Assembly: GCF_030816475.1 (NCBI RefSeq)
Contig: NZ_JAUSXF010000001.1
Location: 3,720,001-3,784,000, forward strand
Origin: Arthrobacter pascens
Lineage (GTDB): Bacteria; Actinomycetota; Actinomycetes; Actinomycetales; Micrococcaceae
Reading direction: 5' to 3'
Length of the DNA: 64,000 bases
The notes under the pieces were generated by a model, which was not told the origin of the DNA, did not search any database, and saw only the letters and a program-made list of their open reading frames with translations. Positions within the stretch are counted from its first letter, which is position 1. Each line of letters begins with the position of its first letter. Positions 1 to 64,000 of this stretch are shown in pieces. A program made the translations under genes and the position numbers.

Positions 1-1
1 C

Positions 2-220
2 GCCCCGTCGCAAACCGGGTTCACTGACGACCGCCAACACGCCGTGTCGCTGGCATACGTCATCCCGGTAACCGGTGAATGCGAACCCCGCCAGGACGCC
101 CTGGAGCTGACCTGGATGACCCCTGAGGAAGTGCTCAGCCCGGGCGTCCAGCTCGAATTCAGCGGCGGCCGGGGCGCGCTCATCCGCCAGGCGCTGGCGT
201 TTGCCGGAGTGGGCTTCTGA
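2..220 (+). CDS. NUDIX-like hydrolase (DUF4916-type), C-terminal fragment
   Basis: The gene enters from outside the window; only the last 72 codons are present, ending in TGA at 218-220. The fragment reads through TDDRQHAVSLAYVIPV, a GECEPRQDALELTWMTPEE stretch and a C-terminal helix ending in AFAGVGF. This pattern is typical of actinobacterial NUDIX-fold proteins of the DUF4916 type, where an acidic 'W-x-T-P-E-E' segment follows the core sheet. The NUDIX box itself would lie upstream, so catalytic competence cannot be judged here. The family assignment is from memory of the pattern. Confidence 0.6.
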   Translation, partial: APSQTGFTDDRQHAVSLAYVIPVTGECEPRQDALELTWMTPEEVLSPGVQLEFSGGRGALIRQALAFAGVGF

Positions 221-306
221 CGCCCTCGGGCTGCCCGGGGTCCCCGACTTCCTGCACCCTCCTTTGTAGACTGTAGGGCGGACCGCAAGAGAACCTAAGG
301 ACTCCC

Positions 307-1278
307 ATGACCGAAACGCCAGCCGCCCGGCACTACAGCGAACAGCAGGCTGGATCTCTGAAGACCGGCGATCAGCTCCTTCTTCCCGACGGCAAACGCG
401 CTGCCGAAATCCAGCGGGTGGAGCTGGAGTCCGACGATTTTGGCTCCCCTGCACTTGTCGTCGCCACGCTCACTGGCGGCGGGACTGTCCGCATTGCCGC
501 TGGCTCCTCAGTGAACGTCCTGGATCCGACGCCCGACGCCGTCACCCAGCTTCCGGTCGCGGAGAACCTCATCGGGGAAGCGGAGGCAGCCCCGGTAGCT
601 CCCGCCGTCGTCGTGCCTCCCCTGCCTGCCACGCCCCCCGCGGCCAGCGGGCCCACCGCTGAAGAGTTTGCGCTGATTCCGGCCCCGCAGGGAACGCCGG
701 AGTCCGTGGTGGAGGCCGTCGCCGAAGCCCACCCGGATGCCGTGGGAGTCCTGCTGCTGGCCGACAAGCTGGCCAAGGGGGTCAACGTCAAGTCCGGCAG
801 CTGCCTCAAGGACCTCAGCGATCTGGCCCACGAACTGTTCATCGCGCTCAAGGATCCGGAGGGGGCGCTGGCCGTGGCCGACCTGCTCAACGTCCTGCCC
901 TTCGACGGCAATCCCGGCAGGTGGGCGTCCGTGGAGGCGTCGCTGGCGCTCTCCAGCTACATCTGCAGGCAGGATGGGAGGCAGGAGCGCGCCGAGGTGT
1001 ACGAAAAGCTGCTGCGCACCCCGGAGAACCAGGAGACGGACCCGTTCAAAGCCCGGATGAACGCCAAAGTCCGGCAGCGCTCGCTGAACGAACCCAACCT
1101 GTACGACAAAGAGATCTTCCGCTCCATCGACAATTCCAACCACGAGGCCGAGCGCGAATGGCGGCTGCTCCGCCTGGAATCCCTCCTCTTTCTTCGGGCG
1201 CACGGGGGCTCCGAGACGATCGGCCTCGGCGAGCTTGAGCGCCGGATCAGCAATGAGCTTGAGGCCGTCCGCGCCTGA
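307..1278 (+). CDS. Conserved protein of unknown function (323 aa)
   Basis: The gene starts at ATG 307 with AACCTAAGG just upstream. No signal peptide or membrane segment is visible. Residues about 15-75 look like a small beta-rich module (TGDQLLLPDGKRAAEIQRV) resembling a hint/SH3-like barrel. Residues 85-115 are a Pro/Ala linker. Residues about 120-323 are helical, with TPR-like helix pairs such as LADLLNVLPFDGNPGRWASVEASLALSSYIC. It may belong to the DUF6707 group of actinobacterial proteins, but I am not sure. It stands alone between the NUDIX-like gene and an SRPBCC gene on the same strand. Confidence 0.75.
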   Translation: MTETPAARHYSEQQAGSLKTGDQLLLPDGKRAAEIQRVELESDDFGSPALVVATLTGGGTVRIAAGSSVNVLDPTPDAVTQLPVAENLIGEAEAAPVAPAVVVPPLPATPPAASGPTAEEFALIPAPQGTPESVVEAVAEAHPDAVGVLLLADKLAKGVNVKSGSCLKDLSDLAHELFIALKDPEGALAVADLLNVLPFDGNPGRWASVEASLALSSYICRQDGRQERAEVYEKLLRTPENQETDPFKARMNAKVRQRSLNEPNLYDKEIFRSIDNSNHEAEREWRLLRLESLLFLRAHGGSETIGLGELERRISNELEAVRA

Positions 1279-1358
1279 GGGTTCCTTCCCCCGGTTGCGC
1301 TGACCAGGCCTGGCAATTACCCCTACCCGGTACTCCCCCTGAGTTGTACATTCGGGCT

Positions 1359-2084
1359 ATGACGAACAATCTGAGCGTAGTGATTAATGCCGACGCGGCG
1401 CAGGTCTGGACCATGCTCCGCGAGCCGTCCAAGGTGGCGCAATGGCACGGGTGGGAGGCCGATGACCAGCCCGCCGAGATCAATGAGATCTATTTTGGCA
1501 GCGATGTGGTGGAGGCGCCGGACCACACCAGCCTGACCACCAACAGCGGCGACGTCTTCGAGCTGAAGCCGGTTCCTACCGGAACCCAGGTCAGCGTGAC
1601 CCGGGCCGCCAAGGACCACAACTCGGAGTGGGCAGCCTGGGATGAGGACATCACCCAGGGCTGGCTGACTTTCCTGCAGCAGCTCAGGTTTGCCCTGGAA
1701 CGGCACCCCCACGGCAAACGGCACACGCTGTTGTTCGAGCTTCCCGGAGGTTCCGGCTCCGCCATTGAGAAGCTGGGGCTTGCCGATGTACCGAAGCCCG
1801 GCGAGAACTATGACCTGACGCTGGGCACCGGGGAGGAGATCTCGGGCAAGGTCTGGTACCGCAGCAACCACCAGGTGGGGCTCACGGTCCACGGCTACGC
1901 GGAACATGGGGACGGCCTGCTGATCGTGGCCGATCAGCAGGTCATCGATGAAATCCGGCCCGACGGCGGCGCGTTGGTCATCGTCTCCACCTACGATCTG
2001 GGTGCCCACAAGCTGGAGTCCTTGCGCGCCCTTTGGGAAGGCTGGCGCGCTGAGAACTACCCCACATCGCAGTCGGTCCGGTGA
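1359..2084 (+). CDS. SRPBCC (START/AHSA1-like) family protein
   Basis: The protein has 241 aa. The N-terminal segment (NNLSVVINADAAQVWTMLREPSKVAQWHGWEAD) is the characteristic opening strand and helix of the polyketide-cyclase/AHSA1 hydrophobic-pocket fold. A second lipocalin-like half carries LTVHGYAEHGDGLLIVAD. Such proteins bind hydrophobic ligands or assist chaperones, but the ligand cannot be read from sequence. ATG 1359 is preferred over an in-frame TTG/ATG 15 bases upstream because homologous domains begin at about this point; no strong Shine-Dalgarno sequence is seen, so translation may be leaderless or weak. Confidence 0.7.
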   Translation: MTNNLSVVINADAAQVWTMLREPSKVAQWHGWEADDQPAEINEIYFGSDVVEAPDHTSLTTNSGDVFELKPVPTGTQVSVTRAAKDHNSEWAAWDEDITQGWLTFLQQLRFALERHPHGKRHTLLFELPGGSGSAIEKLGLADVPKPGENYDLTLGTGEEISGKVWYRSNHQVGLTVHGYAEHGDGLLIVADQQVIDEIRPDGGALVIVSTYDLGAHKLESLRALWEGWRAENYPTSQSVR

Positions 2085-3452
<1,368 letters not shown>

Positions 3453-3458
3453 CGGACC

Positions 3459-3525
3459 GACTTCGCGGGAGCCGCCACAGTTCGCTGTATCGCTCCAGCG
3501 AGCTCGTCACCCCTCCCGCGAACTC
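3459..3525. repeat. 67-bp palindromic element, copy 1
   Basis: The terminal arms GACTTCGCGGGAG (3459-3471) and CTCCCGCGAACTC (3513-3525) are inverted repeats matching at 12 of 13 positions. In the middle lies a second inverted repeat, CGCTG-N8-CAGCG, at 3484-3501. A second copy with the same length and the same internal spacing lies at 4537-4603. The two copies frame the DUF559 gene. There is no T tract, so a simple terminator role is unlikely. Confidence 0.7.
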
Positions 3526-3589
3526 ACGGTTTTCCACATGGCGGAGGCCACGTCTGTCGGCGGCGTTGCCTGTAGCCGAGTCTGGGGTC

Positions 3590-4528
3590 ATGACACACCT
3601 ACAGCCGAGCCCTCGCCCCCAGCTTCCCGGGAACGGCAGCCTCTGGCGCACGCAGGAACTCCTGGACCTGGGAGTGGGAAAACGTTCAATCGCCGCACTG
3701 GTGGAGTCGGGCATCCTGATCCGGCTGCGGCACGGCTGCTATATCAGGGGCAGCGTCTGGATGAAGCACTCCCCGGGTCTTCGCAGCCTCCAACTGATCC
3801 ATGCCCATGCACATGGAACACGCACGACGTCGGCAGGCGCCTTCCGCTATAGCCACACCTCGGCTGCGCGGCTCTGCGGCCTTTACCTCTGGAACGTCGA
3901 CAACCGGATCCACCTGACGCAGCGGACGCCCCCCTCAGGGGACCGACATGGTCGTGACGTTGTCTGCCATACGGCGGACGTAGCAGAAACCGACCGCGCC
4001 ATAGTCAATGGCCTTCGAACCACCACCCTGGAGCGGACCGCCGTCGATTGCGGCTTGCTTCTTCCCTATCGGCAGGCGCTCATCCTCATGGACCACGCGC
4101 TCCGCCTTGGAGCGGACAGGATCAAGCTGGACGCCGAGGCAGCCAGGCTGGACGGACGCCGGGGCATAAGGAATCTGCGCCGCGTGCTCGCAGCCGCCGA
4201 TCCGCGGTCAGAATCACCGGGCGAAACGCTAGCGCGGGATGTCATCTCCCGGCTGCGGATCCCTGCCCCGGAACCGCAGGTCGAGGTGATGACCCGCCGT
4301 GGCCGTTACCGGCTGGACTTCGCCTGGAAGCAAAGGAAGGTGGCCCTCGAGTTCGATGGGAAGACCAAGTACTTCGACTACCGGCCTACAGAGCAGGTGG
4401 TGTTCGAGGAAAGGCAGCGGGAGAAAGCCCTCACGGAGGACGGCTGGACGGTCATTCGCATCGAATGGAAGGACCTGTTCCGGGAATTGGAGTTCAGGAA
4501 CCGCCTGCTGCCGGTGCTGGATGACTGA
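3590..4528 (+). CDS. AbiEi-type winged-helix / DUF559 (PD-(D/E)xK-like) protein
   Basis: The protein has 312 aa. Residues about 10-50 resemble the AbiEi_4 winged helix (LWRTQELLDLGVGKRSIAALVESGILIRLRHGCYI). The C-terminal third is a DUF559/Vsr-like nuclease fold in which RYRLDFAW, KVALEFDGK and WTVIRIEWKDL supply a plausible D...E-x-D-x-K metal site. Families of this kind occur as many stand-alone copies in actinobacteria, and their function is unknown. No AbiEii nucleotidyltransferase toxin is adjacent, so this is not a standard type IV toxin-antitoxin pair. The start at ATG 3590 fits the family better than a TTG eight codons upstream. The gene is flanked by two matched palindromic elements. 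Confidence 0.85.
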   Translation: MTHLQPSPRPQLPGNGSLWRTQELLDLGVGKRSIAALVESGILIRLRHGCYIRGSVWMKHSPGLRSLQLIHAHAHGTRTTSAGAFRYSHTSAARLCGLYLWNVDNRIHLTQRTPPSGDRHGRDVVCHTADVAETDRAIVNGLRTTTLERTAVDCGLLLPYRQALILMDHALRLGADRIKLDAEAARLDGRRGIRNLRRVLAAADPRSESPGETLARDVISRLRIPAPEPQVEVMTRRGRYRLDFAWKQRKVALEFDGKTKYFDYRPTEQVVFEERQREKALTEDGWTVIRIEWKDLFRELEFRNRLLPVLDD

Positions 4529-4536
4529 CTGCCATC

Positions 4537-4603
4537 GAGTTCGCGGGACCAATCCCGGGAACGCTGTTGCGCTACAGCGAGCCCGAGCGTTTCCCGCGAT
4601 CTC
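4537..4603. repeat. 67-bp palindromic element, copy 2
   Basis: The arms GAGTTCGCGGGA (4537-4548) and TCCCGCGATCTC (4592-4603) are inverted repeats with one mismatch. The central CGCTG-N8-CAGCG lies at 4562-4579. The distance from arm to centre (25 bases) and the overall length (67 bases) equal those of the copy at 3459-3525, while the sequence between the motifs has diverged. Confidence 0.7.
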
Positions 4604-4618
4604 GGCAGTGGCACACCC

Positions 4619-5884
4619 TCAGCGCGGGTCGGCGATCTTGCCCATGAAGAGCGGCAGGCCGGTCTCGACATGCACGATCTGGTACTGGAACGGCCGGTTG
4701 AATTCGAGGATACGCGCAGGATCTGCCACCTTTCCGCTCACGGCCTCTGCATTGATCTGCGTCACAGCGGCGGCGATGGTCCCTTTCTCGGCCACGGTGA
4801 TGTTGGCCGCCTGGGCTGCCTGCGTAATCCTCATCCCGTGCTGGATCGGATCGAAGTCCCGGGTAGTGGTGAGGGTCTTGCCCAGTCCCAGGGCGCCCAG
4901 GACCTTCCGTAGGTCAAAGCTGCTTTCGTGATCCCACGACGGGAGCGAGAGCTGGACGCTTTCGGGCGCCGCAGCTTCAAGCTTTTCCGCTATCCGGGCC
5001 AGTTGCCCGGGAGCGAAGCCCTTGGCGGTGTCAGTGCCCGTCTCCGGCAGGATGAGCCGCATGACGAACCCCTCGCCGAAAGGCAAATCCACCGCCTGCC
5101 AGCCGGTCCCCTCGGCGTACGCCAGATCCTGAAGCGTATGCATCATCGGGACGTTGACTTTCGCGCCGTCCGCCTTCGTGAACTGTGAATCCGAGGTGGC
5201 ATTGGCACTGAACGGCGTTTTCCACGCACCCGCGAAATACACGGTGTTGAGCAGGCTGAACGTGTTGTTTCGATCGTAGCCAGCCGGTGCCTTCTTGATC
5301 CGGCCGCCGGTGCTCTTATCCACCCAGGCGTTGATGGCCGGGCTGGTGACTGGCTCATCGCTGAAGTCCACGGGATAAACACCCGCCCCGTAGTGTTTGG
5401 CCAGCGTCTGCAGGTAGGCATCACCAGTAGGAACGTTCTTGTCAACGAACAGTCCATTGGCCGTGTGCATCAAGGGCTTCAACGGCGGGTTCGCCTCGTC
5501 CACTGAGCCGGGATCGCCATCGAAACGCTCAAGGGAGGCCAGGAGAGCGTTCATAGCCTCGTCGCGGTTCTCCGCCGGAAGCCCCAGCACGGCGTCGATC
5601 TCCGCAGCCGTTTCGCCCGAAGCACCTGCACGGAGCATGGCCAGGGCAATCAGCAGGCTGCCCGGTGACGCAATGACATTGCCAGCTCCGCCGTCACTCA
5701 GCAGCGCATCGCCCAGCTTGAAGGCCGACGTCCGGAACGCTGCCAGTTCGCCCTTGAAAGCCGAACGGTCCACCGAAACCCGCTCAACGCCGTCGGCTTT
5801 CAGCAGCGCTGGTCCGGACGAACACGCCGTCAGCAGCAGCACAGCTCCCAGCGACAGAATCCTCAAAAAGCGGAGCCTTTTCAT
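4619..5884 (-). CDS. Serpin-family serine protease inhibitor, lipoprotein
   Basis: The protein has 421 aa and is probably anchored outside the membrane. It has a signal peptide with lipobox LLTAC (Cys about 20). Serpin landmarks follow: NGLFVDKN, the breach/shutter motif NTVYFAGAWKTPF, and the C-terminal FNRPFQYQIVHVETGLPLFMGKI. The reactive-centre hinge EKGTIAAAV keeps the small P15-P9 residues needed for loop insertion, which suggests a true inhibitor. Counting from the hinge puts P1-P1' at Val382-Ser383 (codons 4736-4741), pointing to elastase-like targets. ATG 5884 is preferred over GTG 5890 because GGGGGTGG sits at a normal distance upstream. The gene is monocistronic. Confidence 0.93.
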   Translation of the reverse strand: MKRLRFLRILSLGAVLLLTACSSGPALLKADGVERVSVDRSAFKGELAAFRTSAFKLGDALLSDGGAGNVIASPGSLLIALAMLRAGASGETAAEIDAVLGLPAENRDEAMNALLASLERFDGDPGSVDEANPPLKPLMHTANGLFVDKNVPTGDAYLQTLAKHYGAGVYPVDFSDEPVTSPAINAWVDKSTGGRIKKAPAGYDRNNTFSLLNTVYFAGAWKTPFSANATSDSQFTKADGAKVNVPMMHTLQDLAYAEGTGWQAVDLPFGEGFVMRLILPETGTDTAKGFAPGQLARIAEKLEAAAPESVQLSLPSWDHESSFDLRKVLGALGLGKTLTTTRDFDPIQHGMRITQAAQAANITVAEKGTIAAAVTQINAEAVSGKVADPARILEFNRPFQYQIVHVETGLPLFMGKIADPR

Positions 5885-6000
5885 TGCCACCCCCGGCCGA
5901 CAACGGCGGGAATCCGCCTCTTCCCAGTGAAGCAGCGACGGCGCCGGGAGACGATGCCTACTCGGTCACGTTTTGCGCTCGGTTCGGTCTCGCCTTCCAG

Positions 6001-6071
6001 CGCTCCCTCACCTTTCGCACCGTTTTGCCGAACGCTCCCTCACCTTTCGCAGGACTATGGGAACGCTCCCT
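6001..6071. repeat. Direct repeats upstream of the serpin gene
   Basis: The 19-mer CGCTCCCTCACCTTTCGCA occurs perfectly at 6001-6019 and 6033-6051 (period 32). A truncated third copy, CGCTCCCT, is at 6064-6071. The 260 bases between the serpin start and the MFS stop hold these repeats and no gene. In reverse complement the unit (AAAGGTGAGGGAGCG) resembles the arms of the palindromes at 16050-16152 and 60597-60669. Confidence 0.75.
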
Positions 6072-6150
6072 GAACGACGACGACGGCGGCACGGCTCCGG
6101 CGCGGAACGTCACCGCGGAGCCGGCCGCCGCCGTCGTTCTTCAGCAATCG

Positions 6151-7539
6151 CTAGGCGTCGAGAAGGTCTTTGTCCTTGTCCGGGCGCAACCGGGACCAGG
6201 CGTCGCCCTGCTCACGGTCCAGGTGGGTGGCCTTCTTGTTCTTCAGCGCGAAGATGTAGACGAGCAGCGAAATGGCTATCGCCACCGTGACGTAGGTGAA
6301 GAACAGGTTAACTTGGCCGGACTGCTGCAGGGCGGCACCGATGAGCGGAACCGTGCCTCCGAAGAGGGAATTGGCCACGGCGTAGCCAAGTCCCAGGCCA
6401 AGGGCACGGATGGAAGCCGGGAACAGCTCAGCCTTCACCAGGGCATTGATCGACGTGTAGCCGCCAACGATCAGCAGCCCGCCGATCATGAGCAGGAAAG
6501 CAGTGAACGGGTCCTTGGTGTTGGACAGCGTGGAAAGCAGCGGCCAGGTGAAGAGGACACCGGTGATGCCGAACCACAGGAGCAGCGGCTTGCGCCCCAC
6601 CTTGTCCGAGATGATGCCGTAGACGGGCTGGAGCAGCATGAAGATGAACAGCGCCCAGAAGTTGATCACGGAGGTGTCGGTCTTGGCGATGCCGGACGTA
6701 TCGTTCATGAACTTCAGGATGAAGTTGGTGTAGGTGTAGAACGCCACGGTGCCGCCCAGCGTGACGCCGATGCAGATCAGCAGCGGCTTCCAGTACTGGG
6801 TGAACAGCAACTTCATGGTTCCGGGCTGGGCCACGCCCTGCACGGCCGGGATCTTGGCGGCCGCGACCTGCTCTGCGGACACTGTTTCTTCCATGGAGCG
6901 CCGCAGCCACAGGACCACCAGTGCGGCCACGCCTCCGATGGCGAATGGGATACGCCAGCCCCACCCGCCCAGGTCGCCCTTTGGCATGGCACCCTGCAGG
7001 ATGACTAACACCAGCAGCGCCAGCATCTGGCCGCCGATCAAGGTGACGTACTGGAAGCTGGAGAAGAACCCCCGGCGCTTGGACGTCGCGGCTTCCGACA
7101 TGTACGTGGCGCTGGTGCCGTACTCGCCGCCCACGGAGAAACCCTGGAGAACGCGGATCAGGACCAGCAGGATCATGGCCCAGATCCCGATGACATCCTG
7201 GGTGGGCAGCACGGCAATGGCGAACGAACCTGCGGACATCAGCGTGACGCTGAGGGTCAGCGCGGCCTTGCGGCCCTTGCGGTCGGCGTAGCGGCCGAAG
7301 AACCAGGCGCCGATGGGGCGCATCAGGAACGACGTCGAGAAAACCGCCATCGCTTCGAGGCCGGCCTGGAGGTCGTCGGTGGGGTTGAAGAAATGGGACT
7401 GGAAGTAGGCTGCGAACACTGTGTAGACGTACAGGTCGTACCACTCCACCAGGTTGCCGGCTGAGCCTTTGAGGATGTTGCCGACGGCCTTGCGGGTCCG
7501 GGCTGCCTCACTAAGGGGCATGGTCTGCTGGGTGCTCAT
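6151..7539 (-). CDS. MHS-family MFS transporter (alpha-ketoglutarate/organic-acid permease type)
   Basis: The protein has 462 aa with 12 predicted membrane segments. The opening NILKGSAGNLVEWYDLYVYTVFAAYF, the loop GRYADRKGRKAAL and VGGEYGTSATYMSE are hallmarks of the metabolite:H+ symporter branch (KgtP, ProP, ShiA). A cytosolic central loop and the C-terminal half with SDKVGRKPLL complete the fold. The start ATG 7539 has AGGAAGG eight bases upstream; in-frame codons further upstream are not preceded by a ribosome site. It diverges from a response-regulator operon, and that two-component system probably controls it. The substrate is inferred to be a dicarboxylate. Confidence 0.9.
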   Translation of the reverse strand: MSTQQTMPLSEAARTRKAVGNILKGSAGNLVEWYDLYVYTVFAAYFQSHFFNPTDDLQAGLEAMAVFSTSFLMRPIGAWFFGRYADRKGRKAALTLSVTLMSAGSFAIAVLPTQDVIGIWAMILLVLIRVLQGFSVGGEYGTSATYMSEAATSKRRGFFSSFQYVTLIGGQMLALLVLVILQGAMPKGDLGGWGWRIPFAIGGVAALVVLWLRRSMEETVSAEQVAAAKIPAVQGVAQPGTMKLLFTQYWKPLLICIGVTLGGTVAFYTYTNFILKFMNDTSGIAKTDTSVINFWALFIFMLLQPVYGIISDKVGRKPLLLWFGITGVLFTWPLLSTLSNTKDPFTAFLLMIGGLLIVGGYTSINALVKAELFPASIRALGLGLGYAVANSLFGGTVPLIGAALQQSGQVNLFFTYVTVAIAISLLVYIFALKNKKATHLDREQGDAWSRLRPDKDKDLLDA

Positions 7540-7708
7540 CGCTGAACCTTCCTTGGCGGCGCCGCCACGGGTAACCGTTCCGGATTTAGGGTGGTGCTGT
7601 CCATGGCAACATTGCTCATGGTTCCTCCTCGACATTGAAGGCCGCCTGAATGGCGGGGACTCCCCTCAAGGTATTGGTGATCCACGGCACAGCCAACGCT
7701 GCGGGGCA

Positions 7709-7728
7709 TTTCCTAACACTTCCTTAGG
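7709..7728. promoter_or_regulatory. Candidate response-regulator binding site
   Basis: The direct repeat TTCCTAACAC / TTCCTTAGGT has a 10-bp period, and the same bases form an inverted repeat CCTAA-N7-TTAGG (7712-7728). OmpR/PhoB-type regulators commonly bind direct repeats with this spacing. The site lies between the divergent MFS gene and the response-regulator gene. Its role is inferred. Confidence 0.35.
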
Positions 7729-7811
7729 TTTCGCCCCGGCAGGGTGTGAAAAGGGGTAACCTCCAATGCGGGCAGGGATGCAGGTGCCCATCAAGGAAAA
7801 GGGACCAAGCC

Positions 7812-8480
7812 ATGGAAGTGCTCATCGTCGAGGACGACGACGCCATGGCGTCCGCGCTGGAGGCAGCCGTCGTCTCCGCCGGCCACAAAGCAAGCCGGGT
7901 GGCACGGGGTGCAGACGCCCTCCTCGCCCACCGCAGGGCAGAAGTGATCCTGCTGGATCTGGGGCTTCCGGATATCGACGGCCTCGACGTGCTGCGTAAG
8001 CTTCGCCAGGTCACGCAGTGCCCCATCCTGATCCTCACCGCCCGTGACGATGAACGGAGCGTGGTGCTGGGGCTAAGGTCAGGTGCCGACGACTACCTGG
8101 TCAAGCCCGTGAAGCTGGTCGAGCTGCTGGCGCGCATTGAAGCCGTCACCAGGCGGACCAACCGTCACACGGCTGACAGGCAACAGAACATCGTGCTGGG
8201 AGATCTCGACGTCGACCTCCGCCGGCGCGTGGCGGCCCTCGGCAGCCAGGTGCTTCCCCTGACTGCCACGGAGTTCGACCTGCTCGCCCTGTTGGCCCAA
8301 CACGCAGGCTCGGTGGTCACACGGGAACAAATCCTGGACGCGCTGTGGGGCGATGCTTTCCTCGCATCCTCCCGGTCCCTTGACGTGCACCTGACGGGGC
8401 TGAGGGCAAAACTCCAGTTGCCCGGGTTCATCATCAATGTCCGCGGCGTCGGCTACCGGATCGAGGCGGATCCCGCGTGA
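7812..8480 (+). CDS. OmpR-family response regulator (TctD/QseB-like)
   Basis: The protein has 222 aa. The receiver domain (1-115) has the acidic pocket EDD (7-9), phospho-acceptor Asp49 in ILLDLGLPD, Thr in LILTARD and Lys in YLVKPVKL. A winged-helix DNA-binding domain follows (LPLTATEFDLLALLAQHAGSVVTREQILDALW ... RGVGYRIE). The start ATG 7812 has AAGGAAAAGGGA upstream; an earlier in-frame ATG at 7746 adds a Cys-rich tail that is not part of the fold. Its stop overlaps the GTG start of the kinase gene (GTGA at 8477-8480), so the two are translationally coupled. Confidence 0.93.
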   Translation: MEVLIVEDDDAMASALEAAVVSAGHKASRVARGADALLAHRRAEVILLDLGLPDIDGLDVLRKLRQVTQCPILILTARDDERSVVLGLRSGADDYLVKPVKLVELLARIEAVTRRTNRHTADRQQNIVLGDLDVDLRRRVAALGSQVLPLTATEFDLLALLAQHAGSVVTREQILDALWGDAFLASSRSLDVHLTGLRAKLQLPGFIINVRGVGYRIEADPA

Positions 8481-9913
8481 AGCTGCGCGTCCTCGGAGTC
8501 CTCAGCCTCCTGTGCGTGGCCATGGTCATCGTCGTGTGCAGCGCCATCCTGGCCTCTGCCAGCCGGGAGCTCACGCAGGAGGTCCAGATCAACCGGGTTG
8601 CCGCACTCAACCGGATCGCGCAGGTAGCCTACGATGCGGCGGTGGACGGCGATTCCAGTCAACTCCAGCGGGAGATGGACAGGTACTCCGGGCTTTACGG
8701 CGAGGGAATCCTGGTCCGCCTGCAGGAAGGAACCCTGCGATCCGGCGGCCTGGGCGAGGACCGGGCTGACGTCCGGGACGCGGTAGCCAGGGCCAACCTG
8801 AACCTCAGCGACACAACACTCGCCCCGCTACAACCGTTTGGAACAGGGTCTGAAGTGATCTCCCGGTCCTTCGGAAGCGCCAGCCAGGTTCTGGGCGAGG
8901 CCGTCCTCGAGGTCAACCTGGATGCGGCCCGGGAGAAACTGCGGGAACGCTGGCTCGTCGTCGGACTTGCGGCCTTCGCGCTCGGGGCCGTGCTCCTCCT
9001 GGGTGCAGCGCGTGTGTCCGGCTGGGTACTGCGACCCGTTCACCGGCTAAATTCGGCCGTCACCGAACTCGAGGCAACGGGCCGGACGAGTCAGCTTCCG
9101 GAGGACGGCCCGCCTGAACTCAGGGAATTGAGCCGTTCGTTCACCACGATGGCGCGCACCGTCAGTGACAGCATCGAGTCCCAACGCCAGTTGATAGCCG
9201 ACACGTCCCACCAGCTGCGCAATCCTGTGGGCGCCCTGCGGTTGAGGATCGATCTGCTGCAGTTGGAACTGCAGACGCCCGGGGAGCATACCGCGGCGGC
9301 AGGAGTGCTGGCAGAACTTGAACGGGTGGAAGAGATCCTGGACGGCGTGCTAAAGCTGGCCGCAGCCGAGCATCGCGTGTCCGAAGACTCTGCCCGAGGC
9401 ACACTTGGACCGGCTCCTGAAGGTGACAAGACCGCCGTCGACCCCTTTCCAGTCCTCCAGGGAGAAGTGGAACGTGCAGGACCCGCCGCGGGGCGCGCGG
9501 GGGCTTCGATCGTGCTGGCAGCGCCGCCCGACCCGGTCGTGCAGGTGTCCTGCAACCCCCATGAACTGGCCCAAATGGTCGGGGAACTGCTGAATAATGC
9601 CATCAAGTATGCGCCCGGCGCGCGGATCTCGGTTTCCGTCCGCGAGCGTGCGGGAGGAGCGGTCATCGAAGTATCCGACGACGGCCCCGGGCTTGCCGCC
9701 GACGAAAGAGCTGCTGCCACCACGAGGTTCTGGCGGTCGCCCCAGCACCGGGAGATCCGCGGCAACGGCCTGGGCATGACCATCGTGGACAAACTGGCGG
9801 CGGCTAACGGGGGTCGCCTGGTACTGGCCGAACGGTCACCCCACGGCCTGGAGGCCCGCATCGAGTTCCCACGCCCGTCGGCCTGGCCCGACCAGGAGCA
9901 TGGGCATGGCTGA
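8477..9913 (+). CDS. Sensor histidine kinase (TctE/QseC-like)
   Basis: The protein has 478 aa. Membrane segments lie at about 5-27 and 157-180 and bracket an extracytoplasmic domain of about 125 residues. A HAMP region is followed by the HisKA box DTSHQLRNPVG with His245. The ATPase domain has the N box NNAIKYAPG, the G1 box DDGPG and the G2 box GNGLGMTI. The region between G1 and G2 is short. The gene overlaps the regulator upstream and the TAXI lipoprotein gene downstream. This suggests that the binding protein informs this kinase about a small molecule outside the cell. Confidence 0.93.
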   Translation: MKLRVLGVLSLLCVAMVIVVCSAILASASRELTQEVQINRVAALNRIAQVAYDAAVDGDSSQLQREMDRYSGLYGEGILVRLQEGTLRSGGLGEDRADVRDAVARANLNLSDTTLAPLQPFGTGSEVISRSFGSASQVLGEAVLEVNLDAAREKLRERWLVVGLAAFALGAVLLLGAARVSGWVLRPVHRLNSAVTELEATGRTSQLPEDGPPELRELSRSFTTMARTVSDSIESQRQLIADTSHQLRNPVGALRLRIDLLQLELQTPGEHTAAAGVLAELERVEEILDGVLKLAAAEHRVSEDSARGTLGPAPEGDKTAVDPFPVLQGEVERAGPAAGRAGASIVLAAPPDPVVQVSCNPHELAQMVGELLNNAIKYAPGARISVSVRERAGGAVIEVSDDGPGLAADERAAATTRFWRSPQHREIRGNGLGMTIVDKLAAANGGRLVLAERSPHGLEARIEFPRPSAWPDQEHGHG

Positions 9914-10898
9914 ATCGATCCGCTCCCTTCCGGCAAGGAGGAGTGCCCTGAAGGCCGGGCTCGCCGCCGGGCTGACGGGCCTCCTCATGCCGGCCATCAA
10001 TGCTTGCACCCCTGAGGCTCGTCCCGGCAACGTGACAGTGGCAGGCGGCGAGGCTGGAGGTTTCTACCTTGAGTTTTCGACGCTGCTGGCCGATGCCCTT
10101 CAGCGCCATGGCGTGGCTGACCACGCCGCTGCGCTGACCACCGGGGGCAGCCTGGACAATCTGGATTACCTTCTGACCGGCAAGGCCACCTTCGCCGTCG
10201 CACTGGCAGATGCAGCCGCCCAGCAGGCGGCAGCGAAAAGCCCGTCAAACATTGCTGCCTTGGGAAAAGTGTACGAAAACTATGTGCACTGCGTGGTCCG
10301 CAGGGACAGCGGCATCCGGGACTTTGACGGGCTTGTCGGCAGGACCGTGGCCGTTGGCGAGCCTGGTTCAGGTACGTCATTGACCACTCCCCGCCTGATC
10401 GAGGCTGCGGGGCTGAGCGCCACTTTGGGTGGCAACGGCAAGACCATCACCGTCATGAACCTCGGGCTCAATGCCGGCCTGGCCGCGCTGCAGAGCGGCT
10501 CAGTGGATGCCCTCTTCTGGTCCGGAGGCGTGCCCACCGCTGCCATCGCGGCCGCAAACAGGGAAGCCGGGCTGGCTTTCCTCGATCTCTCTTCATTGCT
10601 CCCGGCAATGCGGAAACGCTACGGCGCTTTCTACGATCGGGTGCTGATCCCCGAAGGCAGCTACGAGGGCATTCCGGCTGTCTGGACGGTGGGCGTGGCC
10701 AACCTGCTCCTGTGCCGCAGCGATCTGGATGAAACCATTGTGAAGAGGACTGTTGAGCTGCTGGTGGGGTATGCCCAGGAACTCATTCCGAAGTCCAGTC
10801 TGGGGGTCCAGTTCCTGAGTCCCGAAACGCTTATCAACACGGCGGAACTGCCCCTGCACCCCGCGGCGGCGGAGGCCTACAGGGCCCTCCACGGCTAA
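9900..10898 (+). CDS. TAXI-family (TRAP-associated) solute-binding lipoprotein
   Basis: The protein has up to 332 aa; ATG 9900 or ATG 9906 could be the start, and both overlap the end of the kinase gene. A twin-Arg-containing N-terminus (PARRSALK) leads to a hydrophobic stretch ending at a possible lipid-modified Cys in MPAINAC. The mature part has TAXI features: VAGGEAGGFYLEFSTLLADAL, TTGGSLDNLDYL, VGRTVAVGEPGSGT and ALFWSGGVPT. TAXI proteins usually deliver ligands to TRAP permeases, but no TRAP membrane gene lies nearby. Overlap with the kinase gene suggests a sensory role. The divergent MFS gene may be the transporter for the same ligand. Confidence 0.88.
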   Translation: MGMAESIRSLPARRSALKAGLAAGLTGLLMPAINACTPEARPGNVTVAGGEAGGFYLEFSTLLADALQRHGVADHAAALTTGGSLDNLDYLLTGKATFAVALADAAAQQAAAKSPSNIAALGKVYENYVHCVVRRDSGIRDFDGLVGRTVAVGEPGSGTSLTTPRLIEAAGLSATLGGNGKTITVMNLGLNAGLAALQSGSVDALFWSGGVPTAAIAAANREAGLAFLDLSSLLPAMRKRYGAFYDRVLIPEGSYEGIPAVWTVGVANLLLCRSDLDETIVKRTVELLVGYAQELIPKSSLGVQFLSPETLINTAELPLHPAAAEAYRALHG

Positions 10899-11042
10899 GG
10901 CTGCCCTCCCCTGCCCTTTCGCATCACGCACAGCAGACTTTTGTACCGCACGGGCACGTCAATCCGTGGATTCCCGGGCAACGGAGGAAGCGAGGACCCA
11001 AAAGCGTGCCCTGCGTGACGCCGGCCGCCCTAAGACAGGACC

Positions 11043-12557
11043 TCAGCTCCCCGAGTGCGCCTGCAGGAAGCTGTACACCTCGGTCTCGTCCACGCCCGGG
11101 AAGGCCCCCGGCGGCATGGCGGCGAGCAGGTGCGAGTGCGCCCGCGCCGACGGCCAGGCGTTGCCGGCCCATTCAGAGGCGAGGGACGCCGGAGGACGCT
11201 TGCAGCAGCTCTCGTCCGGGCACGTGGACTTGGACCGCTCGGTGGTGTCCCGGCCGCGGAACCATTTCACGTGCGCGTACGGCACCCCCACGGAGAGCGA
11301 GAATTCGCCGTTGGCCGAGCGTTCAGTCCGGGCGGTGCACCAGTAGGTTCCGGCCGGGGTGTCGGTGTACTGGTTGTAGGCACGGAACTTGTCAGCTACG
11401 TCGAACACCACGCGTGATGTCCATTGCTTGCACGACGGCTGGCCTTCGATGGCGCCGGTGTGGTCCTGCGGGAACGTCACACCGTCGTTCTCGTAGGCCT
11501 TGTAGATGATGCCGCTCTGGTGCGTTTTCTGGAAGTGTGTGCGGATGTCCAGATGCTGCGTGGCGAGGTTGGTGAACCGGTGGGCGGCGGTCTCGTAGGA
11601 CACCGCGAAGGCATCCCGGATATCCTCGACGGCGATTTCCTTGGCCTGCTTGGCCTTCTGCAGGAAGTCCACCGTGGCCTTCTCCGGCAGCATCAGGGCC
11701 GCCGCGAAGTAATTGGTGGCCACGCGCTGCATCAGGAAATCGCCGTAGTTTTTGGGTGTCTGGTGGCCCAGGACGTAATGCCCCAACGCCTGCAGCAGGA
11801 CCGACCGGGGATCGTGGTCGGTCCGCTGGTTCTGGGTCAGGTAAATTCTGTGGTTCTTAAGATCGGTCACCGACCGCGTTGAATGCGGCAGGTCGCCCAC
11901 GTGGTGGAGGCTGAATCCGAGGTGGGCGGCGATGTCGGCAATGACGTGCTGGGACAGCGGGCCGGTGGTGTGCCCGACGCTCGTCAGCACCTTCTGGGCC
12001 TCCGCCTCGTACTCGGGAAAGTAGTTGTTCCGCTCCCGCATCATGGCCCTCAGTTCACCATTGGCACGGCGGGCCTCCTCAGGTGTCGCGATCTGCTCGT
12101 TCAGCTTCCGCTCGAGCTCGTGCTGCAGTCCCACCATGGACTCGAGCACGTCCATGGGAAGACGCGAGCTGATGCGGATTTTGGGCAGGTTGAGTGACTC
12201 GTAGAGGGGGCTTCGCTGGTACCGTTCCAGCTCGATTTCCAAGGCGGCTCGGCGGTTGGGCGGCTCGGCCCCGAGCAGCTGGTCGATCCCCACATTCAGC
12301 GCTGCCGCGAGCTGCTGGAGGAGCCCCAGTTTCGGCTCCCGCTTGCCGTTTTCGATCAGGCTCAGCTGGCTCGGGGCAGTCCCGACGGCGGCGCTCAGGC
12401 CATCGAGTGTCAGGCCTGCCGCCTTGCGCAGGTGGCGGACGCGGCGGCCCAGGCTGATCACGTCCAGTTCCCCGGCGGCAACAGACGACGGCGGGGCAGG
12501 GGCTTTGCGGTTCCAGCTTGAAGGCGACATTTCTTGAGGATACGCGAAGAAGTGCAT
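11043..12557 (-). CDS. ramB: RamB-type XRE regulator of acetate/glyoxylate metabolism
   Basis: The protein has 504 aa. An XRE helix-turn-helix lies at about 36-90 (RRVRHLRKAAGLTLDGLSAAVGTAPSQLSLIENGKREP). A long ImmA/IrrE-like middle domain follows and then a Cys-rich DUF2083 C-terminal region (CKQW, YWCTARTERS, CPDESCCKR). In the IrrE-like domain the usual HExxH reads QALGH, so metal binding there looks lost. In corynebacteria RamB represses or tunes aceA and aceB. Divergence from aceA, 153 bp away, supports the same role. The start ATG 12557 has GGAAAG close upstream; a second ATG nine codons on is possible. Confidence 0.9.
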   Translation of the reverse strand: MHFFAYPQEMSPSSWNRKAPAPPSSVAAGELDVISLGRRVRHLRKAAGLTLDGLSAAVGTAPSQLSLIENGKREPKLGLLQQLAAALNVGIDQLLGAEPPNRRAALEIELERYQRSPLYESLNLPKIRISSRLPMDVLESMVGLQHELERKLNEQIATPEEARRANGELRAMMRERNNYFPEYEAEAQKVLTSVGHTTGPLSQHVIADIAAHLGFSLHHVGDLPHSTRSVTDLKNHRIYLTQNQRTDHDPRSVLLQALGHYVLGHQTPKNYGDFLMQRVATNYFAAALMLPEKATVDFLQKAKQAKEIAVEDIRDAFAVSYETAAHRFTNLATQHLDIRTHFQKTHQSGIIYKAYENDGVTFPQDHTGAIEGQPSCKQWTSRVVFDVADKFRAYNQYTDTPAGTYWCTARTERSANGEFSLSVGVPYAHVKWFRGRDTTERSKSTCPDESCCKRPPASLASEWAGNAWPSARAHSHLLAAMPPGAFPGVDETEVYSFLQAHSGS

Positions 12558-12624
12558 TTCTTTCCATGCTTTTCCCCTATTGAAAGGGTTGGAAGTGCTG
12601 AAAAGTAGTGATCACGGAAAGAAA
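12557..12624. promoter_or_regulatory. Nested inverted repeats in the ramB-aceA control region
   Basis: Perfect arms TTTCTTTCC (12557-12565) and GGAAAGAAA (12616-12624) enclose a second pair, CTTTTC (12569-12574) and GAAAAG (12600-12605). The segment is A/T-rich for this genome and sits between the divergent starts. It is a candidate site for RamB or another acetate regulator. The arm nearest ramB also overlaps its ribosome site, so part of the symmetry may be chance. Confidence 0.35.
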
Positions 12625-12710
12625 CACCGCACCGGGGAAGCCGGCGGGACTGCAATGGCGCAGCTCCTGCCGCTGTAAACCACCCCGGAGCTCAATCAAG
12701 GAGATCAACG

Positions 12711-14027
12711 ATGACTGCAGCATTTGAGCCTACCCAGGAAACGACAAGCGAGCAGGCTGCCGCCCTGGAGCTCGAGTGGGCCGCCAACCCGCGCTGGGAA
12801 GGTGTGACCCGGGACTACAAGGCTTCCGACGTCGTCCGTCTCCGCGGCCGTGTCTCCGAAGAGCACACTCTTGCCCGCCGCGGTTCGGAGAAGCTGTGGA
12901 AGCAGCTCACCGAGGAGCACCGGACCGGTGGCTACACGAACGCCCTGGGCGCGTTGACCGGTAACCAGGCCGTGCAGCAGGTCAAGGCCGGCCTGCGGGC
13001 CATCTACCTTTCGGGCTGGCAGGTCGCAGCGGACGCGAACAACTCCGGCCACACCTACCCGGACCAGTCCCTCTACCCGGCCAACTCGGTTCCCACCGTG
13101 GTCCGCCGGATCAACAACGCTTTGCTGCGGGCGGATCAGATCGAGTTCTCCGAGGGCATCCAGACCGTTGAGGACTGGATGGTGCCGATCATTGCCGACG
13201 CCGAGGCAGGCTTCGGCGGCCCGCTGAACGCCTACGAGCTCATGAAATCCATGATCCAGGCCGGCGCGTCAGGCGTGCACTGGGAGGACCAGCTCGCGTC
13301 TGAGAAGAAATGCGGGCACCTCGGCGGCAAGGTCCTGATCCCGTCCCAGCAGCACGTCCGGACGCTGAACGCGGCCCGCCTGGCGGCCGACGTCGCCGGC
13401 ACCCCGTCGGTGGTCATTGCCCGGACCGACGCGGAGGCAGCCACCCTGATCACCTCCGACGTCGACGAACGGGACCAGGAATTCATCACCGGCGAGAGGA
13501 CCGCGGAGGGCTTCTACAAGGTCCGCAACGGGATCGAACCCTGCATCGCCCGCGCCAAGGCCTACGCCCCGTACTCGGACCTGATCTGGATGGAGACCGG
13601 CACCCCTGACCTGGAACTGGCCCGGAAATTCGCTGAAGCCGTCAAGGCCGACTTCCCGGACCAGATGCTCTCCTACAACTGCTCGCCCTCGTTCAACTGG
13701 CGCAAGCACCTGGACGACGCCACGATCGCGAAGTTCCAGCGCGAACTCGGCGCCATGGGCTTCACGTTCCAGTTCATCACCCTCGCCGGCTTCCACGCCC
13801 TGAACTACTCGATGTTCGACCTCGCCCACGGCTACGCCCGGGAAGGCATGAGCGCCTACGTCGAGCTCCAGGAAAAGGAATTCGCCTCCGAGTCCCGCGG
13901 CTACACCGCGACCAAGCACCAGCGCGAAGTCGGTACCGGCTACTTCGACGACATCGCCACCGCGCTCAACCCGAACGCCTCCACCCTCGCCCTGGTCGGA
14001 TCGACCGAAGAGGGCCAGTTCCACTAA
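12711..14027 (+). CDS. aceA: Isocitrate lyase
   Basis: The enzyme splits isocitrate into glyoxylate and succinate, the first step of the glyoxylate shunt. The 438-aa length is normal for actinobacterial AceA. The catalytic motif KKCGHLGGK has Cys201. Other markers are [34 protein letters not shown], the Mg-binding region, and [25 protein letters not shown] precedes the ATG. It is expressed next to malate synthase and opposite ramB, an arrangement that fits induction on acetate or fatty acids. Confidence 0.97.
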
Positions 14028-14035
14028 AACTTAGC

Positions 14036-14225
14036 GTTCGACGGCGGGCCTTGCCTCCGGCCTTCGGACCGGCATCGCTCGGCGTGCTATTCCCCATGGC
14101 CGGCTTCTTACCTCGCTGAGCGAGGACGAAGCCGGCCACAGGGCCCCTTTTACGCACGCTGCCGCGGTACCGGCTCCTTCGGCCTTGTGCCTCACTCACC
14201 GCAGTGCCGCTACCCGCCGTCGAAC
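14036..14225. repeat. Palindromic element between aceA and aceB
   Basis: Perfect 13-bp inverted arms GTTCGACGGCGGG (14036-14048) and CCCGCCGTCGAAC (14213-14225) bound almost the whole intergenic space. In the middle sits a strong nested hairpin: GGCCGGCTTC (14098-14107) with GAAGCCGGCC (14128-14137), and inside it CTCGCT-G-AGCGAG (14112-14124). The interior has no open frame that looks real. It could be a MITE-like insertion or an RNA structure tuning aceB expression. Confidence 0.6.
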
Positions 14226-14253
14226 TCCTCTTTTCGTCTTTAAGGAGACTGAG

Positions 14254-15906
14254 ATGAATACCTTTACTGACAGCTTCACTATTAATGGCATTACCCTGAC
14301 TGCGCAGCCCATCTGCCGGCAGGACGAGGTGCTCACGCCCGACGCGCTCGAGTTCGTTGCGAGACTGCACCGGGCCACGGCTGAGCGGCGGCAGGAACTG
14401 CTGCAGGCACGCCGGACCCGGCGGGCTGACATCGCCGGCGGCCAGGACCCCCGGTTCCTCCGGGAAACCGAGGACATCCGCAATGACCCGTCCTGGCGGG
14501 TCGCTCCCCCCGCCCCCGGGCTGGAGGACCGGCGCGTGGAAATCACCGGCCCGGTGGATAAGAAAATGACCATCAACGCCCTGAACTCCGGCGCCAGGGT
14601 CTGGCTCGCCGACATGGAGGACTCCTCCACCCCCACCTGGCGCAACGTCATCAAGGGCCAGCTGAACCTCACCGACGCCCTCGAACGCCGCATCGACTTC
14701 ACCAGCCCGGAGGGCAAGGAATACAAGCTGCGCCCCGCCGGGGAACTGCCCACCATCGTGGTCCGCCCCCGCGGCTGGCACCTGCCCGAAAAGCACATGC
14801 TCATCGACGGCACCCCGATAGCCGGCGGCATCGTGGACTTTGGCCTGTTCTTCTTCCACAACGCCCGCCGCCTCCTCGCCCAGGGCAAAGGCCCGTACTT
14901 CTACCTGCCCAAGATCGAAAACCACCTCGAAGCACGGCTCTGGAACGACATCTTCATCCTCGCCCAGGACCTGCTCGGCATCCCGCAAGGCACCATCCGC
15001 GCCACCGTGCTGATCGAAACCATCACCGCCGCCTTCGAAATGGAAGAAATCCTCTACGAACTGCGCGACCACGCCGCCGGCCTGAACGCCGGCCGCTGGG
15101 ACTACATCTTCTCCCTGATCAAGAACTTCCGCACCCGCGGACCCCGGTTCGTCCTGCCCGACCGCGCCCAGGTGACCATGACCCAGCCGTTCATGCGCGC
15201 CTACACCGAACAACTCGTCCGCGCCTGCCACAAACGCGGCGCCATGGCCATCGGCGGCATGGCCGCAGCAGTGCCCAACCGCAAAGACGAGGCCGCCAAC
15301 GCCAATGCCTTCGAAAAAGTCCGCGCCGACAAAACCCGCGAAGCCAACGACGGCTTCGACGGCTCCTGGGTCGCCCACCCCGACCTCGTTCCCATCTGCC
15401 GCGAAGTATTCGACTCCATCCTCGGCGAGAAGCCCAACCAGCTGCACCGCACCCGCGAAGACGTGACCCCCGACGACGCCGCCCTGATCAACGTAGCCGC
15501 CACCGAAGGCACCATCACCGAACAGGGCATCCGGAACAACATCGAAGTCGGCATCCGCTACATCGAATCCTGGCTCCGCGGCAACGGCGCCGTCGCCATC
15601 CACAACCTCATGGAAGACGCCGCCACCGCCGAAATCTCCCGGTCCCAGCTCTGGCAATGGATGTACGCCTCCGCCATCACCGATGAAGGCGAGATCATCA
15701 CCCACCAGTGGATCGAAGAGCTCCTCGACGAAGAGTTCGCCCGACTCGAACGCTTCGACGGCGACCGCTTCGAAGACGCCCGCGACATCTTCGAAGAAGT
15801 CACCCTGGCCCAGGACTTCCCGTCCTTCCTGACCCTCCCCGCCTACGCCAGGTACCTGACCGAGGCCCGCGAAAAGGCAACCGTCGAGGAACTCGCCGCG
15901 GCCTGA
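14254..15906 (+). CDS. aceB: Malate synthase A
   Basis: The enzyme condenses glyoxylate with acetyl-CoA to malate, the second step of the glyoxylate shunt. The protein has 550 aa, the A-isoform length. Visible motifs are [22 protein letters not shown], the loop [54 protein letters not shown] with the Mg ligand Glu, and [11 protein letters not shown]. The start ATG 14254 has AAGGAG seven bases upstream; the in-frame ATG at 14185 lies in the palindromic element and is rejected. The strong third-position C bias in the second half suggests high expression. Confidence 0.97.
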
Positions 15907-15927
15907 GGTCCCGGTAACCGTCCAGAC

Positions 15928-15999
15928 TTCCGTTCGCCGGGCCGGCACGCCCTTCGCAACAGGTACCCCGAAATCCGGGGAGCCGGCCCGGCGACGGAA
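15928..15999 (+). terminator. Hairpin after aceB
   Basis: The arms TTCCGTTCGCCGGGCCGGC (15928-15946) and GCCGGCCCGGCGACGGAA (15982-15999) pair with one base bulged. A smaller CCCCG/CGGGG hairpin sits in the loop (15966-15980). No U tract follows, so it may be a stabilising or factor-dependent terminator structure. Confidence 0.5.
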
Positions 16000-16049
16000 C
16001 CACTTGGAGAAGGCGCGGCACCCGCCAAGTCGACTCCATGCGATCCACC

Positions 16050-16152
16050 GACGCTCTCTCACTTAATGTCACAAAACCAGGGACGCTCTCTCACTTTCCT
16101 CAAGAAAGTAAGAGAGCGTCGGTCGTTAAACTGCATTAAGTGAGAGAGCGTC
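16050..16152. repeat. 103-bp nested palindrome with four copies of one motif
   Basis: The order is A-B-B'-A'. A (GACGCTCTCTCACTTAATG, 16050-16068) and A' (16134-16152) are perfect 19-bp inverted repeats. B (GACGCTCTCTCACTTTC, 16082-16098) and B' (16104-16120) pair with one mismatch around a 5-base loop. All four units share the core GACGCTCTCT-(C/T)-ACTT. It lies between the aceB hairpin and the convergent end of the MFS gene. Confidence 0.8.
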
Positions 16153-16188
16153 CGGGAAAGGGGAAGAAACGTACGACGGCGGGCCGGG

Positions 16189-17385
16189 TCAGCGCCCTTT
16201 GGGCACCAGCCGCACGGAAAAGGTGGTGCAGATGAAGAAAATCAGGACCGAGGCCAGCACCACCAGCAGCGCCGGCGTCCAGGAACCCGACACATCATGC
16301 ACGAATCCGACGAGCGGCGGCGCCACCGCACCAAAGCAGTATCCGACTCCCTGGACTGTAGCGGACATCCGGCCTGCGGCTGCCTGGTCCCGTGCCAGCT
16401 TGATGATTGCGATGAAAATCAACGTAATGCCGCCGCCTTGGGCAACCCCGCCGAAGGCAGACCACAGCCACCACAAATCCGGAACCAGCAGCAGCCCGGC
16501 CGGCACTGCCGTCCAGAGGATACCCAAGGTGACCGCCGTCGTCGTCGTACTGAAGTATTTGGCGGCGAAGGGCACACCCAGGCCCCCTACTATCGCGAGG
16601 ATCTGGAAAATCGAGGATCCGGCACCGGCAGCGGAGGCGGGCATGCCAAGCTCATCGTTGAGGTAGCTCGGCAGCCAGGCCGTCACGGCGTAGTAGGAGC
16701 AGGCCTGCCCGGCGAATCCCGCGGTCAGTCCCGCAGTAATCCAGGCGGAACCCTTGACCGCCGGATGGTCCTGCCCACCCGGCACCACAGCATCGGAGGG
16801 CACAAACGCGCTCCGCGGCCCGACGGCGGTCGCCCAAAACGCCATCGCCACCACGGCCAGGATGCCCACCGAGGCAAGGGCAGCACGCCAGCCGGCCAGC
16901 TCAGCCAGCGGGGCCGTGACCATCGATGTCAGGAAGGATCCGATGTTCAGGGCCGCCGTGTAGATACCCATGGCTGTCCCCTGGCGCAAAGTTGAAAAAT
17001 CGCGCCTGATGATCAGGGGCACAGCGATGTTCCCGATAGTGATTGCCAGACCGATCAGGACAGTTCCGGCGACCACCAGCACAGGGCCGCCAGACGATCG
17101 GACTATGATCCCGGCCAGCACTCCGAAGAGGGTGAGTGTCACGGCGAACTCTGCCCCGAACTTCCGGGCAGCCAGGGATGCCAGTGGAGCGGACAGGGAG
17201 AAACAGAGCACCGGGATGCTGGTCAGGAGCCCCAGCATGACAGGCGAGAAGCCCAAATCGACCTGCATGACGGGCACCACAGGGGCGACCGCAACAAACG
17301 GCCCGCGCAGGTTCAGGGCCAGCAGACCGATGCAGGCCAGCAGGATCCAGCCGTTCGGGACCCTGGCTAGGAGCCGTCCGTTCAT
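16189..17385 (-). CDS. MFS transporter, CynX/NimT type
   Basis: The protein has 398 aa and 12 membrane segments. The pattern LNLRGPFVAVAPVVPVMQVDLGFSPVMLGLLTSIPVLCFSLSAPLA is typical of the cyanate/nitroimidazole-exporter branch (CynX, NimT/YeaN). VGYCFGAVAPPLVGFVHDVSGSW is the usual signature near the C-terminus. The substrate is not predictable. The start may be ATG 17385 (GGGAGA seven bases upstream) or ATG 17409. It diverges from a 2-hydroxyacid dehydrogenase gene, so the two may share regulation. Confidence 0.85.
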   Translation of the reverse strand: MNGRLLARVPNGWILLACIGLLALNLRGPFVAVAPVVPVMQVDLGFSPVMLGLLTSIPVLCFSLSAPLASLAARKFGAEFAVTLTLFGVLAGIIVRSSGGPVLVVAGTVLIGLAITIGNIAVPLIIRRDFSTLRQGTAMGIYTAALNIGSFLTSMVTAPLAELAGWRAALASVGILAVVAMAFWATAVGPRSAFVPSDAVVPGGQDHPAVKGSAWITAGLTAGFAGQACSYYAVTAWLPSYLNDELGMPASAAGAGSSIFQILAIVGGLGVPFAAKYFSTTTTAVTLGILWTAVPAGLLLVPDLWWLWSAFGGVAQGGGITLIFIAIIKLARDQAAAGRMSATVQGVGYCFGAVAPPLVGFVHDVSGSWTPALLVVLASVLIFFICTTFSVRLVPKGR

Positions 17386-17583
17386 GAGGTTTCTCCCGGC
17401 TTTAAACATGATTTCATCACTCCCATTGCTATCACGGACGCGCGGGCACCCATACCAACCGGCCGGGAAGATGAATCCCTGCCATACGATGAACCCAACG
17501 TCATGAACCCGGCGCCCCGGGAGCGCCGGCAGTATTCACGGCCTAGGAACTCACAGCCCAGACAAACGGACAAAGGAATGCAC

Positions 17584-18543
17584 ATGCAGCACCGGCTCGC
17601 CATCCTGGACGACTACCAGGACGTGGCGCACGGATTCGCCGACTGGGCCGCGCTCGAGCAGGACGGCGTGTCCATCACCGTCTTCAGGGAACCGTTCGCC
17701 TCCCAGGAGGCACTCGTGGCGGCGCTGGCAGGAGTGCAGATCGTCATTGCCATGCGCGAGCGGACGCCTTTTCCCCGCTCCGTCTTGGAAAAGCTGCCCG
17801 GCCTCAAGCTGCTGGTGACCACCGGCATGGCCAATGCTTCCATCGATATCGCCGCTGCGGCGGAACACGGCATCACGGTCTGCGGAACCTCGGGCTCGCC
17901 CACTGCCGCCCCCGAGCTGACCTGGGCCCTCTTGCTGGCCATCGCACGGAACCTCCCGGCCGAGGACAGGTCCCTGCGCGCCGGCACGTGGCAGACCACT
18001 GTTGGTTTCGAACTCGCGGGCAAGACCCTGGGAGTAGTGGGGCTGGGCAAGATCGGCCGCAGAATTGCCGCCTACGGACAGGCCTTTGGGATGGACGTTC
18101 TGGCCTGGAGCGAGAACCTGGCAGACGAGACCGCTGCGGATGCCGGTGTGCGTAAGGTCAGCAAGGAGGAACTCTTTCGAAACTCCGACATCGCCACCCT
18201 GCATCTGCGCTTGTCCCCGCGCTCGGAAGGCATCGTGGGCGAGCAGGAGCTTCGGCTGCTCGGGCCGGAAGGCATCCTGGTGAACACCGCGCGCGGTCCG
18301 CTGGTTGACCAGGATGCCCTGGTCCGCGCCCTGACGGAGGGCTGGATCGGGGGAGCCGCGCTGGACGTCTTCGACCAGGAACCACTGCCGGCCGGGCACC
18401 CGCTACTCGCCGCGCCGAATACGGTGCTGTCACCGCATCTGGGCTATGTCACCCGGGAGAGCTACCGGCAGTTCTACGGCGGGGCCTTCGAGGACGTCAA
18501 AGCCTGGCTGGCGGGCTCGCCCGTCCGGGTTATTTCCGGGTAG
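17584..18543 (+). CDS. D-2-hydroxyacid dehydrogenase, NAD(P)-dependent
   Basis: The protein has 319 aa. It has the flavodoxin-like substrate domain and the Rossmann insert typical of the D-isomer-specific 2-hydroxyacid dehydrogenases. The nucleotide-binding stretch is GVVGLGKIGRRIAAYGQAFGM, catalytic Arg lies in LHLRLSPRSEGI, catalytic Glu in DVFDQEPLPAGHPL, and His in LSPHLGYVTRES. AAAGGA before ATG 17584 favours this start over the adjacent ATG 17578 and the far upstream frame. The exact substrate (glycerate, hydroxypyruvate, phosphoglycerate-like) is not determined. Confidence 0.9.
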   Translation: MQHRLAILDDYQDVAHGFADWAALEQDGVSITVFREPFASQEALVAALAGVQIVIAMRERTPFPRSVLEKLPGLKLLVTTGMANASIDIAAAAEHGITVCGTSGSPTAAPELTWALLLAIARNLPAEDRSLRAGTWQTTVGFELAGKTLGVVGLGKIGRRIAAYGQAFGMDVLAWSENLADETAADAGVRKVSKEELFRNSDIATLHLRLSPRSEGIVGEQELRLLGPEGILVNTARGPLVDQDALVRALTEGWIGGAALDVFDQEPLPAGHPLLAAPNTVLSPHLGYVTRESYRQFYGGAFEDVKAWLAGSPVRVISG

Positions 18544-18557
18544 CGGCTTGGGACATG

Positions 18558-19775
18558 CTAGCCGGTCGCCTGGAGCGTGGCCTCGATGACGGCGGGGGAC
18601 AAGATGTACTGGGTGACCATCTGGCTGGCGCCCAGGATTGCGGCCTGGTCACCGGCCACGGACGGCCCGATCCGCAAATGGGTGGTGGCCAGCGGCAGCG
18701 AGCGCCTGTAGACAACTTCCCGAACACCCGCCATGAGGTGCTCCCCGGCCTGACCCAGGCTTCCCCCGATGACAATGACGGAAGGGTTGAGCAGGTTCAC
18801 CACGGTAGCGAGCACGTCCCCTACATCGCGCCCGGCCTGGCGCAGGGCCTGGATGGCTTGCAGGTTGCCGTCAGCCACCAGCCGGAGCACATCGCTCCCC
18901 TTGGCCGCGGGAATCCCCTGCCGGTTCAGTCCGGCGGCCACTGCCGGGCCTGAGGCGAGCGCTTCCAGGCAGCCGTAGTTGCCGCAGCGGCACAGCACCT
19001 CGTCGCCGCGGGGGACGCGGACGTGGCCCAGATCCCCGGCGGTGCCGTTAGCACCGCGTTGCAGTTCCCCGTTACTGATGATCCCAGCGCCGATGCCGGT
19101 GGCCACCTTGACGAGCAGGAAATTGTCGTGCTCGGGCCAGTGCGCCGTGCGCTCGCCCAGGGCCATGATGTTCACGTCATTGTCCACCAGGACGGGAACA
19201 GGCAGGGAGCGCTGGACGTAACGGACGACGTCGAACCCGTCCCAGCCCGGCATGATGGGCGGCTTAACCGGCCTGCCCGTGGCATGCTCCACGGGCCCGG
19301 GCAGGCCGATCCCCACCCCTGCGAGGTCATTCAGGCTCCGCCCGGCAAGCGCAAGGAGGGAAAGGCCCTCTTCAACTACCCTGTCCAGCACGGTTTCAGG
19401 GCCTTCGGCCACATCCTGCGCCAATCGCTGTTCTGTCAGGACGCGCCCGGACAGATCGGTGACGGCAACAATGACGTGGGTGGCCCCGACGTCGACTGCA
19501 AGCACCGCGCGGGCCGCCGGATTGAAGGCAAAGCGCGACGGCGGCCTGCCGCCGCTGGAGTTCGCCTCACCCGCCGGCCCCACCAGCCCGGAAAGAATCA
19601 GGGCATCGATCCGGGAGGCCACGGTGGAACGCGCCAGACCTGTGGTCAGCGCAAGCTCTGCGCGGGTCCGCGCCTTGCCGTCGCGCAGTAGCTGGAACAG
19701 GTCTCCGGCCCGCGCGAGAGTGCCGCCGTTGTCAGGGGCAGTCGTGTCTGTTCCGGGCATGAGGCTCATGAACAA
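18558..19775 (-). CDS. ROK-family transcriptional repressor (NagC/XylR-like)
   Basis: The protein has 405 aa. An N-terminal winged helix (KARTRAELALTTGLARSTVASRIDALILSGLV) is followed by an ROK sugar-binding domain with VDVGATH, VGIGLPGPVEH, VLVDNDVNIMALGE and GIGAGIIS. The zinc cluster CRCGNYGCLE that orders the ROK fold is intact. It diverges from a sugar-catabolism operon and is probably its sugar-responsive repressor. Likely start codons are the three ATGs within the first six codons. Confidence 0.92.
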   Translation of the reverse strand: MFMSLMPGTDTTAPDNGGTLARAGDLFQLLRDGKARTRAELALTTGLARSTVASRIDALILSGLVGPAGEANSSGGRPPSRFAFNPAARAVLAVDVGATHVIVAVTDLSGRVLTEQRLAQDVAEGPETVLDRVVEEGLSLLALAGRSLNDLAGVGIGLPGPVEHATGRPVKPPIMPGWDGFDVVRYVQRSLPVPVLVDNDVNIMALGERTAHWPEHDNFLLVKVATGIGAGIISNGELQRGANGTAGDLGHVRVPRGDEVLCRCGNYGCLEALASGPAVAAGLNRQGIPAAKGSDVLRLVADGNLQAIQALRQAGRDVGDVLATVVNLLNPSVIVIGGSLGQAGEHLMAGVREVVYRRSLPLATTHLRIGPSVAGDQAAILGASQMVTQYILSPAVIEATLQATG

Positions 19776-19840
19776 GTGATAGCACAGCCCCTTCTGTATG
19801 TCACGCCTGAAAAGTATGACAATTGATTTTCAACTTTCGC

Positions 19841-19869
19841 TTGACGCTCGGCAGAAGTCCCTCTAGCTT
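19841..19869 (+). promoter_or_regulatory. Promoter of the sugar operon
   Basis: TTGACG (19841-19846) and TAGCTT (19864-19869) are separated by exactly 17 bases, a good housekeeping-sigma match. Just upstream, TTGATTTTCAA at about 19823-19833 is a small inverted repeat (TTGA-TTT-TCAA) and a candidate part of the ROK operator. The first gene starts at 19948. Confidence 0.55.
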
Positions 19870-19947
19870 TGGGTGTGAGGCAGCCCACTGGCCTGGGAAC
19901 GATCCAGGACCGCAGCAGCCATCCAACCCCAATGACGAGGAGAGACA

Positions 19948-20688
19948 GTGTCATACTCGATCCAGCTCTACACGGTCCGAAAGGCCCTTGAAGAGGATCT
20001 CGCAGGAACCATCCAGCACCTGGCAGAAATCGGCTTCACCATGGTTGAGCCCTACCGCTTCGTTGCCAAAGCCGCCGAACTGAAGCAGGCTTTGGCAGAC
20101 AACAATCTCACCGCCCCCTCGGGCCACGCGCCACTGCTCCAGGAAAACCAGGACGAAATCTTTGCCGCCGCCCGGCAGCTGGGCATTGGTACTGTCATTG
20201 ACCCGCATGTGCCCGTTGAGCGTTGGAACTCTCTCTCAGACATCAAAAAGACCGCAAATCAGCTCAACGCTGCGGCCGCCAAAGGGGCCGAATACGGTGT
20301 CCGGGTCGGCTACCACAATCACTGGTGGGAGGTTGAGTCCGTCATCGACGGCAAGACCGCCTTGGAGCACCTGGCGGACAACCTTGATCCCGCCGTCGTG
20401 CTGGAACTCGATACCTACTGGGCCGCTGTTGGCGGCCAAAACCCCGCGGAGCTCCTGGCGCGGCTTGGCGATCGCGTCAAGTTCATCCACATCAAGGACG
20501 GCCCGCTGACCTCAGACCCGTCGAGCCAGACCGCCGTGGGTGACGGAAAGATGGCCATCTGGGACGTCATTGCCGCCGCAGGTTCCATTGAGGCCGGGGT
20601 CATTGAACTCGACGACTTCCAGGGCGATATGTTCGACGCGGTCCGTGACAGCTACAACTACCTCAGCGCCGGAAAGGTATCCGCATGA
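19948..20688 (+). CDS. Sugar phosphate isomerase/epimerase-family TIM barrel (YcjR/IolE-like)
   Basis: The protein has 246 aa with a GTG start preceded by GAGGAGAG. It is an AP-endonuclease-2-like TIM barrel. Metal-ligand positions are visible in GYHNHWWE, LELDTYWA, KFIHIKDG and AGVIELDDF. Enzymes of this fold isomerise, epimerise or hydrolyse keto-sugars. It is the first gene of an operon with two Gfo/Idh/MocA dehydrogenases, which fits action on a 3-keto-glycoside or similar intermediate. The stop overlaps the next start (ATGA). Confidence 0.88.
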   Translation: MSYSIQLYTVRKALEEDLAGTIQHLAEIGFTMVEPYRFVAKAAELKQALADNNLTAPSGHAPLLQENQDEIFAAARQLGIGTVIDPHVPVERWNSLSDIKKTANQLNAAAAKGAEYGVRVGYHNHWWEVESVIDGKTALEHLADNLDPAVVLELDTYWAAVGGQNPAELLARLGDRVKFIHIKDGPLTSDPSSQTAVGDGKMAIWDVIAAAGSIEAGVIELDDFQGDMFDAVRDSYNYLSAGKVSA

Positions 20689-21809
20689 GCCGCGACGCAG
20701 CGAAAACAGGGCCGGTTGGAGTCGGAATCATTGGGGCCGGGGTCATCAGCAAGGAGTACCTGGACAACCTCACCAGCTTCCCGGACGTCAAGGTGGTGGC
20801 CATCGGCGATCTCTTCCAGGAATCGGCGGCCGCGAGGGCCGCTGAGTATGGCGTCCCGGTCCACGGCGGCGTGGAGGCGGTGCTGGGCAACCCGGACGTT
20901 GAGATCGTGATCAACCTGACCATTCCGGCAGCCCACGTCGAGGTCGCAACGCAAGCCGTCAACGTCGGAAAGCACGTGTGGAGCGAAAAGCCGTTCTCCT
21001 TGGACCGCGAAAGCGGCCTGGGGCTGCTCAAGACCGCAGACGCCGCAGGTGTGCGCCTTGGCTGCGCGCCTGACACCTTCCTGGGCGCCGGACTGCAGAC
21101 AGCCCGCCGCATGATCGAGCGCGGTGACATCGGTGCACCGCTCACGGCCCTTACCCTGATGCAGTCCCCAGGACCGGAGTCATGGCACCCCAACCCGGCT
21201 TTCCTGTTCCAGGACGGCGCAGGCCCGCTTTTCGATATCGGCCCGTACTACCTGACCACCCTGGTGCAGACCTTCGGCAGCATCCGCAGGGTTGCCGCCT
21301 TCGGCTCCAGGTCCAAGGAAACCCGTGTGATCGGTTCGGGTCCCAAGGCCGGTGAAGAGTTCGCTGTCACGGTGCCCACCCATGTGAGCTCGATCCTGGA
21401 GTTCGAGGGCGGGGAATCCGCGCAGAGCATCTTCAGTTTCGATTCACCCCTCAAGCGCGCCGGTTTCGTTGAAATCACCGGCACAGAGGCCACCATCGCC
21501 TTCCCCGATCCCAACAGGTTCGACGGCGAAGTCAGGATTTGTGCAACGGGATCGGACGACTGGACCACAGTACCTTCCGTCGGCTCCACGGCAAGCCGGG
21601 GCGCAGGCGTCCTGGAAATGGCCCGCGCCATCCGCGAAGGCCGCCCGCACCGCGCCCAGGGCGAGCTGGCGTTCCATGTGCTGGACACCATGGCCTCCAT
21701 CGCAGAGTCCATCGACACGCGTGCCTTCGTCGACGTCGAGAGCTCCGCTGCGCCGGTACCGGCCCTGCCGGAGGACTGGGACCCCACCGCAGCAACACTG
21801 TCGGCCTAG
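20685..21809 (+). CDS. Gfo/Idh/MocA-family oxidoreductase (first of two)
   Basis: The protein has 374 aa. The Rossmann fold opens with VGVGIIGAGVISKEYL, and the family EKP motif is in KHVWSEKPFSLD. The C-terminal beta-sheet domain contains LMQSPGPESWHPNPAFLFQDGAGPLFDIGPYYLTTLVQTFG, with Asp and Tyr near the active site. It overlaps the upstream isomerase gene by 4 bases. It probably oxidises or reduces a sugar or glycoside with NAD(P). A 13-bp hairpin follows the stop. Confidence 0.9.
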   Translation: MSRDAAKTGPVGVGIIGAGVISKEYLDNLTSFPDVKVVAIGDLFQESAAARAAEYGVPVHGGVEAVLGNPDVEIVINLTIPAAHVEVATQAVNVGKHVWSEKPFSLDRESGLGLLKTADAAGVRLGCAPDTFLGAGLQTARRMIERGDIGAPLTALTLMQSPGPESWHPNPAFLFQDGAGPLFDIGPYYLTTLVQTFGSIRRVAAFGSRSKETRVIGSGPKAGEEFAVTVPTHVSSILEFEGGESAQSIFSFDSPLKRAGFVEITGTEATIAFPDPNRFDGEVRICATGSDDWTTVPSVGSTASRGAGVLEMARAIREGRPHRAQGELAFHVLDTMASIAESIDTRAFVDVESSAAPVPALPEDWDPTAATLSA

Positions 21810-21820
21810 AGGACTGGATT

Positions 21821-21851
21821 GGTTGCCGGCCCGGTTAGCGGGCCGGCAACC
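21821..21851 (+). terminator. Perfect 13-bp hairpin before the binding-protein gene
   Basis: GGTTGCCGGCCCG (21821-21833) pairs perfectly with 21839-21851 around GTTAG. There is no U tract. In sugar operons such structures often set relative levels of enzymes and binding protein. Confidence 0.5.
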
Positions 21852-21967
21852 AGGGCCTACCATGCCCGCTACGAACTGCCAGGACCGCCCAGGATGGGCG
21901 CTTGTATCACTCGCTTATGCACCAGCCACACCCGCACCAGCTCGACGACGAGAAAACCGGAGCAACC

Positions 21968-23290
21968 ATGAAGAATCCCCTGAAAGTCTTATCGACCCTG
22001 ACCGCCATTGCATCACTGGCCCTGGGTCTCAGTGCCTGCGCCAGCGGCAGCCCGCAGGCCACCAGCGACACCATCACTTACTGGGCGTCCGACCAGGGCA
22101 ACAGCCTGGACGACACCGCAGCCAAGCTCAAGCCCTCTCTTGACCGGTTTACCGAGAAGACCGGAGTCAAGGTCAATCTTGAGGTCATCAGCTGGACGGA
22201 CCTTTACAACCGCATCCTGACCGCCGTCACCAGTGGCGACGGCCCTGATGTCCTGAACATCGGCAACACCTGGGCAGTGACGCTGCAGGAAACCGGAGCC
22301 TTCGAACCGGTTGAAGGGAAACTGCTGGAGGCAGTGGGCGGCAAAGACCGCTTCCTGAAGACCAGCTGGTCCACCGGCGGCGCAGAAGGCAAGACCCCGA
22401 CGTCGGTGCCCCTATACGGGCTGGCGTACAACATGTACTACAACACGAAGCTGTTCAAGGAAGCCGGAATCGAGAAGGCACCCGTGACCTGGGACGAATT
22501 CGTGGCCGACGCCAAGAAGCTCACGAAAGACACCAACGGCGACGGGAAGCCCGACCAGTGGGGGTTCACGGCCGCGGGTGCTTCAGTTTCGGCGAATTCG
22601 CACCAGGCTTTCATCAGGGGATTGCAGAACGGCGGAAGTCTCTTCGACAAGGACGGCAAGCCGACCTTTGACAGTGATCCACAAGTGGAAGGCGTGAAGC
22701 AGTTCATCGATCTGATGGCAACAGACAAAGTGATGTCGCCGTCGGACGCCGAAATCAGCCAGGGGAGCCAGAAGGTCGACAATGTCATCAATGGCAAGGC
22801 TGCGATGATGTTCGACCAGAGCCCGCTTAAGAACTTTGACGCCCGGGGTTTCAAGGACTGGGGGGTTGCCCCCATGCCGATGATGCAGGCCGGGGCGACC
22901 GGCGCCACCGGCACTCAGAGCCACGTTGCGGGAATCAATCTAAGCGTCTTCAAGAACAGCAAGAACAAGGACAACGCCATCAAGCTGGCCGGGTTCCTGA
23001 CCAGCGACGCCGAGCAAGTTGCCCTGAACAAGGCATACTCCTCCCTGCCCGTCGTCACAGGCGCATCGTCCGACACCGCCTTCCAGACCGCCGAAGTCAA
23101 GGCCAAGAATGATGCCCTGGCCAACCACGCGATGCCCATGCCGCTCATCGCCAAGGAGGGGCAGATGGAAACGCTGACAGGCACCGCCATCAAGAACCTC
23201 TTTGCCAAGGCTGCAACCGGATCCGTGTCCGACGCAGACATAGAGGCAGCCCTCAAGGACGCCAACAACCAGATGGCTGCGGCCCAGTAA
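21968..23290 (+). CDS. Extracellular sugar-binding lipoprotein, CUT1 ABC transporter
   Basis: The protein has 440 aa. The signal peptide MKNPLKVLSTLTAIASLALGL ends in lipobox LSAC. The mature part is a family-1 binding protein: ITYWASDQGN, FTEKTGVKVNLEVISWTDLYNRILTAVTSGDGPDVLNIGNTW, PLYGLAYNMYYNTKLFKEAGI and TWDEFVADAKKLT. ATG 21968 is chosen because the preceding 22 in-frame codons do not encode a signal. Hairpins lie on both sides of the gene, as is usual when the binding protein is made in excess of the permeases. Confidence 0.93.
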   Translation: MKNPLKVLSTLTAIASLALGLSACASGSPQATSDTITYWASDQGNSLDDTAAKLKPSLDRFTEKTGVKVNLEVISWTDLYNRILTAVTSGDGPDVLNIGNTWAVTLQETGAFEPVEGKLLEAVGGKDRFLKTSWSTGGAEGKTPTSVPLYGLAYNMYYNTKLFKEAGIEKAPVTWDEFVADAKKLTKDTNGDGKPDQWGFTAAGASVSANSHQAFIRGLQNGGSLFDKDGKPTFDSDPQVEGVKQFIDLMATDKVMSPSDAEISQGSQKVDNVINGKAAMMFDQSPLKNFDARGFKDWGVAPMPMMQAGATGATGTQSHVAGINLSVFKNSKNKDNAIKLAGFLTSDAEQVALNKAYSSLPVVTGASSDTAFQTAEVKAKNDALANHAMPMPLIAKEGQMETLTGTAIKNLFAKAATGSVSDADIEAALKDANNQMAAAQ

Positions 23291-23302
23291 TTAAGTCTGG
23301 AG

Positions 23303-23335
23303 GGTGCGGGGCGCTGTCACTCAGGGCCCCGCACC
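23303..23335 (+). terminator. Hairpin between binding-protein and permease genes
   Basis: GGTGCGGGGC (23303-23312) pairs perfectly with GCCCCGCACC (23326-23335). It lacks a U tract, and the permease ribosome site AAAGGAG follows at once. The likely effect is 3'-end protection and partial termination. Confidence 0.5.
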
Positions 23336-23352
23336 CCGGCAAAGGAGTTCAC

Positions 23353-24366
23353 ATGTCCCACTCAGCCTTGGACAGCGGCACCGCCGCTAAGGGCAGTAAG
23401 CCTGCCATTGATCCCGCACCCGGCCGGCCGCGAGGCGCCATAGGGCAGCCACCACGGAAGCCCCGCCGCTCGTTCCTACCGTATGGCCTGATCCTCCCGG
23501 CCGCCATCCTCGAAATCCTGATCCACATCGGCCCGATGCTGTTGGGCATCTGGATCGCGTTCATCTCCCTGACGCAGCTCAACCTCACCAACTGGCTCAA
23601 TGCCCCCTTTGTGGGCCTCCAGAACTTCGTCAATGGACTCAACCCGGAAAGCACCATCGGGCAGGCTTTCTTCAGCACGGTGGGCCGCACGCTCGGCTAC
23701 ACCGTCCTGGTAGTCGGCTTCTCCTGGATCCTGGGCATGGCGGGAGCCGTGTTCCTGTCCTCCAACTTTAAGGGCCGGGCCATCCTGCGCACGTTCTTCC
23801 TGGTCCCCTATGCCCTTCCGGCTTACGTCGGCACCATCGCGTGGGCCTTCATGTTCAACCAGCGTGACGGTGCCGTGAACCAGATCCTGGTCGATACGTT
23901 CCACTTGTTCGGAGACGAACGGCCGTTCTGGCTCCTGGGCCAAAACTCCTTCGGAGCCATGATTGTGGTGAACATCTGGCAGCTCTGGCCGTTCGCATTC
24001 CTGATGCTGATGGCGGCCCTGCAGAATGTCCCCCACGAGGTCTACGAAGCGGCGGCGATCGACGGCGCCACGCTCTGGCAGCAGTTCCGCACCATCACGC
24101 TGCCCATGGTGCGTCCGGCCAACGGCGTGCTGTTAATGGTGATGTCCCTCTGGACCTTCAACCAGTTCAACGTCCCGTTCGTTTTATTCGGTGCATCGTC
24201 TCCCAAGGAAGCAACCCTCGTGTCACCGCTCATCTATCAGAACTCGTTCGGCAGCTGGAACTTCGGCCTGGGCGGAGCCATGAGCGTCCTGCTGCTGATC
24301 GCCTTGTTCATCGCCTCCGTCTTCTACATCCGCATGGTGCTGCCCAAGGGGGCCGACAATGATTGA
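23353..24366 (+). CDS. Sugar ABC transporter permease (MalF/UgpA-like)
   Basis: The protein has 337 aa. A charged N-terminal tail of about 40 residues precedes six membrane segments. The EAA loop is EVYEAAAIDGATLWQQFRTITLPMVRP, which docks on the ATPase. AAAGGAGTTCAC precedes ATG 23353. The 3' end overlaps the next permease gene by 8 bases. It forms the channel with the next product. Confidence 0.93.
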   Translation: MSHSALDSGTAAKGSKPAIDPAPGRPRGAIGQPPRKPRRSFLPYGLILPAAILEILIHIGPMLLGIWIAFISLTQLNLTNWLNAPFVGLQNFVNGLNPESTIGQAFFSTVGRTLGYTVLVVGFSWILGMAGAVFLSSNFKGRAILRTFFLVPYALPAYVGTIAWAFMFNQRDGAVNQILVDTFHLFGDERPFWLLGQNSFGAMIVVNIWQLWPFAFLMLMAALQNVPHEVYEAAAIDGATLWQQFRTITLPMVRPANGVLLMVMSLWTFNQFNVPFVLFGASSPKEATLVSPLIYQNSFGSWNFGLGGAMSVLLLIALFIASVFYIRMVLPKGADND

Positions 24367-25198
24367 GACCCGCAACTTCCGCATTCTGAGGAACGTGGTC
24401 CTGACCGTCCTGTGCCTCTGGGTCGCCATCCCCCTCTACGTGGTGGTTTCCACGTCGCTCAAGCCCCTCAAGGACGTCGCGGGACTGTTTCAGTGGATCC
24501 CGCGCGAAATCACAGCATCCCCGTACCTGGACATCTGGACCACCGTCCCGCTGGCCAAGTATTTCCAGAACAGCCTGATCATCACCGTCTGCGCTACCCT
24601 CTGCTCGGTGACGGTAGCAGTCCTTGCCGCATACGCCATCGCGCGGCTGCAGTTCAAAGGCAAGCGGGCGTTCAGCCTGACAGTCCTGTCGACCCAGATG
24701 TTCCCCGGCATTCTGTTCCTGCTCCCGCTGTACCTGATTTTCACCCAGATCCGGAACCTCACCGGACTTCAGCTGCAGGGCTCCTACCTCGGGCTGATCA
24801 TCACGTACATGACGTTTACCCTGCCGTTCGCCATCTGGATGCTGAGCGGCTACTTTGCCTCCATCCCCAAGGAGCTCGAAGAAGCCTCCATGATCGACGG
24901 CACCGGCCGGATGGGCGCGCTCATCCGGGTGATTCTTCCCGTCGCCAAACCAGGCATCATCGCTGTGGCGGTGTATTCCTTCATCTCCGCCTGGGGAGAA
25001 GTCCTGTTTGCGTCGGTCCTGACAAACGAAGCCACCAAGACGCTCTCGCTCGGGCTCAAGGCCTATGCCAGCGAATCCGACGTGTTCTGGAACCAGCTCA
25101 TGGCCGCCTCCGTGGTAGTCAGCCTGCCGGTGCTCATCGGGTTCATCTTGGTCCAGAAGCATCTGGTAGCGGGCCTCTCAGCCGGCGCCGTGAAGTAG
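24359..25198 (+). CDS. Sugar ABC transporter permease (MalG/UgpE-like)
   Basis: The protein has 279 aa with six membrane segments. The EAA loop is [28 protein letters not shown], and a typical end is [17 protein letters not shown]. It overlaps the preceding permease gene and is translationally coupled. No ATP-binding subunit gene is present in the operon, so the pair probably uses a shared MsiK/MsmK-type ATPase encoded elsewhere, as known for CUT1 systems of Streptomyces and relatives. Confidence 0.93.
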
Positions 25199-25254
25199 CC
25201 AACGTAGCTGCTGCAAGCACCACCCACAGAACATCCCAATTGAGGAGCACCACT

Positions 25255-26469
25255 ATGACGACGGCGAACACGCCATCACCGGCGCCAGCCGCCACAACCC
25301 GCCGCAAGTCACCTTTGGGGGTGGCAATGATCGGCTACGCCTTCATGGGCAAGGCCCATTCGAATGCGTGGCGGAACGTCGCCAGTTATTTCGACGTTCC
25401 GGCGTTCGAGCGGAAAGTCCTGGTGGGCAGGGATGCCGCCGCGGTCTCGGAGGCCGCCGAAAAGTATGGTTGGGCTGAAACAGCCAACGATTGGCGCACG
25501 GTGATTGAACGCGACGACATCCACGTCGTGGACATCTGCGCCCCGGGCTGGATGCATGCAGAGATAGCCATCGCTGCACTGAAAGCGGGCAAGCATGTCC
25601 TGCTGGAGAAGCCGCTCGCGAACACCCTGGCCGAGGCCGAAGCCATGACCGCTGCCGCCCAGGCAGCCCGGGCACGGGGCGTGCAGTCCCTGGTGGGCTT
25701 CAACTACCGACGCGTCCCCGCCCTTGCCCTCGCGAAGGAACTCATCGCCGAAGGCCGGCTCGGAACAGTCCGTCATATCCGCGCCGCCTACCTGCAGGAC
25801 TGGCTAGCCGACGAAACAAGCCCCATGACGTGGCGGCTGAAAAAGGAAACCGCGGGCTCCGGCGCGCTTGGAGATATCGCCTCCCACGCCATCGACCAGG
25901 TGCTGTTCCTGCTCGGGGACCAGGTCACAGAGGTCTCCGGGCGGACGCACACATTCGTGAACCGGAGGCCCGGCGCCGAGGGCCTTGAGGACGTGACTGT
26001 CGACGACGCCGCCTGGGCAACGCTGTCCCTCGCCTCCGGGGCCATCGCCTCAGTGGAAGTCTCCCGGGTGGCGACAGGACAGAAAAACTCGCTAAAGCTT
26101 GAAATCTACGGCGATAAGGGCTCCATTCTCTTCGACCTGGAAACCCTGAACGAACTCGGATTCCTGGACGCCACCGCCCCCATCCGGGAGCAGGGCTTCC
26201 GCCGGATCCTGGTCAACGAGCCCGAGCACCCGTATCTTGAAGCATGGTGGCCCCAGGGCCACATCATCGGCTGGGAGCACACGTTCACCCACGAGATCCG
26301 TGACTTCCTGCTGGCCATTGACGGAGGAACTGCGCCGTCGCCGTCGTTCGAGGACGGGCTGGCCGTCCAGCGGGTCCTGAACGCGATCGAAGAATCTGCA
26401 GCCGCGAAAAGCTCAATCATCCAACTGGCAGGCCCGCCGGCCCGCACCGCCCCCTTCGAAGGAGCCTGA
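25255..26469 (+). CDS. Gfo/Idh/MocA-family dehydrogenase (levoglucosan-dehydrogenase-like)
   Basis: The protein has 404 aa. The start ATG 25255 follows TTGAGGAG; the open frame extends far upstream inside the permease gene but that part is not coding. GVAMIGYAFMGKAHSNAW opens the Rossmann fold. LLEKPLANT is the EKP motif, and GFNYRRVPALALAKELI, YLQDWLAD and GALGDIASHAIDQ form the active site with catalytic Lys, Asp and His. From memory, this pattern is close to glycoside 3-dehydrogenases such as levoglucosan dehydrogenase of Pseudarthrobacter. A search is needed to confirm the subgroup. Confidence 0.88.
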   Translation: MTTANTPSPAPAATTRRKSPLGVAMIGYAFMGKAHSNAWRNVASYFDVPAFERKVLVGRDAAAVSEAAEKYGWAETANDWRTVIERDDIHVVDICAPGWMHAEIAIAALKAGKHVLLEKPLANTLAEAEAMTAAAQAARARGVQSLVGFNYRRVPALALAKELIAEGRLGTVRHIRAAYLQDWLADETSPMTWRLKKETAGSGALGDIASHAIDQVLFLLGDQVTEVSGRTHTFVNRRPGAEGLEDVTVDDAAWATLSLASGAIASVEVSRVATGQKNSLKLEIYGDKGSILFDLETLNELGFLDATAPIREQGFRRILVNEPEHPYLEAWWPQGHIIGWEHTFTHEIRDFLLAIDGGTAPSPSFEDGLAVQRVLNAIEESAAAKSSIIQLAGPPARTAPFEGA

Positions 26470-26470
26470 C

Positions 26471-27472
26471 ATGTCCCGCCCGTTTACCCTGTTCACCGGC
26501 CAGTGGGCCGACCTCCCCTTCGAGGAAGTCGCCAGGCTGGCGTCCGGCTGGGGCTATGACGGCCTGGAAATCGCCGTCTCCGGAGACCACCTGGACGCCT
26601 GGCGCTGGGAGGAACCCGGCTACGTCGAATCCAAACTCGCCGTACTGGAGAAATACAACCTCAAGGTCTGGGCCATCTCCAACCACCTCAAGGGCCAGGC
26701 CGTGTGCGATGACCCCATCGACTTCCGCCACGAAGCCATCGTCGGATCCAAAGTCTGGGGCGACGGAGACCCCGAAGGCGTCCGGACCCGTGCCGCAGAG
26801 GAAATGCAGCACACCGCCCGCCTCGCCAAAGCCCTGGGCGTGGACACCGTCGTCGGGTTCACCGGCTCCTCCATCTGGCAGTACGTCGCGATGTTCCCGC
26901 CCGTCCCGGAAAAAGTCATCGACGCCGGCTACCAGGACTTCGCGGACCGCTGGAACCCGATCCTGGACGTTTTCGACGAATGCGGCGTCCGCTTCGCCCA
27001 CGAAGTCCACCCCTCCGAAATCGCCTACGACTACTGGACCACCGTCCGCACCCTCGAAGCCATCGGCCACCGCGAAGCGTTCGGGCTGAACTGGGACCCC
27101 TCCCACTTCATGTGGCAGGGCATCGACCCCGTCTCCTTCATCTGGGACTTCAAGGACCGGATCTACCACGTGGACTGCAAGGACACCAAGCTCCGGTTCA
27201 CCGGCCGGAACACCGTGATGGGCTCCCACCTGCCCTGGGGCGATCCCCGGCGCGGCTGGGACTTCGTCTCCGCCGGGCGCGGTGACGTCCCCTGGGAATC
27301 ATCCTTCCGCGCCCTCACCGCCATCGGCTACACCGGACCCATCTCCGTTGAATGGGAAGACGCCGACATGGACCGCCTCCACGGCGCCCCCGAAGCCCTC
27401 GCCGCCCTCAAAAAGTACGACTACCCGGCCTCGCAAACCTCCTTCGACGCCGCCTTCAGCACCAAGGACTAG
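26471..27472 (+). CDS. Sugar phosphate isomerase/epimerase-family TIM barrel (second of two)
   Basis: The protein has 333 aa. GAAGGAG lies just before ATG 26471, which follows the upstream stop by one base. Divalent-metal ligand positions are seen in FAHEVHPSEI, LNWDPSHFMWQG, YHVDCKDT and ISVEWEDADM. It is larger than the first TIM-barrel protein of the operon and distinct from it. Together with the dehydrogenases it suggests oxidation of a sugar to a keto form followed by isomerisation or cleavage. Codon use is strongly biased to C-ending codons. A perfect palindrome ends the operon. Confidence 0.9.
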   Translation: MSRPFTLFTGQWADLPFEEVARLASGWGYDGLEIAVSGDHLDAWRWEEPGYVESKLAVLEKYNLKVWAISNHLKGQAVCDDPIDFRHEAIVGSKVWGDGDPEGVRTRAAEEMQHTARLAKALGVDTVVGFTGSSIWQYVAMFPPVPEKVIDAGYQDFADRWNPILDVFDECGVRFAHEVHPSEIAYDYWTTVRTLEAIGHREAFGLNWDPSHFMWQGIDPVSFIWDFKDRIYHVDCKDTKLRFTGRNTVMGSHLPWGDPRRGWDFVSAGRGDVPWESSFRALTAIGYTGPISVEWEDADMDRLHGAPEALAALKKYDYPASQTSFDAAFSTKD

Positions 27473-27491
27473 CAGCGGGCTTGGCCTGATA

Positions 27492-27513
27492 GGCCTGATA
27501 GGCCTATCAGGCC
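27492..27513. terminator. Perfect 22-bp palindrome between convergent genes
   Basis: The half GGCCTGATAGG (27492-27502) is followed directly by its exact reverse complement. An extra GGCCTGATA direct copy lies just upstream (27483-27491). It serves both converging transcripts as a candidate bidirectional terminator. It also contains the TGA stop of the minus-strand lipoprotein gene (27507-27509). Confidence 0.55.
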
Positions 27514-28322
27514 TGAAGCGGTAGCACCAGCAAGTAGCCGGTCGGCAGATCGCTGCTCCAGCGCCGCGGCTCGCGCACCACGAATTGGGTTGCCAACTGC
27601 TCGGGGGCGAGCAGGCTGTTAGGCGCCGGCGACGGACCCCACTCCGCGCTGCCGTATGGGTGGAGCGGATCCTGAACGCGGATGCCGGTGACCGAGAATT
27701 CCGGGAACCGGGCAGGATCGCCAAGCGACTCAAACCCGCTCATGACCCAGGCGTGGCGGCCCCGCCACATAACCAGCCCGACAGGCCTGCCGGTCTCCGC
27801 CATGGCGCGCGCTGCTGTCCGCAGCGCGTCCTCGTAAACGGGGATACTGACCACGCCGTATGGCCCCATCCCGACCTCGGTCAGGACCTGGGCCCAACCG
27901 AACGGGTTGGCACCGTTGAACGAGTTGGACGACCGCGCCCGGGCCATCTCCCACAGGCCGCCCTGCTGGGCGCGGTCCGCCCAGGTGCCGCCGCCCGTGC
28001 CGTCGAGGAGGTTGTGCGCGATCTGGATGCTCGCCCCGACACACCAGTCGAAGGTGTATTGCGGCACGAAGTCGCCCTCCTGGTAGAGGTTGAGGGCGAA
28101 CGGTTGGGGCACCGGCGCCGGAACCGGTGTCGGGGGCGGCGCAGTCTGCTCGGGGGCAGTCCGGTCAGGGACGGGAGCGACGCCGTCGGCGGTTGCCGCT
28201 GCAGACGTGGCGGGAATCGGCCGATTGGTCGCGTCGTCGAGGCCGATCGAGGGCGCGCAGGCGCCAAGGAAGGTCGCCAGGACGACGAGCCATGCCAGGA
28301 GACGGGCAGGGGCACCAGTCAT
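27507..28322 (-). CDS. Lipoprotein with C39-like (papain-fold) peptidase domain
   Basis: The protein has 271 aa. The signal peptide has lipobox LGAC (Cys22), and a Pro/Ala/Thr linker runs to about residue 73. The globular part has VPQYTFDWCVGASIQ with candidate nucleophile Cys94, WRGRHAWVMSGF with His190, and VQDPLHPYG with Asp218, the order of a papain-like C39 peptidase. It may cleave peptides outside the membrane, or the fold may be used for binding. The next gene upstream on this strand encodes a glycosyltransferase, 34 bp away. Confidence 0.75.
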   Translation of the reverse strand: MTGAPARLLAWLVVLATFLGACAPSIGLDDATNRPIPATSAAATADGVAPVPDRTAPEQTAPPPTPVPAPVPQPFALNLYQEGDFVPQYTFDWCVGASIQIAHNLLDGTGGGTWADRAQQGGLWEMARARSSNSFNGANPFGWAQVLTEVGMGPYGVVSIPVYEDALRTAARAMAETGRPVGLVMWRGRHAWVMSGFESLGDPARFPEFSVTGIRVQDPLHPYGSAEWGPSPAPNSLLAPEQLATQFVVREPRRWSSDLPTGYLLVLPLQA

Positions 28323-28356
28323 GATCCAGTTTATCGCGCCGGCCGGTGGTCCTTCC

Positions 28357-29475
28357 TCATGGCCTCCGGGTGGAGATCGCGCTCGATTCTGGGGGCCTGG
28401 TCACGGCTCCCGGTACACGATTCTGCTGCAAGGACGGGCTGGCCGTCACCCTTTTGGCCGGATTCTTTTCCAGGAGCGCGGAATACAAATCCAGATGGTT
28501 TTTCACCATCCTTTCCGTACTGAAGTACTTAAGCGCCCGCGACCTGCACAGGCCCCTGTCCAGAGCTCCGACGGAGCCCAGCAGCGCCGCCAGTTCCTCG
28601 GTAGGGGCAAGGTAGCCGGTCCTTCCGTGGTCCACGATCTCTCGGGAGGATCCGATGGGGGTCCCCACCACCGGCGTACCGGTAGCCATGGATTCGATCA
28701 TGACCAGGCCGAAAGGCTCCGCCCACTGGATCGGATTGAGGAAGGCCATAGCTTCACCCATCAGCCGGTATTTGTCGTCGTCGCCCAGTTCGCCAAGGAA
28801 CTCCTCGTTGGATCCCAGAAGAGGTTCAATGACCTCGTTGAAATAGGTAATTTCCTCGGGTTCGCGCATTTTGGCGGCCAGCCGCAGCGGAATTCCCGCT
28901 GCCCGTGCGATCTGGATGGCCTCGTACACGCCCTTGTCAGGACACATCCTCCCGACGAAGCAGACGTAGCCGCCCTGTCCGGACCCGAACGGGACGGCGG
29001 AGACATCCATCCCATGATGGATGACCCGGGTGACAGGAACATCAGGCACCCGCGAGGCCTGGTCCCGGGATATTCCTATGATGGCTGTATCCCCTGCCAT
29101 CGCACGGTACACATCAGCCGCTGCCGGTGTGAGCGGCCCATGGATGGTCGTGACAACCGGGACACCCGGGGGTCTGCGGGCGCAAAGGGGCCCTGCCAGT
29201 GTGTGGTCATGGATGATGTCCACCTCAGTCAGGCCCTCATACGCCCTGATGACGTGGCTGAGTTCAGAGAGCGAAAATCCTAGTTCCGCCGGCTCTGAGG
29301 GTCTCATACCCGGGACCATGGGCGCCGGACAGGTGCTGTCAGACGCTACGGCCAGTAACACTTCGTGCCCCGCGGCAATGAAGCCCCGTGCAAGCGAATC
29401 CACAACCCTTTCTATGCCCCCGTACGTGACGGGGGGAATAGGGATCCAGGGCGCGGCAATAAGTCCTATCCGCAT
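28357..29475 (-). CDS. Glycosyltransferase family 4
   Basis: The protein has 372 aa. The N-terminal domain starts MRIGLIAAPWIPIPPVTYGGIERVVDSLARGFIAAGHEV, with the glycine loop of GT4 enzymes. The C-terminal nucleotide-sugar domain has YVCFVGRMCPDKGVYEAIQIA and the EX7E motif in EPFGLVMIESMATGTPVVGT. GGAGG precedes ATG 29475. The acceptor is unknown; a glycolipid or cell-envelope sugar is likely. It forms a probable two-gene unit with the C39-like lipoprotein. Confidence 0.92.
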   Translation of the reverse strand: MRIGLIAAPWIPIPPVTYGGIERVVDSLARGFIAAGHEVLLAVASDSTCPAPMVPGMRPSEPAELGFSLSELSHVIRAYEGLTEVDIIHDHTLAGPLCARRPPGVPVVTTIHGPLTPAAADVYRAMAGDTAIIGISRDQASRVPDVPVTRVIHHGMDVSAVPFGSGQGGYVCFVGRMCPDKGVYEAIQIARAAGIPLRLAAKMREPEEITYFNEVIEPLLGSNEEFLGELGDDDKYRLMGEAMAFLNPIQWAEPFGLVMIESMATGTPVVGTPIGSSREIVDHGRTGYLAPTEELAALLGSVGALDRGLCRSRALKYFSTERMVKNHLDLYSALLEKNPAKRVTASPSLQQNRVPGAVTRPPESSAISTRRP

Positions 29476-29662
29476 TCAAACCTCCAGGAGAGTGGCAGAT
29501 CAGTCTCCCCCCGAGGCCAAGCGCCTAAATGTTGTTGCGGAGGCATCTGCTTAACCTCTGGTTCCGACTATGGTCCGAAAATGCTCCCGAGACAAGGCCC
29601 GATGTGACCAATGCAACAGGTGCGCATGGAATGGCTGAAGGGGTTCCGGAGTTGACGCAACC

Positions 29663-30361
29663 ATGAAGATTGAGATCTGGTCAGACGTCGCGTGCCCGTG
29701 GTGCTACATCGGCAAACGACGCTTTGAGGCTGCCCTGGCTGAGTTCCCGCACCGTGACTCAGTGGAGGTGAAGTGGCGCAGCTACCAACTCGATCCCGGC
29801 CTTCCGGACCACTATGACGGCACTGAACTGGACTACCTGAGCACGCGCAAGGGCCTGTCCCGGGAGCAGGTCTCCGGGATGTTCGAGCATGTGTCGGCCC
29901 AGGCCAAGGGCGAAGGGCTGGATTACCACTTCGACACCATCGTGGTTGCGAACAGCTTCAAAGCCCACCGCCTGATCCACCTGGCGGCAGCCTACGGAAA
30001 ACAGGACGCCGCCAAGGAACGCTTGCTCAGCGACCACTTCGAGCACGGCAAGGACATCGGGAGCCGGGAATATCTCACTGCACTGGGCCGGGACCTGGGC
30101 ATCGGTGCCGCGGAAGTGGCCGAGTTGTTTACCACGGAGAAGTACTCCGATGATGTCCGGGCCGATTTCGAGGAAGCGCGTGCATTGGGTATCAGCGGCG
30201 TGCCGTTCTTCGTGATCGACCGTAAGTTCGGTCTGTCCGGTGCCCAGCCCGCCGAGACGTTCACCGCTGCACTCAACCAGGCGTGGCAGGAGACGCATCC
30301 GCTGGTCCTGGTCGACACCTCCGACGGCGACTCCTGCGGCCCCAATGGCTGCGCCGTCTAG
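29663..30361 (+). CDS. DsbA/FrnE-family thiol oxidoreductase
   Basis: The protein has 232 aa and no signal peptide, so it is cytoplasmic like FrnE. The active site is CPWC (Cys11-Cys14) in SDVACPWCYIGKRRFE. A helical insert follows, and the conserved cis-Pro loop is GISGVPFFVIDRKFGLSGAQP. The C-terminus carries an extra SCGPNGC pair, which could be a second redox or metal site. The TetR gene begins 42 bases after the stop and is probably cotranscribed. Confidence 0.92.
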   Translation: MKIEIWSDVACPWCYIGKRRFEAALAEFPHRDSVEVKWRSYQLDPGLPDHYDGTELDYLSTRKGLSREQVSGMFEHVSAQAKGEGLDYHFDTIVVANSFKAHRLIHLAAAYGKQDAAKERLLSDHFEHGKDIGSREYLTALGRDLGIGAAEVAELFTTEKYSDDVRADFEEARALGISGVPFFVIDRKFGLSGAQPAETFTAALNQAWQETHPLVLVDTSDGDSCGPNGCAV

Positions 30362-30403
30362 GCTATGCGGTGGTTTACTGACACATCGGGGTAAAGTGTC
30401 TGC

Positions 30404-31054
30404 ATGCCCAAGATTACGGCGGCCAGCAACGGGGCCCAACGCGCGGAGACGCAGCGCAGGATCCTGACTGCATTCGGCGAGCTCCTGTTCACCCATGGCC
30501 TCCCCGGACTGACCATGACGGACGTCGCGCGTCATGCTGGTGTGGGCCGTACGGCCGTCTACAACTACTACGCGGACATTGAAGAACTCCTCATTGCCTA
30601 TGCCCTGGTCGAGACCGAACGGTTCCTCGCAGAGCTGCGGGAAGCCCTGGACCGGCTGGACAATCCGGTGGAGCGGCTGGCGTTGTACGTGCGCGCCCAG
30701 GTGGAGGACCTGAGCCGGCGCCACCTGCCACCTGGACCGGCCATGGCAGCGGTGATGTCGCCGTCCTCCTTTGCCAGGCTGGCCGACCATGTGAGCGAGC
30801 TAAGTGTCATGCTTCAGGGCATCCTGCGCGACGGCATGGAGCAGGGATACTTTCCTGAAGCCGACATCGCCCAGCAGGCCCAACTGATCCACGGCACCCT
30901 GTCCTCCAGCGCGGCGCGCGGCAGCGACGAACCCCTCGAACTTGAGGCCCGGATCGCCCGCACAGTGCGTTTTATCCAGCTGGGCGCCGGAGCAAGATTC
31001 GACGACGACGGCCGTCCCGTACGAGTCGGGCAGTCCCCTGCGGTGGCGGGCTGA
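30404..31054 (+). CDS. TetR/AcrR-family regulator
   Basis: The protein has 216 aa. The helix-turn-helix lies at about 15-60: TQRRILTAFGELLFTHGLPGLTMTDVARHAGVGRTAVYNYYADIEELL. The ligand-binding domain is helical with no strong clue to its effector. It follows the DsbA/FrnE-like gene and may control that unit or an unlinked target. Confidence 0.92.
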   Translation: MPKITAASNGAQRAETQRRILTAFGELLFTHGLPGLTMTDVARHAGVGRTAVYNYYADIEELLIAYALVETERFLAELREALDRLDNPVERLALYVRAQVEDLSRRHLPPGPAMAAVMSPSSFARLADHVSELSVMLQGILRDGMEQGYFPEADIAQQAQLIHGTLSSSAARGSDEPLELEARIARTVRFIQLGAGARFDDDGRPVRVGQSPAVAG

Positions 31055-31075
31055 GCCCGTCCCCGCTCACGTGTT

Positions 31076-31747
31076 TCAGGGCGTGGCGCCTGCTGTCGGT
31101 ATGACAGGCCACTTGTCGGGGTCGGCGACCCGCTTGCTTTCGCGGGGACAGCTGAGCTGGCCGGGGGTCTGGTCCACGCGGTCGGCCGGGGCAAGCTCCT
31201 TGTAGTCCGCGGAGAGGATCACGTCCACGCTGGCGTCTGTACGCCCGTCCTGGAAATAGTCCGACCCCGGCAGGTTGCGCTGGACACTGAAGGCAGCGGA
31301 TTGTCCCGCCGCCCCTGACACCACTGCCGCCACCCCGCGGTACGCGTCCTGTGTGTTGGCAACCGTACCTACCACGAACTTGCGGGCCGCGAACTCGTCC
31401 GCCACGGTGCGCGCCAGACCTGCCCGGCTGGTGGCGTTATAGACATTCAGGTTGATCTTGTCATTCGGTGTGTAGTCGAAAGTTGCTGTGGGACAGACGG
31501 CCGCAGGTTGCTTGCTGGCCTCCGGCGTCGGGATCTTGAGTTGCCCGCTGATGATGGCGAGCGCGGTGATGATCGCCGCGACGATGATGCCTACCAGGAG
31601 GACCAGCACCACTCCGTGCACCACCCGGCGTCGCAGCCGGGCGGAGTCGTCCGGGTCGGGCTCGGTTTCGAAGGTGGCCCGCAGTTCGGGCCCGGTGACA
31701 ACGCGGTGGCCGTGGAGGACGCTGACGTCCTTGGCCTTCCTAGCCAT
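31076..31747 (-). CDS. LytR C-terminal-domain membrane protein
   Basis: The protein has 223 aa. A cytoplasmic tail of about 60 residues precedes one membrane segment (VVHGVVLVLLVGIIVAAIITALAIIS). Outside lies a LytR_C domain: KINLNVYNATSRAGLARTVADEFAARKFVVGTVANT and YFQDGRTDASVDVILSADYKEL. The domain is often found with cell-wall ligases of the LytR-CpsA-Psr group. ATG 31747 overlaps the stop of the upstream gene by 8 bases, so the two are coupled. The longer in-frame start (31855) lies inside that gene and is rejected. Confidence 0.85.
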   Translation of the reverse strand: MARKAKDVSVLHGHRVVTGPELRATFETEPDPDDSARLRRRVVHGVVLVLLVGIIVAAIITALAIISGQLKIPTPEASKQPAAVCPTATFDYTPNDKINLNVYNATSRAGLARTVADEFAARKFVVGTVANTQDAYRGVAAVVSGAAGQSAAFSVQRNLPGSDYFQDGRTDASVDVILSADYKELAPADRVDQTPGQLSCPRESKRVADPDKWPVIPTAGATP

Positions 31748-32039
31748 CGATGACCAGGACGCGCGCGTGGATGGCGGTGCGCTGGTGGAGCGCGGTACGC
31801 ACTGCCCGGTGCAGGCCGTCCTCCAGGTAAAGGACGCCCTGGTACTGCACCACATGCGGGAAGAGGTCGCCGAAGAAGGTGGAATCCTCAGCCAGGAGTG
31901 CTTCGAGGTCCAGTGTGCGCTTGGTTGTCACGAGCTCGTCCAGCCGGACCGGGCGCGGCGGGAGCGCGGCCCACTCCTTGGGCGTGCTGTAACCATGGTC
32001 GGGGTAAGGGCGTCCCTCGCCCACAGCTTTGAATATCAC
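31740..32039 (-). CDS. Small conserved actinobacterial protein (often named VapB-type; ParB/Srx-like)
   Basis: The protein has 99 aa. It contains RPYPDHGYSTPKEWAALPPRPVRLDELVTTKRTLDLEALLAEDSTFFGDLFPHVVQYQGVLYLEDGLHRAVRTAL. The DGLHR box and the order of elements recall ParB/sulfiredoxin-like folds. Databases often label these proteins VapB antitoxins, but no PIN-domain VapC is next to it. The gene is coupled by an 8-base overlap to the LytR_C gene, an arrangement common in actinobacteria and more suggestive of an envelope or housekeeping role. Confidence 0.82.
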   Translation of the reverse strand: MIFKAVGEGRPYPDHGYSTPKEWAALPPRPVRLDELVTTKRTLDLEALLAEDSTFFGDLFPHVVQYQGVLYLEDGLHRAVRTALHQRTAIHARVLVIDG

Positions 32040-32189
32040 CCTGCCACCCTAGGCAGCTTGGCAGCGCAAAAGAAGTATCCTGCCCGGGGCATTCCAAGGT
32101 TGTAGCCAAACAGTGACCATGTGTCATATCCCCGGGCACTTCCGCAGGCTGCTGCAGGGACAGCCGTGGCCGGCTGACACAATGGAGCC

Positions 32190-33119
32190 ATGACTGCACC
32201 CGAGTTCCCTGCCGGTTCCACACCCGGTGTCCGCCTGCCGTCCGCTCCGTCCCTTGCATTACTGCTCGACGTCGACGGTCCCGTCGCCAGCCCGGTCACG
32301 CGTGACGTGAAATCGGAAATCATTGCAGACCTGGTGGCCCTCGCCACCGCCGGCATTCCCGTCGTCTTCAACACCGGCCGCTCCGATCATTTCATCCGGA
32401 AACAGGTGATGGAACCAATGATCGCCGCCGGGATGCCCGCCGGGACAGTCATCCACGCGATCTGCGAGAAGGGCGCGGTCTGGTTCAGCTACACCGCCGC
32501 CGGGCCCGGACCCATCCATGTGGACCGGGAACTGGCGGTACCCAAAGCCTACGGGGATGACGTCCGCAGGATGGTGGCCGAGGACTACGCCTCACACATG
32601 TTCTTCGACGAGACCAAGCGCGCCATGGTGTCGGTGGAGCAGCACATTGAGGTGGCAGCCGAGGAATACCTCGCTGAACAGAAGCTCTTCGATTCCGACG
32701 CCATGGACCTGATGGCCCGCCACGGGCTGGGCGTCGTACGCTTGGATCACCACGCGCCGAACTCCGACGACGAGGTGGACTACAGGGTGGATCCGACCAT
32801 CATCTCCACGGACATAGAATCGGTGCGGCTGGGCAAGGACCTCGGAGCCAGCCGGGCGGTGGAATTGCTGGCCGCGCAGGGCATCACTCCACAGGCGTGG
32901 CGGACCGTTGGGGACTCGCGTACGGACTATGCCATGGCAGACTGGCTTCACCACAACGATCACCAGGTAAAGCACGTGGATGTCCGCCCGGCGGATGGAG
33001 TCCCCGTGAAGCCTTACGCCGTACTGACGGCCACGGATCTGGGTCTGGAAGCGGACGTGATCCACGACGACGCCGGCGGCGCCTTCCTGCGCAGCTGGCG
33101 CGAAGAACTGGCTGGCTGA
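32190..33119 (+). CDS. HAD-superfamily phosphatase
   Basis: The protein has 309 aa. HAD motif I is LLLDVDGPVASP with Asp27 and Asp29; motif II is VVFNTGRSD, and motif IV is TVGDSRTDYAMAD. The large C2 cap domain between them (YASHMFFDETKRAMVSVEQHIEVAAEEYL) resembles sugar-phosphate phosphatases. The substrate is unknown. The next gene on this strand encodes a Stealth phosphotransferase, so a role in envelope glycan precursors is possible. Confidence 0.85.
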   Translation: MTAPEFPAGSTPGVRLPSAPSLALLLDVDGPVASPVTRDVKSEIIADLVALATAGIPVVFNTGRSDHFIRKQVMEPMIAAGMPAGTVIHAICEKGAVWFSYTAAGPGPIHVDRELAVPKAYGDDVRRMVAEDYASHMFFDETKRAMVSVEQHIEVAAEEYLAEQKLFDSDAMDLMARHGLGVVRLDHHAPNSDDEVDYRVDPTIISTDIESVRLGKDLGASRAVELLAAQGITPQAWRTVGDSRTDYAMADWLHHNDHQVKHVDVRPADGVPVKPYAVLTATDLGLEADVIHDDAGGAFLRSWREELAG

Positions 33120-33193
33120 GCACAGCCGGCCCGGACGGGACCCGACCGATGCCTGCCGTTTTCGGGGCAGGGCTATTATGCAGAGAGGAAATC

Positions 33194-34816
33194 ATGCCAT
33201 TTAGCAGCACGGAGACAACCATTACAGAAGCACCGGTTCAGGAAGAGATCTACTACGGCGGACAGGCATCCGTCGAAGCGCGCACACACGCAGAGGTGAC
33301 CTCGCCCGCCGCTGAGGCGCGCCTCAAGCACCGCCCCGACGTCGTCCGACATAAGGGCAGGTACGCCCTTATCAACCACAACAGGACGCCGTACCAGGCA
33401 ATGGTGGAGGACCTGCTGTTCTTACGCAACGTCCTGGCCGGCGCCGGCCTGGACTACCTTCTGGTCCGCGGCAACAGCGACCGTCCGGTCATAGCCCTGG
33501 ACTGGAAGGACCGGAAGACGCTGCGGGCCGCACTGGTGGAAGCCTGCCGCAACGAACCGGTCTACTCGATGACCGTGGATGCCAAGAAGAAATCCTCGGT
33601 CCTGGTTGCGGATGGCGAGCTCTCCCCTAACCGACAGGCTCGAATCTTCCGCCTGTACCGGCCCCGGGTCGAGCCCGACGGCGGCTTCGAATTCGGATCC
33701 TCCGCCGGTGTCCAGCTGGAATTGTGGAGCTTTGAAGGCGAACAGCTGATCCTTCCCATCGAGAATTCACTGACCCGGCGGACCATGCTCAGCCAGGACG
33801 CCGTGCGTGGAACGGTGGAACGGTACGGTCACACCTGGCCCACCATTGAGAACATGTTCGCTGACCATGCCAGCGACATCAGCTTCGATATCGATCTGGT
33901 GTTTTCCTGGGTGGACGGCAGCTCGCCTGAGTACATCGCGGCCCGCCGGTCACAGATGGAAGGCGTGGTGCTGGGCGAGGGCGATGACCACGAGGCTCGG
34001 TTCCGCCAGATCAACGAGCTGAAATACGCCCTCCGTTCCGTCTATATGTTTGCACCGTGGGTCCGCAGGATCTTCATTGCGACCGACTCTCCCGCGCCGG
34101 CCTGGCTGGCGGAGCACCCCTCCGTGACCATCATCCGCAGTGAGGAATTCTTCTCGGACCCGTCGGTGCTGCCGACGCACAATTCCCAGGCCGTGGAATG
34201 CCAGTTGCATAACATCGAGGGGCTCTCGGAGCACTTCCTGTACTCCAATGACGATATGTTCTTCGGCCGGCCGGTAAGCCCGGACCTGTTCTTCACCCCG
34301 GGCGGCATCACCAAGTTCATTGAGGCCGAGACCCGGATCGGCCTCGGAGACAATGCAGCGGAGCGCAGCGGCTTCGAGAACGCCGCACGGGTCAACCGCA
34401 AGCTGCTGTGGAACCGCTTCGGCCGGATCACCACCCGCCACCTCGAACACACCGCCGCACCGCTCCGTCGCAGCGTCGTGGCCCAAATGGAGCGCGAGTT
34501 CCCGGAGGAATTCAGGAAAACGGCGGCGAGCCGGTTCCGCGCCGCAGACAACATCTCGGTCACGAACTCGTTCTACCACTACTACGCGCTGCTCACCGGC
34601 CTGGCCGTCACCCAGACCGCGGCCAAGGTGCGCTACGTGGACACCACGATGCGTGCCGGGCTGAACTATCTGCCCAAGCTGCTATCCAAGCGGAACATGG
34701 ACTTCTTCTGCCTGAATGACGGCAGCTTTCCGGAAGTTCCCGCGGACGAACGGGCGCAGCTCGTGACCGACTTCCTGGAGAAGTACTTCCCGATCAAAGC
34801 TCCGTGGGAAATCTGA
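33194..34816 (+). CDS. Stealth-family sugar-phosphate transferase
   Basis: The protein has 540 aa. The Stealth conserved regions appear in order. CR1 is [22 protein letters not shown]2 is [29 protein letters not shown] plus [45 protein letters not shown]3 is around [21 protein letters not shown] sequence at residues 450-470, and CR4 is [17 protein letters not shown]. Stealth proteins transfer hexose-1-phosphate in capsule or wall phospho-glycan synthesis. AGAGAGGAA before ATG 33194 sets the start; the frame continues upstream over the HAD gene but is not coding there. Confidence 0.92.
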
Positions 34817-34895
34817 CCCAGGAAATCTGACCCAGGAAACCCCACGTCTGGAAACCGACGTCGGGAAACCTTCCACAGGGAAGGCGCGGGCGCTC

Positions 34896-35826
34896 TTAGC
34901 TGCCGGAGCGCAACTGAACCCTGGCGCCGCCCACGGGCTTTGCCTTCTCGGGGATGCGGACACCGGCTGCCGCCAGGCGCTCGGCAGTCTCTTCCGGGTG
35001 TGACGTACTCCCCCACTGTCGGGGTGCTGCCCAAGGGAACCACCGAATGGACGATGGTGTGTTCGTAGACGTGCACGAGGTTGAAGGCCTGGCCGCCGTC
35101 ACGTCCGCGGGTGCCGCCGACGGGCACGTTAAGGTCCTGTGTGTAGCACGACGCCGAGGCGACGGAGACGGGGATGCCCGCGAAGGACGCCGTGGTGGAG
35201 TAGTGCAGGTGGCCGGCCAGGATGGTCCGGACGTCTGAATTGCGGACGACGGCTGCGAGGCTGGCCTGGTCGCGCAGTTCCACGAGCACGGACAGGTCCA
35301 GGACCGACGGGACCGGCGGGTGGTGCAGGGCCAGGATGGTTCCGTCAGGCGCGGGGGTGGCCAGTTCGCGGGCCAGCCAGTCCAGCTGCCCCTCACTCAG
35401 TTCTCCGTGGTGGAATCCCGGGACCGAGGTGTCCATGGTGATGACCCTCAGGCCGTTGATGAAGTAGCTGTGGTCCACCGGCGCGTCGCTCCCGGGCTGG
35501 TCCAGCAGCAGGGTGCGGAAGTTTGCGCGGTTGTCATGGTTGCCCATCGCCCAGATGACCTTGGCGCCAAGGTCCTCACAGGCGGGCTCCACGATGGCGC
35601 GCAGTTTGGTGTAAGCCTCCGGATCGCCTTTGTCTGCGAGGTCTCCGGTGAAGATCACGGCCTCGGGCTTGGCCCCGGAAGCGCGCACTTCCTCAAAGAG
35701 CTGGATGAGCTTGGCTTCGCTGTCGATGGCGCCGTACAAAGGGTCCGGACCTCCCATCAAGTGGGGATCGCTCAGGTGGAGTAGGAAGTGGCGTGGCCGG
35801 GGGTGTTCGGCCTCGATGTGCTCCAT
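34896..35826 (-). CDS. Metallophosphoesterase (cyclic-nucleotide phosphodiesterase type) with C-terminal frameshift
   Basis: The metal-site motifs are intact: [28 protein letters not shown] and LAGHLHYS, as in class III (CpdA/Rv0805-like) phosphodiesterases. Near codon 277 the frame slips. The frame read directly runs on as [11 protein letters not shown] for about 110 odd residues to 34666, antisense into the Stealth gene. The neighbouring frame gives [19 protein letters not shown] and a stop at 34896-34898, the expected length of about 310 aa. One extra base in the GC run 34994-34998 explains it. It may be a sequencing error or a real late frameshift that leaves the catalytic part whole. Confidence 0.85.
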
Positions 35827-35985
35827 TGCTGCCTTTGTGGTCGGTGGGAAACGGCGTTTCCCTTCTACCTCTCAGTACACTTAATCCAATCAGACAATTG
35901 GCAAACTTAGGGTGAATTGCAGCGGCCAAGTTGAAAAAAGATTAAGAATTACGCTGACTGACGTTGGTGCGGTCCCCTTCGACCT

Positions 35986-36474
35986 CTAGGCGGCGAGTGC
36001 CTTCTCCACGGCGTCGATGACCTCTGCTGAGTCCGGCTCGACGGTTGGCGCGAACCGTGCCACTACTTCGCCGTCGCGGTTGACCAGAAACTTCTCGAAG
36101 TTCCACTTGACCAGGCCTGGCAGAACGCCGGTCTTGAACTTGGTCAGCTCCGCGTAGAGCGGGTGCTGGTCCTTGCCGCGAACATTGGCCTTCTGCGTGA
36201 GCGGGAACGTGACACCGAAGTTCCGCTGGCAGAATTCGACGATCTCGCTGTCACTGCCGGGCTCCTGGCCCGCGAACTGATTACAGGGGACGCCCAGGAT
36301 CTCAAAGCCATGGCCCTGGAATTTTTCATAGAGCGTCTCCAGCCCGGTGTACTGCGGCGTGAATCCGCAGTTCGAGGCAACGTTGACGACCATCACCACC
36401 TTCCCCTGAAAGCGGCCGAAGTCGGTCTGGGTGCCGTCGTTAAGGGTCAGTGGGATGGAGTAGAGGGAGGTCAC
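35986..36474 (-). CDS. Glutathione peroxidase family thiol peroxidase
   Basis: The protein has 162 aa. The peroxidatic Cys36 is in NVASNCGFTPQY; the tetrad partners appear in FAGQEPG (Gln) and VKWNFEKFLV (Trp, Asn). A resolving Cys is likely in EFCQRNFG. Actinobacteria lack glutathione, so it probably works with thioredoxin or mycothiol. GTG 36474 with AAGGAC upstream is chosen; the in-frame ATG 15 codons upstream adds a non-homologous tail. The upstream intergenic region is relatively A/T rich. Confidence 0.93.
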   Translation of the reverse strand: MTSLYSIPLTLNDGTQTDFGRFQGKVVMVVNVASNCGFTPQYTGLETLYEKFQGHGFEILGVPCNQFAGQEPGSDSEIVEFCQRNFGVTFPLTQKANVRGKDQHPLYAELTKFKTGVLPGLVKWNFEKFLVNRDGEVVARFAPTVEPDSAEVIDAVEKALAA

Positions 36475-36552
36475 GGGCGCTGTCCTTGATGTTGGTCGTG
36501 CATGATGTGCTTCCAACAATCAAACCTAAGCACCCTAGCTGGGAGTTTCCTG

Positions 36553-38175
36553 TCAAGGTCCTGAGGTAGCAGTACCGGCTACCGTGGCCGTACCTGCTGC
36601 CGTGTCTGTGGTGGAGGGCGCCGCAGGTGGAGCCAGGGCCGGCACGGTGGGAACCGGCTCTACAGGAACGGGCTCCACGGGAGCGGGAGCGACAGGTACC
36701 GGCTCCACAGGAACGGGCTCCGCGGGAGCGGGAGCGACAGGTACCGGATCAGCAGGAGCGGGCGCGACAGGAACGGGCTCCACAGGAGCGGGCGGCATAG
36801 GAGCGGGCGCCACAGGAACCGGCGCGACAGGAACGGGCTCCACAGGAGCGGGCGCCACAGGCACCGGCTCCACGGGAACGATCGTCGTCTGGGTCGGAGC
36901 AGGAGCGGCAGTCTCCGTGGCCGTCGGGGGCGGCGGTTCGGCGGGCAACGTGGCAGTGCCCGGTGCCGTGGGAATCGTCGTCGTCCCGCTCGGATCGGGA
37001 GCGGCGGGTTCCGTCGCCGGCGGGGCCGGCGGTTCAGCGGGCAACGTGGCAGTGCCCGTCGCCGTCGGATCCTCAGGAGAGGCGAAGGGGGAGGCTGAGG
37101 ACGTCTCCGTCGGCGTCGGGCTTGACCACGACGGCGTGCCAGGATCCGCGTCCTGCTGTGCTGCCGGCACGATGGTCTGGTCCGGCACGGGCGGTTGGAG
37201 GAATTCGTGTTCGCCGCCCAGAACTGTGTGGCTGTGATCGGGGGCAACCGGAATTGCCCAGTGGGGCGCCTGGGATGGATCCGTGGTGATGGCCGCGTAG
37301 CTGACCATAGCGATATCGGAGAGCTCATCCACTTGACTTATGGGGAGGAACGTCCAGTTGGTCGGATCGGTGTGCTTTCCGCGGAGGATGGTCTCGAAGT
37401 GCAGGTGGCAGCCCGTGGACCACCCTGTAGTGCCGACGCGTGCAATCACCTGTCCCACTTGCACCGAATCGCCGGTGTGCACTGCGATGGCTTCCAGGTG
37501 GTTGTAGGTGGTGATGAGTCCGTTCCCGTGGTCAATTTCCACTCTGTTGCCGCCGCCCCAGGGGTGCCAGCCGGCTGCCCGCACAAGGCCGCTGTCCGCG
37601 GCGTACACCCTGGTTCCGCAGGCCGCTGCGAAATCCTGTCCCAGATGGAAGTCCCCGGCAGACCCGCTAAGCGGGCTTACGCGCAGGCCGAAGGGCGAAC
37701 TCGGATGAAGGACTTCAAGTGGCGCCATGAGGGATCCCTCCGGGGGCCGCTTAAGAGCCGCGGAGGCGAGGTTGAGCTGGTGCCGCCCGTCTTTCGCAAC
37801 GGTCCGGATCAGTGTCCGGTTGAACGGGACCAGCGCCCGCGCGTCGGTCTGAATGCTGCCGGGGAGGCCATTTGCGGCATCGGCCCCAACTGCAGCAGCC
37901 GTCATGCCTCCGGGATCCGGCGCCCCCGTGGCCCCCGCCCCGGAACCCAGGGTGCTGGAGCCAACACTTCCAGACGCCGCTCCGCCCGGGTGCTTGGCCG
38001 CCCAAGGGAATCCAGCGGTGAAAAGACATGCGGCGGCGACAAACACTGTGACTGCCAGTATCCGCACGACGGCAGCACAGGCTCCCGCAAACTCCCTATC
38101 CCGGCCGGATCCCCAATGATTGCCCACTCGTTTGACTCCCGGATCGACCCGTCGGACCCCAATCCGGACGAGCAT
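36553..38175 (-). CDS. M23-family peptidase with Pro/Val/Ala-rich repeat tail
   Basis: The protein has 540 aa. A membrane segment near residues 35-60 precedes the peptidase domain. LysM repeats are absent. The LytM-type metal motifs are FHLGQDFAAACG (HxxxD) and CHLHFE (HxH), and YNHLEAIAVHTGDSVQVGQVIARVGTTG is the usual core. After residue 300 comes a Ser/Thr/Pro linker with two copies of TATLPAEPP. About 100 residues of PVPVAPAPVEP-type repeats then run to the C-terminus. It probably cleaves peptidoglycan cross-bridges outside the membrane, with the tail spanning the wall. ATG 38175 has GGGAGGG just upstream. Confidence 0.88.
   Translation of the reverse strand: MLVRIGVRRVDPGVKRVGNHWGSGRDREFAGACAAVVRILAVTVFVAAACLFTAGFPWAAKHPGGAASGSVGSSTLGSGAGATGAPDPGGMTAAAVGADAANGLPGSIQTDARALVPFNRTLIRTVAKDGRHQLNLASAALKRPPEGSLMAPLEVLHPSSPFGLRVSPLSGSAGDFHLGQDFAAACGTRVYAADSGLVRAAGWHPWGGGNRVEIDHGNGLITTYNHLEAIAVHTGDSVQVGQVIARVGTTGWSTGCHLHFETILRGKHTDPTNWTFLPISQVDELSDIAMVSYAAITTDPSQAPHWAIPVAPDHSHTVLGGEHEFLQPPVPDQTIVPAAQQDADPGTPSWSSPTPTETSSASPFASPEDPTATGTATLPAEPPAPPATEPAAPDPSGTTTIPTAPGTATLPAEPPPPTATETAAPAPTQTTIVPVEPVPVAPAPVEPVPVAPVPVAPAPMPPAPVEPVPVAPAPADPVPVAPAPAEPVPVEPVPVAPAPVEPVPVEPVPTVPALAPPAAPSTTDTAAGTATVAGTATSGP
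36640..36885. repeat. Imperfect 18-36-bp tandem repeats in the M23 gene
   Basis: On the + strand, units such as ACAGGAACGGGCTCCACAGG and GGAGCGGGAGCGACAGGTAC recur with small changes through this stretch. They encode the PVEPVPVAPAP tail of the M23 peptidase on the minus strand. Copy number is likely to vary between strains. Confidence 0.7.
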
Positions 38176-38311
38176 ACCCTCCCATGGGAACACAACGGGC
38201 CGGGCCCTGTGAACCCCGGTCCGGCTTAATTGGGGACATTTTGTGGATATGAGTGAGGGGCCGCTGACGGCCGCTTAAGCTCGGGGTGGGCTCAGCCCAG
38301 GCTTCTCCGGA

Positions 38312-38689
38312 TTAGCCCAGGCTTTCCTTAAGGAGCGAGCGGTGCACTGCCGCAGCGCTCGCATGGAGCGCGCGTCCGGCGTCGGTCAGCTCCAGGTACA
38401 AGGAGCGGCGGTCATCGGGACAGGAGCTGCGGCTCAGCAAGCCTGCCTTCTGCAGCCGGTCCACCACTTTGGACATCGCACTTTGCGTCATCGGGGTGCG
38501 CTCCCCCAGCTGCTTCATCCGGCAGGCGGATTCCACACTGTCGGCGACGAGGTCCAGGATTTCGAACTCGTTCAACCCGATGTCGAACCGCGCCTCAAGC
38601 TCGCGGTCAATCGCGCCCGCGGTCCGGAAATAGGCGCTCTGGATGTTTCGCCACTCCTCGACGAGCTGACGGTCCCTAGGTGTTGCCAT
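38312..38689 (-). CDS. MarR-family regulator
   Basis: The protein has 125 aa. The winged helix spans about 50-110 (MKQLGERTPMTQSAMSKVVDRLQKAGLLSRSSCPDDRRSLYLELTDAGRAL). It diverges from a DHA2-type drug exporter, 85 bp away. An operator-like palindrome overlaps the exporter promoter, so it is probably a local repressor released by a toxic compound. Confidence 0.92.
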   Translation of the reverse strand: MATPRDRQLVEEWRNIQSAYFRTAGAIDRELEARFDIGLNEFEILDLVADSVESACRMKQLGERTPMTQSAMSKVVDRLQKAGLLSRSSCPDDRRSLYLELTDAGRALHASAAAVHRSLLKESLG

Positions 38690-38740
38690 ACCGTGATTCT
38701 AGTTGCTCATGGAGATAAAATCCACGTCATAATATTCCTT

Positions 38741-38760
38741 GTCATTCAATGACGCGTCAT
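38741..38760. promoter_or_regulatory. MarR operator overlapping the exporter promoter
   Basis: GTCATTCAATGAC (38741-38753) is a perfect palindrome with a single central base, and ATGACGCGTCAT (38749-38760) is a second, overlapping perfect palindrome. The -35-like TTGTCA (38739-38744) and -10-like TATAGA (38760-38765) are embedded in them. The transcript would begin only a few bases before ATG 38775, so the exporter mRNA may be leaderless. Confidence 0.6.
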
Positions 38761-38774
38761 ATAGATTGTTCGCT

Positions 38775-40235
38775 ATGACCTCACTCTCCACTCTCCAAAA
38801 GACCTCACCCGGCGCGTCCGCGCCTGCAGTGTGGACTCGTGCGCAATGGATGTTGCTGCTGGTCCTCTGCACCGTTCTTGCCCTCGATGGCCTCGACGTA
38901 TCCATGGTGGGCGTGGCACTTCCGTCGATCGGGCAGGAGCTGAATCTTGGCACGGAATCGTTGCAATGGATCGTGTCCGCCTATGTGCTGGGTTACGGCA
39001 GCCTGCTGCTCCTTGGCGGCCGGATGGCCGACTTGCTGGGCCGCCGTCGGATCTTCCTGATCGCGCTCAGCGTCTTCGCTGCCGCCTCCTTGCTGGGCGG
39101 ACTCGTGGATGACCCCACGGTCCTGATCGCAACCCGTTTCGTCAAGGGCCTGGCCGCAGCCTTCACGGCGCCCACGGGGTTCTCAATCATCACCACCAAC
39201 TTCGCCGAGGGCCGCGAGCGAAACCGCGCTCTGTCAATCTTCTCCACCTTCGGTGCCAGCGGGTTTTCGCTGGGGCTGGTGGTTGGCGGCCTCATGACCA
39301 GCATGAGCTGGCGCTGGACCTTCCTCGTTTCCGTGCCGTTCGCCGTCGCCGTGGTCCTCCTCGGCCTGAAGTACATCCCGCGCGACAACCCGGCGGACCA
39401 GGAACAGGACAGCGGCCACGATGTGTGGGGCGCTGTAACGCTTGCCGCAGGAATGCTGGGACTCGTCTACACACTTGTTTCCGCTCCGGAAAAGGGCTGG
39501 GGCTCCGTGGCAACCATCGCAGGTTTCGCAGTTTCGGCCGCAATCCTGACAGCCTTCGCCGTGATCGAAAACCGAGTGAAGCACCCGCTGATCAGGTTCA
39601 GCATCCTGAGGGAGGGGTGGGTGGCCCGCGCCAACCTGAGCGCCGTCGGTCTCTTCGGCTCCTATCTCAGTTTCCAGTTCATCCTCACCCTGTACCTGCA
39701 GTCCGTCCTCGGCTGGAATCCGCTGAGCATGGCGCTGGCGCTTCTTCCCGCAGGCCTCCTGGTGGTGGCCACCGCGCCCTTCGCCGACCGGTTCATTGAC
39801 AGGTTCGGAGCGCCCAGGCTCATCGTGACAGGACTGGCCTCGCTGGCGCTGGGATATGCCCTGTTCCTCCGGGTGGGAACAACCCCCGTGTACGCTTCCG
39901 ACATCCTGCCTTCGGTCATCCTGCTCGGCATCGGATTCGCCCTGGCGTTCCCTTCCATCAACGTCCAGGCGACAGCGGGCATCCGCAACTCGGAGCAGGG
40001 CCTGGCGGCCGGGCTGATCCAGACCAGCACCCAGGTGGGCGCCGCTCTTGTACTTGCGGTGACCACAGCACTGATCTCGGGCCAGGGGCATCCGGCAGCC
40101 CAAACCCACGACGCAGCAGCAATGCTGGCGCAATACCGTCCCGGACTCATTCTCAGCGGCGCCGTTGCCATCGCCGCCCTCCTCATCGCCGCGGCTCCGT
40201 CCCGCCGACGGAAGAAGGCCGCCGCCGTCGCCTGA
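38775..40235 (+). CDS. MFS drug exporter, DHA2 (14-segment, EmrB/QacA-like)
   Basis: The protein has 486 aa with about 14 membrane segments. Motif A is GGRMADLLGRRRIFLIAL; motif C-like GASGFSLGLVVGGLM and VALPSIGQELNLGTESLQWIVSAYVLGYGSLLL are typical of DHA2 pumps. It is paired with a divergent MarR repressor. The start ATG 38775 is chosen over a TTG 12 codons upstream, which would lie in the operator. Confidence 0.92.
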   Translation: MTSLSTLQKTSPGASAPAVWTRAQWMLLLVLCTVLALDGLDVSMVGVALPSIGQELNLGTESLQWIVSAYVLGYGSLLLLGGRMADLLGRRRIFLIALSVFAAASLLGGLVDDPTVLIATRFVKGLAAAFTAPTGFSIITTNFAEGRERNRALSIFSTFGASGFSLGLVVGGLMTSMSWRWTFLVSVPFAVAVVLLGLKYIPRDNPADQEQDSGHDVWGAVTLAAGMLGLVYTLVSAPEKGWGSVATIAGFAVSAAILTAFAVIENRVKHPLIRFSILREGWVARANLSAVGLFGSYLSFQFILTLYLQSVLGWNPLSMALALLPAGLLVVATAPFADRFIDRFGAPRLIVTGLASLALGYALFLRVGTTPVYASDILPSVILLGIGFALAFPSINVQATAGIRNSEQGLAAGLIQTSTQVGAALVLAVTTALISGQGHPAAQTHDAAAMLAQYRPGLILSGAVAIAALLIAAAPSRRRKKAAAVA

Positions 40236-40336
40236 CCGCCTCACTGAACGCGGCACGGGCTACAGCCGGTCAACGCCCGCAGCCTGTCCGCCCGCAAGCC
40301 TGCAAGCGAGGGCAGGGAGTGGGTAAGAATAGGAAT

Positions 40337-41254
40337 ATGCGCAATCTCCTCAGGGAATGGCAGGGTGAACTGAAGCGTGCGTTCACCGGCAGCCCCGAAG
40401 CCCTGCCTGACTGGGTTCCGCTGCTGGCCGAAGGGGACGACGCCGGATACCACCTCCCGGGTTCGGCGGTCTGGGCGGTACACGGATCCATGCCCACCAT
40501 CGTTGCCGGTATCCGCACGCTGCTGATGCAGGCCCTCCACCCGGGTGCCCTCGCCGGAGTACATGAGCATTCCAATTTCCGGGAGGACCCGCTGGGCAGG
40601 CTGGCGCGAACCATCCGCTGGATTTTCACCGTCACTTATGGCTCCAAGGCAGCGGCCGAGGAAGCTTCCGCAAGGCTGCGGCGCCTGCATGAGCCTGTCC
40701 AGGGAAACTACAGCGACGGGCACGGAACGGTGCGGGGCTACTCCGCCAACGATCCCGAGCTGGCCCGCTGGGTCCACATCGCCTTTCTCGACGCCTTCCT
40801 TTCGGCCCACAAGATCTGGGGCGGACCCATTCCAGGAGGGCCGGATGCTTATGTCAGGGAATGGGCACAGGCGGGGCGGCTGATGGGGGTGGAGGATCCG
40901 CCGCTCACCGAAGCCGACATGCGCCAGGAGCTGGACAGCTGGTATGCCAGCGGTGATCTCCTCGTGGACGCGCGCGTCGCGGAGACCGTTGAGTTCATCC
41001 GAAACCCGCCGCTGCACCCGCTCCTTCGCCCTGGCTACCGGATAATGTTTGCCGGCGCCGTGTACAGCCTCGAGCCCAAGTACCGCGCGATGCTGGGACT
41101 CACCACGCCGCGGCTGGGCCCCGTGCCGCTTCCGGTGAAGCTGGCCACCCAAGTCACGCTCGCCGTCGTCCGCCTTGCCCTCGGCAGTGAGGGCCCCAGC
41201 GAGCAGGCTGCCCGGAGGCGGCTCCGGAGGCTTGGATATCTGCAGGAGACTTAG
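40337..41254 (+). CDS. MpaB/rubber-oxygenase-like (DUF2236) protein
   Basis: The protein has 305 aa. The family signature is GIRTLLMQALHPGALAGVHEHSNFREDPLGRLARTIRWIFTVTYGS, in which the His residues are candidate heme ligands. The helices that follow contain HIAFLDAFLSAHKIWGG and DARVAETVEFIRNPPLHPLLRPGYRIM. Relatives include latex-clearing protein and the MpaB oxygenase, but most bacterial members are uncharacterised. ATG 40337 with AGGAA upstream is preferred to an ATG six codons earlier. The gene is the last before tRNA-Ser. Confidence 0.88.
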   Translation: MRNLLREWQGELKRAFTGSPEALPDWVPLLAEGDDAGYHLPGSAVWAVHGSMPTIVAGIRTLLMQALHPGALAGVHEHSNFREDPLGRLARTIRWIFTVTYGSKAAAEEASARLRRLHEPVQGNYSDGHGTVRGYSANDPELARWVHIAFLDAFLSAHKIWGGPIPGGPDAYVREWAQAGRLMGVEDPPLTEADMRQELDSWYASGDLLVDARVAETVEFIRNPPLHPLLRPGYRIMFAGAVYSLEPKYRAMLGLTTPRLGPVPLPVKLATQVTLAVVRLALGSEGPSEQAARRRLRRLGYLQET

Positions 41255-41292
41255 CCCGCCCGGAGTGAGAATAGCTATTGTTTTGTTAATGC

Positions 41293-41329
41293 AAAAACCC
41301 GGCCCTAACAATGTCAGGGCCGGGTTTTT
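41293..41329. terminator. Bidirectional rho-independent terminator
   Basis: AAAAACCCGGCCCT (41293-41306) pairs perfectly with AGGGCCGGGTTTTT (41316-41329). The stem is flanked by A and T runs, so it can stop both the MpaB-like gene on + and the tRNA on the minus strand. Confidence 0.9.
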
Positions 41330-41332
41330 GGC

Positions 41333-41420
41333 TGGCGGAGAATGGGGGATTTGAACCCCCGAGGGCGTTAACCCAACACGCGTTCCAGGCGTGCGCCATA
41401 GGCCGCTAGGCGAATTCTCC
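41333..41420 (-). tRNA. tRNA-Ser (anticodon GGA)
   Basis: The gene is 88 bases long including an encoded CCA. The acceptor arms GGAGAAT and ATTCTCC pair fully. The anticodon stem CACGC/GCGTG frames CTGGAAC, giving GGA (41384-41386 on +). A long variable arm and a T arm GGGGG-TTCAAAT-CCCCC are present, as in class II serine tRNAs. Confidence 0.97.
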
Positions 41421-41753
41421 AGCTGCTTCCGAATCAAAAGCAGATACTAGAATACCTGAACTTCCCGGCATCGCCCAATTGGGCCGCAGGCGCCATGCAG
41501 ACGGAGATCGGGCCCGACTCCACAGCCGGCCGCGTTAACGCCAAAATGGACGCCCCCAATGCGTCCATTCCACGGTACAACGTTGAGCTGCCGGGTCCGG
41601 CCCTCCAGCCAGGCCCCGCAGCTCACAATCTTGAGATTGCCCCAATCGGTGTACATACCCATGATCCTGCCTGGCAGCCGGATAAGCAATGAAAATGCAC
41701 ATTCTTTGCCTATCTGAACCGGGCATGACTGCCCTTCTTGGCAGGATGGAGAC
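41421..41753. other. 333-bp intergenic region
   Basis: I see no gene here. Next to the tRNA, CTGCTT and AAGCAG (about 41423-41443) form a leader hairpin. ATGGACGC (41546-41553) and GCGTCCAT (41561-41568) form a perfect 8-bp hairpin. CTGCC-N6-GGCAG (41729-41744) lies just before the ribosome site GGATGGAG of the next gene. An in-frame + stretch at 41495-41692 has no ribosome site or recognisable domain. The tRNA promoter must lie in the first 50 bases. Confidence 0.5.
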
Positions 41754-42077
41754 ATGACGCAGTTGCATGCCTTGGTGGTGTACGTGCCCACATCCCATAC
41801 GGACGCCGTCCTGGCAGCCATCGGTGATGCCGGTGCCGGCCGGATCGGAAACTATTCGCATTGCTCATTTGTGACTGCCGGAACTGGCCGCTTCACGGCG
41901 CAGATGGGTGCAACCCCGTTCCTGGGTGACGTGGGAAGACCCGCGGAAGTCGCTGAGGACCGGATCGAATGCGTGGTCGACACGGAGAGGCTCGACGCCG
42001 TTGTGCTGGCTTTGCGCACCGCCCACCCCTACGAGGAGCCGGCTTTCATGAGCTGGCCAGTGGACGGCTGGCGCTGA
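41754..42077 (+). CDS. CutA1/YqfO C-terminal-like (NIF3-associated) domain protein
   Basis: The protein has 107 aa. It is a stand-alone copy of the small ferredoxin-like domain found inserted in YqfO/NIF3 proteins: ALVVYVPTSHTDAVLAAIGDAGAGRIGNYSHCSFVTAGTGRF and LDAVVLALRTAHPYEEPAF. Such domains form trimers like CutA1. The function is unknown. GGATGGAG precedes the ATG. Confidence 0.85.
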   Translation: MTQLHALVVYVPTSHTDAVLAAIGDAGAGRIGNYSHCSFVTAGTGRFTAQMGATPFLGDVGRPAEVAEDRIECVVDTERLDAVVLALRTAHPYEEPAFMSWPVDGWR

Positions 42078-42098
42078 CGGAAGCCGTGCGCGGCGCGG

Positions 42099-42128
42099 TT
42101 CAGGGCACGCCAAAAGTTCGGGTAAACT
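42099..42128 (+). promoter_or_regulatory. Promoter of the SRP RNA gene
   Basis: TTCAGG (42099-42104) and TAAACT (42123-42128) are 18 bases apart, and the mature RNA begins 8 bases after the -10 box. Confidence 0.5.
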
Positions 42129-42135
42129 TGCTGAC

Positions 42136-42223
42136 GGCCCCTCATGTGGCGTCATCCTGTCGAACTCCCCCAGGACCGGAAGGTAGCAAGGGTAAACGGG
42201 CTCTGGCGGGTGCATGGGGGGTC
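42136..42223 (+). ncRNA. ffs: Signal recognition particle RNA, small bacterial type
   Basis: The Ffh-binding signature CAGGACCGGAAGGTAGCA, with the GGAA tetraloop, is at about 42171-42188. GGCCCCTCATG (42136-42146) pairs with CATGGGGGGTC (42213-42223) using two G-U pairs to close the rod. Internal loops GTCGAACTCC and GGTAAACGGGCTCTGG match the 4.5S-type fold. The RNA directs membrane-protein ribosomes with Ffh. It sits just before dnaX, a common actinobacterial position. Confidence 0.93.
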
Positions 42224-42229
42224 TTTACT

Positions 42230-42257
42230 ATTCCCCGGGAGGCAACCCGCGGGGAAT
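42230..42257 (+). terminator. Hairpin after SRP RNA
   Basis: ATTCCCCG (42230-42237) pairs with CGGGGAAT (42250-42257). The following U content is weak. It lies between ffs and the dnaX start. Confidence 0.55.
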
Positions 42258-42292
42258 CCTGATTGTCTGCCCGGATTGGTAGGGTTTTCTCT

Positions 42293-45634
<3,342 letters not shown>

Positions 45635-45714
45635 GCGCAGCACCAGTCCTGCGCTGAGCGCACTACGCAGGCGACTGATTCACCCATCATCCAAGCCAAG
45701 CTAAAGAGGGAACT

Positions 45715-46314
45715 GTGTACGAAGGTGCGGTCCAGGAGCTGATCGACGAGCTCGGACGCCTTCCCGGTGTGGGCCCGAAATCCGCCCAGCGCCTGGCGTT
45801 CCATATCCTGGAAGCAGACCCGCAGGACATGAAGCGGCTTGTGGAAGCCATCACCACGGTGAAGGACAAGGTGAAGTTCTGCACGGTCTGCGGCAACGTC
45901 ACAGAGCAGGAGCTCTGCAACATCTGCAGGGACCCCCGGCGCGACCCTTCCATCATCTGCGTGGTGGAGGAGTCCAAAGATGTTCTGGCGGTGGAGCGAA
46001 CACGGTCCTTCCGCGGCCGTTACCACGTGCTCGGCGGAGCCATTAATCCCATCGCCGGCGTCGGTCCGGAGCAGCTGCGCATCCGAGAGCTCCTCACCAG
46101 GCTTAACGACGGCGCCGTCCAGGAAGTCATCATCGCTACTGACCCCAACCTGGAGGGTGAAGCGACGGCCACGTACCTGGCCCGCATGCTCAAGTCGATC
46201 GGCATCGCGGTCACCCGCCTCGCGTCTGGCCTGCCTGTGGGCGGGGACCTGGAATACGCAGACGAAGTCACCCTGGGACGCGCTTTCGAAGGCCGCCGCA
46301 ACGCCCTCACCTAA
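45715..46314 (+). CDS. recR: Recombination mediator RecR
   Basis: The protein has 199 aa, the family length. The helix-hairpin-helix is at the N-terminus ([20 protein letters not shown]). The zinc finger is [16 protein letters not shown]. The Toprim domain contains [16 protein letters not shown], and the Walker-like end is [12 protein letters not shown] start follows GAGGGAA. It acts with RecF/RecO to load RecA at gaps. The dnaX-recR order is widely conserved. Confidence 0.96.
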
Positions 46315-46358
46315 AACGGGACATCGCGCCCCGCGAGAGTTATCGCACAGGTGTACAC

Positions 46359-46393
46359 CCGACTGTCCGCGGCAGGACGCCGCGGACAGTCGG
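46359..46393. terminator. Perfect 15-bp hairpin between recR and the ABC permease gene
   Basis: CCGACTGTCCGCGGC (46359-46373) pairs exactly with 46379-46393 around AGGAC. It lies between convergent genes and probably ends both transcripts, although T runs are absent. Confidence 0.6.
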
Positions 46394-46420
46394 TGCGGAT
46401 CGGGTTGGGGCCACGCCTGG

Positions 46421-47554
46421 CTAGGCGATTCGTGTTCCCCGCGCCAGCCTGCGAGCCGGAGTCCGCAGCGAACGCCAGCCAAGCCACATCAGCAGCCCGG
46501 CCAGCAGCAGCTGCAGCCCCAGACCCAGCGGCCATAACGGAGTGGCCTGGCCGAGGTACCGCGGCTTAGCCTCCCCGTTCGCGCAGGGATAGGTGCCATC
46601 CGGGCCGGCCATGGCGTAACGGGCTCCCTGGCTGATGTTTTCGATCGCTCCCACGGAGGAATAACCCATCTGAGCTGTCCTGTCAGGATAAGGAATGGCA
46701 TCCGCCACCACCACATAAGGGTTCATGGCCAACAGCCAGGCCACGCGCTCGGTGTGCATGGCAGGCTGCTCCCGGAGCGGACCCGAACAGGTGTACTCCG
46801 GTTCAACCGGCCCCTGCGCCGATGAGAGATATTCCCTGTACTGCGCCTGGTTGGCCATGACGGTGCCCTGGGTGAGTCCCGTGCCGAGCCCGAACGAAAT
46901 CAGCGTGCCGAAGACCAGCCCCGCGACGGCCAGATAGGTGACCACGATGGAGAACAACGGCCGTCCGGCCAAAGCCGAGATCCCGACACCTACGGCACAG
47001 ACAATGCCGACTTCAACGGCCAGCATCAGCAGGGCCACCAGGACGTGACCCGGAGTCATGCCACCAAGGGCGACGCCGATGATCAGGAACGGCGTACTCG
47101 TCACAAGGAAGGCCAGCGCCGCCACCCAGGCTGCGAAGAACTTCCCCCACACGATTTGGCCTGGCCGGAGCAACGTCACCTGCAGGATGGCCAGGGTTCC
47201 GGCAGCCCGGTCACCGTTGACGGCATTCGCGGACAGCGCCGGTGCCACCAACAGGGCGAACAGGAGGACAAACGCCAGCACCACCTCGAAGATCATGGAT
47301 CCGGGACCCGTAGCTTCCGCTGGTGCAAGCCCCCCATATGCGCGCTGGGCGGCCTGCGAGGCATTCCAGCTGGCCCATGTCAGCCAGGTCACGAGTCCTG
47401 TCAGGATGAACCAGATGGCCAGCATGATGTACCAGCCGCGGGACCTCAGCCGCTGTTTCAGCTCCAGGACCAACACATCCCTGATTCCTGCAAAGTAGCC
47501 ACCAGCCAGCACGGGGGCGCCCCAATCCTTCCGACTGTCAGTCACCTGGCTCAT
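46421..47554 (-). CDS. ABC-2 type transporter permease
   Basis: The protein has 377 aa with about six membrane segments and a periplasmic loop of about 80 residues (ANQAQYREYLSSAQGPVEPEYTCSGPL...) before the last. Features such as APALSANAVNGDRAAGTLAILQVTLLRPGQIVWGKFFAAW are typical of NatB/ABC-2 exporters. It overlaps the ATPase gene by four bases (ATGA at 47551-47554). The transported substrate is unknown. Confidence 0.88.
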   Translation of the reverse strand: MSQVTDSRKDWGAPVLAGGYFAGIRDVLVLELKQRLRSRGWYIMLAIWFILTGLVTWLTWASWNASQAAQRAYGGLAPAEATGPGSMIFEVVLAFVLLFALLVAPALSANAVNGDRAAGTLAILQVTLLRPGQIVWGKFFAAWVAALAFLVTSTPFLIIGVALGGMTPGHVLVALLMLAVEVGIVCAVGVGISALAGRPLFSIVVTYLAVAGLVFGTLISFGLGTGLTQGTVMANQAQYREYLSSAQGPVEPEYTCSGPLREQPAMHTERVAWLLAMNPYVVVADAIPYPDRTAQMGYSSVGAIENISQGARYAMAGPDGTYPCANGEAKPRYLGQATPLWPLGLGLQLLLAGLLMWLGWRSLRTPARRLARGTRIA

Positions 47555-48522
47555 CGCCGCTCCCCTTCAAGATTCATGTATGTCTCTTCCAGCGCACCTG
47601 AGGCCGGGGCAAAGGAGCTGACCCCCACGCCGGCGAGCACCAGGTCGCGAAGGAGCCGCGCGGCGTCGTCGTCGTTCAGCAGCAGAAGACTGAACGCAGG
47701 CCGGCGGCCGTCCTCAACCCGGAACGCAAGCCCCAGTTCGGTGAGTTTGGCGGCCAATGCCTCGCTGTCCGTCGCCGATACGGCGTAACGCCGGCCCGAG
47801 GCTGCCGCCTCTTCCGTGGTCTGCTGCCTGACGGTCCGGCCCTGGTTGACGAACACTGCGCCGTCGGCGATCTCATCGAGTTCACTGAGGACGTGCGAGG
47901 AGACCACCACCGCCTTGCCTGCAGCGGCCAGCTGCCTCAGCATGGTCCGCAGTTCCACCCGGGACCCGGGATCGAGTCCGGACGCGGGTTCATCAAGGAG
48001 CAGTACCGATGGATCGTGGATGAGTGCGCGTCCCAGACTGAGTCGCTGCTGCTGGCCCCGGGAGAGCACACGGGCCGGCTGGTCCGCAAGGTCACTGAGG
48101 CGGACCCGGTCAAGCATCATGGAAACCCGCTGCCCAATTCCGGCGCTAGGAAGCCGGTAAAAGCGGGCCATTTGCGTCAGGATTTCACGGGCGGTCAACG
48201 ATTCCCAGACGCCCAGCGTGTCAGGCATCCAGCCGATCCTGCTTCGGACTTCAGCCCGGTGGTGTACGGGATCAAGCCCGCCCACGCTGATCGTGCCGGA
48301 ATCCGGCGCCAGCAAGGATGCCAGCATCAGGAGCAGTGTGGTCTTCCCGGCCCCGTTGGGACCGATCAGGGCCGTCACTTTGCCCGCCGGGGCGTGAAAA
48401 TCCATGTGCTCGACGGCATGCACCCGGCCAAAGCTCCGGCTCACCGCCGTCGCTGTGATGCTGCCGGAATTCCCACTCACCGGCTGAGCCGGATGGCCGG
48501 CTGCGTCTTGTCTTATTGCCAT
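47551..48522 (-). CDS. ABC transporter ATP-binding protein (CcmA/NatA-like exporter)
   Basis: The protein has 323 aa from ATG 48522; ATG 48558 is an alternative, and the ribosome site is poor for both. Walker A is GPNGAGKTT, the signature is VLSRGQQQRLSLGRAL, Walker B is VLLLDEPASGLDP, and the switch is VVVSSHVLSEL. A 100-residue C-terminal extension is common in DrrA/NatA-type exporters. It works with the overlapping permease. Confidence 0.92.
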   Translation of the reverse strand: MAIRQDAAGHPAQPVSGNSGSITATAVSRSFGRVHAVEHMDFHAPAGKVTALIGPNGAGKTTLLLMLASLLAPDSGTISVGGLDPVHHRAEVRSRIGWMPDTLGVWESLTAREILTQMARFYRLPSAGIGQRVSMMLDRVRLSDLADQPARVLSRGQQQRLSLGRALIHDPSVLLLDEPASGLDPGSRVELRTMLRQLAAAGKAVVVSSHVLSELDEIADGAVFVNQGRTVRQQTTEEAAASGRRYAVSATDSEALAAKLTELGLAFRVEDGRRPAFSLLLLNDDDAARLLRDLVLAGVGVSSFAPASGALEETYMNLEGERR

Positions 48523-48727
48523 TCCTTGCGCACCTGTCCCCCAAGTCTCTGCATGCATACTGACTATGCAATCCTACGCCCGAGGCGCCGGACAGCGACT
48601 CCGCCCCAGGGCTGAGATTCGGTCACAATTCAACGGCGACGGCGGGCGGCGATAAACTGGGCGAACAAGTCGCGCCCGCAAGGCCGCCTGCCTCCAGAAC
48701 TCCCATTGATCCAGCGAAGGTTCGCGC

Positions 48728-50086
48728 ATGAGTACGCCCACTACCGAAGTGCACACCGCAACGCAGCCGCAGGAGCTGCCCGGCGGCCCCGCCGTCACCC
48801 AACAGCTGATCGTGCAGAAGTTCGGCGGATCCTCCGTGGCGGACGCCGACGGCATCAAGCGGGTCGCCAAGCGCGTCGTGGACGCCCAGCAGGCCGGCAA
48901 CGAGGTTGTCGTGGTGGTCTCTGCCATGGGCGACACCACCGACGAACTCCTGGACCTTGCCTCGCAGGTAACTGATTCCGCACCTGCCCGCGAAATGGAC
49001 ATGCTCCTCTCCGCCGGTGAGCGCATCTCCATGGCACTGCTGGCTATGGCCATCAACAAGCTCGGCGCCTCCGCGCAATCGTTCACGGGTTCCCAGGCCG
49101 GCATGATCACGGATGGCATCCACGGCAAGGCACGAATCATCGACGTCGATCCGCACCGCATCCGCACCGCACTGGACAAGGGGCACATCGCGATCGTGGC
49201 CGGCTTCCAAGGAATGAGCCGCGCCACCAACGAGATCACCACCCTGGGCCGTGGCGGCTCGGACACCACCGCCGTTGCCCTGGCAGCCGCGCTGGAAGCA
49301 GACGTCTGCGAGATCTACACCGACGTTGACGGCATTTACACGGCCGACCCCAGGGTGGTGCCTTCGGCGCAGAAGATCGACACCATCTCCAGCGAGGAGA
49401 TGCTGGAACTGGCTGCCTCCGGCGCCAAGATCCTGCACCTGCGCTGCGTGGAATACGCACGCCGCTTCGGCGTCCCGTTGCACGTCCGGTCCTCATTTAG
49501 CCAGCACGAAGGCACATGGGTCATCCCCAGTGCCGAAGACAAGATCATCACTCAAGAGGGAGTCGCCTTGGAGCAGCCAATCATCTCCGGCGTAGCACAT
49601 GACCGTTCGGAAGCCAAGGTCACCGTGGTGGGCGTTCCGGACATTCCAGGCAAGGCAGCAGCGATCTTCCAGGTCATCGCAGACGCCCACTCAAACATCG
49701 ACATGATCGTGCAGAACGTCTCCACCCATGGCACGGGCCGGACAGACATTTCCTTTACCCTTCCCATCGTCGAAGGGGCGGATGCGCTGGAGGCGCTTCG
49801 TGCAGCGCAGCCGGAAATCGGCTTCGAGAGCATCGAGTACAACGAGCAGATCGGCAAGCTGTCCCTCATTGGCGCCGGCATGCGTTCGCACCCGGGCGTT
49901 TCCGCCCGCTTCTTCGCTGCCTTGTCGGAAGCCGGAATCAACATCAACATGATCTCCACCTCGGAGATCCGCATTTCCGTCGTGACCCACGCTGACCTGC
50001 TCGACGACGCCGTGCGTGCCATCCACAAAGCGTTCGGCCTCGACAGTGATAGCGAAGCCACCGTGTACGGCGGTACCGGCCGCTAA
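48728..50086 (+). CDS. lysC: Aspartate kinase, alpha subunit (full length)
   Basis: The enzyme phosphorylates aspartate in the first step to lysine, threonine and methionine. The protein has 452 aa, about 30 more than the corynebacterial enzyme, because of a Ser/Thr/Pro-rich N-terminus before [11 protein letters not shown]. Kinase motifs are [19 protein letters not shown] and [15 protein letters not shown]. Two ACT domains (about 281-452) bind feedback amino acids. GAAGG precedes ATG 48728. asd, the usual next gene, is absent; two strong palindromes follow the stop instead. Confidence 0.97.
49568..50086 (+). CDS. lysC: Aspartate kinase beta subunit from an internal start
   Basis: Codon 281 is TTG (49568), in frame, with AAGAGGGAG (49554-49562) five bases upstream, a strong ribosome site inside a gene. 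The product would be 172 aa, the size of the known beta subunit of Corynebacterium lysC, and would consist of both ACT domains starting [19 protein letters not shown]. The alpha2beta2 arrangement is known in related actinobacteria; its use here is inferred from the ribosome site. Confidence 0.65.
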
Positions 50087-50112
50087 GCCCCGCACCGCAC
50101 TGCACTGCACGG

Positions 50113-50138
50113 GCGCCCCGGCGGCGCCGCCGGGGCGC
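50113..50138 (+). terminator. Perfect 26-bp palindrome after lysC
   Basis: The half GCGCCCCGGCGGC (50113-50125) is followed directly by its exact reverse complement. It is very GC rich and has no T run. A second hairpin follows. Confidence 0.5.
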
Positions 50139-50145
50139 TAAATGG

Positions 50146-50178
50146 CCCGCCCGCCAGCCTGTGAGGCTGGCGGGCGGG
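50146..50178. terminator. Second hairpin after lysC
   Basis: CCCGCCCGCCAGCC (50146-50159) pairs exactly with GGCTGGCGGGCGGG (50165-50178) around TGTGA. A short T-rich stretch (GGTTTAGTAT) follows on the + strand. It is the likely terminator for lysC and perhaps for the convergent small gene. Confidence 0.7.
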
Positions 50179-50212
50179 TGGTTTAGTATCAATCCCTTAA
50201 GCGCTGGTTTCG

Positions 50213-50419
50213 TTACTTGAGGTCTTCGCGGCGGACTGCGTAGTGATGGCCGTGGGAATCCGTCTCCACTTCGAAGTGGGACAGTTCCTCATCCGAGGCC
50301 TGCTCGAACGCATCATGCTTGTGCACTACCGGTGAGTCCGTGTCCAGGCGCGCTGCCGGGCCAAAGATGAACCGGAGCCTTTCGGTAAGGTTCATGAAAC
50401 CGCTGAGTACATGTGCCAT
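50213..50419 (-). CDS. Small conserved protein (68 aa), paralogue of the next gene
   Basis: The product contains LTERLRFIFGPAARLDTDSPV and ends HYAVRREDLK. The core LR-x-IFGPA-x-R and an acidic C-terminal half are shared with the 86-aa protein encoded at 50592-50852. No membrane segment is seen. ATG 50419 has GGAAG/GGGGG upstream and is preferred to the ATG three codons earlier. The function is unknown. Confidence 0.75.
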   Translation of the reverse strand: MAHVLSGFMNLTERLRFIFGPAARLDTDSPVVHKHDAFEQASDEELSHFEVETDSHGHHYAVRREDLK

Positions 50420-50591
50420 TACTTCCACCCCCTTCCCGCATTCCTAAGGAAGAGCCCAAGAGCCACTGCCTCCAAGAGGAGCCAGTGCCCTTATTTTACG
50501 CCCGGGTCCGCGAAAAGGATCTGCAGCGCCGGGCGGTTGTGGCGCCTGCCCGCACCCGGCGAGCTGGCTCATCACGGCGGCAGGCTGCTGT

Positions 50592-50852
50592 TTAGCGGAG
50601 GGACTTGTCATCCGGGTTCTTCGAGACAACGTACGTGCTGCCGTCCGGGCGGCGCACCGTCTCCCATTGTTGGCTTTCAGCTTCGCGCCGGGCCAGAAGT
50701 TGCCGGTTCTCCTCGGTCATCTCGTGCACCAGGGAACTACGGTTGGCAGGACCGAAGATGGCCCTGAGTTTGCCCGTTGCCCGCATGAAGCGCTGGGAGG
50801 CATTGCCCCTGCCGCCAGCCGTGCCCTTGCCCGCTGCACTGTCCTTACCCAC
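50592..50852 (-). CDS. Small conserved protein (86 aa), paralogue of the previous gene
   Basis: A GTG start at 50852 has AAGGAG eight bases upstream. A Gly/Ser/Lys-rich N-terminus is followed by MRATGKLRAIFGPANRSSLVHEMTEENRQLLARREAESQQWETVRRPDGSTYVVSKNPDD. The LR-x-IFGPA core matches the neighbouring 68-aa protein. It diverges from the OhrR-like gene and shares that control region. The function is unknown. Confidence 0.78.
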   Translation of the reverse strand: MGKDSAAGKGTAGGRGNASQRFMRATGKLRAIFGPANRSSLVHEMTEENRQLLARREAESQQWETVRRPDGSTYVVSKNPDDKSLR

Positions 50853-50899
50853 TGGAGTGACTCCTTTGAAAGATGAATGCCTAGTTCAAGTGTACGCTA

Positions 50900-50919
50900 A
50901 TGATTAGTGCACTAATCAT
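50900..50919. promoter_or_regulatory. Perfect 20-bp operator upstream of the OhrR-like gene
   Basis: ATGATTAGTG (50900-50909) is followed at once by its reverse complement CACTAATCAT. MarR/OhrR dimers bind palindromes of this type. The site is 25 bases before ATG 50944 and also upstream of the divergent 86-aa gene, so it could control both. Confidence 0.7.
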
Positions 50920-50943
50920 CGGAGGCTTTTATTGGAGGCTGTC

Positions 50944-51441
50944 ATGACAACAAAGCTGTCCCAGTCAAGGACCGGGGAGCAGCGGGACGACGACCTGCTG
51001 CTGGAGCACCAGCTGTGCTTCGCCCTGACAGTGGCGTCAAGGAGCGTGGTGGGCGCCTACAAGCCGGTTCTGGAGAAGCTGGGATTGACCCATCCGCAAT
51101 ACCTGGTGATGCTCTGCCTGTGGGAATCCAGCCCCCGCACCGTCCGCAACATCAGTGAGGCCCTTGCCCAGGAGCCTGCCACTATCTCACCCTTGCTCCG
51201 GCGGCTCGAAACCGCCGGACTCATCACCCGGCAGCGGGTCGACGGGAACGAACGCTCCCTTGCCGTCGGGCTGACCCCTGCCGGCGCGGAGCTGCGGAAT
51301 CGGGCCCTCGCGGTGCCCGGCACGATGATGGAACGCCTCGGCCTCACACGGGAACAGGTCGGGCAACTGCATGCCTCCATGATGGGGCTGATTGCAGCCA
51401 CCGCCGGAGACGCCGGCCGGCAACCGGACCTCCAGCGATAG
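50944..51441 (+). CDS. OhrR-like MarR-family regulator
   Basis: The protein has 165 aa. LLLEHQLCFALTVASRSVVGAYKPVLEKLGLTHPQYLVMLCLWE closely follows Bacillus OhrR as I recall it, with the peroxide-sensing cysteine at Cys25. Of the three tyrosines that contact that Cys in Bacillus OhrR, one is kept (Tyr39), one is Thr29 and one is His49 here. The winged helix contains ISEALAQEPATISPLLRRLETAGLITRQRVDGNERS. No ohr peroxidase gene is adjacent; three coupled genes for SSI-like and unknown proteins follow. GGAG before ATG 50944 sets the start. Confidence 0.88.
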   Translation: MTTKLSQSRTGEQRDDDLLLEHQLCFALTVASRSVVGAYKPVLEKLGLTHPQYLVMLCLWESSPRTVRNISEALAQEPATISPLLRRLETAGLITRQRVDGNERSLAVGLTPAGAELRNRALAVPGTMMERLGLTREQVGQLHASMMGLIAATAGDAGRQPDLQR

Positions 51442-51469
51442 AATGGCACTAATCGAGGAGGCCAGACGG

Positions 51470-52030
51470 GTGCGTAAATTGCTGTTCCAGGTGGCGGCCC
51501 TGCTGGTGGCTGCGGGTGCGATGTCAGCCTGCACCGGCACCCCGGGCCCGGTCAGCTCTTCATCAGGCACAGCCACTGCAGGCACCTCAGGTACATCGGA
51601 TACCTCCGGCGCTCCGGCCCCGGACACCGAAACATCCGTTCCTGCTCCTGCACCGCCGTCGTCCCCCGCACCGTCAGGGCCGGGGGCAGGCAACGCCGAA
51701 TTGGCCATCATGGTCAAACCGTCCGAGGCGGAACCCGCATTGAACTACACACTGGTCTGCCAGAATGGCGTGCCCGCCGCGGAAAGCAAGCACCCCGCAG
51801 CGGACGCAGCCTGCGCGGCCCTGAAGAACAACGCCGCTCTGCTGAGCCCGTCCATCAAGGGCACTGCCCAGGCATGCACGGAACAATACGGCGGACCGCA
51901 ACAGGCCACGGTCACGGGCATCGTCGATGAAACTCCCGTGGACGTCACCTTTGCCCGCACTAACGGCTGCGAGATCAGCGCCTGGGATGCTGCCCGGGAG
52001 ATCCTCGGGGTTGCCGGTGGAGCACCTTAG
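51470..52030 (+). CDS. Exported SSI-like (subtilisin-inhibitor family) protein
   Basis: The protein has 186 aa. The start GTG 51470 has GAGGAGG upstream; ATG 51443 is an alternative. A signal peptide ends near MSAC (possible lipobox). A Ser/Thr/Pro linker runs to about residue 75. The last 100 residues match the SSI layout, with four cysteines in the expected order (LVCQNG, AACAAL, QACTEQY, NGCEIS), giving two disulfides. The reactive-site loop position reads Cys-Thr-Glu-Gln-Tyr, placing P1 at Glu138 rather than the Met/Lys usual in Streptomyces inhibitors. The family assignment is from pattern memory. Confidence 0.75.
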   Translation: MRKLLFQVAALLVAAGAMSACTGTPGPVSSSSGTATAGTSGTSDTSGAPAPDTETSVPAPAPPSSPAPSGPGAGNAELAIMVKPSEAEPALNYTLVCQNGVPAAESKHPAADAACAALKNNAALLSPSIKGTAQACTEQYGGPQQATVTGIVDETPVDVTFARTNGCEISAWDAAREILGVAGGAP

Positions 52031-52976
52031 CCTGCTGGCGCCGGATGACTGGCTCACGCGCCAGGCCGCACACCAGGAACGCGTCCGGCGCTACGCAGAC
52101 CCTTACCTTGCCCGCCGATCCGCCAGCCGAAAGCATCCGGTTGAGGACTTTCTTTTCACCTACTACACGCAGAAACCTGGGCAGCTTATGCGCTGGCACC
52201 CGGGATCCGGCGTCGTCCTGACCGGGCCTGAGGCTGCTGCCCGCAACGGCTGGAAGCACTACAGAACGCTCGACGACGGCGAACTCGCCTCGCTGGGGCT
52301 GCCCGCCGGAACCGCGGCTGTCACCTTCGACCGCCGCAGCTTCCTGGACGACCGGCACCAGGCCGTTGCCTTCGCCGCAATAATCCTCCGCGGAACCGCG
52401 GCCAGGCCCGCCCAGTTCGGCTGTTTCGGACTTCATGAATGGGCCATGGTCTACCGCCAGGACAAGTTCGACCTGCGGCATGAATACCTGCGCCTGCGCC
52501 TGGGTTCCGCAGGCACGGACAAGGTGGTGGAGGATAACAGGATCCGCTGTTCGCACTTTGATGCCTTCCGCTTCTATACTCCCGACGCCGTACCCCTGAA
52601 TGAGCTGGCGCCCAGCCGCGACAACCAGCGCGACCTGGAACAGCCGGGCTGCCTGCATGCCAACATGGACCTCTACAAGTGGGCGTACAAGCTGCTGCCC
52701 GCACTCTCCAGTGAACTGGTCATGGACTGCTTTGAACTCTCCTGGCGGATCCGGGCCATGGACATGCAGGCTTCCCCCTATGACCTTGAGGAGTGGGGTT
52801 ACCCGGCCATCCGCATCGAAACAGCAGAAGGCAAAGCGGCCTACGTGGAGCACCAGCGGGCCTTCGCCGCGGAAGCGGCGGCGCTCCGCAGGCGCCTCGA
52901 TCTGGAACTCGCACCCCTAACCCCCGCGCCGGGTACGGGGACTGGCGCAAGGGATGAGGGAGACCTCAGGGAATGA
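52017..52976 (+). CDS. Conserved actinobacterial protein (sometimes annotated 3-methyladenine DNA glycosylase)
   Basis: The protein has 319 aa. GTG 52017 overlaps the previous stop by 14 bases and is the first plausible start. It includes YLARRSASRKHPVEDFLFTYYTQKPGQLMRWHPGSG, CFGLHEWAMVYRQ and CLHANMDLYKWAYKLLPALSSELVMDCFEL. I do not see the helix-hairpin-helix of known AlkA/Tag glycosylases, so the database label is doubtful. Conserved His, Glu, Asp and Cys residues suggest an enzyme. It is coupled on both sides to SSI-like genes. Confidence 0.75.
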   Translation: MEHLSLLAPDDWLTRQAAHQERVRRYADPYLARRSASRKHPVEDFLFTYYTQKPGQLMRWHPGSGVVLTGPEAAARNGWKHYRTLDDGELASLGLPAGTAAVTFDRRSFLDDRHQAVAFAAIILRGTAARPAQFGCFGLHEWAMVYRQDKFDLRHEYLRLRLGSAGTDKVVEDNRIRCSHFDAFRFYTPDAVPLNELAPSRDNQRDLEQPGCLHANMDLYKWAYKLLPALSSELVMDCFELSWRIRAMDMQASPYDLEEWGYPAIRIETAEGKAAYVEHQRAFAAEAAALRRRLDLELAPLTPAPGTGTGARDEGDLRE

Positions 52977-53353
52977 CAGCGCACGGCAACGAATCACTCC
53001 CGATCAACCTGACCATCAGGCTCAGGCAGGGTCCGGACGGCGGTGAGCACGAGTTCAGGCTTGTTGCCGCCGACGGCCGGCCTGCTGCCGGGTCCACGTT
53101 GCCGGATCCGGACGCTGCACTGGCCGCGGTGGAGCGGTTCGGCGAGGATATCTTCTTTCCGAAACCGGGGCCGCCCAGGCTGTGCACCCAGCAATACGGC
53201 GGCCCGCAGACTGCCCTGGTGACGGGAACATTCAGGGGCCGCACAGTCGCCGCCACCTTCCGCCGCACGGATGGCTGCGAGATCGCCCGCTGGAATGCCA
53301 TGGCACCGTTGCTGGGCGGGACCGCTGGGCCGGCCGGCCGCCTCGGGGACTAA
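52973..53353 (+). CDS. Cytoplasmic SSI-like protein lacking signal peptide and first disulfide
   Basis: The protein has 126 aa. ATG 52973 overlaps the preceding stop (ATGA). It aligns without gaps to the second half of the exported SSI-like protein: LVCQNGVPAAES versus LVAADGRPAAGS, then CTEQYGGPQ versus CTQQYGGPQ, and NGCEISAWDA versus DGCEIARWNA. The first cysteine pair is replaced (Ala, Leu), while the reactive-loop pair is kept. P1 would be Gln73. No signal peptide is present, so it stays in the cytoplasm. Its stop overlaps that of the convergent subtilase. Confidence 0.75.
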   Translation: MTAHGNESLPINLTIRLRQGPDGGEHEFRLVAADGRPAAGSTLPDPDAALAAVERFGEDIFFPKPGPPRLCTQQYGGPQTALVTGTFRGRTVAATFRRTDGCEIARWNAMAPLLGGTAGPAGRLGD

Positions 53354-56300
53354 CCGCCCGGGAGCCTGTCCGCAACCGCAGTCTCGGGAGACCCTGCCGG
53401 TGCTGACTGAGCGGAGGCTTCCACCTTGACGCTCACCCACGTCGTGATGCCGTTTCCGCCAAGGCTCAACCGGGAGAGGTAGGAGCCGCCGGATAGTCCG
53501 GTCCAGTTAAGCGTGGCAGCGGTGGCCACGCCGTTTGGCGCCAGGATCGGGTTCGGACTGACAGACAGGTTCCCGGCATCACCCAAGAACGTCACAGCCT
53601 GGACCGCCGCACTGGCCGGTCCGTTCCCGGGAGTGGAGTAGAGGTTGGCCACGACGTAGTACGTGCCCGCCCGCGGCTTCTCCAGGTCCAGGAACTCGCT
53701 GGCGGAAGCCGTCGCTACCTGGGTTGCTGAGAGGCCGCCAGCGCCGTCAGGGCCATATACCACCATGTCCCAGTCGACGTCGTCCGTTTCTGCCTGGACG
53801 CCAAGCCGGGCAAAGGTGGCACCTTCCGGCACCGTCACGCGGATGAGGGCATTGTGCTCGTCGTTCACCGGTGCATAGGCGCCCGGCGTCTTGGTAACGG
53901 CAGTTTCGCTTATGGGTGCGAGCCCTTCGACTCCCACCGCGATGGGGCTGTCGGAGCCGGAAACGAGCTGCGTGCTCCCGCTTCCCGTTCCGGTGGAAGA
54001 GCTGAAGGAGAATGAGGGCGCGATCTTGGCATCAACCGGGCGGGCGGCGATGGGCGAACTCACTGTACGCGGCCCCTTCCAGGTCAGTTCACCTGTGCTG
54101 AACTTGCCCACTGGTGCACTGACGTTCCTGATGGTGATGGTCACCTCGCGGGTCTTGCCCTGCTTCGCGAAAGTCAGGACCTGCGGCTCAACATGGATAT
54201 CAAAGCCGGGCATTGTCACCTCAGGCCTGTAGCTGCCCGGAACCAGCGCTGTCAGCTGCCGCTTGACCTGGACCTCACCCACCAGGTTGCCCACGGCAAT
54301 GGAGGGAAGGTTCAGGTTGACGGCGGCAAGTGAGCCTGCCTCCGGCGCTCCTGTATCCAGGCCCTGGCCGTTAAGGAAGGCCAGCCAGTCCTGGACGCCC
54401 GAGTCGTATACGAGGCCTGGATCCAGGACACGGGTGGAATCGATGTGGCCGGCGCCACCCTGGAAGGGATCCCGATTAGGCGTGCCGTCGGCATTGACCA
54501 GCGGATAGGCCGTGGTCATCATGGCGGACTTCACCATTGCCGGGGTCCACCGGGGCTGTTTGCCCAGCACCAGGGCACCAAAGCCGGCAATGTGCGGGGC
54601 TGCCATGGAGGTCCCTGACATGAAGCCGAACTGGTCGCCGTCGTTCCCTATTGTTGAGACACCGGCCAGGACATTCACGCCCGGGGCGGCAATGTCCGGC
54701 TTGAGCAGATCGCCGCCCGAGGCCAGGCTGGGTCCGCGTGAGGAGAAGCCGGCAACCTGGGGCGCCGGGGCCATCGGATCCCCCGTCAGATCCCCCTTGA
54801 CCAGGCTGACCGTCAGGCTGGGATTTGCGCCCAGCTTCGACTTCAGTTCCAGGCTTTTGGGTGTATTGACGTGCACGGTGGGTACCACGTGGTTGTCAGC
54901 GTCCTCGGAACTCCCCGTGAGGTTCACGAGGATCATTCCCACACCGCCTTTGTTCTGGACTTCAAGGCTCTTGGCCGTCCTGTCCACCACGCCGCGGTCA
55001 CACACCACCACCTTCCCGGATACTTTGGCCGCGTCCAACGACCCGGGACCGCAGAGGTTTGCATTGGTCGTGCCGGCGGCCGCGGCGTCGGCTGCGATCA
55101 CCGCCTGCTTGTCCCGGAGCTCTGTCTTCATGATGGACGCGCCGCGGTACATGCTGCCGTCGGAAACGCGGACGGTGCCCAGCAGGTCGTTGGGGAACGT
55201 GGAGGCTGCCACCGTCGTCAGCCAAGGGGCGGCATGGTTGACGGTCGAGGCGGCGGGACCTGAGTTGCCGGCGGATGCGGAGATGAAGACCCCGGCGGCA
55301 GCAGCGTTCAGGAATGCCAGGGCCACGGGATCGCTGGTGCTGTCCGTGTTCCCGGAAATGGAGTAGTTCAGGACATCAACGCCGTCCTGGATTGCCGCGT
55401 CCACCGCCTCTACCGAGGCGGATGAGTAGCAGCCGCCGGTCTCGGGATTGTCGTCCTCCCAGCAGATTTTGTAGACAGAGACCTTTGCCGCGGGGGCGAC
55501 CCCGGAGCTCTTGCCGAAACCGGCGCCAGCGATGACCTGTTCCACGTTGGCGTTGCCGGCAGCTGTGGTTGCTGTATGGGTGCCGTGGCTGCCCACGTCC
55601 ACCGGCGAAAGCAGTTCCTGCGGAGCGCGGTGTTCGGGCGCCACGTACTGGAGGAAGGAGTCCGCGAAGTATCTGGCGCTGATGACCTTGGAATTGCACA
55701 GCGTTCCGTCAAATGTGGCGCCGGTGTCCACGCCCTTCTGGCACTCCCCCTCGAAGGTTGTGCCGTCTGCCTTGAGCATGGCGATCCTGCCGTCATCTGT
55801 GCGGTACGGGACGCCTACCTGGGCCGCCCCCTGTAGCGGCTGGACAGCGTCGCCCTGCAGGAAAGGATTGTCCGGAGCGTAGCCCGAATCGATAACTCCT
55901 ACGACGACACCCTTTCCAGCATTCTCCTGCCCTCCGAATTGCCCCGCCCATGCCCCGTCGGGTCCGGTCAGCTTCAGGAAGTCGGTTGCCGTGTAATCGG
56001 GTGCGTTTTCAACGTCCGGGGAAACGGCGAGCACCCTTCTGTCCTTGGAGAGCTGCATGGCCTGGGCGGCTGTCAGCTCTGCCGTAAAGCCGTTGAGGGC
56101 GGCGGTGAACTGCTTGGACGGAGATACGCCCTGGTCTGCGGCGACATCCCGCTGGGCCTTCCGCAGGTGCGCGTCGTAGGCCTTGTAGTTGGGGCTTCCG
56201 GCATCGAGTTTCCTGCCGTTCTGCGGCTTCGTGCCGGCAAGGCCGGGTGTCTCGCCGTCGTAGGCCGCGGCCGCCTTCTCTGCGAGGACCACGATGTAGC

Positions 56301-56517
56301 GGCCGCCCGTGAATGGTGCGGGTGACGCGTTTCTTGAGCCTGTTGCCTGGGCCGGTTCGGCGGGCGCCGCGGTAGCGGGACTCAACGCCATCGAGGTGAG
56401 GAGAAGCGGCAAACTCACGGCCAAGGCCGTCGCTTTCCGGAACCCCCTGCCCCGCACGGGGCTCTTTCCAGTTGTTTTCACGGGCGGCTGCACCTTTCTC
56501 AAGATCCTGGCGCACAT
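53350..56517 (-). CDS. Secreted subtilisin-family (S8) peptidase with PA domain
   Basis: The protein has 1055 aa. A signal peptide (about 25-51) precedes an I9-type propeptide (YIVVLAEK...FTAELTAAQAMQLSKDRRVLAVSPD). The catalytic residues are Asp210 (GVIDSGY), His311 (SHGTHT), oxyanion Asn418 (SAGNSGP) and Ser637 (SGTSMAAPH). A PA domain is inserted at about 450-575 (CGPGSLDAAKVSGKVVVCDRG). C-terminal beta-sandwich domains (about 750-1055) follow. The layout resembles plant-type and streptococcal subtilases. It converges on, and touches, the SSI-like operon. Confidence 0.95.
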   Translation of the reverse strand: MCARILRKVQPPVKTTGKSPVRGRGFRKATALAVSLPLLLTSMALSPATAAPAEPAQATGSRNASPAPFTGGRYIVVLAEKAAAAYDGETPGLAGTKPQNGRKLDAGSPNYKAYDAHLRKAQRDVAADQGVSPSKQFTAALNGFTAELTAAQAMQLSKDRRVLAVSPDVENAPDYTATDFLKLTGPDGAWAGQFGGQENAGKGVVVGVIDSGYAPDNPFLQGDAVQPLQGAAQVGVPYRTDDGRIAMLKADGTTFEGECQKGVDTGATFDGTLCNSKVISARYFADSFLQYVAPEHRAPQELLSPVDVGSHGTHTATTAAGNANVEQVIAGAGFGKSSGVAPAAKVSVYKICWEDDNPETGGCYSSASVEAVDAAIQDGVDVLNYSISGNTDSTSDPVALAFLNAAAAGVFISASAGNSGPAASTVNHAAPWLTTVAASTFPNDLLGTVRVSDGSMYRGASIMKTELRDKQAVIAADAAAAGTTNANLCGPGSLDAAKVSGKVVVCDRGVVDRTAKSLEVQNKGGVGMILVNLTGSSEDADNHVVPTVHVNTPKSLELKSKLGANPSLTVSLVKGDLTGDPMAPAPQVAGFSSRGPSLASGGDLLKPDIAAPGVNVLAGVSTIGNDGDQFGFMSGTSMAAPHIAGFGALVLGKQPRWTPAMVKSAMMTTAYPLVNADGTPNRDPFQGGAGHIDSTRVLDPGLVYDSGVQDWLAFLNGQGLDTGAPEAGSLAAVNLNLPSIAVGNLVGEVQVKRQLTALVPGSYRPEVTMPGFDIHVEPQVLTFAKQGKTREVTITIRNVSAPVGKFSTGELTWKGPRTVSSPIAARPVDAKIAPSFSFSSSTGTGSGSTQLVSGSDSPIAVGVEGLAPISETAVTKTPGAYAPVNDEHNALIRVTVPEGATFARLGVQAETDDVDWDMVVYGPDGAGGLSATQVATASASEFLDLEKPRAGTYYVVANLYSTPGNGPASAAVQAVTFLGDAGNLSVSPNPILAPNGVATAATLNWTGLSGGSYLSRLSLGGNGITTWVSVKVEASAQSAPAGSPETAVADRLPGG

Positions 56518-56549
56518 ATGGGGCCAGGGGAGCTGGAAGCACCATGGAT

Positions 56550-56566
56550 ATTACAGATCTTGTAAT
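56550..56566. promoter_or_regulatory. Operator-like inverted repeat upstream of the subtilase
   Basis: ATTACA (56550-56555) and TGTAAT (56561-56566) form a perfect inverted repeat with a 5-base spacer, 33-49 bases before the subtilase start, in an A/T-rich control region (56518-56660). No regulator can be assigned. Confidence 0.35.
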
Positions 56567-56728
56567 CCGGTGAGACCAGATGCTCCAAACAGTACAGACA
56601 GATAGCCAAATATGACCAGAATGCAAAGCTTGTTTTTAGATTTGTCATAGCGCTGCCCGATCTGGGTCTCCAGGCTGCCGACGGGCTCCCCCGGGACGGG
56701 GTCGCCGAGACACAAAAACCCGGGACAC

Positions 56729-56760
56729 AAAAAAAGGGCGCTCCCTTTCAGGGAACGCCC
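56729..56760 (-). terminator. Rho-independent terminator
   Basis: Read on the minus strand, the stem GGGCG/CGCCC plus CCCT/AGGG (56736-56760) is followed by seven T residues (56735-56729). It ends the 61-aa protein gene at 56791-56976. The rest of 56567-56728 shows no gene. Confidence 0.9.
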
Positions 56761-56790
56761 GGTTATCGCTGGATTATTTTCAACGTGCCG

Positions 56791-56976
56791 CTACTGGCGG
56801 GGGGTCCGCACAACCTCACTGATCCACTGCCGGGTCTTTTCGTCCACGTGGCCCGTCACATGGTGTTCACGAGCGGCGCGGTCCGCCTTGATCTTCTGCA
56901 GCACCATCCGGCCCAGGCCTGCAAAAACCGCGGCAGCAAGCACCGGCAACAGCATGGATTTTGATTTCTCAGCCAT
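56791..56976 (-). CDS. Small membrane-anchored protein (61 aa)
   Basis: The N-terminal half has one membrane segment (MLLPVLAAAVFAGLGRMVL) after a short charged lead. It is followed by a basic and acidic tail (KIKADRAAREHHVTGHVDEKTRQWISEVVRTPRQ). A good terminator follows the gene, which supports real expression. The function is unknown. Confidence 0.75.
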   Translation of the reverse strand: MAEKSKSMLLPVLAAAVFAGLGRMVLQKIKADRAAREHHVTGHVDEKTRQWISEVVRTPRQ

Positions 56977-57098
56977 TACGCAATCCTAGTCAGGCGTAGC
57001 GTACGGGGCCAGAGCCGGCGTCGTTCCCCCGAATACTGTGTGCGGCCCTGCGGCCGGTAGAATGGGCTAGCAAGCTCGCGGAGCGCCCGTCCTCACCG

Positions 57099-57134
57099 TT
57101 TTAGATATCAATGTTGGTTTTAGATATCAATGTT
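57099..57134. repeat. Tandem 17-bp repeat upstream of purS
   Basis: TTTTAGATATCAATGTT occurs perfectly at 57099-57115 and 57118-57134. A flanking CCTCACCGTTTT is also repeated, at 57091-57102 and 57140-57151. The -10-like TAGAAT at 57058-57063 lies upstream, so the repeats would be in the 5' leader of purSQL. The 259 bases from 56977 to 57235 contain no gene. Confidence 0.7.
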
Positions 57135-57235
57135 CTAGACCTCACCGTTTTGGTGACTCAAGACACCACGGAACGGCGTGAGACGGCACCACTCCGCTGC
57201 GCCCATACCCAACGCTCACGCACAGGAGTTACCGG

Positions 57236-57487
57236 ATGCCCCGGATCGTTGTCGATGTCATGCCCAAGCCCGAGATTCTGGACCCGCAGGGAAAGGCCAT
57301 CGTAGGTGCACTCCCGAGGCTGGGTTTCACCGCCTTCAGCTCAGTCCGGCAGGGCAAACGCTTTGAACTCCTGGTGGACGGCGAGGTGACCGAGGAAATA
57401 CTGGCCCAGGCCCGGGACGCGGCCGAGACTCTCCTGTCGAACCCGGTCATCGAGGACGTCGTCAACGTCGAGGTCGTCGAGGCCTGA
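57236..57487 (+). CDS. purS: Phosphoribosylformylglycinamidine synthase, PurS subunit
   Basis: The protein has 83 aa. [29 protein letters not shown] and [13 protein letters not shown] are typical of PurS. It bridges PurQ and PurL to pass ammonia in the fourth step of purine synthesis. It starts the purSQL operon; purQ begins one base after its stop. Confidence 0.95.
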
Positions 57488-57488
57488 A

Positions 57489-58274
57489 ATGACTGAACTC
57501 CCTCTGATCGGTGAAGCAGCCGCCGGCGCCCCCGAGTCTCGGCTCGCAGGCGCCCGGATCGGCGTTGTGACCTTCCCCGGCACCCTTGATGACCGTGATG
57601 CTGCCCGTGCAGTCCGGCTTGCCGGCGGCACCGCAGTGCCGCTCTGGCATGCCGACACCGCCCTTGGCGACGTGGACGCCGTCGTGATCCCCGGCGGCTT
57701 CTCCTACGGTGACTACCTGCGCGCTGGTGCCATCGCCCGCTTCGCGCCGCTGATGTCCCTGATCATCGACGCTGCCAACTCGGATGCCAAACTGCCTGTC
57801 CTTGGCATCTGCAACGGCTTCCAGATCCTGACCGAGTCTCACCTGCTGCCCGGCTCCATGATCAAGAATGACCACCTGAAGTTCATGTGCCGCGATCAGG
57901 TGCTGCGGGTGGAAAACAGCAACACCGCCTGGACCCTGGACTATGAGGCCGGACAGGAAATCACCGTGCCGCTGAAGAACCAGGACGGCCAGTACATCGC
58001 TGACGACAAAGTCCTGGACGCGCTCGAGGCAGAAGGCCGCGTGGTGTTCCGCTACTTAGGCTTCAACCCGAACGGCTCGCGCCGCGACATCGCGGGCATC
58101 TCCAACGCCGCCGGCAACGTGGTGGGCCTGATGCCGCACCCCGAGCACGCGGTGGAAGTTGGTTTCGGCCCGGAGACAGCTTTGTCCGGCTCCGCCGGCG
58201 TCGGCGGGACCGACACCGACGGCCTGGGCTTCTTCACCTCCGTCCTGAACAAGATTGTGGGAGGCGCTAAGTGA
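57489..58274 (+). CDS. purQ: Phosphoribosylformylglycinamidine synthase, PurQ glutaminase subunit
   Basis: The protein has 261 aa. The class I glutamine amidotransferase signature GICNGFQ carries the nucleophile Cys, and [11 protein letters not shown] supplies His and Glu. [21 protein letters not shown] is the family's opening. An N-terminal extension of about 20 residues is present. It gives ammonia to PurL. Its 3' end overlaps purL by four bases. Confidence 0.96.
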
Positions 58275-60589
58275 CCACCTCAGCTGAAACCGTCAGCAAG
58301 AAGTTCAACATCGACACCGTCGAGAACGCCGCCAAGACCCCTGACACCGAACTCCCCTGGGCAGAACTTGGCCTGAAGCAGAACGAGTTCGACGAGGTCG
58401 TCAAGGTCCTCGGCCGCCGCCCCACGGGCGCCGAGCTCGCCATGTACTCCGTCATGTGGAGCGAGCACTGCTCCTACAAGTCCTCGAAGAACCACCTGCG
58501 CCAGTTCGGCGACAAGGTGACCGACGAGATGAAGAAGGACATGCTGGTGGGCATCGGCGAAAACGCCGGTGTGACCAACCTCGGGGACGGCTGGGCCGTA
58601 ACCTTCAAGATCGAATCGCACAACTCGCCGTCGTTCGTGGAGCCCTACCAGGGTGCCGCCACCGGCATCGGCGGCATCGTCCGCGACATCATCTCCATGG
58701 GCGCCCGCCCGGTCGCCGTGATGGACCCGCTGCGGTTTGGCGCCATCGACCACCCGGACACCGCCCGCGTCATGCACGGTGCAGTTGCCGGCATCGGCGG
58801 CTACGGAAACTCCCTGGGCCTGCCGAATATCGGCGGCGAAATGGTGTTCGACTCCGTGTACCAGGGCAACCCGCTGGTCAACGCCCTGGCCGTCGGCGTC
58901 ATGCGCCACGAGGACATCCGCCTGGCCAACGCTTCCGGCAAGGGCAACAAGGTGGTGCTGTTCGGCGCACGCACCGGCGGCGACGGAATCGGCGGAGCCT
59001 CAGTGCTGGCTTCCGAATCCTTCGACGACACCAAGCCCTCCAAGCGCCCGGCCGTGCAGGTCGGTGACCCCTTCGCCGAGAAGGTCCTGATTGAGTGCTG
59101 CCTGGAGCTGTTCAAGGGTTCCCTGGTGGAAGGCATCCAGGACCTCGGGGCCGCGGGCATTTCCTGCGCCACATCCGAGCTCGCCTCGAACGGCGACGGC
59201 GGCATGCAGGTTGAACTGACGTCCGTACTGCTGCGGGACCCCACCCTGACCCCGGGCGAAATCCTGATGTCAGAGTCGCAGGAACGCATGATGGCCGTGG
59301 TCACTCCGGAGAACATCGCCGCCTTCGAAGCGGTCATGGACAAGTGGGCGGTGGAGTACTCCTGGCTGGGCGAGGTGACTGACACCGGGCGCCTGATCAT
59401 CACCTGGGATGGCGAAGTCATCGTGGACGTAGACCCGCGCACGGTTGCGCACGACGGCCCGGTCTACGACCGCCCCTACTCCCGTCCCGAGTGGCAGGAC
59501 TCCCTCCAGGCTGACACGTTCAGCGGCTCGGTCCAGGACGCCGGCCGTCCCTCAGCTCCTGCGGAGCTGGCGGCCGCGGTCACCGAACTGGTGGCGTCGC
59601 CCAACATGTGCAGCAAGGACTGGATCACCAACCAGTACGACCGCTACGTCGGCGGCAACACCGCCATGGCATTCCCCGACGACGCCGGCGTGGTCCGGGT
59701 GGACGAGGAAACCGGTCTCGGTGTGGCCTTGGCCACGGACGCCAACGGCCGGTACACCTACCTTGACCCGTACCACGGCGCGCAGCTGGCACTTGCCGAG
59801 GCCTACCGCAACGTGGCCACCTCCGGCGCCGTTCCGATGGCTGTCAGTGACTGCCTGAACTTCGGTTCCCCGGAGGACCCGGACGTCATGTGGCAGCTTG
59901 CCGAAGCCATCCGCGGCCTCTCCGACGCCTGCATGGTGCTGGGCATCCCGGTCACCGGCGGAAACGTCTCGCTGTACAACCAGACCGGCAGCACCCCCAT
60001 CCACCCCTCCCCCGTCGTGGCTGTCCTGGGCAAGCTCGACGACGTCGCCCGCCGGACGCCGTCGGGCTGGCGTGAGGACGGCCAAGCCATCTACCTGCTC
60101 GGCACCACGAGCGCGGAACTGGACGGTTCGGAATGGGCGAACATGCGCGGCCACCTGGGTGGACTTCCCCCGAAGGTGGACCTCGCGGCGGAACGCGCGC
60201 TGGGTGAAATCCTGATCAACGCCTCCCGCGACGGCATGGTCGATTCCGCGCATGACCTCTCCGAAGGCGGCCTTGCCGCGGCACTCGTCGAGTCCTCGCT
60301 GCGCTACGGCGTGGGTGCAAGGATTGCGCTGCAGGACGTCCTGGACCGCGACGGCGTGGACCTGTTTACGGCCCTGTTCTCCGAGTCCCAGGGCCGCGCG
60401 GTTGTGGGCGTCCCCCGCTCAGAGGAAGTCCGCTTCACGGACATGTGCACCGCCCGCGGCTTCGCCCACCTCCGGATAGGCGTGGTGGACGCGGACAGCA
60501 ACCAGCTGCAAATCAACGGTGTGGAGGCGCTGTCCCTGGACGCTCTCCGCGAAGCCCACGAGGCCACCCTGCCGAAGTACTTCGGCTAG
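58271..60589 (+). CDS. purL: Phosphoribosylformylglycinamidine synthase, PurL (small type)
   Basis: The protein has 772 aa, the small PurL that needs PurS and Pur[71 protein letters not shown] and [21 protein letters not shown] are the expected ATP and substrate motifs, with the second half-repeat near the end. It converts FGAR to FGAM with ATP. A GTG start overlaps the purQ stop. A long palindrome follows the stop. Confidence 0.97.
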
Positions 60590-60596
60590 TCCTTCC

Positions 60597-60669
60597 TAAA
60601 CCAACGCGGGGTCACTTACCGCCCAATAATCCCCTCGGGATGGGCGTTAAGTGACCCCGCGTTGGTTTA
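60597..60669. repeat. Long palindrome between purL and DUF503 genes
   Basis: Two 29-base arms (60597-60625 and 60641-60669) pair with one mismatch around a 15-base loop. The arm core reads GCGTTAAGTGACCCCGCGTT. Neither side has a T run. It separates convergent genes and can stop transcription, but its arm core also resembles the palindrome units at 16050-16152. Confidence 0.75.
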
Positions 60670-60719
60670 ACCACTAACGATCCCCATTGACAGTCCTCCC
60701 CGAAGGCGATTAGTAGCCT

Positions 60720-61013
60720 TCAGTCTTCGCTGTGGAGCTCCCGCTGCCTCGCGCTGAGCAGCTCGAACTCCGGCCGTGCGGCCACAAAACGTTCGACGGC
60801 GGTGAGCACCTCCACGAGGTGGGCGCGGTCTCCGGAAACCAGACCAGCGCCGACCTGCGAGCGCCGGTACTGGTCGTGGTCCCCCACCTCGGCCACTGAG
60901 ACGTCGAAGCGGCGCTTGATCTCGGCCAGCAGCGGGCGTATGACCGAGCGTTTCTCCTTCAGGCTTTGGACATCGCCCAGGAGGATGTCCAATTCAATCC
61001 AGCCGATCCACAT
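60720..61013 (-). CDS. DUF503-family protein
   Basis: The protein has 97 aa, the family length. WIGWIELDILLGDVQSLKEKRSVIRPLLAEIKRRFDVSVAEVGDHDQYRRSQVGAGLVSGDRAHLVEVL is the full pattern of this ferredoxin-like family (YlxP-like). YlxP-type members are often near ribosome-factor genes; here the context is different. The exact function is unknown. Confidence 0.9.
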   Translation of the reverse strand: MWIGWIELDILLGDVQSLKEKRSVIRPLLAEIKRRFDVSVAEVGDHDQYRRSQVGAGLVSGDRAHLVEVLTAVERFVAARPEFELLSARQRELHSED

Positions 61014-61050
61014 GAGAGTTCCTTCCGCCCTGGCTGTTGGCTACGTTTGT

Positions 61051-61674
61051 TCAGCCTGCCGCCAGGTCCAGTTCGCATCCCAGGATCGCCTCGCGGGCAT
61101 ACTGCTGTTGCGCCGGAGTTCCGAACCTTTCCGCCCACTGCTCGGCCAGCTGGAACTCGACCAGCGCCTCGGTGAATCGGCCGGCAATGCGCAGCTCCCG
61201 GCCGAGGTTGTTGTGCAGTGCCACCATCCAGCGCCGGGTCTCGGGATCACGGGCGGCGGACGCGTATTCCAGGGCGCTACGGGTCCAGGGTTCAGCATGC
61301 GCGGAATCGGCGAGGGCCAGCATGTGCAACGCGTCCACGGTGAGGAACTCCTCACCCAGGTGGTCAGCAAGCTCCGCCGCCTGCTCGAACAGCGGCACGG
61401 CCATGGCAGCGTGACGGCTTGAGTTCAGGAGCCTGGCCCGCTCCAGCAGGATTCGAACGCCCACAGTAGGTTCCTCTCCGTCGATCGAATCCAGCAGGGC
61501 GTCGGCCTCCTCGAAGCGGCCCTGCAGTCCGATGGCCCGCCCCAGCTGCGTCGCGAGTTCCGCCTTTTCATCTGCGTTGTATTGCTGGTCGGCGAGGGCA
61601 GCCCGGAAGCGTTCCTCGGAAAGCTTCGGGTCATCGAAGTCCCACAACCGGTCGAGGGTCTTTTGGTCCAGCAT
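61051..61674 (-). CDS. Tetratricopeptide-repeat protein
   Basis: The protein has 207 aa with about four TPR-like helix pairs, such as ATQLGRAIGLQGRFEEADALLDSI, AVPLFEQAAELADHLGEEFLTVDALHMLALADSA and NNLGRELRIAGRFTEALVEFQLAEQWAERF. No signal or membrane segment is seen. It probably mediates protein contacts; its partners are unknown. AGGAGA precedes ATG 61674. Confidence 0.82.
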   Translation of the reverse strand: MLDQKTLDRLWDFDDPKLSEERFRAALADQQYNADEKAELATQLGRAIGLQGRFEEADALLDSIDGEEPTVGVRILLERARLLNSSRHAAMAVPLFEQAAELADHLGEEFLTVDALHMLALADSAHAEPWTRSALEYASAARDPETRRWMVALHNNLGRELRIAGRFTEALVEFQLAEQWAERFGTPAQQQYAREAILGCELDLAAG

Positions 61675-61755
61675 GTACTTTCTCCTGATCAGCTTTCACC
61701 TGCGGCATGGAGCGTTCCCTTCAATGTATCGGGAAGTGAGGGTGCCGGTTTCCCT

Positions 61756-62175
61756 TCAGCCGACAGGACCGCCAGGGGATCCGGAGAGCCGGGCCCATCC
61801 GAGCTGCTCCCGCTGCCTGCGGCTCAGCGTGGCTACCACCAGGTCGTAGGAGTCCTCCACCATGTCCCGGACCATGCCGTCGGGTAGGGCGCCGTCAAGG
61901 CGCACCCCGTTCCAATGCGTCTTGTTCATATGCCATGCGCCGGTGATCTCCGGATGGGCGGCACGGAGCTGCTCGGCCAGGGCCGGCTCGCACTTCAGAC
62001 TCACCGACCAGTCGTCCGGGTTCATGGCGGATAAGGCGAACAACTTGGCCTCGTGCCTGGCGCCGCCGGACACATGCGCCCGGACCTTAAAGACTGACGT
62101 CTCCGGCCCGAACGGGAAATCCTCAAAAGCACCAGGAAACGACAGGCAGATCTTTCTCAGTTCCGATGGGTTCAT
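61756..62175 (-). CDS. MmcQ/YjbR-family protein
   Basis: The protein has 139 aa. LRKICLSFPGAFEDFPFGPETSVFKV, KLFALSAMNPDDWSVSLKCEP and ITGAWHMNKTHWNGVRLDGALPDGMVRDMVEDSYDLV are family patterns. The fold resembles CyaY-like or double-wing DNA-binding proteins, but the role is unknown. Confidence 0.9.
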   Translation of the reverse strand: MNPSELRKICLSFPGAFEDFPFGPETSVFKVRAHVSGGARHEAKLFALSAMNPDDWSVSLKCEPALAEQLRAAHPEITGAWHMNKTHWNGVRLDGALPDGMVRDMVEDSYDLVVATLSRRQREQLGWARLSGSPGGPVG

Positions 62176-62220
62176 GCAGTGAGCCTACAAAGCCTTCTCC
62201 GACGGTGCTAGTCTGCGAGC

Positions 62221-63249
62221 ATGTCACATGATCAGGGGACCATACCTGTTCTGGACCTGGGCACGGCACGGCAAACCGACGGATCATTCAGCCCGGAATT
62301 CATTGAGCAGCTGCGCGATGCCACCCATCGTGTCGGCTTCTTCCAGCTCGCAGGGTACGGCGCCACACCTGGCCAGGCCGAGGAACTCCTCGCCATTATC
62401 AGGCGCTTCTTTGCCCTGCCCCTCGGGGAGCGGATGAAGCTGGACAACCGGCTCTCGCCGCACTTCCGGGGCTATACCCGGATGGGCACGGAGGTTACCC
62501 AGGGCAGGGCCGACGCGCGGGAGCAGATCGATTATTCTCCGGAACGGGAACCCGTCACGGATTATCCGCCGGACCAGCCGTACTGGCTCCTACAGGGCCA
62601 CAACATGTGGCCGGATGAGTCGCTGCCCGAACTGGAACCGGCAGCGATGGCATGGGCAGAACTGATGTCCCGTGTGGGCACCGAACTTCTCCAGGCCATC
62701 GCGGTCTCCCTGCAGCTTCCGGAGGACTACTTTGACGAGCCGTTCCGGGACACGCCAGCCTGGATGGGCAAGCTGGTCCACTACGTAGGGGGCGTCGTGG
62801 AAGCCGCGGGCGGCCAGGGCGTGGGCTCGCACGCCGACTACGGATTTGTCACGCTCCTGCTGCAGGACTCGGTGGGAGGCCTGGAGGTGCTGCCGCCGGG
62901 AGCCAGCGAATGGGCGCCCGTGGAGCCCCTCCCCGGAGCACTGGTGGTGAACCTGGGCGAGATGCTTGAGGTGGCCACCGAGGGCTACCTCGCCGCCACG
63001 ATCCACCGGGTCCAGGCGCCCCCTCCCGGGGTGGATCGTTACTCAGTGCCGTTCTTCTGGTCGCCCCGGCTCAATGCGGTCATTGACCCGGTACCACTGC
63101 CGCCTGAGCTGAAGGCGCAGGCCCGTGGTATCTCGGACGATCCGACCAACCCGATGCTCGCCTCGTTCGGCCTCAACATGCTCAAGGGCAGGATGCGCGC
63201 CCATCCGGATGTCACGGAGCGGCACTACCCGGAGCTCATGCAACGCTGA
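62221..63249 (+). CDS. Isopenicillin-N-synthase-like 2-oxoglutarate/Fe(II) dioxygenase
   Basis: The protein has 342 aa. The Fe ligands are His204 and Asp206 (GSHADYGF) and His262 (ATIHRVQ). The Arg273-x-Ser275 motif (RYSVPFFW) binds the 2-oxoglutarate carboxylate. The N-terminal DIOX_N domain is PVLDLGTARQTDGSFSPEFIEQLRDATHRVGFFQLAGYG. Substrates of these bacterial members are diverse and not predictable. No biosynthetic cluster is seen around it. Confidence 0.93.
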   Translation: MSHDQGTIPVLDLGTARQTDGSFSPEFIEQLRDATHRVGFFQLAGYGATPGQAEELLAIIRRFFALPLGERMKLDNRLSPHFRGYTRMGTEVTQGRADAREQIDYSPEREPVTDYPPDQPYWLLQGHNMWPDESLPELEPAAMAWAELMSRVGTELLQAIAVSLQLPEDYFDEPFRDTPAWMGKLVHYVGGVVEAAGGQGVGSHADYGFVTLLLQDSVGGLEVLPPGASEWAPVEPLPGALVVNLGEMLEVATEGYLAATIHRVQAPPPGVDRYSVPFFWSPRLNAVIDPVPLPPELKAQARGISDDPTNPMLASFGLNMLKGRMRAHPDVTERHYPELMQR

Positions 63250-63260
63250 TTCGTTACCGG

Positions 63261-63686
63261 TCAGAGGTTGTACTTCCACGCTTGCTGCGCCGGGCAGACA
63301 TTCATCACGACATCCAATCCGGCTGCCTTTGCACGTTCTGCCGCCGCCTCGTCAATGACGCCCAGCTGCAGCCAGACGGCTTTGGCCCCCACCGCGATGG
63401 CCTCGTCCACCACTGCCCCCACCTTCTGGGAGTTCACAAAGCAATCGACGACGTCGATGGGCTGCTTCTCCGGTGGAATGTCCGCCAAACGGCGGTAGCC
63501 GGTTTCGCCGTGCACCGGATCGCCGGAAAGGTTGACGGGAATGATCTCCATTCCCAGCTGGTCTCGGATAAAAAGCGACGTGTCGTACGCCGCGCGCCAT
63601 TCATTCGACGTCAGGCCTACGATCGCCCACCGCCCCTTGGTGCGCATGAGGCGTTCAATGACTGCCGGATCGTTGGTGTGGCCCAT
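63261..63686 (-). CDS. CoA-binding (YccU-type) protein
   Basis: The protein has 141 aa. The Rossmann-like CoA-binding domain reads RWAIVGLTSNEWRAAYDTSLFIRDQLGMEIIPVNL, then VDVVDCFVNSQKVGAVVDEAIAVGAKAVWLQLGVIDEAAAERAKAAGLDVVMNVCPAQQ. The function of the family is unknown. It converges on the dioxygenase gene with 11 bases between. Confidence 0.92.
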   Translation of the reverse strand: MGHTNDPAVIERLMRTKGRWAIVGLTSNEWRAAYDTSLFIRDQLGMEIIPVNLSGDPVHGETGYRRLADIPPEKQPIDVVDCFVNSQKVGAVVDEAIAVGAKAVWLQLGVIDEAAAERAKAAGLDVVMNVCPAQQAWKYNL

Positions 63687-63706
63687 AAAGACATCCTATT
63701 CCGGGC

Positions 63707-64000
63707 CTACCGGTTGAATTTCTTCAGCCAGTTTGCACCGAGGTCCACATTCGACCTGACGGCCTTCCTGGCCGCTGCAGCCTTGCTGGCGGCAAACAGC
63801 TTCTGCGCTTTTTCGAAGTCCCGGGCCACATGGTCCACGGCCCTTTCCGGTTCCCGGGCGGGACTTTCCTGAACCTGCCGGGACAGTACTGCTTCCGCGA
63901 CGGCTGCCGTGCCTGCGAGCGCAGCACCGGGGGCGGCACCCAGGACGGCCCCGCCGCCGACTGCCTTGACGCCGTCGGCCTTGTCGCCGTCCCCAACAAT
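63707..64000 (-). CDS. Unrecognised protein, C-terminal part (runs off the window)
   Basis: Ninety-seven codons end in TAG at 63707-63709. A Gly/Ala-rich helical stretch (DGVKAVGGGAVLGAAPGAALAGTAAVAEAV) could insert in the membrane or mimic a glycine-zipper. A charged helix follows (RAVDHVARDFEKAQKLFAASKAAAARKAVRSNVDLGANWLKKFNR). The start lies beyond 64000. No family is recognised. Confidence 0.65.
   Translation of the reverse strand: MVGDGDKADGVKAVGGGAVLGAAPGAALAGTAAVAEAVLSRQVQESPAREPERAVDHVARDFEKAQKLFAASKAAAARKAVRSNVDLGANWLKKFNR

Follow-up and report, generated by a model that had tools for sequence, protein, structure and literature searches.

Proteins of the Streptomyces subtilisin inhibitor (SSI) family are, to our knowledge, known only as extracellular inhibitors, and we are aware of few cases in which the natural target of such an inhibitor is evident from a genome. 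Questions of both target and location are raised by a locus of Arthrobacter pascens at 50944-56517 of the window (the whole 64,000-nucleotide stretch of DNA that was analysed), which encodes an OhrR-like regulator, an SSI-like protein (SSI1), a conserved protein (GLY), and a second SSI-like protein (SSI2), followed by an S8 subtilase (SUB) in convergent orientation. Is the subtilase the partner of the two inhibitors, and where would each of them act?

All five genes lie where a preliminary description of this DNA had placed them. The OhrR-like gene (50944..51441, forward strand) runs from an ATG at 50944 to a stop at 51441 and lies downstream of a perfect 20-bp palindrome, ATGATTAGTGCACTAATCAT (50900..50919). 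SSI1 (51470..52030, forward strand) begins at a GTG at 51470, preceded by AGGAGG at 51456-51461. A mechanical open-reading-frame call had started SSI1 at a TTG at 51392, the start needed for an overlap with the OhrR-like gene, and was dropped in favor of this GTG. The overlapping arrangement proposed in the preliminary description therefore does not extend to OhrR/SSI1, but it holds for the other two junctions of the forward-strand genes: GLY (52017..52976, forward strand) starts at a GTG 14 nt inside SSI1, whose stop ends at 52030, and SSI2 (52973..53353, forward strand) overlaps GLY by 4 nt (52973-52976). SUB (53350..56517, reverse strand) in turn overlaps the convergent SSI2 by 4 nt (53350-53353). 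Compared with locus L035, dN/dS values of 0.15 for SSI1, 0.30 for SSI2, and 0.12 for SUB are as for proteins under purifying selection.

SUB is a secreted-type subtilase, as had been described. It comprises an I9 propeptide, an S8 domain (PF00082, 155.3 bits) with a PA insert, an fn3_6 domain, and a weak PPC match, behind an N-terminus that appears signal-like by eye. Motifs place the catalytic triad at D210, H311, and S637, and all three motifs are present in 53/53 SUB proteins read, out of 67 SUB matches in total. Cucumisin-type and other multidomain subtilases (7eox, 3vta, 3i6s) align with residues 257-828, from S8 to fn3_6; SUB differs from them in being bacterial and in carrying a further C-terminal region. 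SAM-P45 of Streptomyces albogriseolus, a target of SSI, is likewise a large extracellular actinobacterial subtilase. In one report, SAM-P45 is called a membrane-anchored protease (PMC9549277).

The preliminary description stood or fell with the SSI fold, which is borne out by both sequence profile and structure prediction. Individually, SSI1 (22.1-22.3 bits) and SSI2 (15.7 bits) fall below the PF00720 gathering cut-off of 23.9, and 24 of 29 aligned proteins, both locus proteins included, match this family at E <= 0.1. The profile built from the 29 sequences matches Streptomyces SSI in the PDB (2sic) with an E-value of 5.1e-6 and with the four SSI cysteines aligned. All eight PDB matches of the SSI2 AlphaFold model (mean pLDDT 83) at E <= 0.001 are SSI-family chains, the best being 4hwx (E 6.1e-5), with TM-scores of 0.5-0.6 that denote folds that are similar and not identical in detail; the closest are those of sermetstatin, for which structures with snapalysin and with subtilisin exist, and of the SSTI/TAMP inhibitor. 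NCBI annotates many relatives of SSI1 as ‘SSI family serine proteinase inhibitor’ or ‘serine protease inhibitor’. With Streptomyces SSI (PF00720; 2sic, 3ssi), the locus proteins share the fold and the position of a reactive loop bracketed by cysteines, but their loop, conserved as CT[QEM]xYGGP, is one residue longer (GGP for DP).

The two proteins depart from the freely secreted Streptomyces inhibitor in different ways. SSI1 retains all four aligned cysteines and the loop CTEQYGGP, in an SSI-like domain that follows a Ser/Thr/Pro linker. Its N-terminus, read by eye and by regular expression, carries a leader and a lipobox-like motif, so that SSI1, previously described as exported, resembles a lipoprotein more than a protein released into the medium. 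SSI2, with an open frame of 131 codons and the loop CTQQYGGP, lacks both an export signal and the first cysteine pair, keeping only the pair that brackets the loop; it is leaderless in 8/8 sampled genomes of the host’s genus. In 4/4 genomes of genus g19, the leaderless copy has lost cysteine from all four aligned positions and has a changed loop, and the missing leader together with cysteine loss fits a reducing compartment. In genus g24, an SSI2-type protein that resembles a lipoprotein also lacks the first pair, so this loss alone is no proof of a cytoplasmic place. Among lipoproteins paired with SUB, 21/40 have CTQQYGGP, and the choice of residues at P1/P1' is narrow; the reactive sites of such inhibitors evolve fast, and the SSI1-type P1/P1' positions are unlike that.

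Subtilase and inhibitor are kept together in related genomes, the second point on which the earlier proposal depended. Both are present in 43 of the 149 family genomes searched and lie within 10 kb of one another in 40 of these, the exceptions being G137 (15 kb apart) and two genomes, G004 and G035, in which the SUB match shows just 34-42% identity and is on another contig. Among the best 80 of 594 loci, SUB occurs in 41, and SSI in all 41. This linkage spans ten genera of one family. At the level of genera, ten carry both, nine SSI only, two SUB only, and 11 neither, a modest co-occurrence (one-sided p 0.036). SUB occurs without detectable SSI in 14/57 SUB genomes (eight in g4 and six in g14), and SSI without SUB in 40/83 SSI genomes. 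Outside the family, a SUB-like protease is found in 18/29 SSI genomes, compared with 29 SUB genomes among 183; SSI and SUB are not neighbors there in the places listed, and SUB is present in 0/20 fetched SSI loci.

That the protease/SSI pairing is a genomic unit is supported, and an alternative in which an ancestor acquired SUB and SSI beside GLY, between aspartate kinase and purS, and passed them on as passive neighbors without joint function, appears improbable. It would account for the bordering of the region by aspartate kinase, PurS, and PurQ in many loci, and for the genomes that have one partner alone. However, in five g24 genomes SUB and SSI stand tail to tail, with 196-322 bp between matches, and GLY is on a different contig or no less than 283 kb away; since these SUBs nest among GLY-linked ones, the pair stayed together through probably one relocation. 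In three of the five relocated SSIs the loop is altered (CLDVFSGP and similar) despite the pairing. SSI is also close to SUB on whichever side of GLY the latter is found, whereas no SSI stands within 10 kb of five distant SUB copies from genomes that do carry SSI (G004, G019, G025, G035, and G053), a comparison that is partly circular in that G004 and G035 double as the linkage exceptions. It is likewise unlikely, if slightly less so, that the SSI proteins inhibit other proteases, either foreign or the cell’s own, metalloproteases included. Sermetstatin and SSTI, near which the SSI2 model falls, act on other proteases including metalloproteases, and SSI is widespread without SUB; the tight linkage in family genomes having both argues against such targets. 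A similarly low probability attaches to SSI2 being a non-inhibitory cytoplasmic derivative, with the fold reused, for example, as a GLY partner or folding aid. The absent first cysteine pair, the g19 copies, and the overlap or close spacing with GLY would suit that role, but CTQQYGGP is kept in 10/16 leaderless SSI rows and CTEQYGGP in one more, and SSI1 and SSI2 stand in tandem without GLY in two g28 genomes.

The preliminary description further placed the whole unit under oxidative or xenobiotic control. Its regulator is OhrR-like as proposed: the protein matches PF01047 (47.6 bits) and Bacillus subtilis OhrR (1z91, E 3.5e-30), and has by sequence a MarR fold with an N-terminal reactive cysteine in the motif QLCFAL. 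QLCFAL or QLCFSL is found in 35/42 orthologues, whereas the aligned part of the other seven shows no match to the motif; the score against the NCBIfam OhrR equivalog (NF052638) is 120.8 bits, under the cut-off of 200. The palindrome is probably the operator of the OhrR-like gene. Of 41 loci examined, 24 have its exact core, TTAGTGCACTAA, as the top-ranking palindrome ahead of OhrR, and 31 contain at least a half-site by hand count; in the genome, the 12-bp core has one exact copy and two further sites with one mismatch. A single protease/inhibitor unit responsive to peroxide or xenobiotics is nevertheless very doubtful. In the host’s clade, the OhrR-like gene and palindrome do lie directly upstream of SSI1. 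However, they track GLY: in eight of the best 80 of 594 loci, the OhrR-like gene is near GLY without SSI and SUB, and four of these eight retain the exact core. Conversely, of the 41 loci from that sample with both SSI and SUB, 11 gave no OhrR, although two of these 11 (L045 and L053) end at a contig edge beside SSI1. SUB is on the opposite strand. The best ohr match in the genome (G000:C1:3095280) is far from the OhrR-like gene, and no TTAGTGC/GCACTAA half-site was found in the ohr-gene locus L182. GLY itself is present in 146/149 family genomes and 147/198 order genomes. Its relatives are named ‘3-methyladenine DNA glycosylase’ by NCBI; GLY has no Pfam or NCBIfam match at E <= 1, its structure model (pLDDT 91.8) and sequence give no convincing PDB match, and no DNA glycosylase is among the fold matches listed.

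The best reading as a whole, to which we assign a probability of about 0.5, is that of a secreted subtilase with a surface-anchored guard, SSI1, and a leaderless SSI2 that possibly guards the cytoplasm. The proximity of SUB and SSI in relatives having both suggests a self-protection kit, in which SSI1 and SSI2 are candidate inhibitors of SUB. SUB would be exported and, once mature, set free to degrade extracellular protein. SSI1, tethered by a lipid anchor at the external side of the membrane, would block SUB or similar proteases that would otherwise cut the cell’s own surface proteins, presumably by the substrate-like mechanism of SSI, with the cysteine-bracketed loop C-T-[QEM]-x-Y-G-G-P entering the active site. 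SSI2, a paralogue without an export signal, would remain cytoplasmic, where it may capture SUB molecules that fold prior to export. A single transcript starting near the OhrR palindrome probably covers SSI1, GLY, and SSI2 because GLY would be an older OhrR neighbor, later flanked by the two SSI genes, and SUB would be expressed separately. Against this reading stand the genomes with only one partner, the modest genus-level co-occurrence, the separation of SSI and SUB outside the family, the longer loop with its few P1/P1' residues, the changed loops of relocated g24 SSIs, and the lipoprotein-like SSI2 type of g24.

Staphostatins, the inhibitors of staphopains, are located in the cytoplasm. The staphopain-staphostatin and SpeB-Spi systems resemble the SUB/SSI locus in that the gene of a secreted protease has an inhibitor gene next to it, and protection of the cell against ectopic protease has been mooted as a role of these inhibitors (PMC2873492). 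They comprise cysteine proteases, co-transcribed with inhibitors of unrelated folds, whereas the present locus has a serine protease, the SSI fold, convergent genes, and two inhibitors. Protease and inhibitor are also encoded together in the protealysin-emfourin system (PMC9505478), which differs in having a metalloprotease, another inhibitor, and a shared operon.

The linkage of SUB and SSI across ten genera of one family provides candidate protease/inhibitor pairs that can be tested directly. More tentatively, the locus may represent a two-compartment guard, with one SSI inhibitor tethered outside the cell and a leaderless, cysteine-shedding paralogue inside, both facing one secreted subtilase. 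If true, this arrangement would constitute a cytoplasmic branch of the SSI family, and the leaderless paralogue would show a disulfide-stabilized extracellular inhibitor moving into the cytoplasm.

The five-gene block is flanked by an aspartate kinase gene (48728-50086) and by purS (57236; assigned by blast of neighbours and by eye). As placed from the sequence, the forward strand carries the genes for an OhrR-like MarR regulator (50944-51441), the lipoprotein-type inhibitor-like protein SSI1 (51470-52030), a conserved protein of unknown fold termed GLY (52017-52976) and the leaderless paralogue SSI2 (52973-53353), and the reverse strand carries the subtilase gene SUB (53350-56517). Pairwise dN/dS values against locus L035 are 0.12-0.30 across the five genes. 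Between the kinase gene and the block lies a divergent small ORF of 86 aa (50592-50852, reverse strand), which is conserved and divergent from the regulator gene in many loci, and for which a domain search returned no confident family. A strong terminator-like hairpin of 11 pairs and 7 T (56736-56760) lies upstream of SUB on its own strand, and tRNA and Rfam searches gave no match that explains it.

The leader of SSI1 contains a lipobox-like motif and is followed by a Ser/Thr/Pro linker; SSI2, whose entire open frame is 131 codons, has no leader. Neither protein reaches the Pfam gathering score, yet the preliminary description's assignment of both to the Streptomyces subtilisin inhibitor (SSI) fold is upheld by a 29-row profile of SSI-like proteins, which matches Streptomyces SSI (E 5.1e-6) in an alignment that pairs up both the loop and four cysteines, and by an AlphaFold model of SSI2 (pLDDT 83.3, pTM 0.72, built with 36 sequences), whose eight PDB matches at E <= 0.001 are exclusively sermetstatin, SSTI or engineered SSI, wild-type SSI being next in the list (E 2.7e-3). 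The TM-scores are moderate (0.5-0.6), so that the fold is supported and its detail not proven. The loop of most aligned members reads CT[QEM]xYGGP and is one residue longer than that of Streptomyces SSI. None of the four aligned positions is Cys in the leaderless SSI2 of genus g19 (4/4 genomes; L203, L205, L217, L126), and in one genome of that genus (G091) the C-terminus of the leaderless copy differs. In a domain tree (n=100) built on few columns, as the program warned, the leaderless proteins of genera g1, g28 and g18 cluster with the lipoproteins of genus g24 (support 82/91). A distant second group of SSI-like lipoproteins with another loop lies away from GLY and SUB (L170 in G024, L171 in G097).

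SUB comprises I9, S8, PA and fn3_6 domains, with a triad placed by motif at Asp210, His311 and Ser637. In a tree of 53 of the 67 SUB matches (14 left out), the SUB of the window groups with that of genus g7, and other members of the window's genus carry a second type in the same position. These two deep lineages are about 55% identical and hold the same place, as if one had replaced the other.

The expectation that the subtilase is kept beside the inhibitor-like genes in related genomes is borne out in the Micrococcaceae, where the two lie <10 kb apart in 40 of the 43 genomes that have both. Among 149 family genomes, SSI occurs in 83, counting only profile matches of at least 47 bits (a looser cut-off of E <= 0.001 gives 125, some of them weak matches, which mostly cover no more of the profile than its leader portion), and SUB in 57 at E <= 1e-50; both are found in 43, SSI only in 40, SUB only in 14 and neither in 52 (10, 9, 2 and 11, respectively, at genus level). 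GLY is present in 146/149 family genomes and 147/198 genomes of the order, and lies <10 kb from SUB in 49 of 57 and from SSI in 76 of 83 family genomes. Eighty named loci were fetched by GLY; being the best-matching 80 of 594, they favour relatives of the window, whose own genome records are possibly absent. SUB occurs in 41 of these 80, all 41 with SSI, and SSI without SUB in six.

The window's clade has the order regulator-SSI1-GLY-SSI2 with SUB converging, and a second group has SUB, GLY and a lipoprotein-like SSI in the order <SUB-GLY-SSI. Some loci, such as L042, L048, L052 and L087, carry SUB on both sides. Of the 53 SUB genes read, 44 are linked to GLY, and every one of these runs on the opposite strand to it. 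Genus g24 has SUB and SSI tail to tail away from GLY in 5/7 genomes; in another (G143) SSI adjoins GLY and SUB is absent, and G076 has neither. A protein that we take to be tsaD-like, from a motif, lies near the pair in both relocated loci viewed gene by gene, which suggests a single relocation. In genus g28, an SSI1-SSI2 tandem lies away from GLY, without SUB, in 2/5 genomes. At L167 and L168 (G056, G115), such a tandem, without GLY or SUB, adjoins FmdB-like and CpaB-like genes (named by eye). Micrococcaceae-type loci also occur on contigs titled Sporosarcina and Acidobacteria (L059, L083), probably mislabelled or mis-binned records.

Across 198 genomes of the order, SSI (E <= 1e-8) is found in 39, a SUB-like protease (E <= 1e-120) in 38 and both in 27. 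For the 183 genomes outside the family the counts are 29, 29 and 18 (Fisher p 1.6e-10, which overstates co-occurrence since the test ignores ancestry). At 20 SSI loci outside the family, of 32 places listed there, neither GLY nor SUB adjoins SSI, and the linkage is thus a family feature as far as sampled.

The reactive-Cys motif is retained in the OhrR-like protein. Positions 50900-50919 form a perfect 20-bp palindrome, whose exact core is the top upstream palindrome in 24 of 41 loci; a half-site or better is present in 31. The regulator occurs without SSI or SUB in eight of the best 80 of 594 loci, four of which (L059, L061, L064, L065) keep the exact core, and it was not detected in 11 of the named loci with SSI and SUB, two of which (L045, L053) are truncated beside SSI1. 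On the simplest reading, the regulator is the older neighbour of GLY, which the SSI genes have come to border on both sides. Relatives of GLY are named '3-methyladenine DNA glycosylase' by NCBI, a name that nothing in Pfam or NCBIfam domain searches backs; its model is confident (pLDDT 91.8) and found no match of weight among PDB folds, and GLY is a good target for structural and functional work.

Precedents for an inhibitor gene next to its protease gene are staphostatin and Spi (PMC2873492) and emfourin (PMC9505478). We put at about 0.5 the probability that the block encodes a secreted subtilase with putative SSI-type self-protection at the cell surface; more tentatively, SSI2 might act as a cytoplasmic guard.
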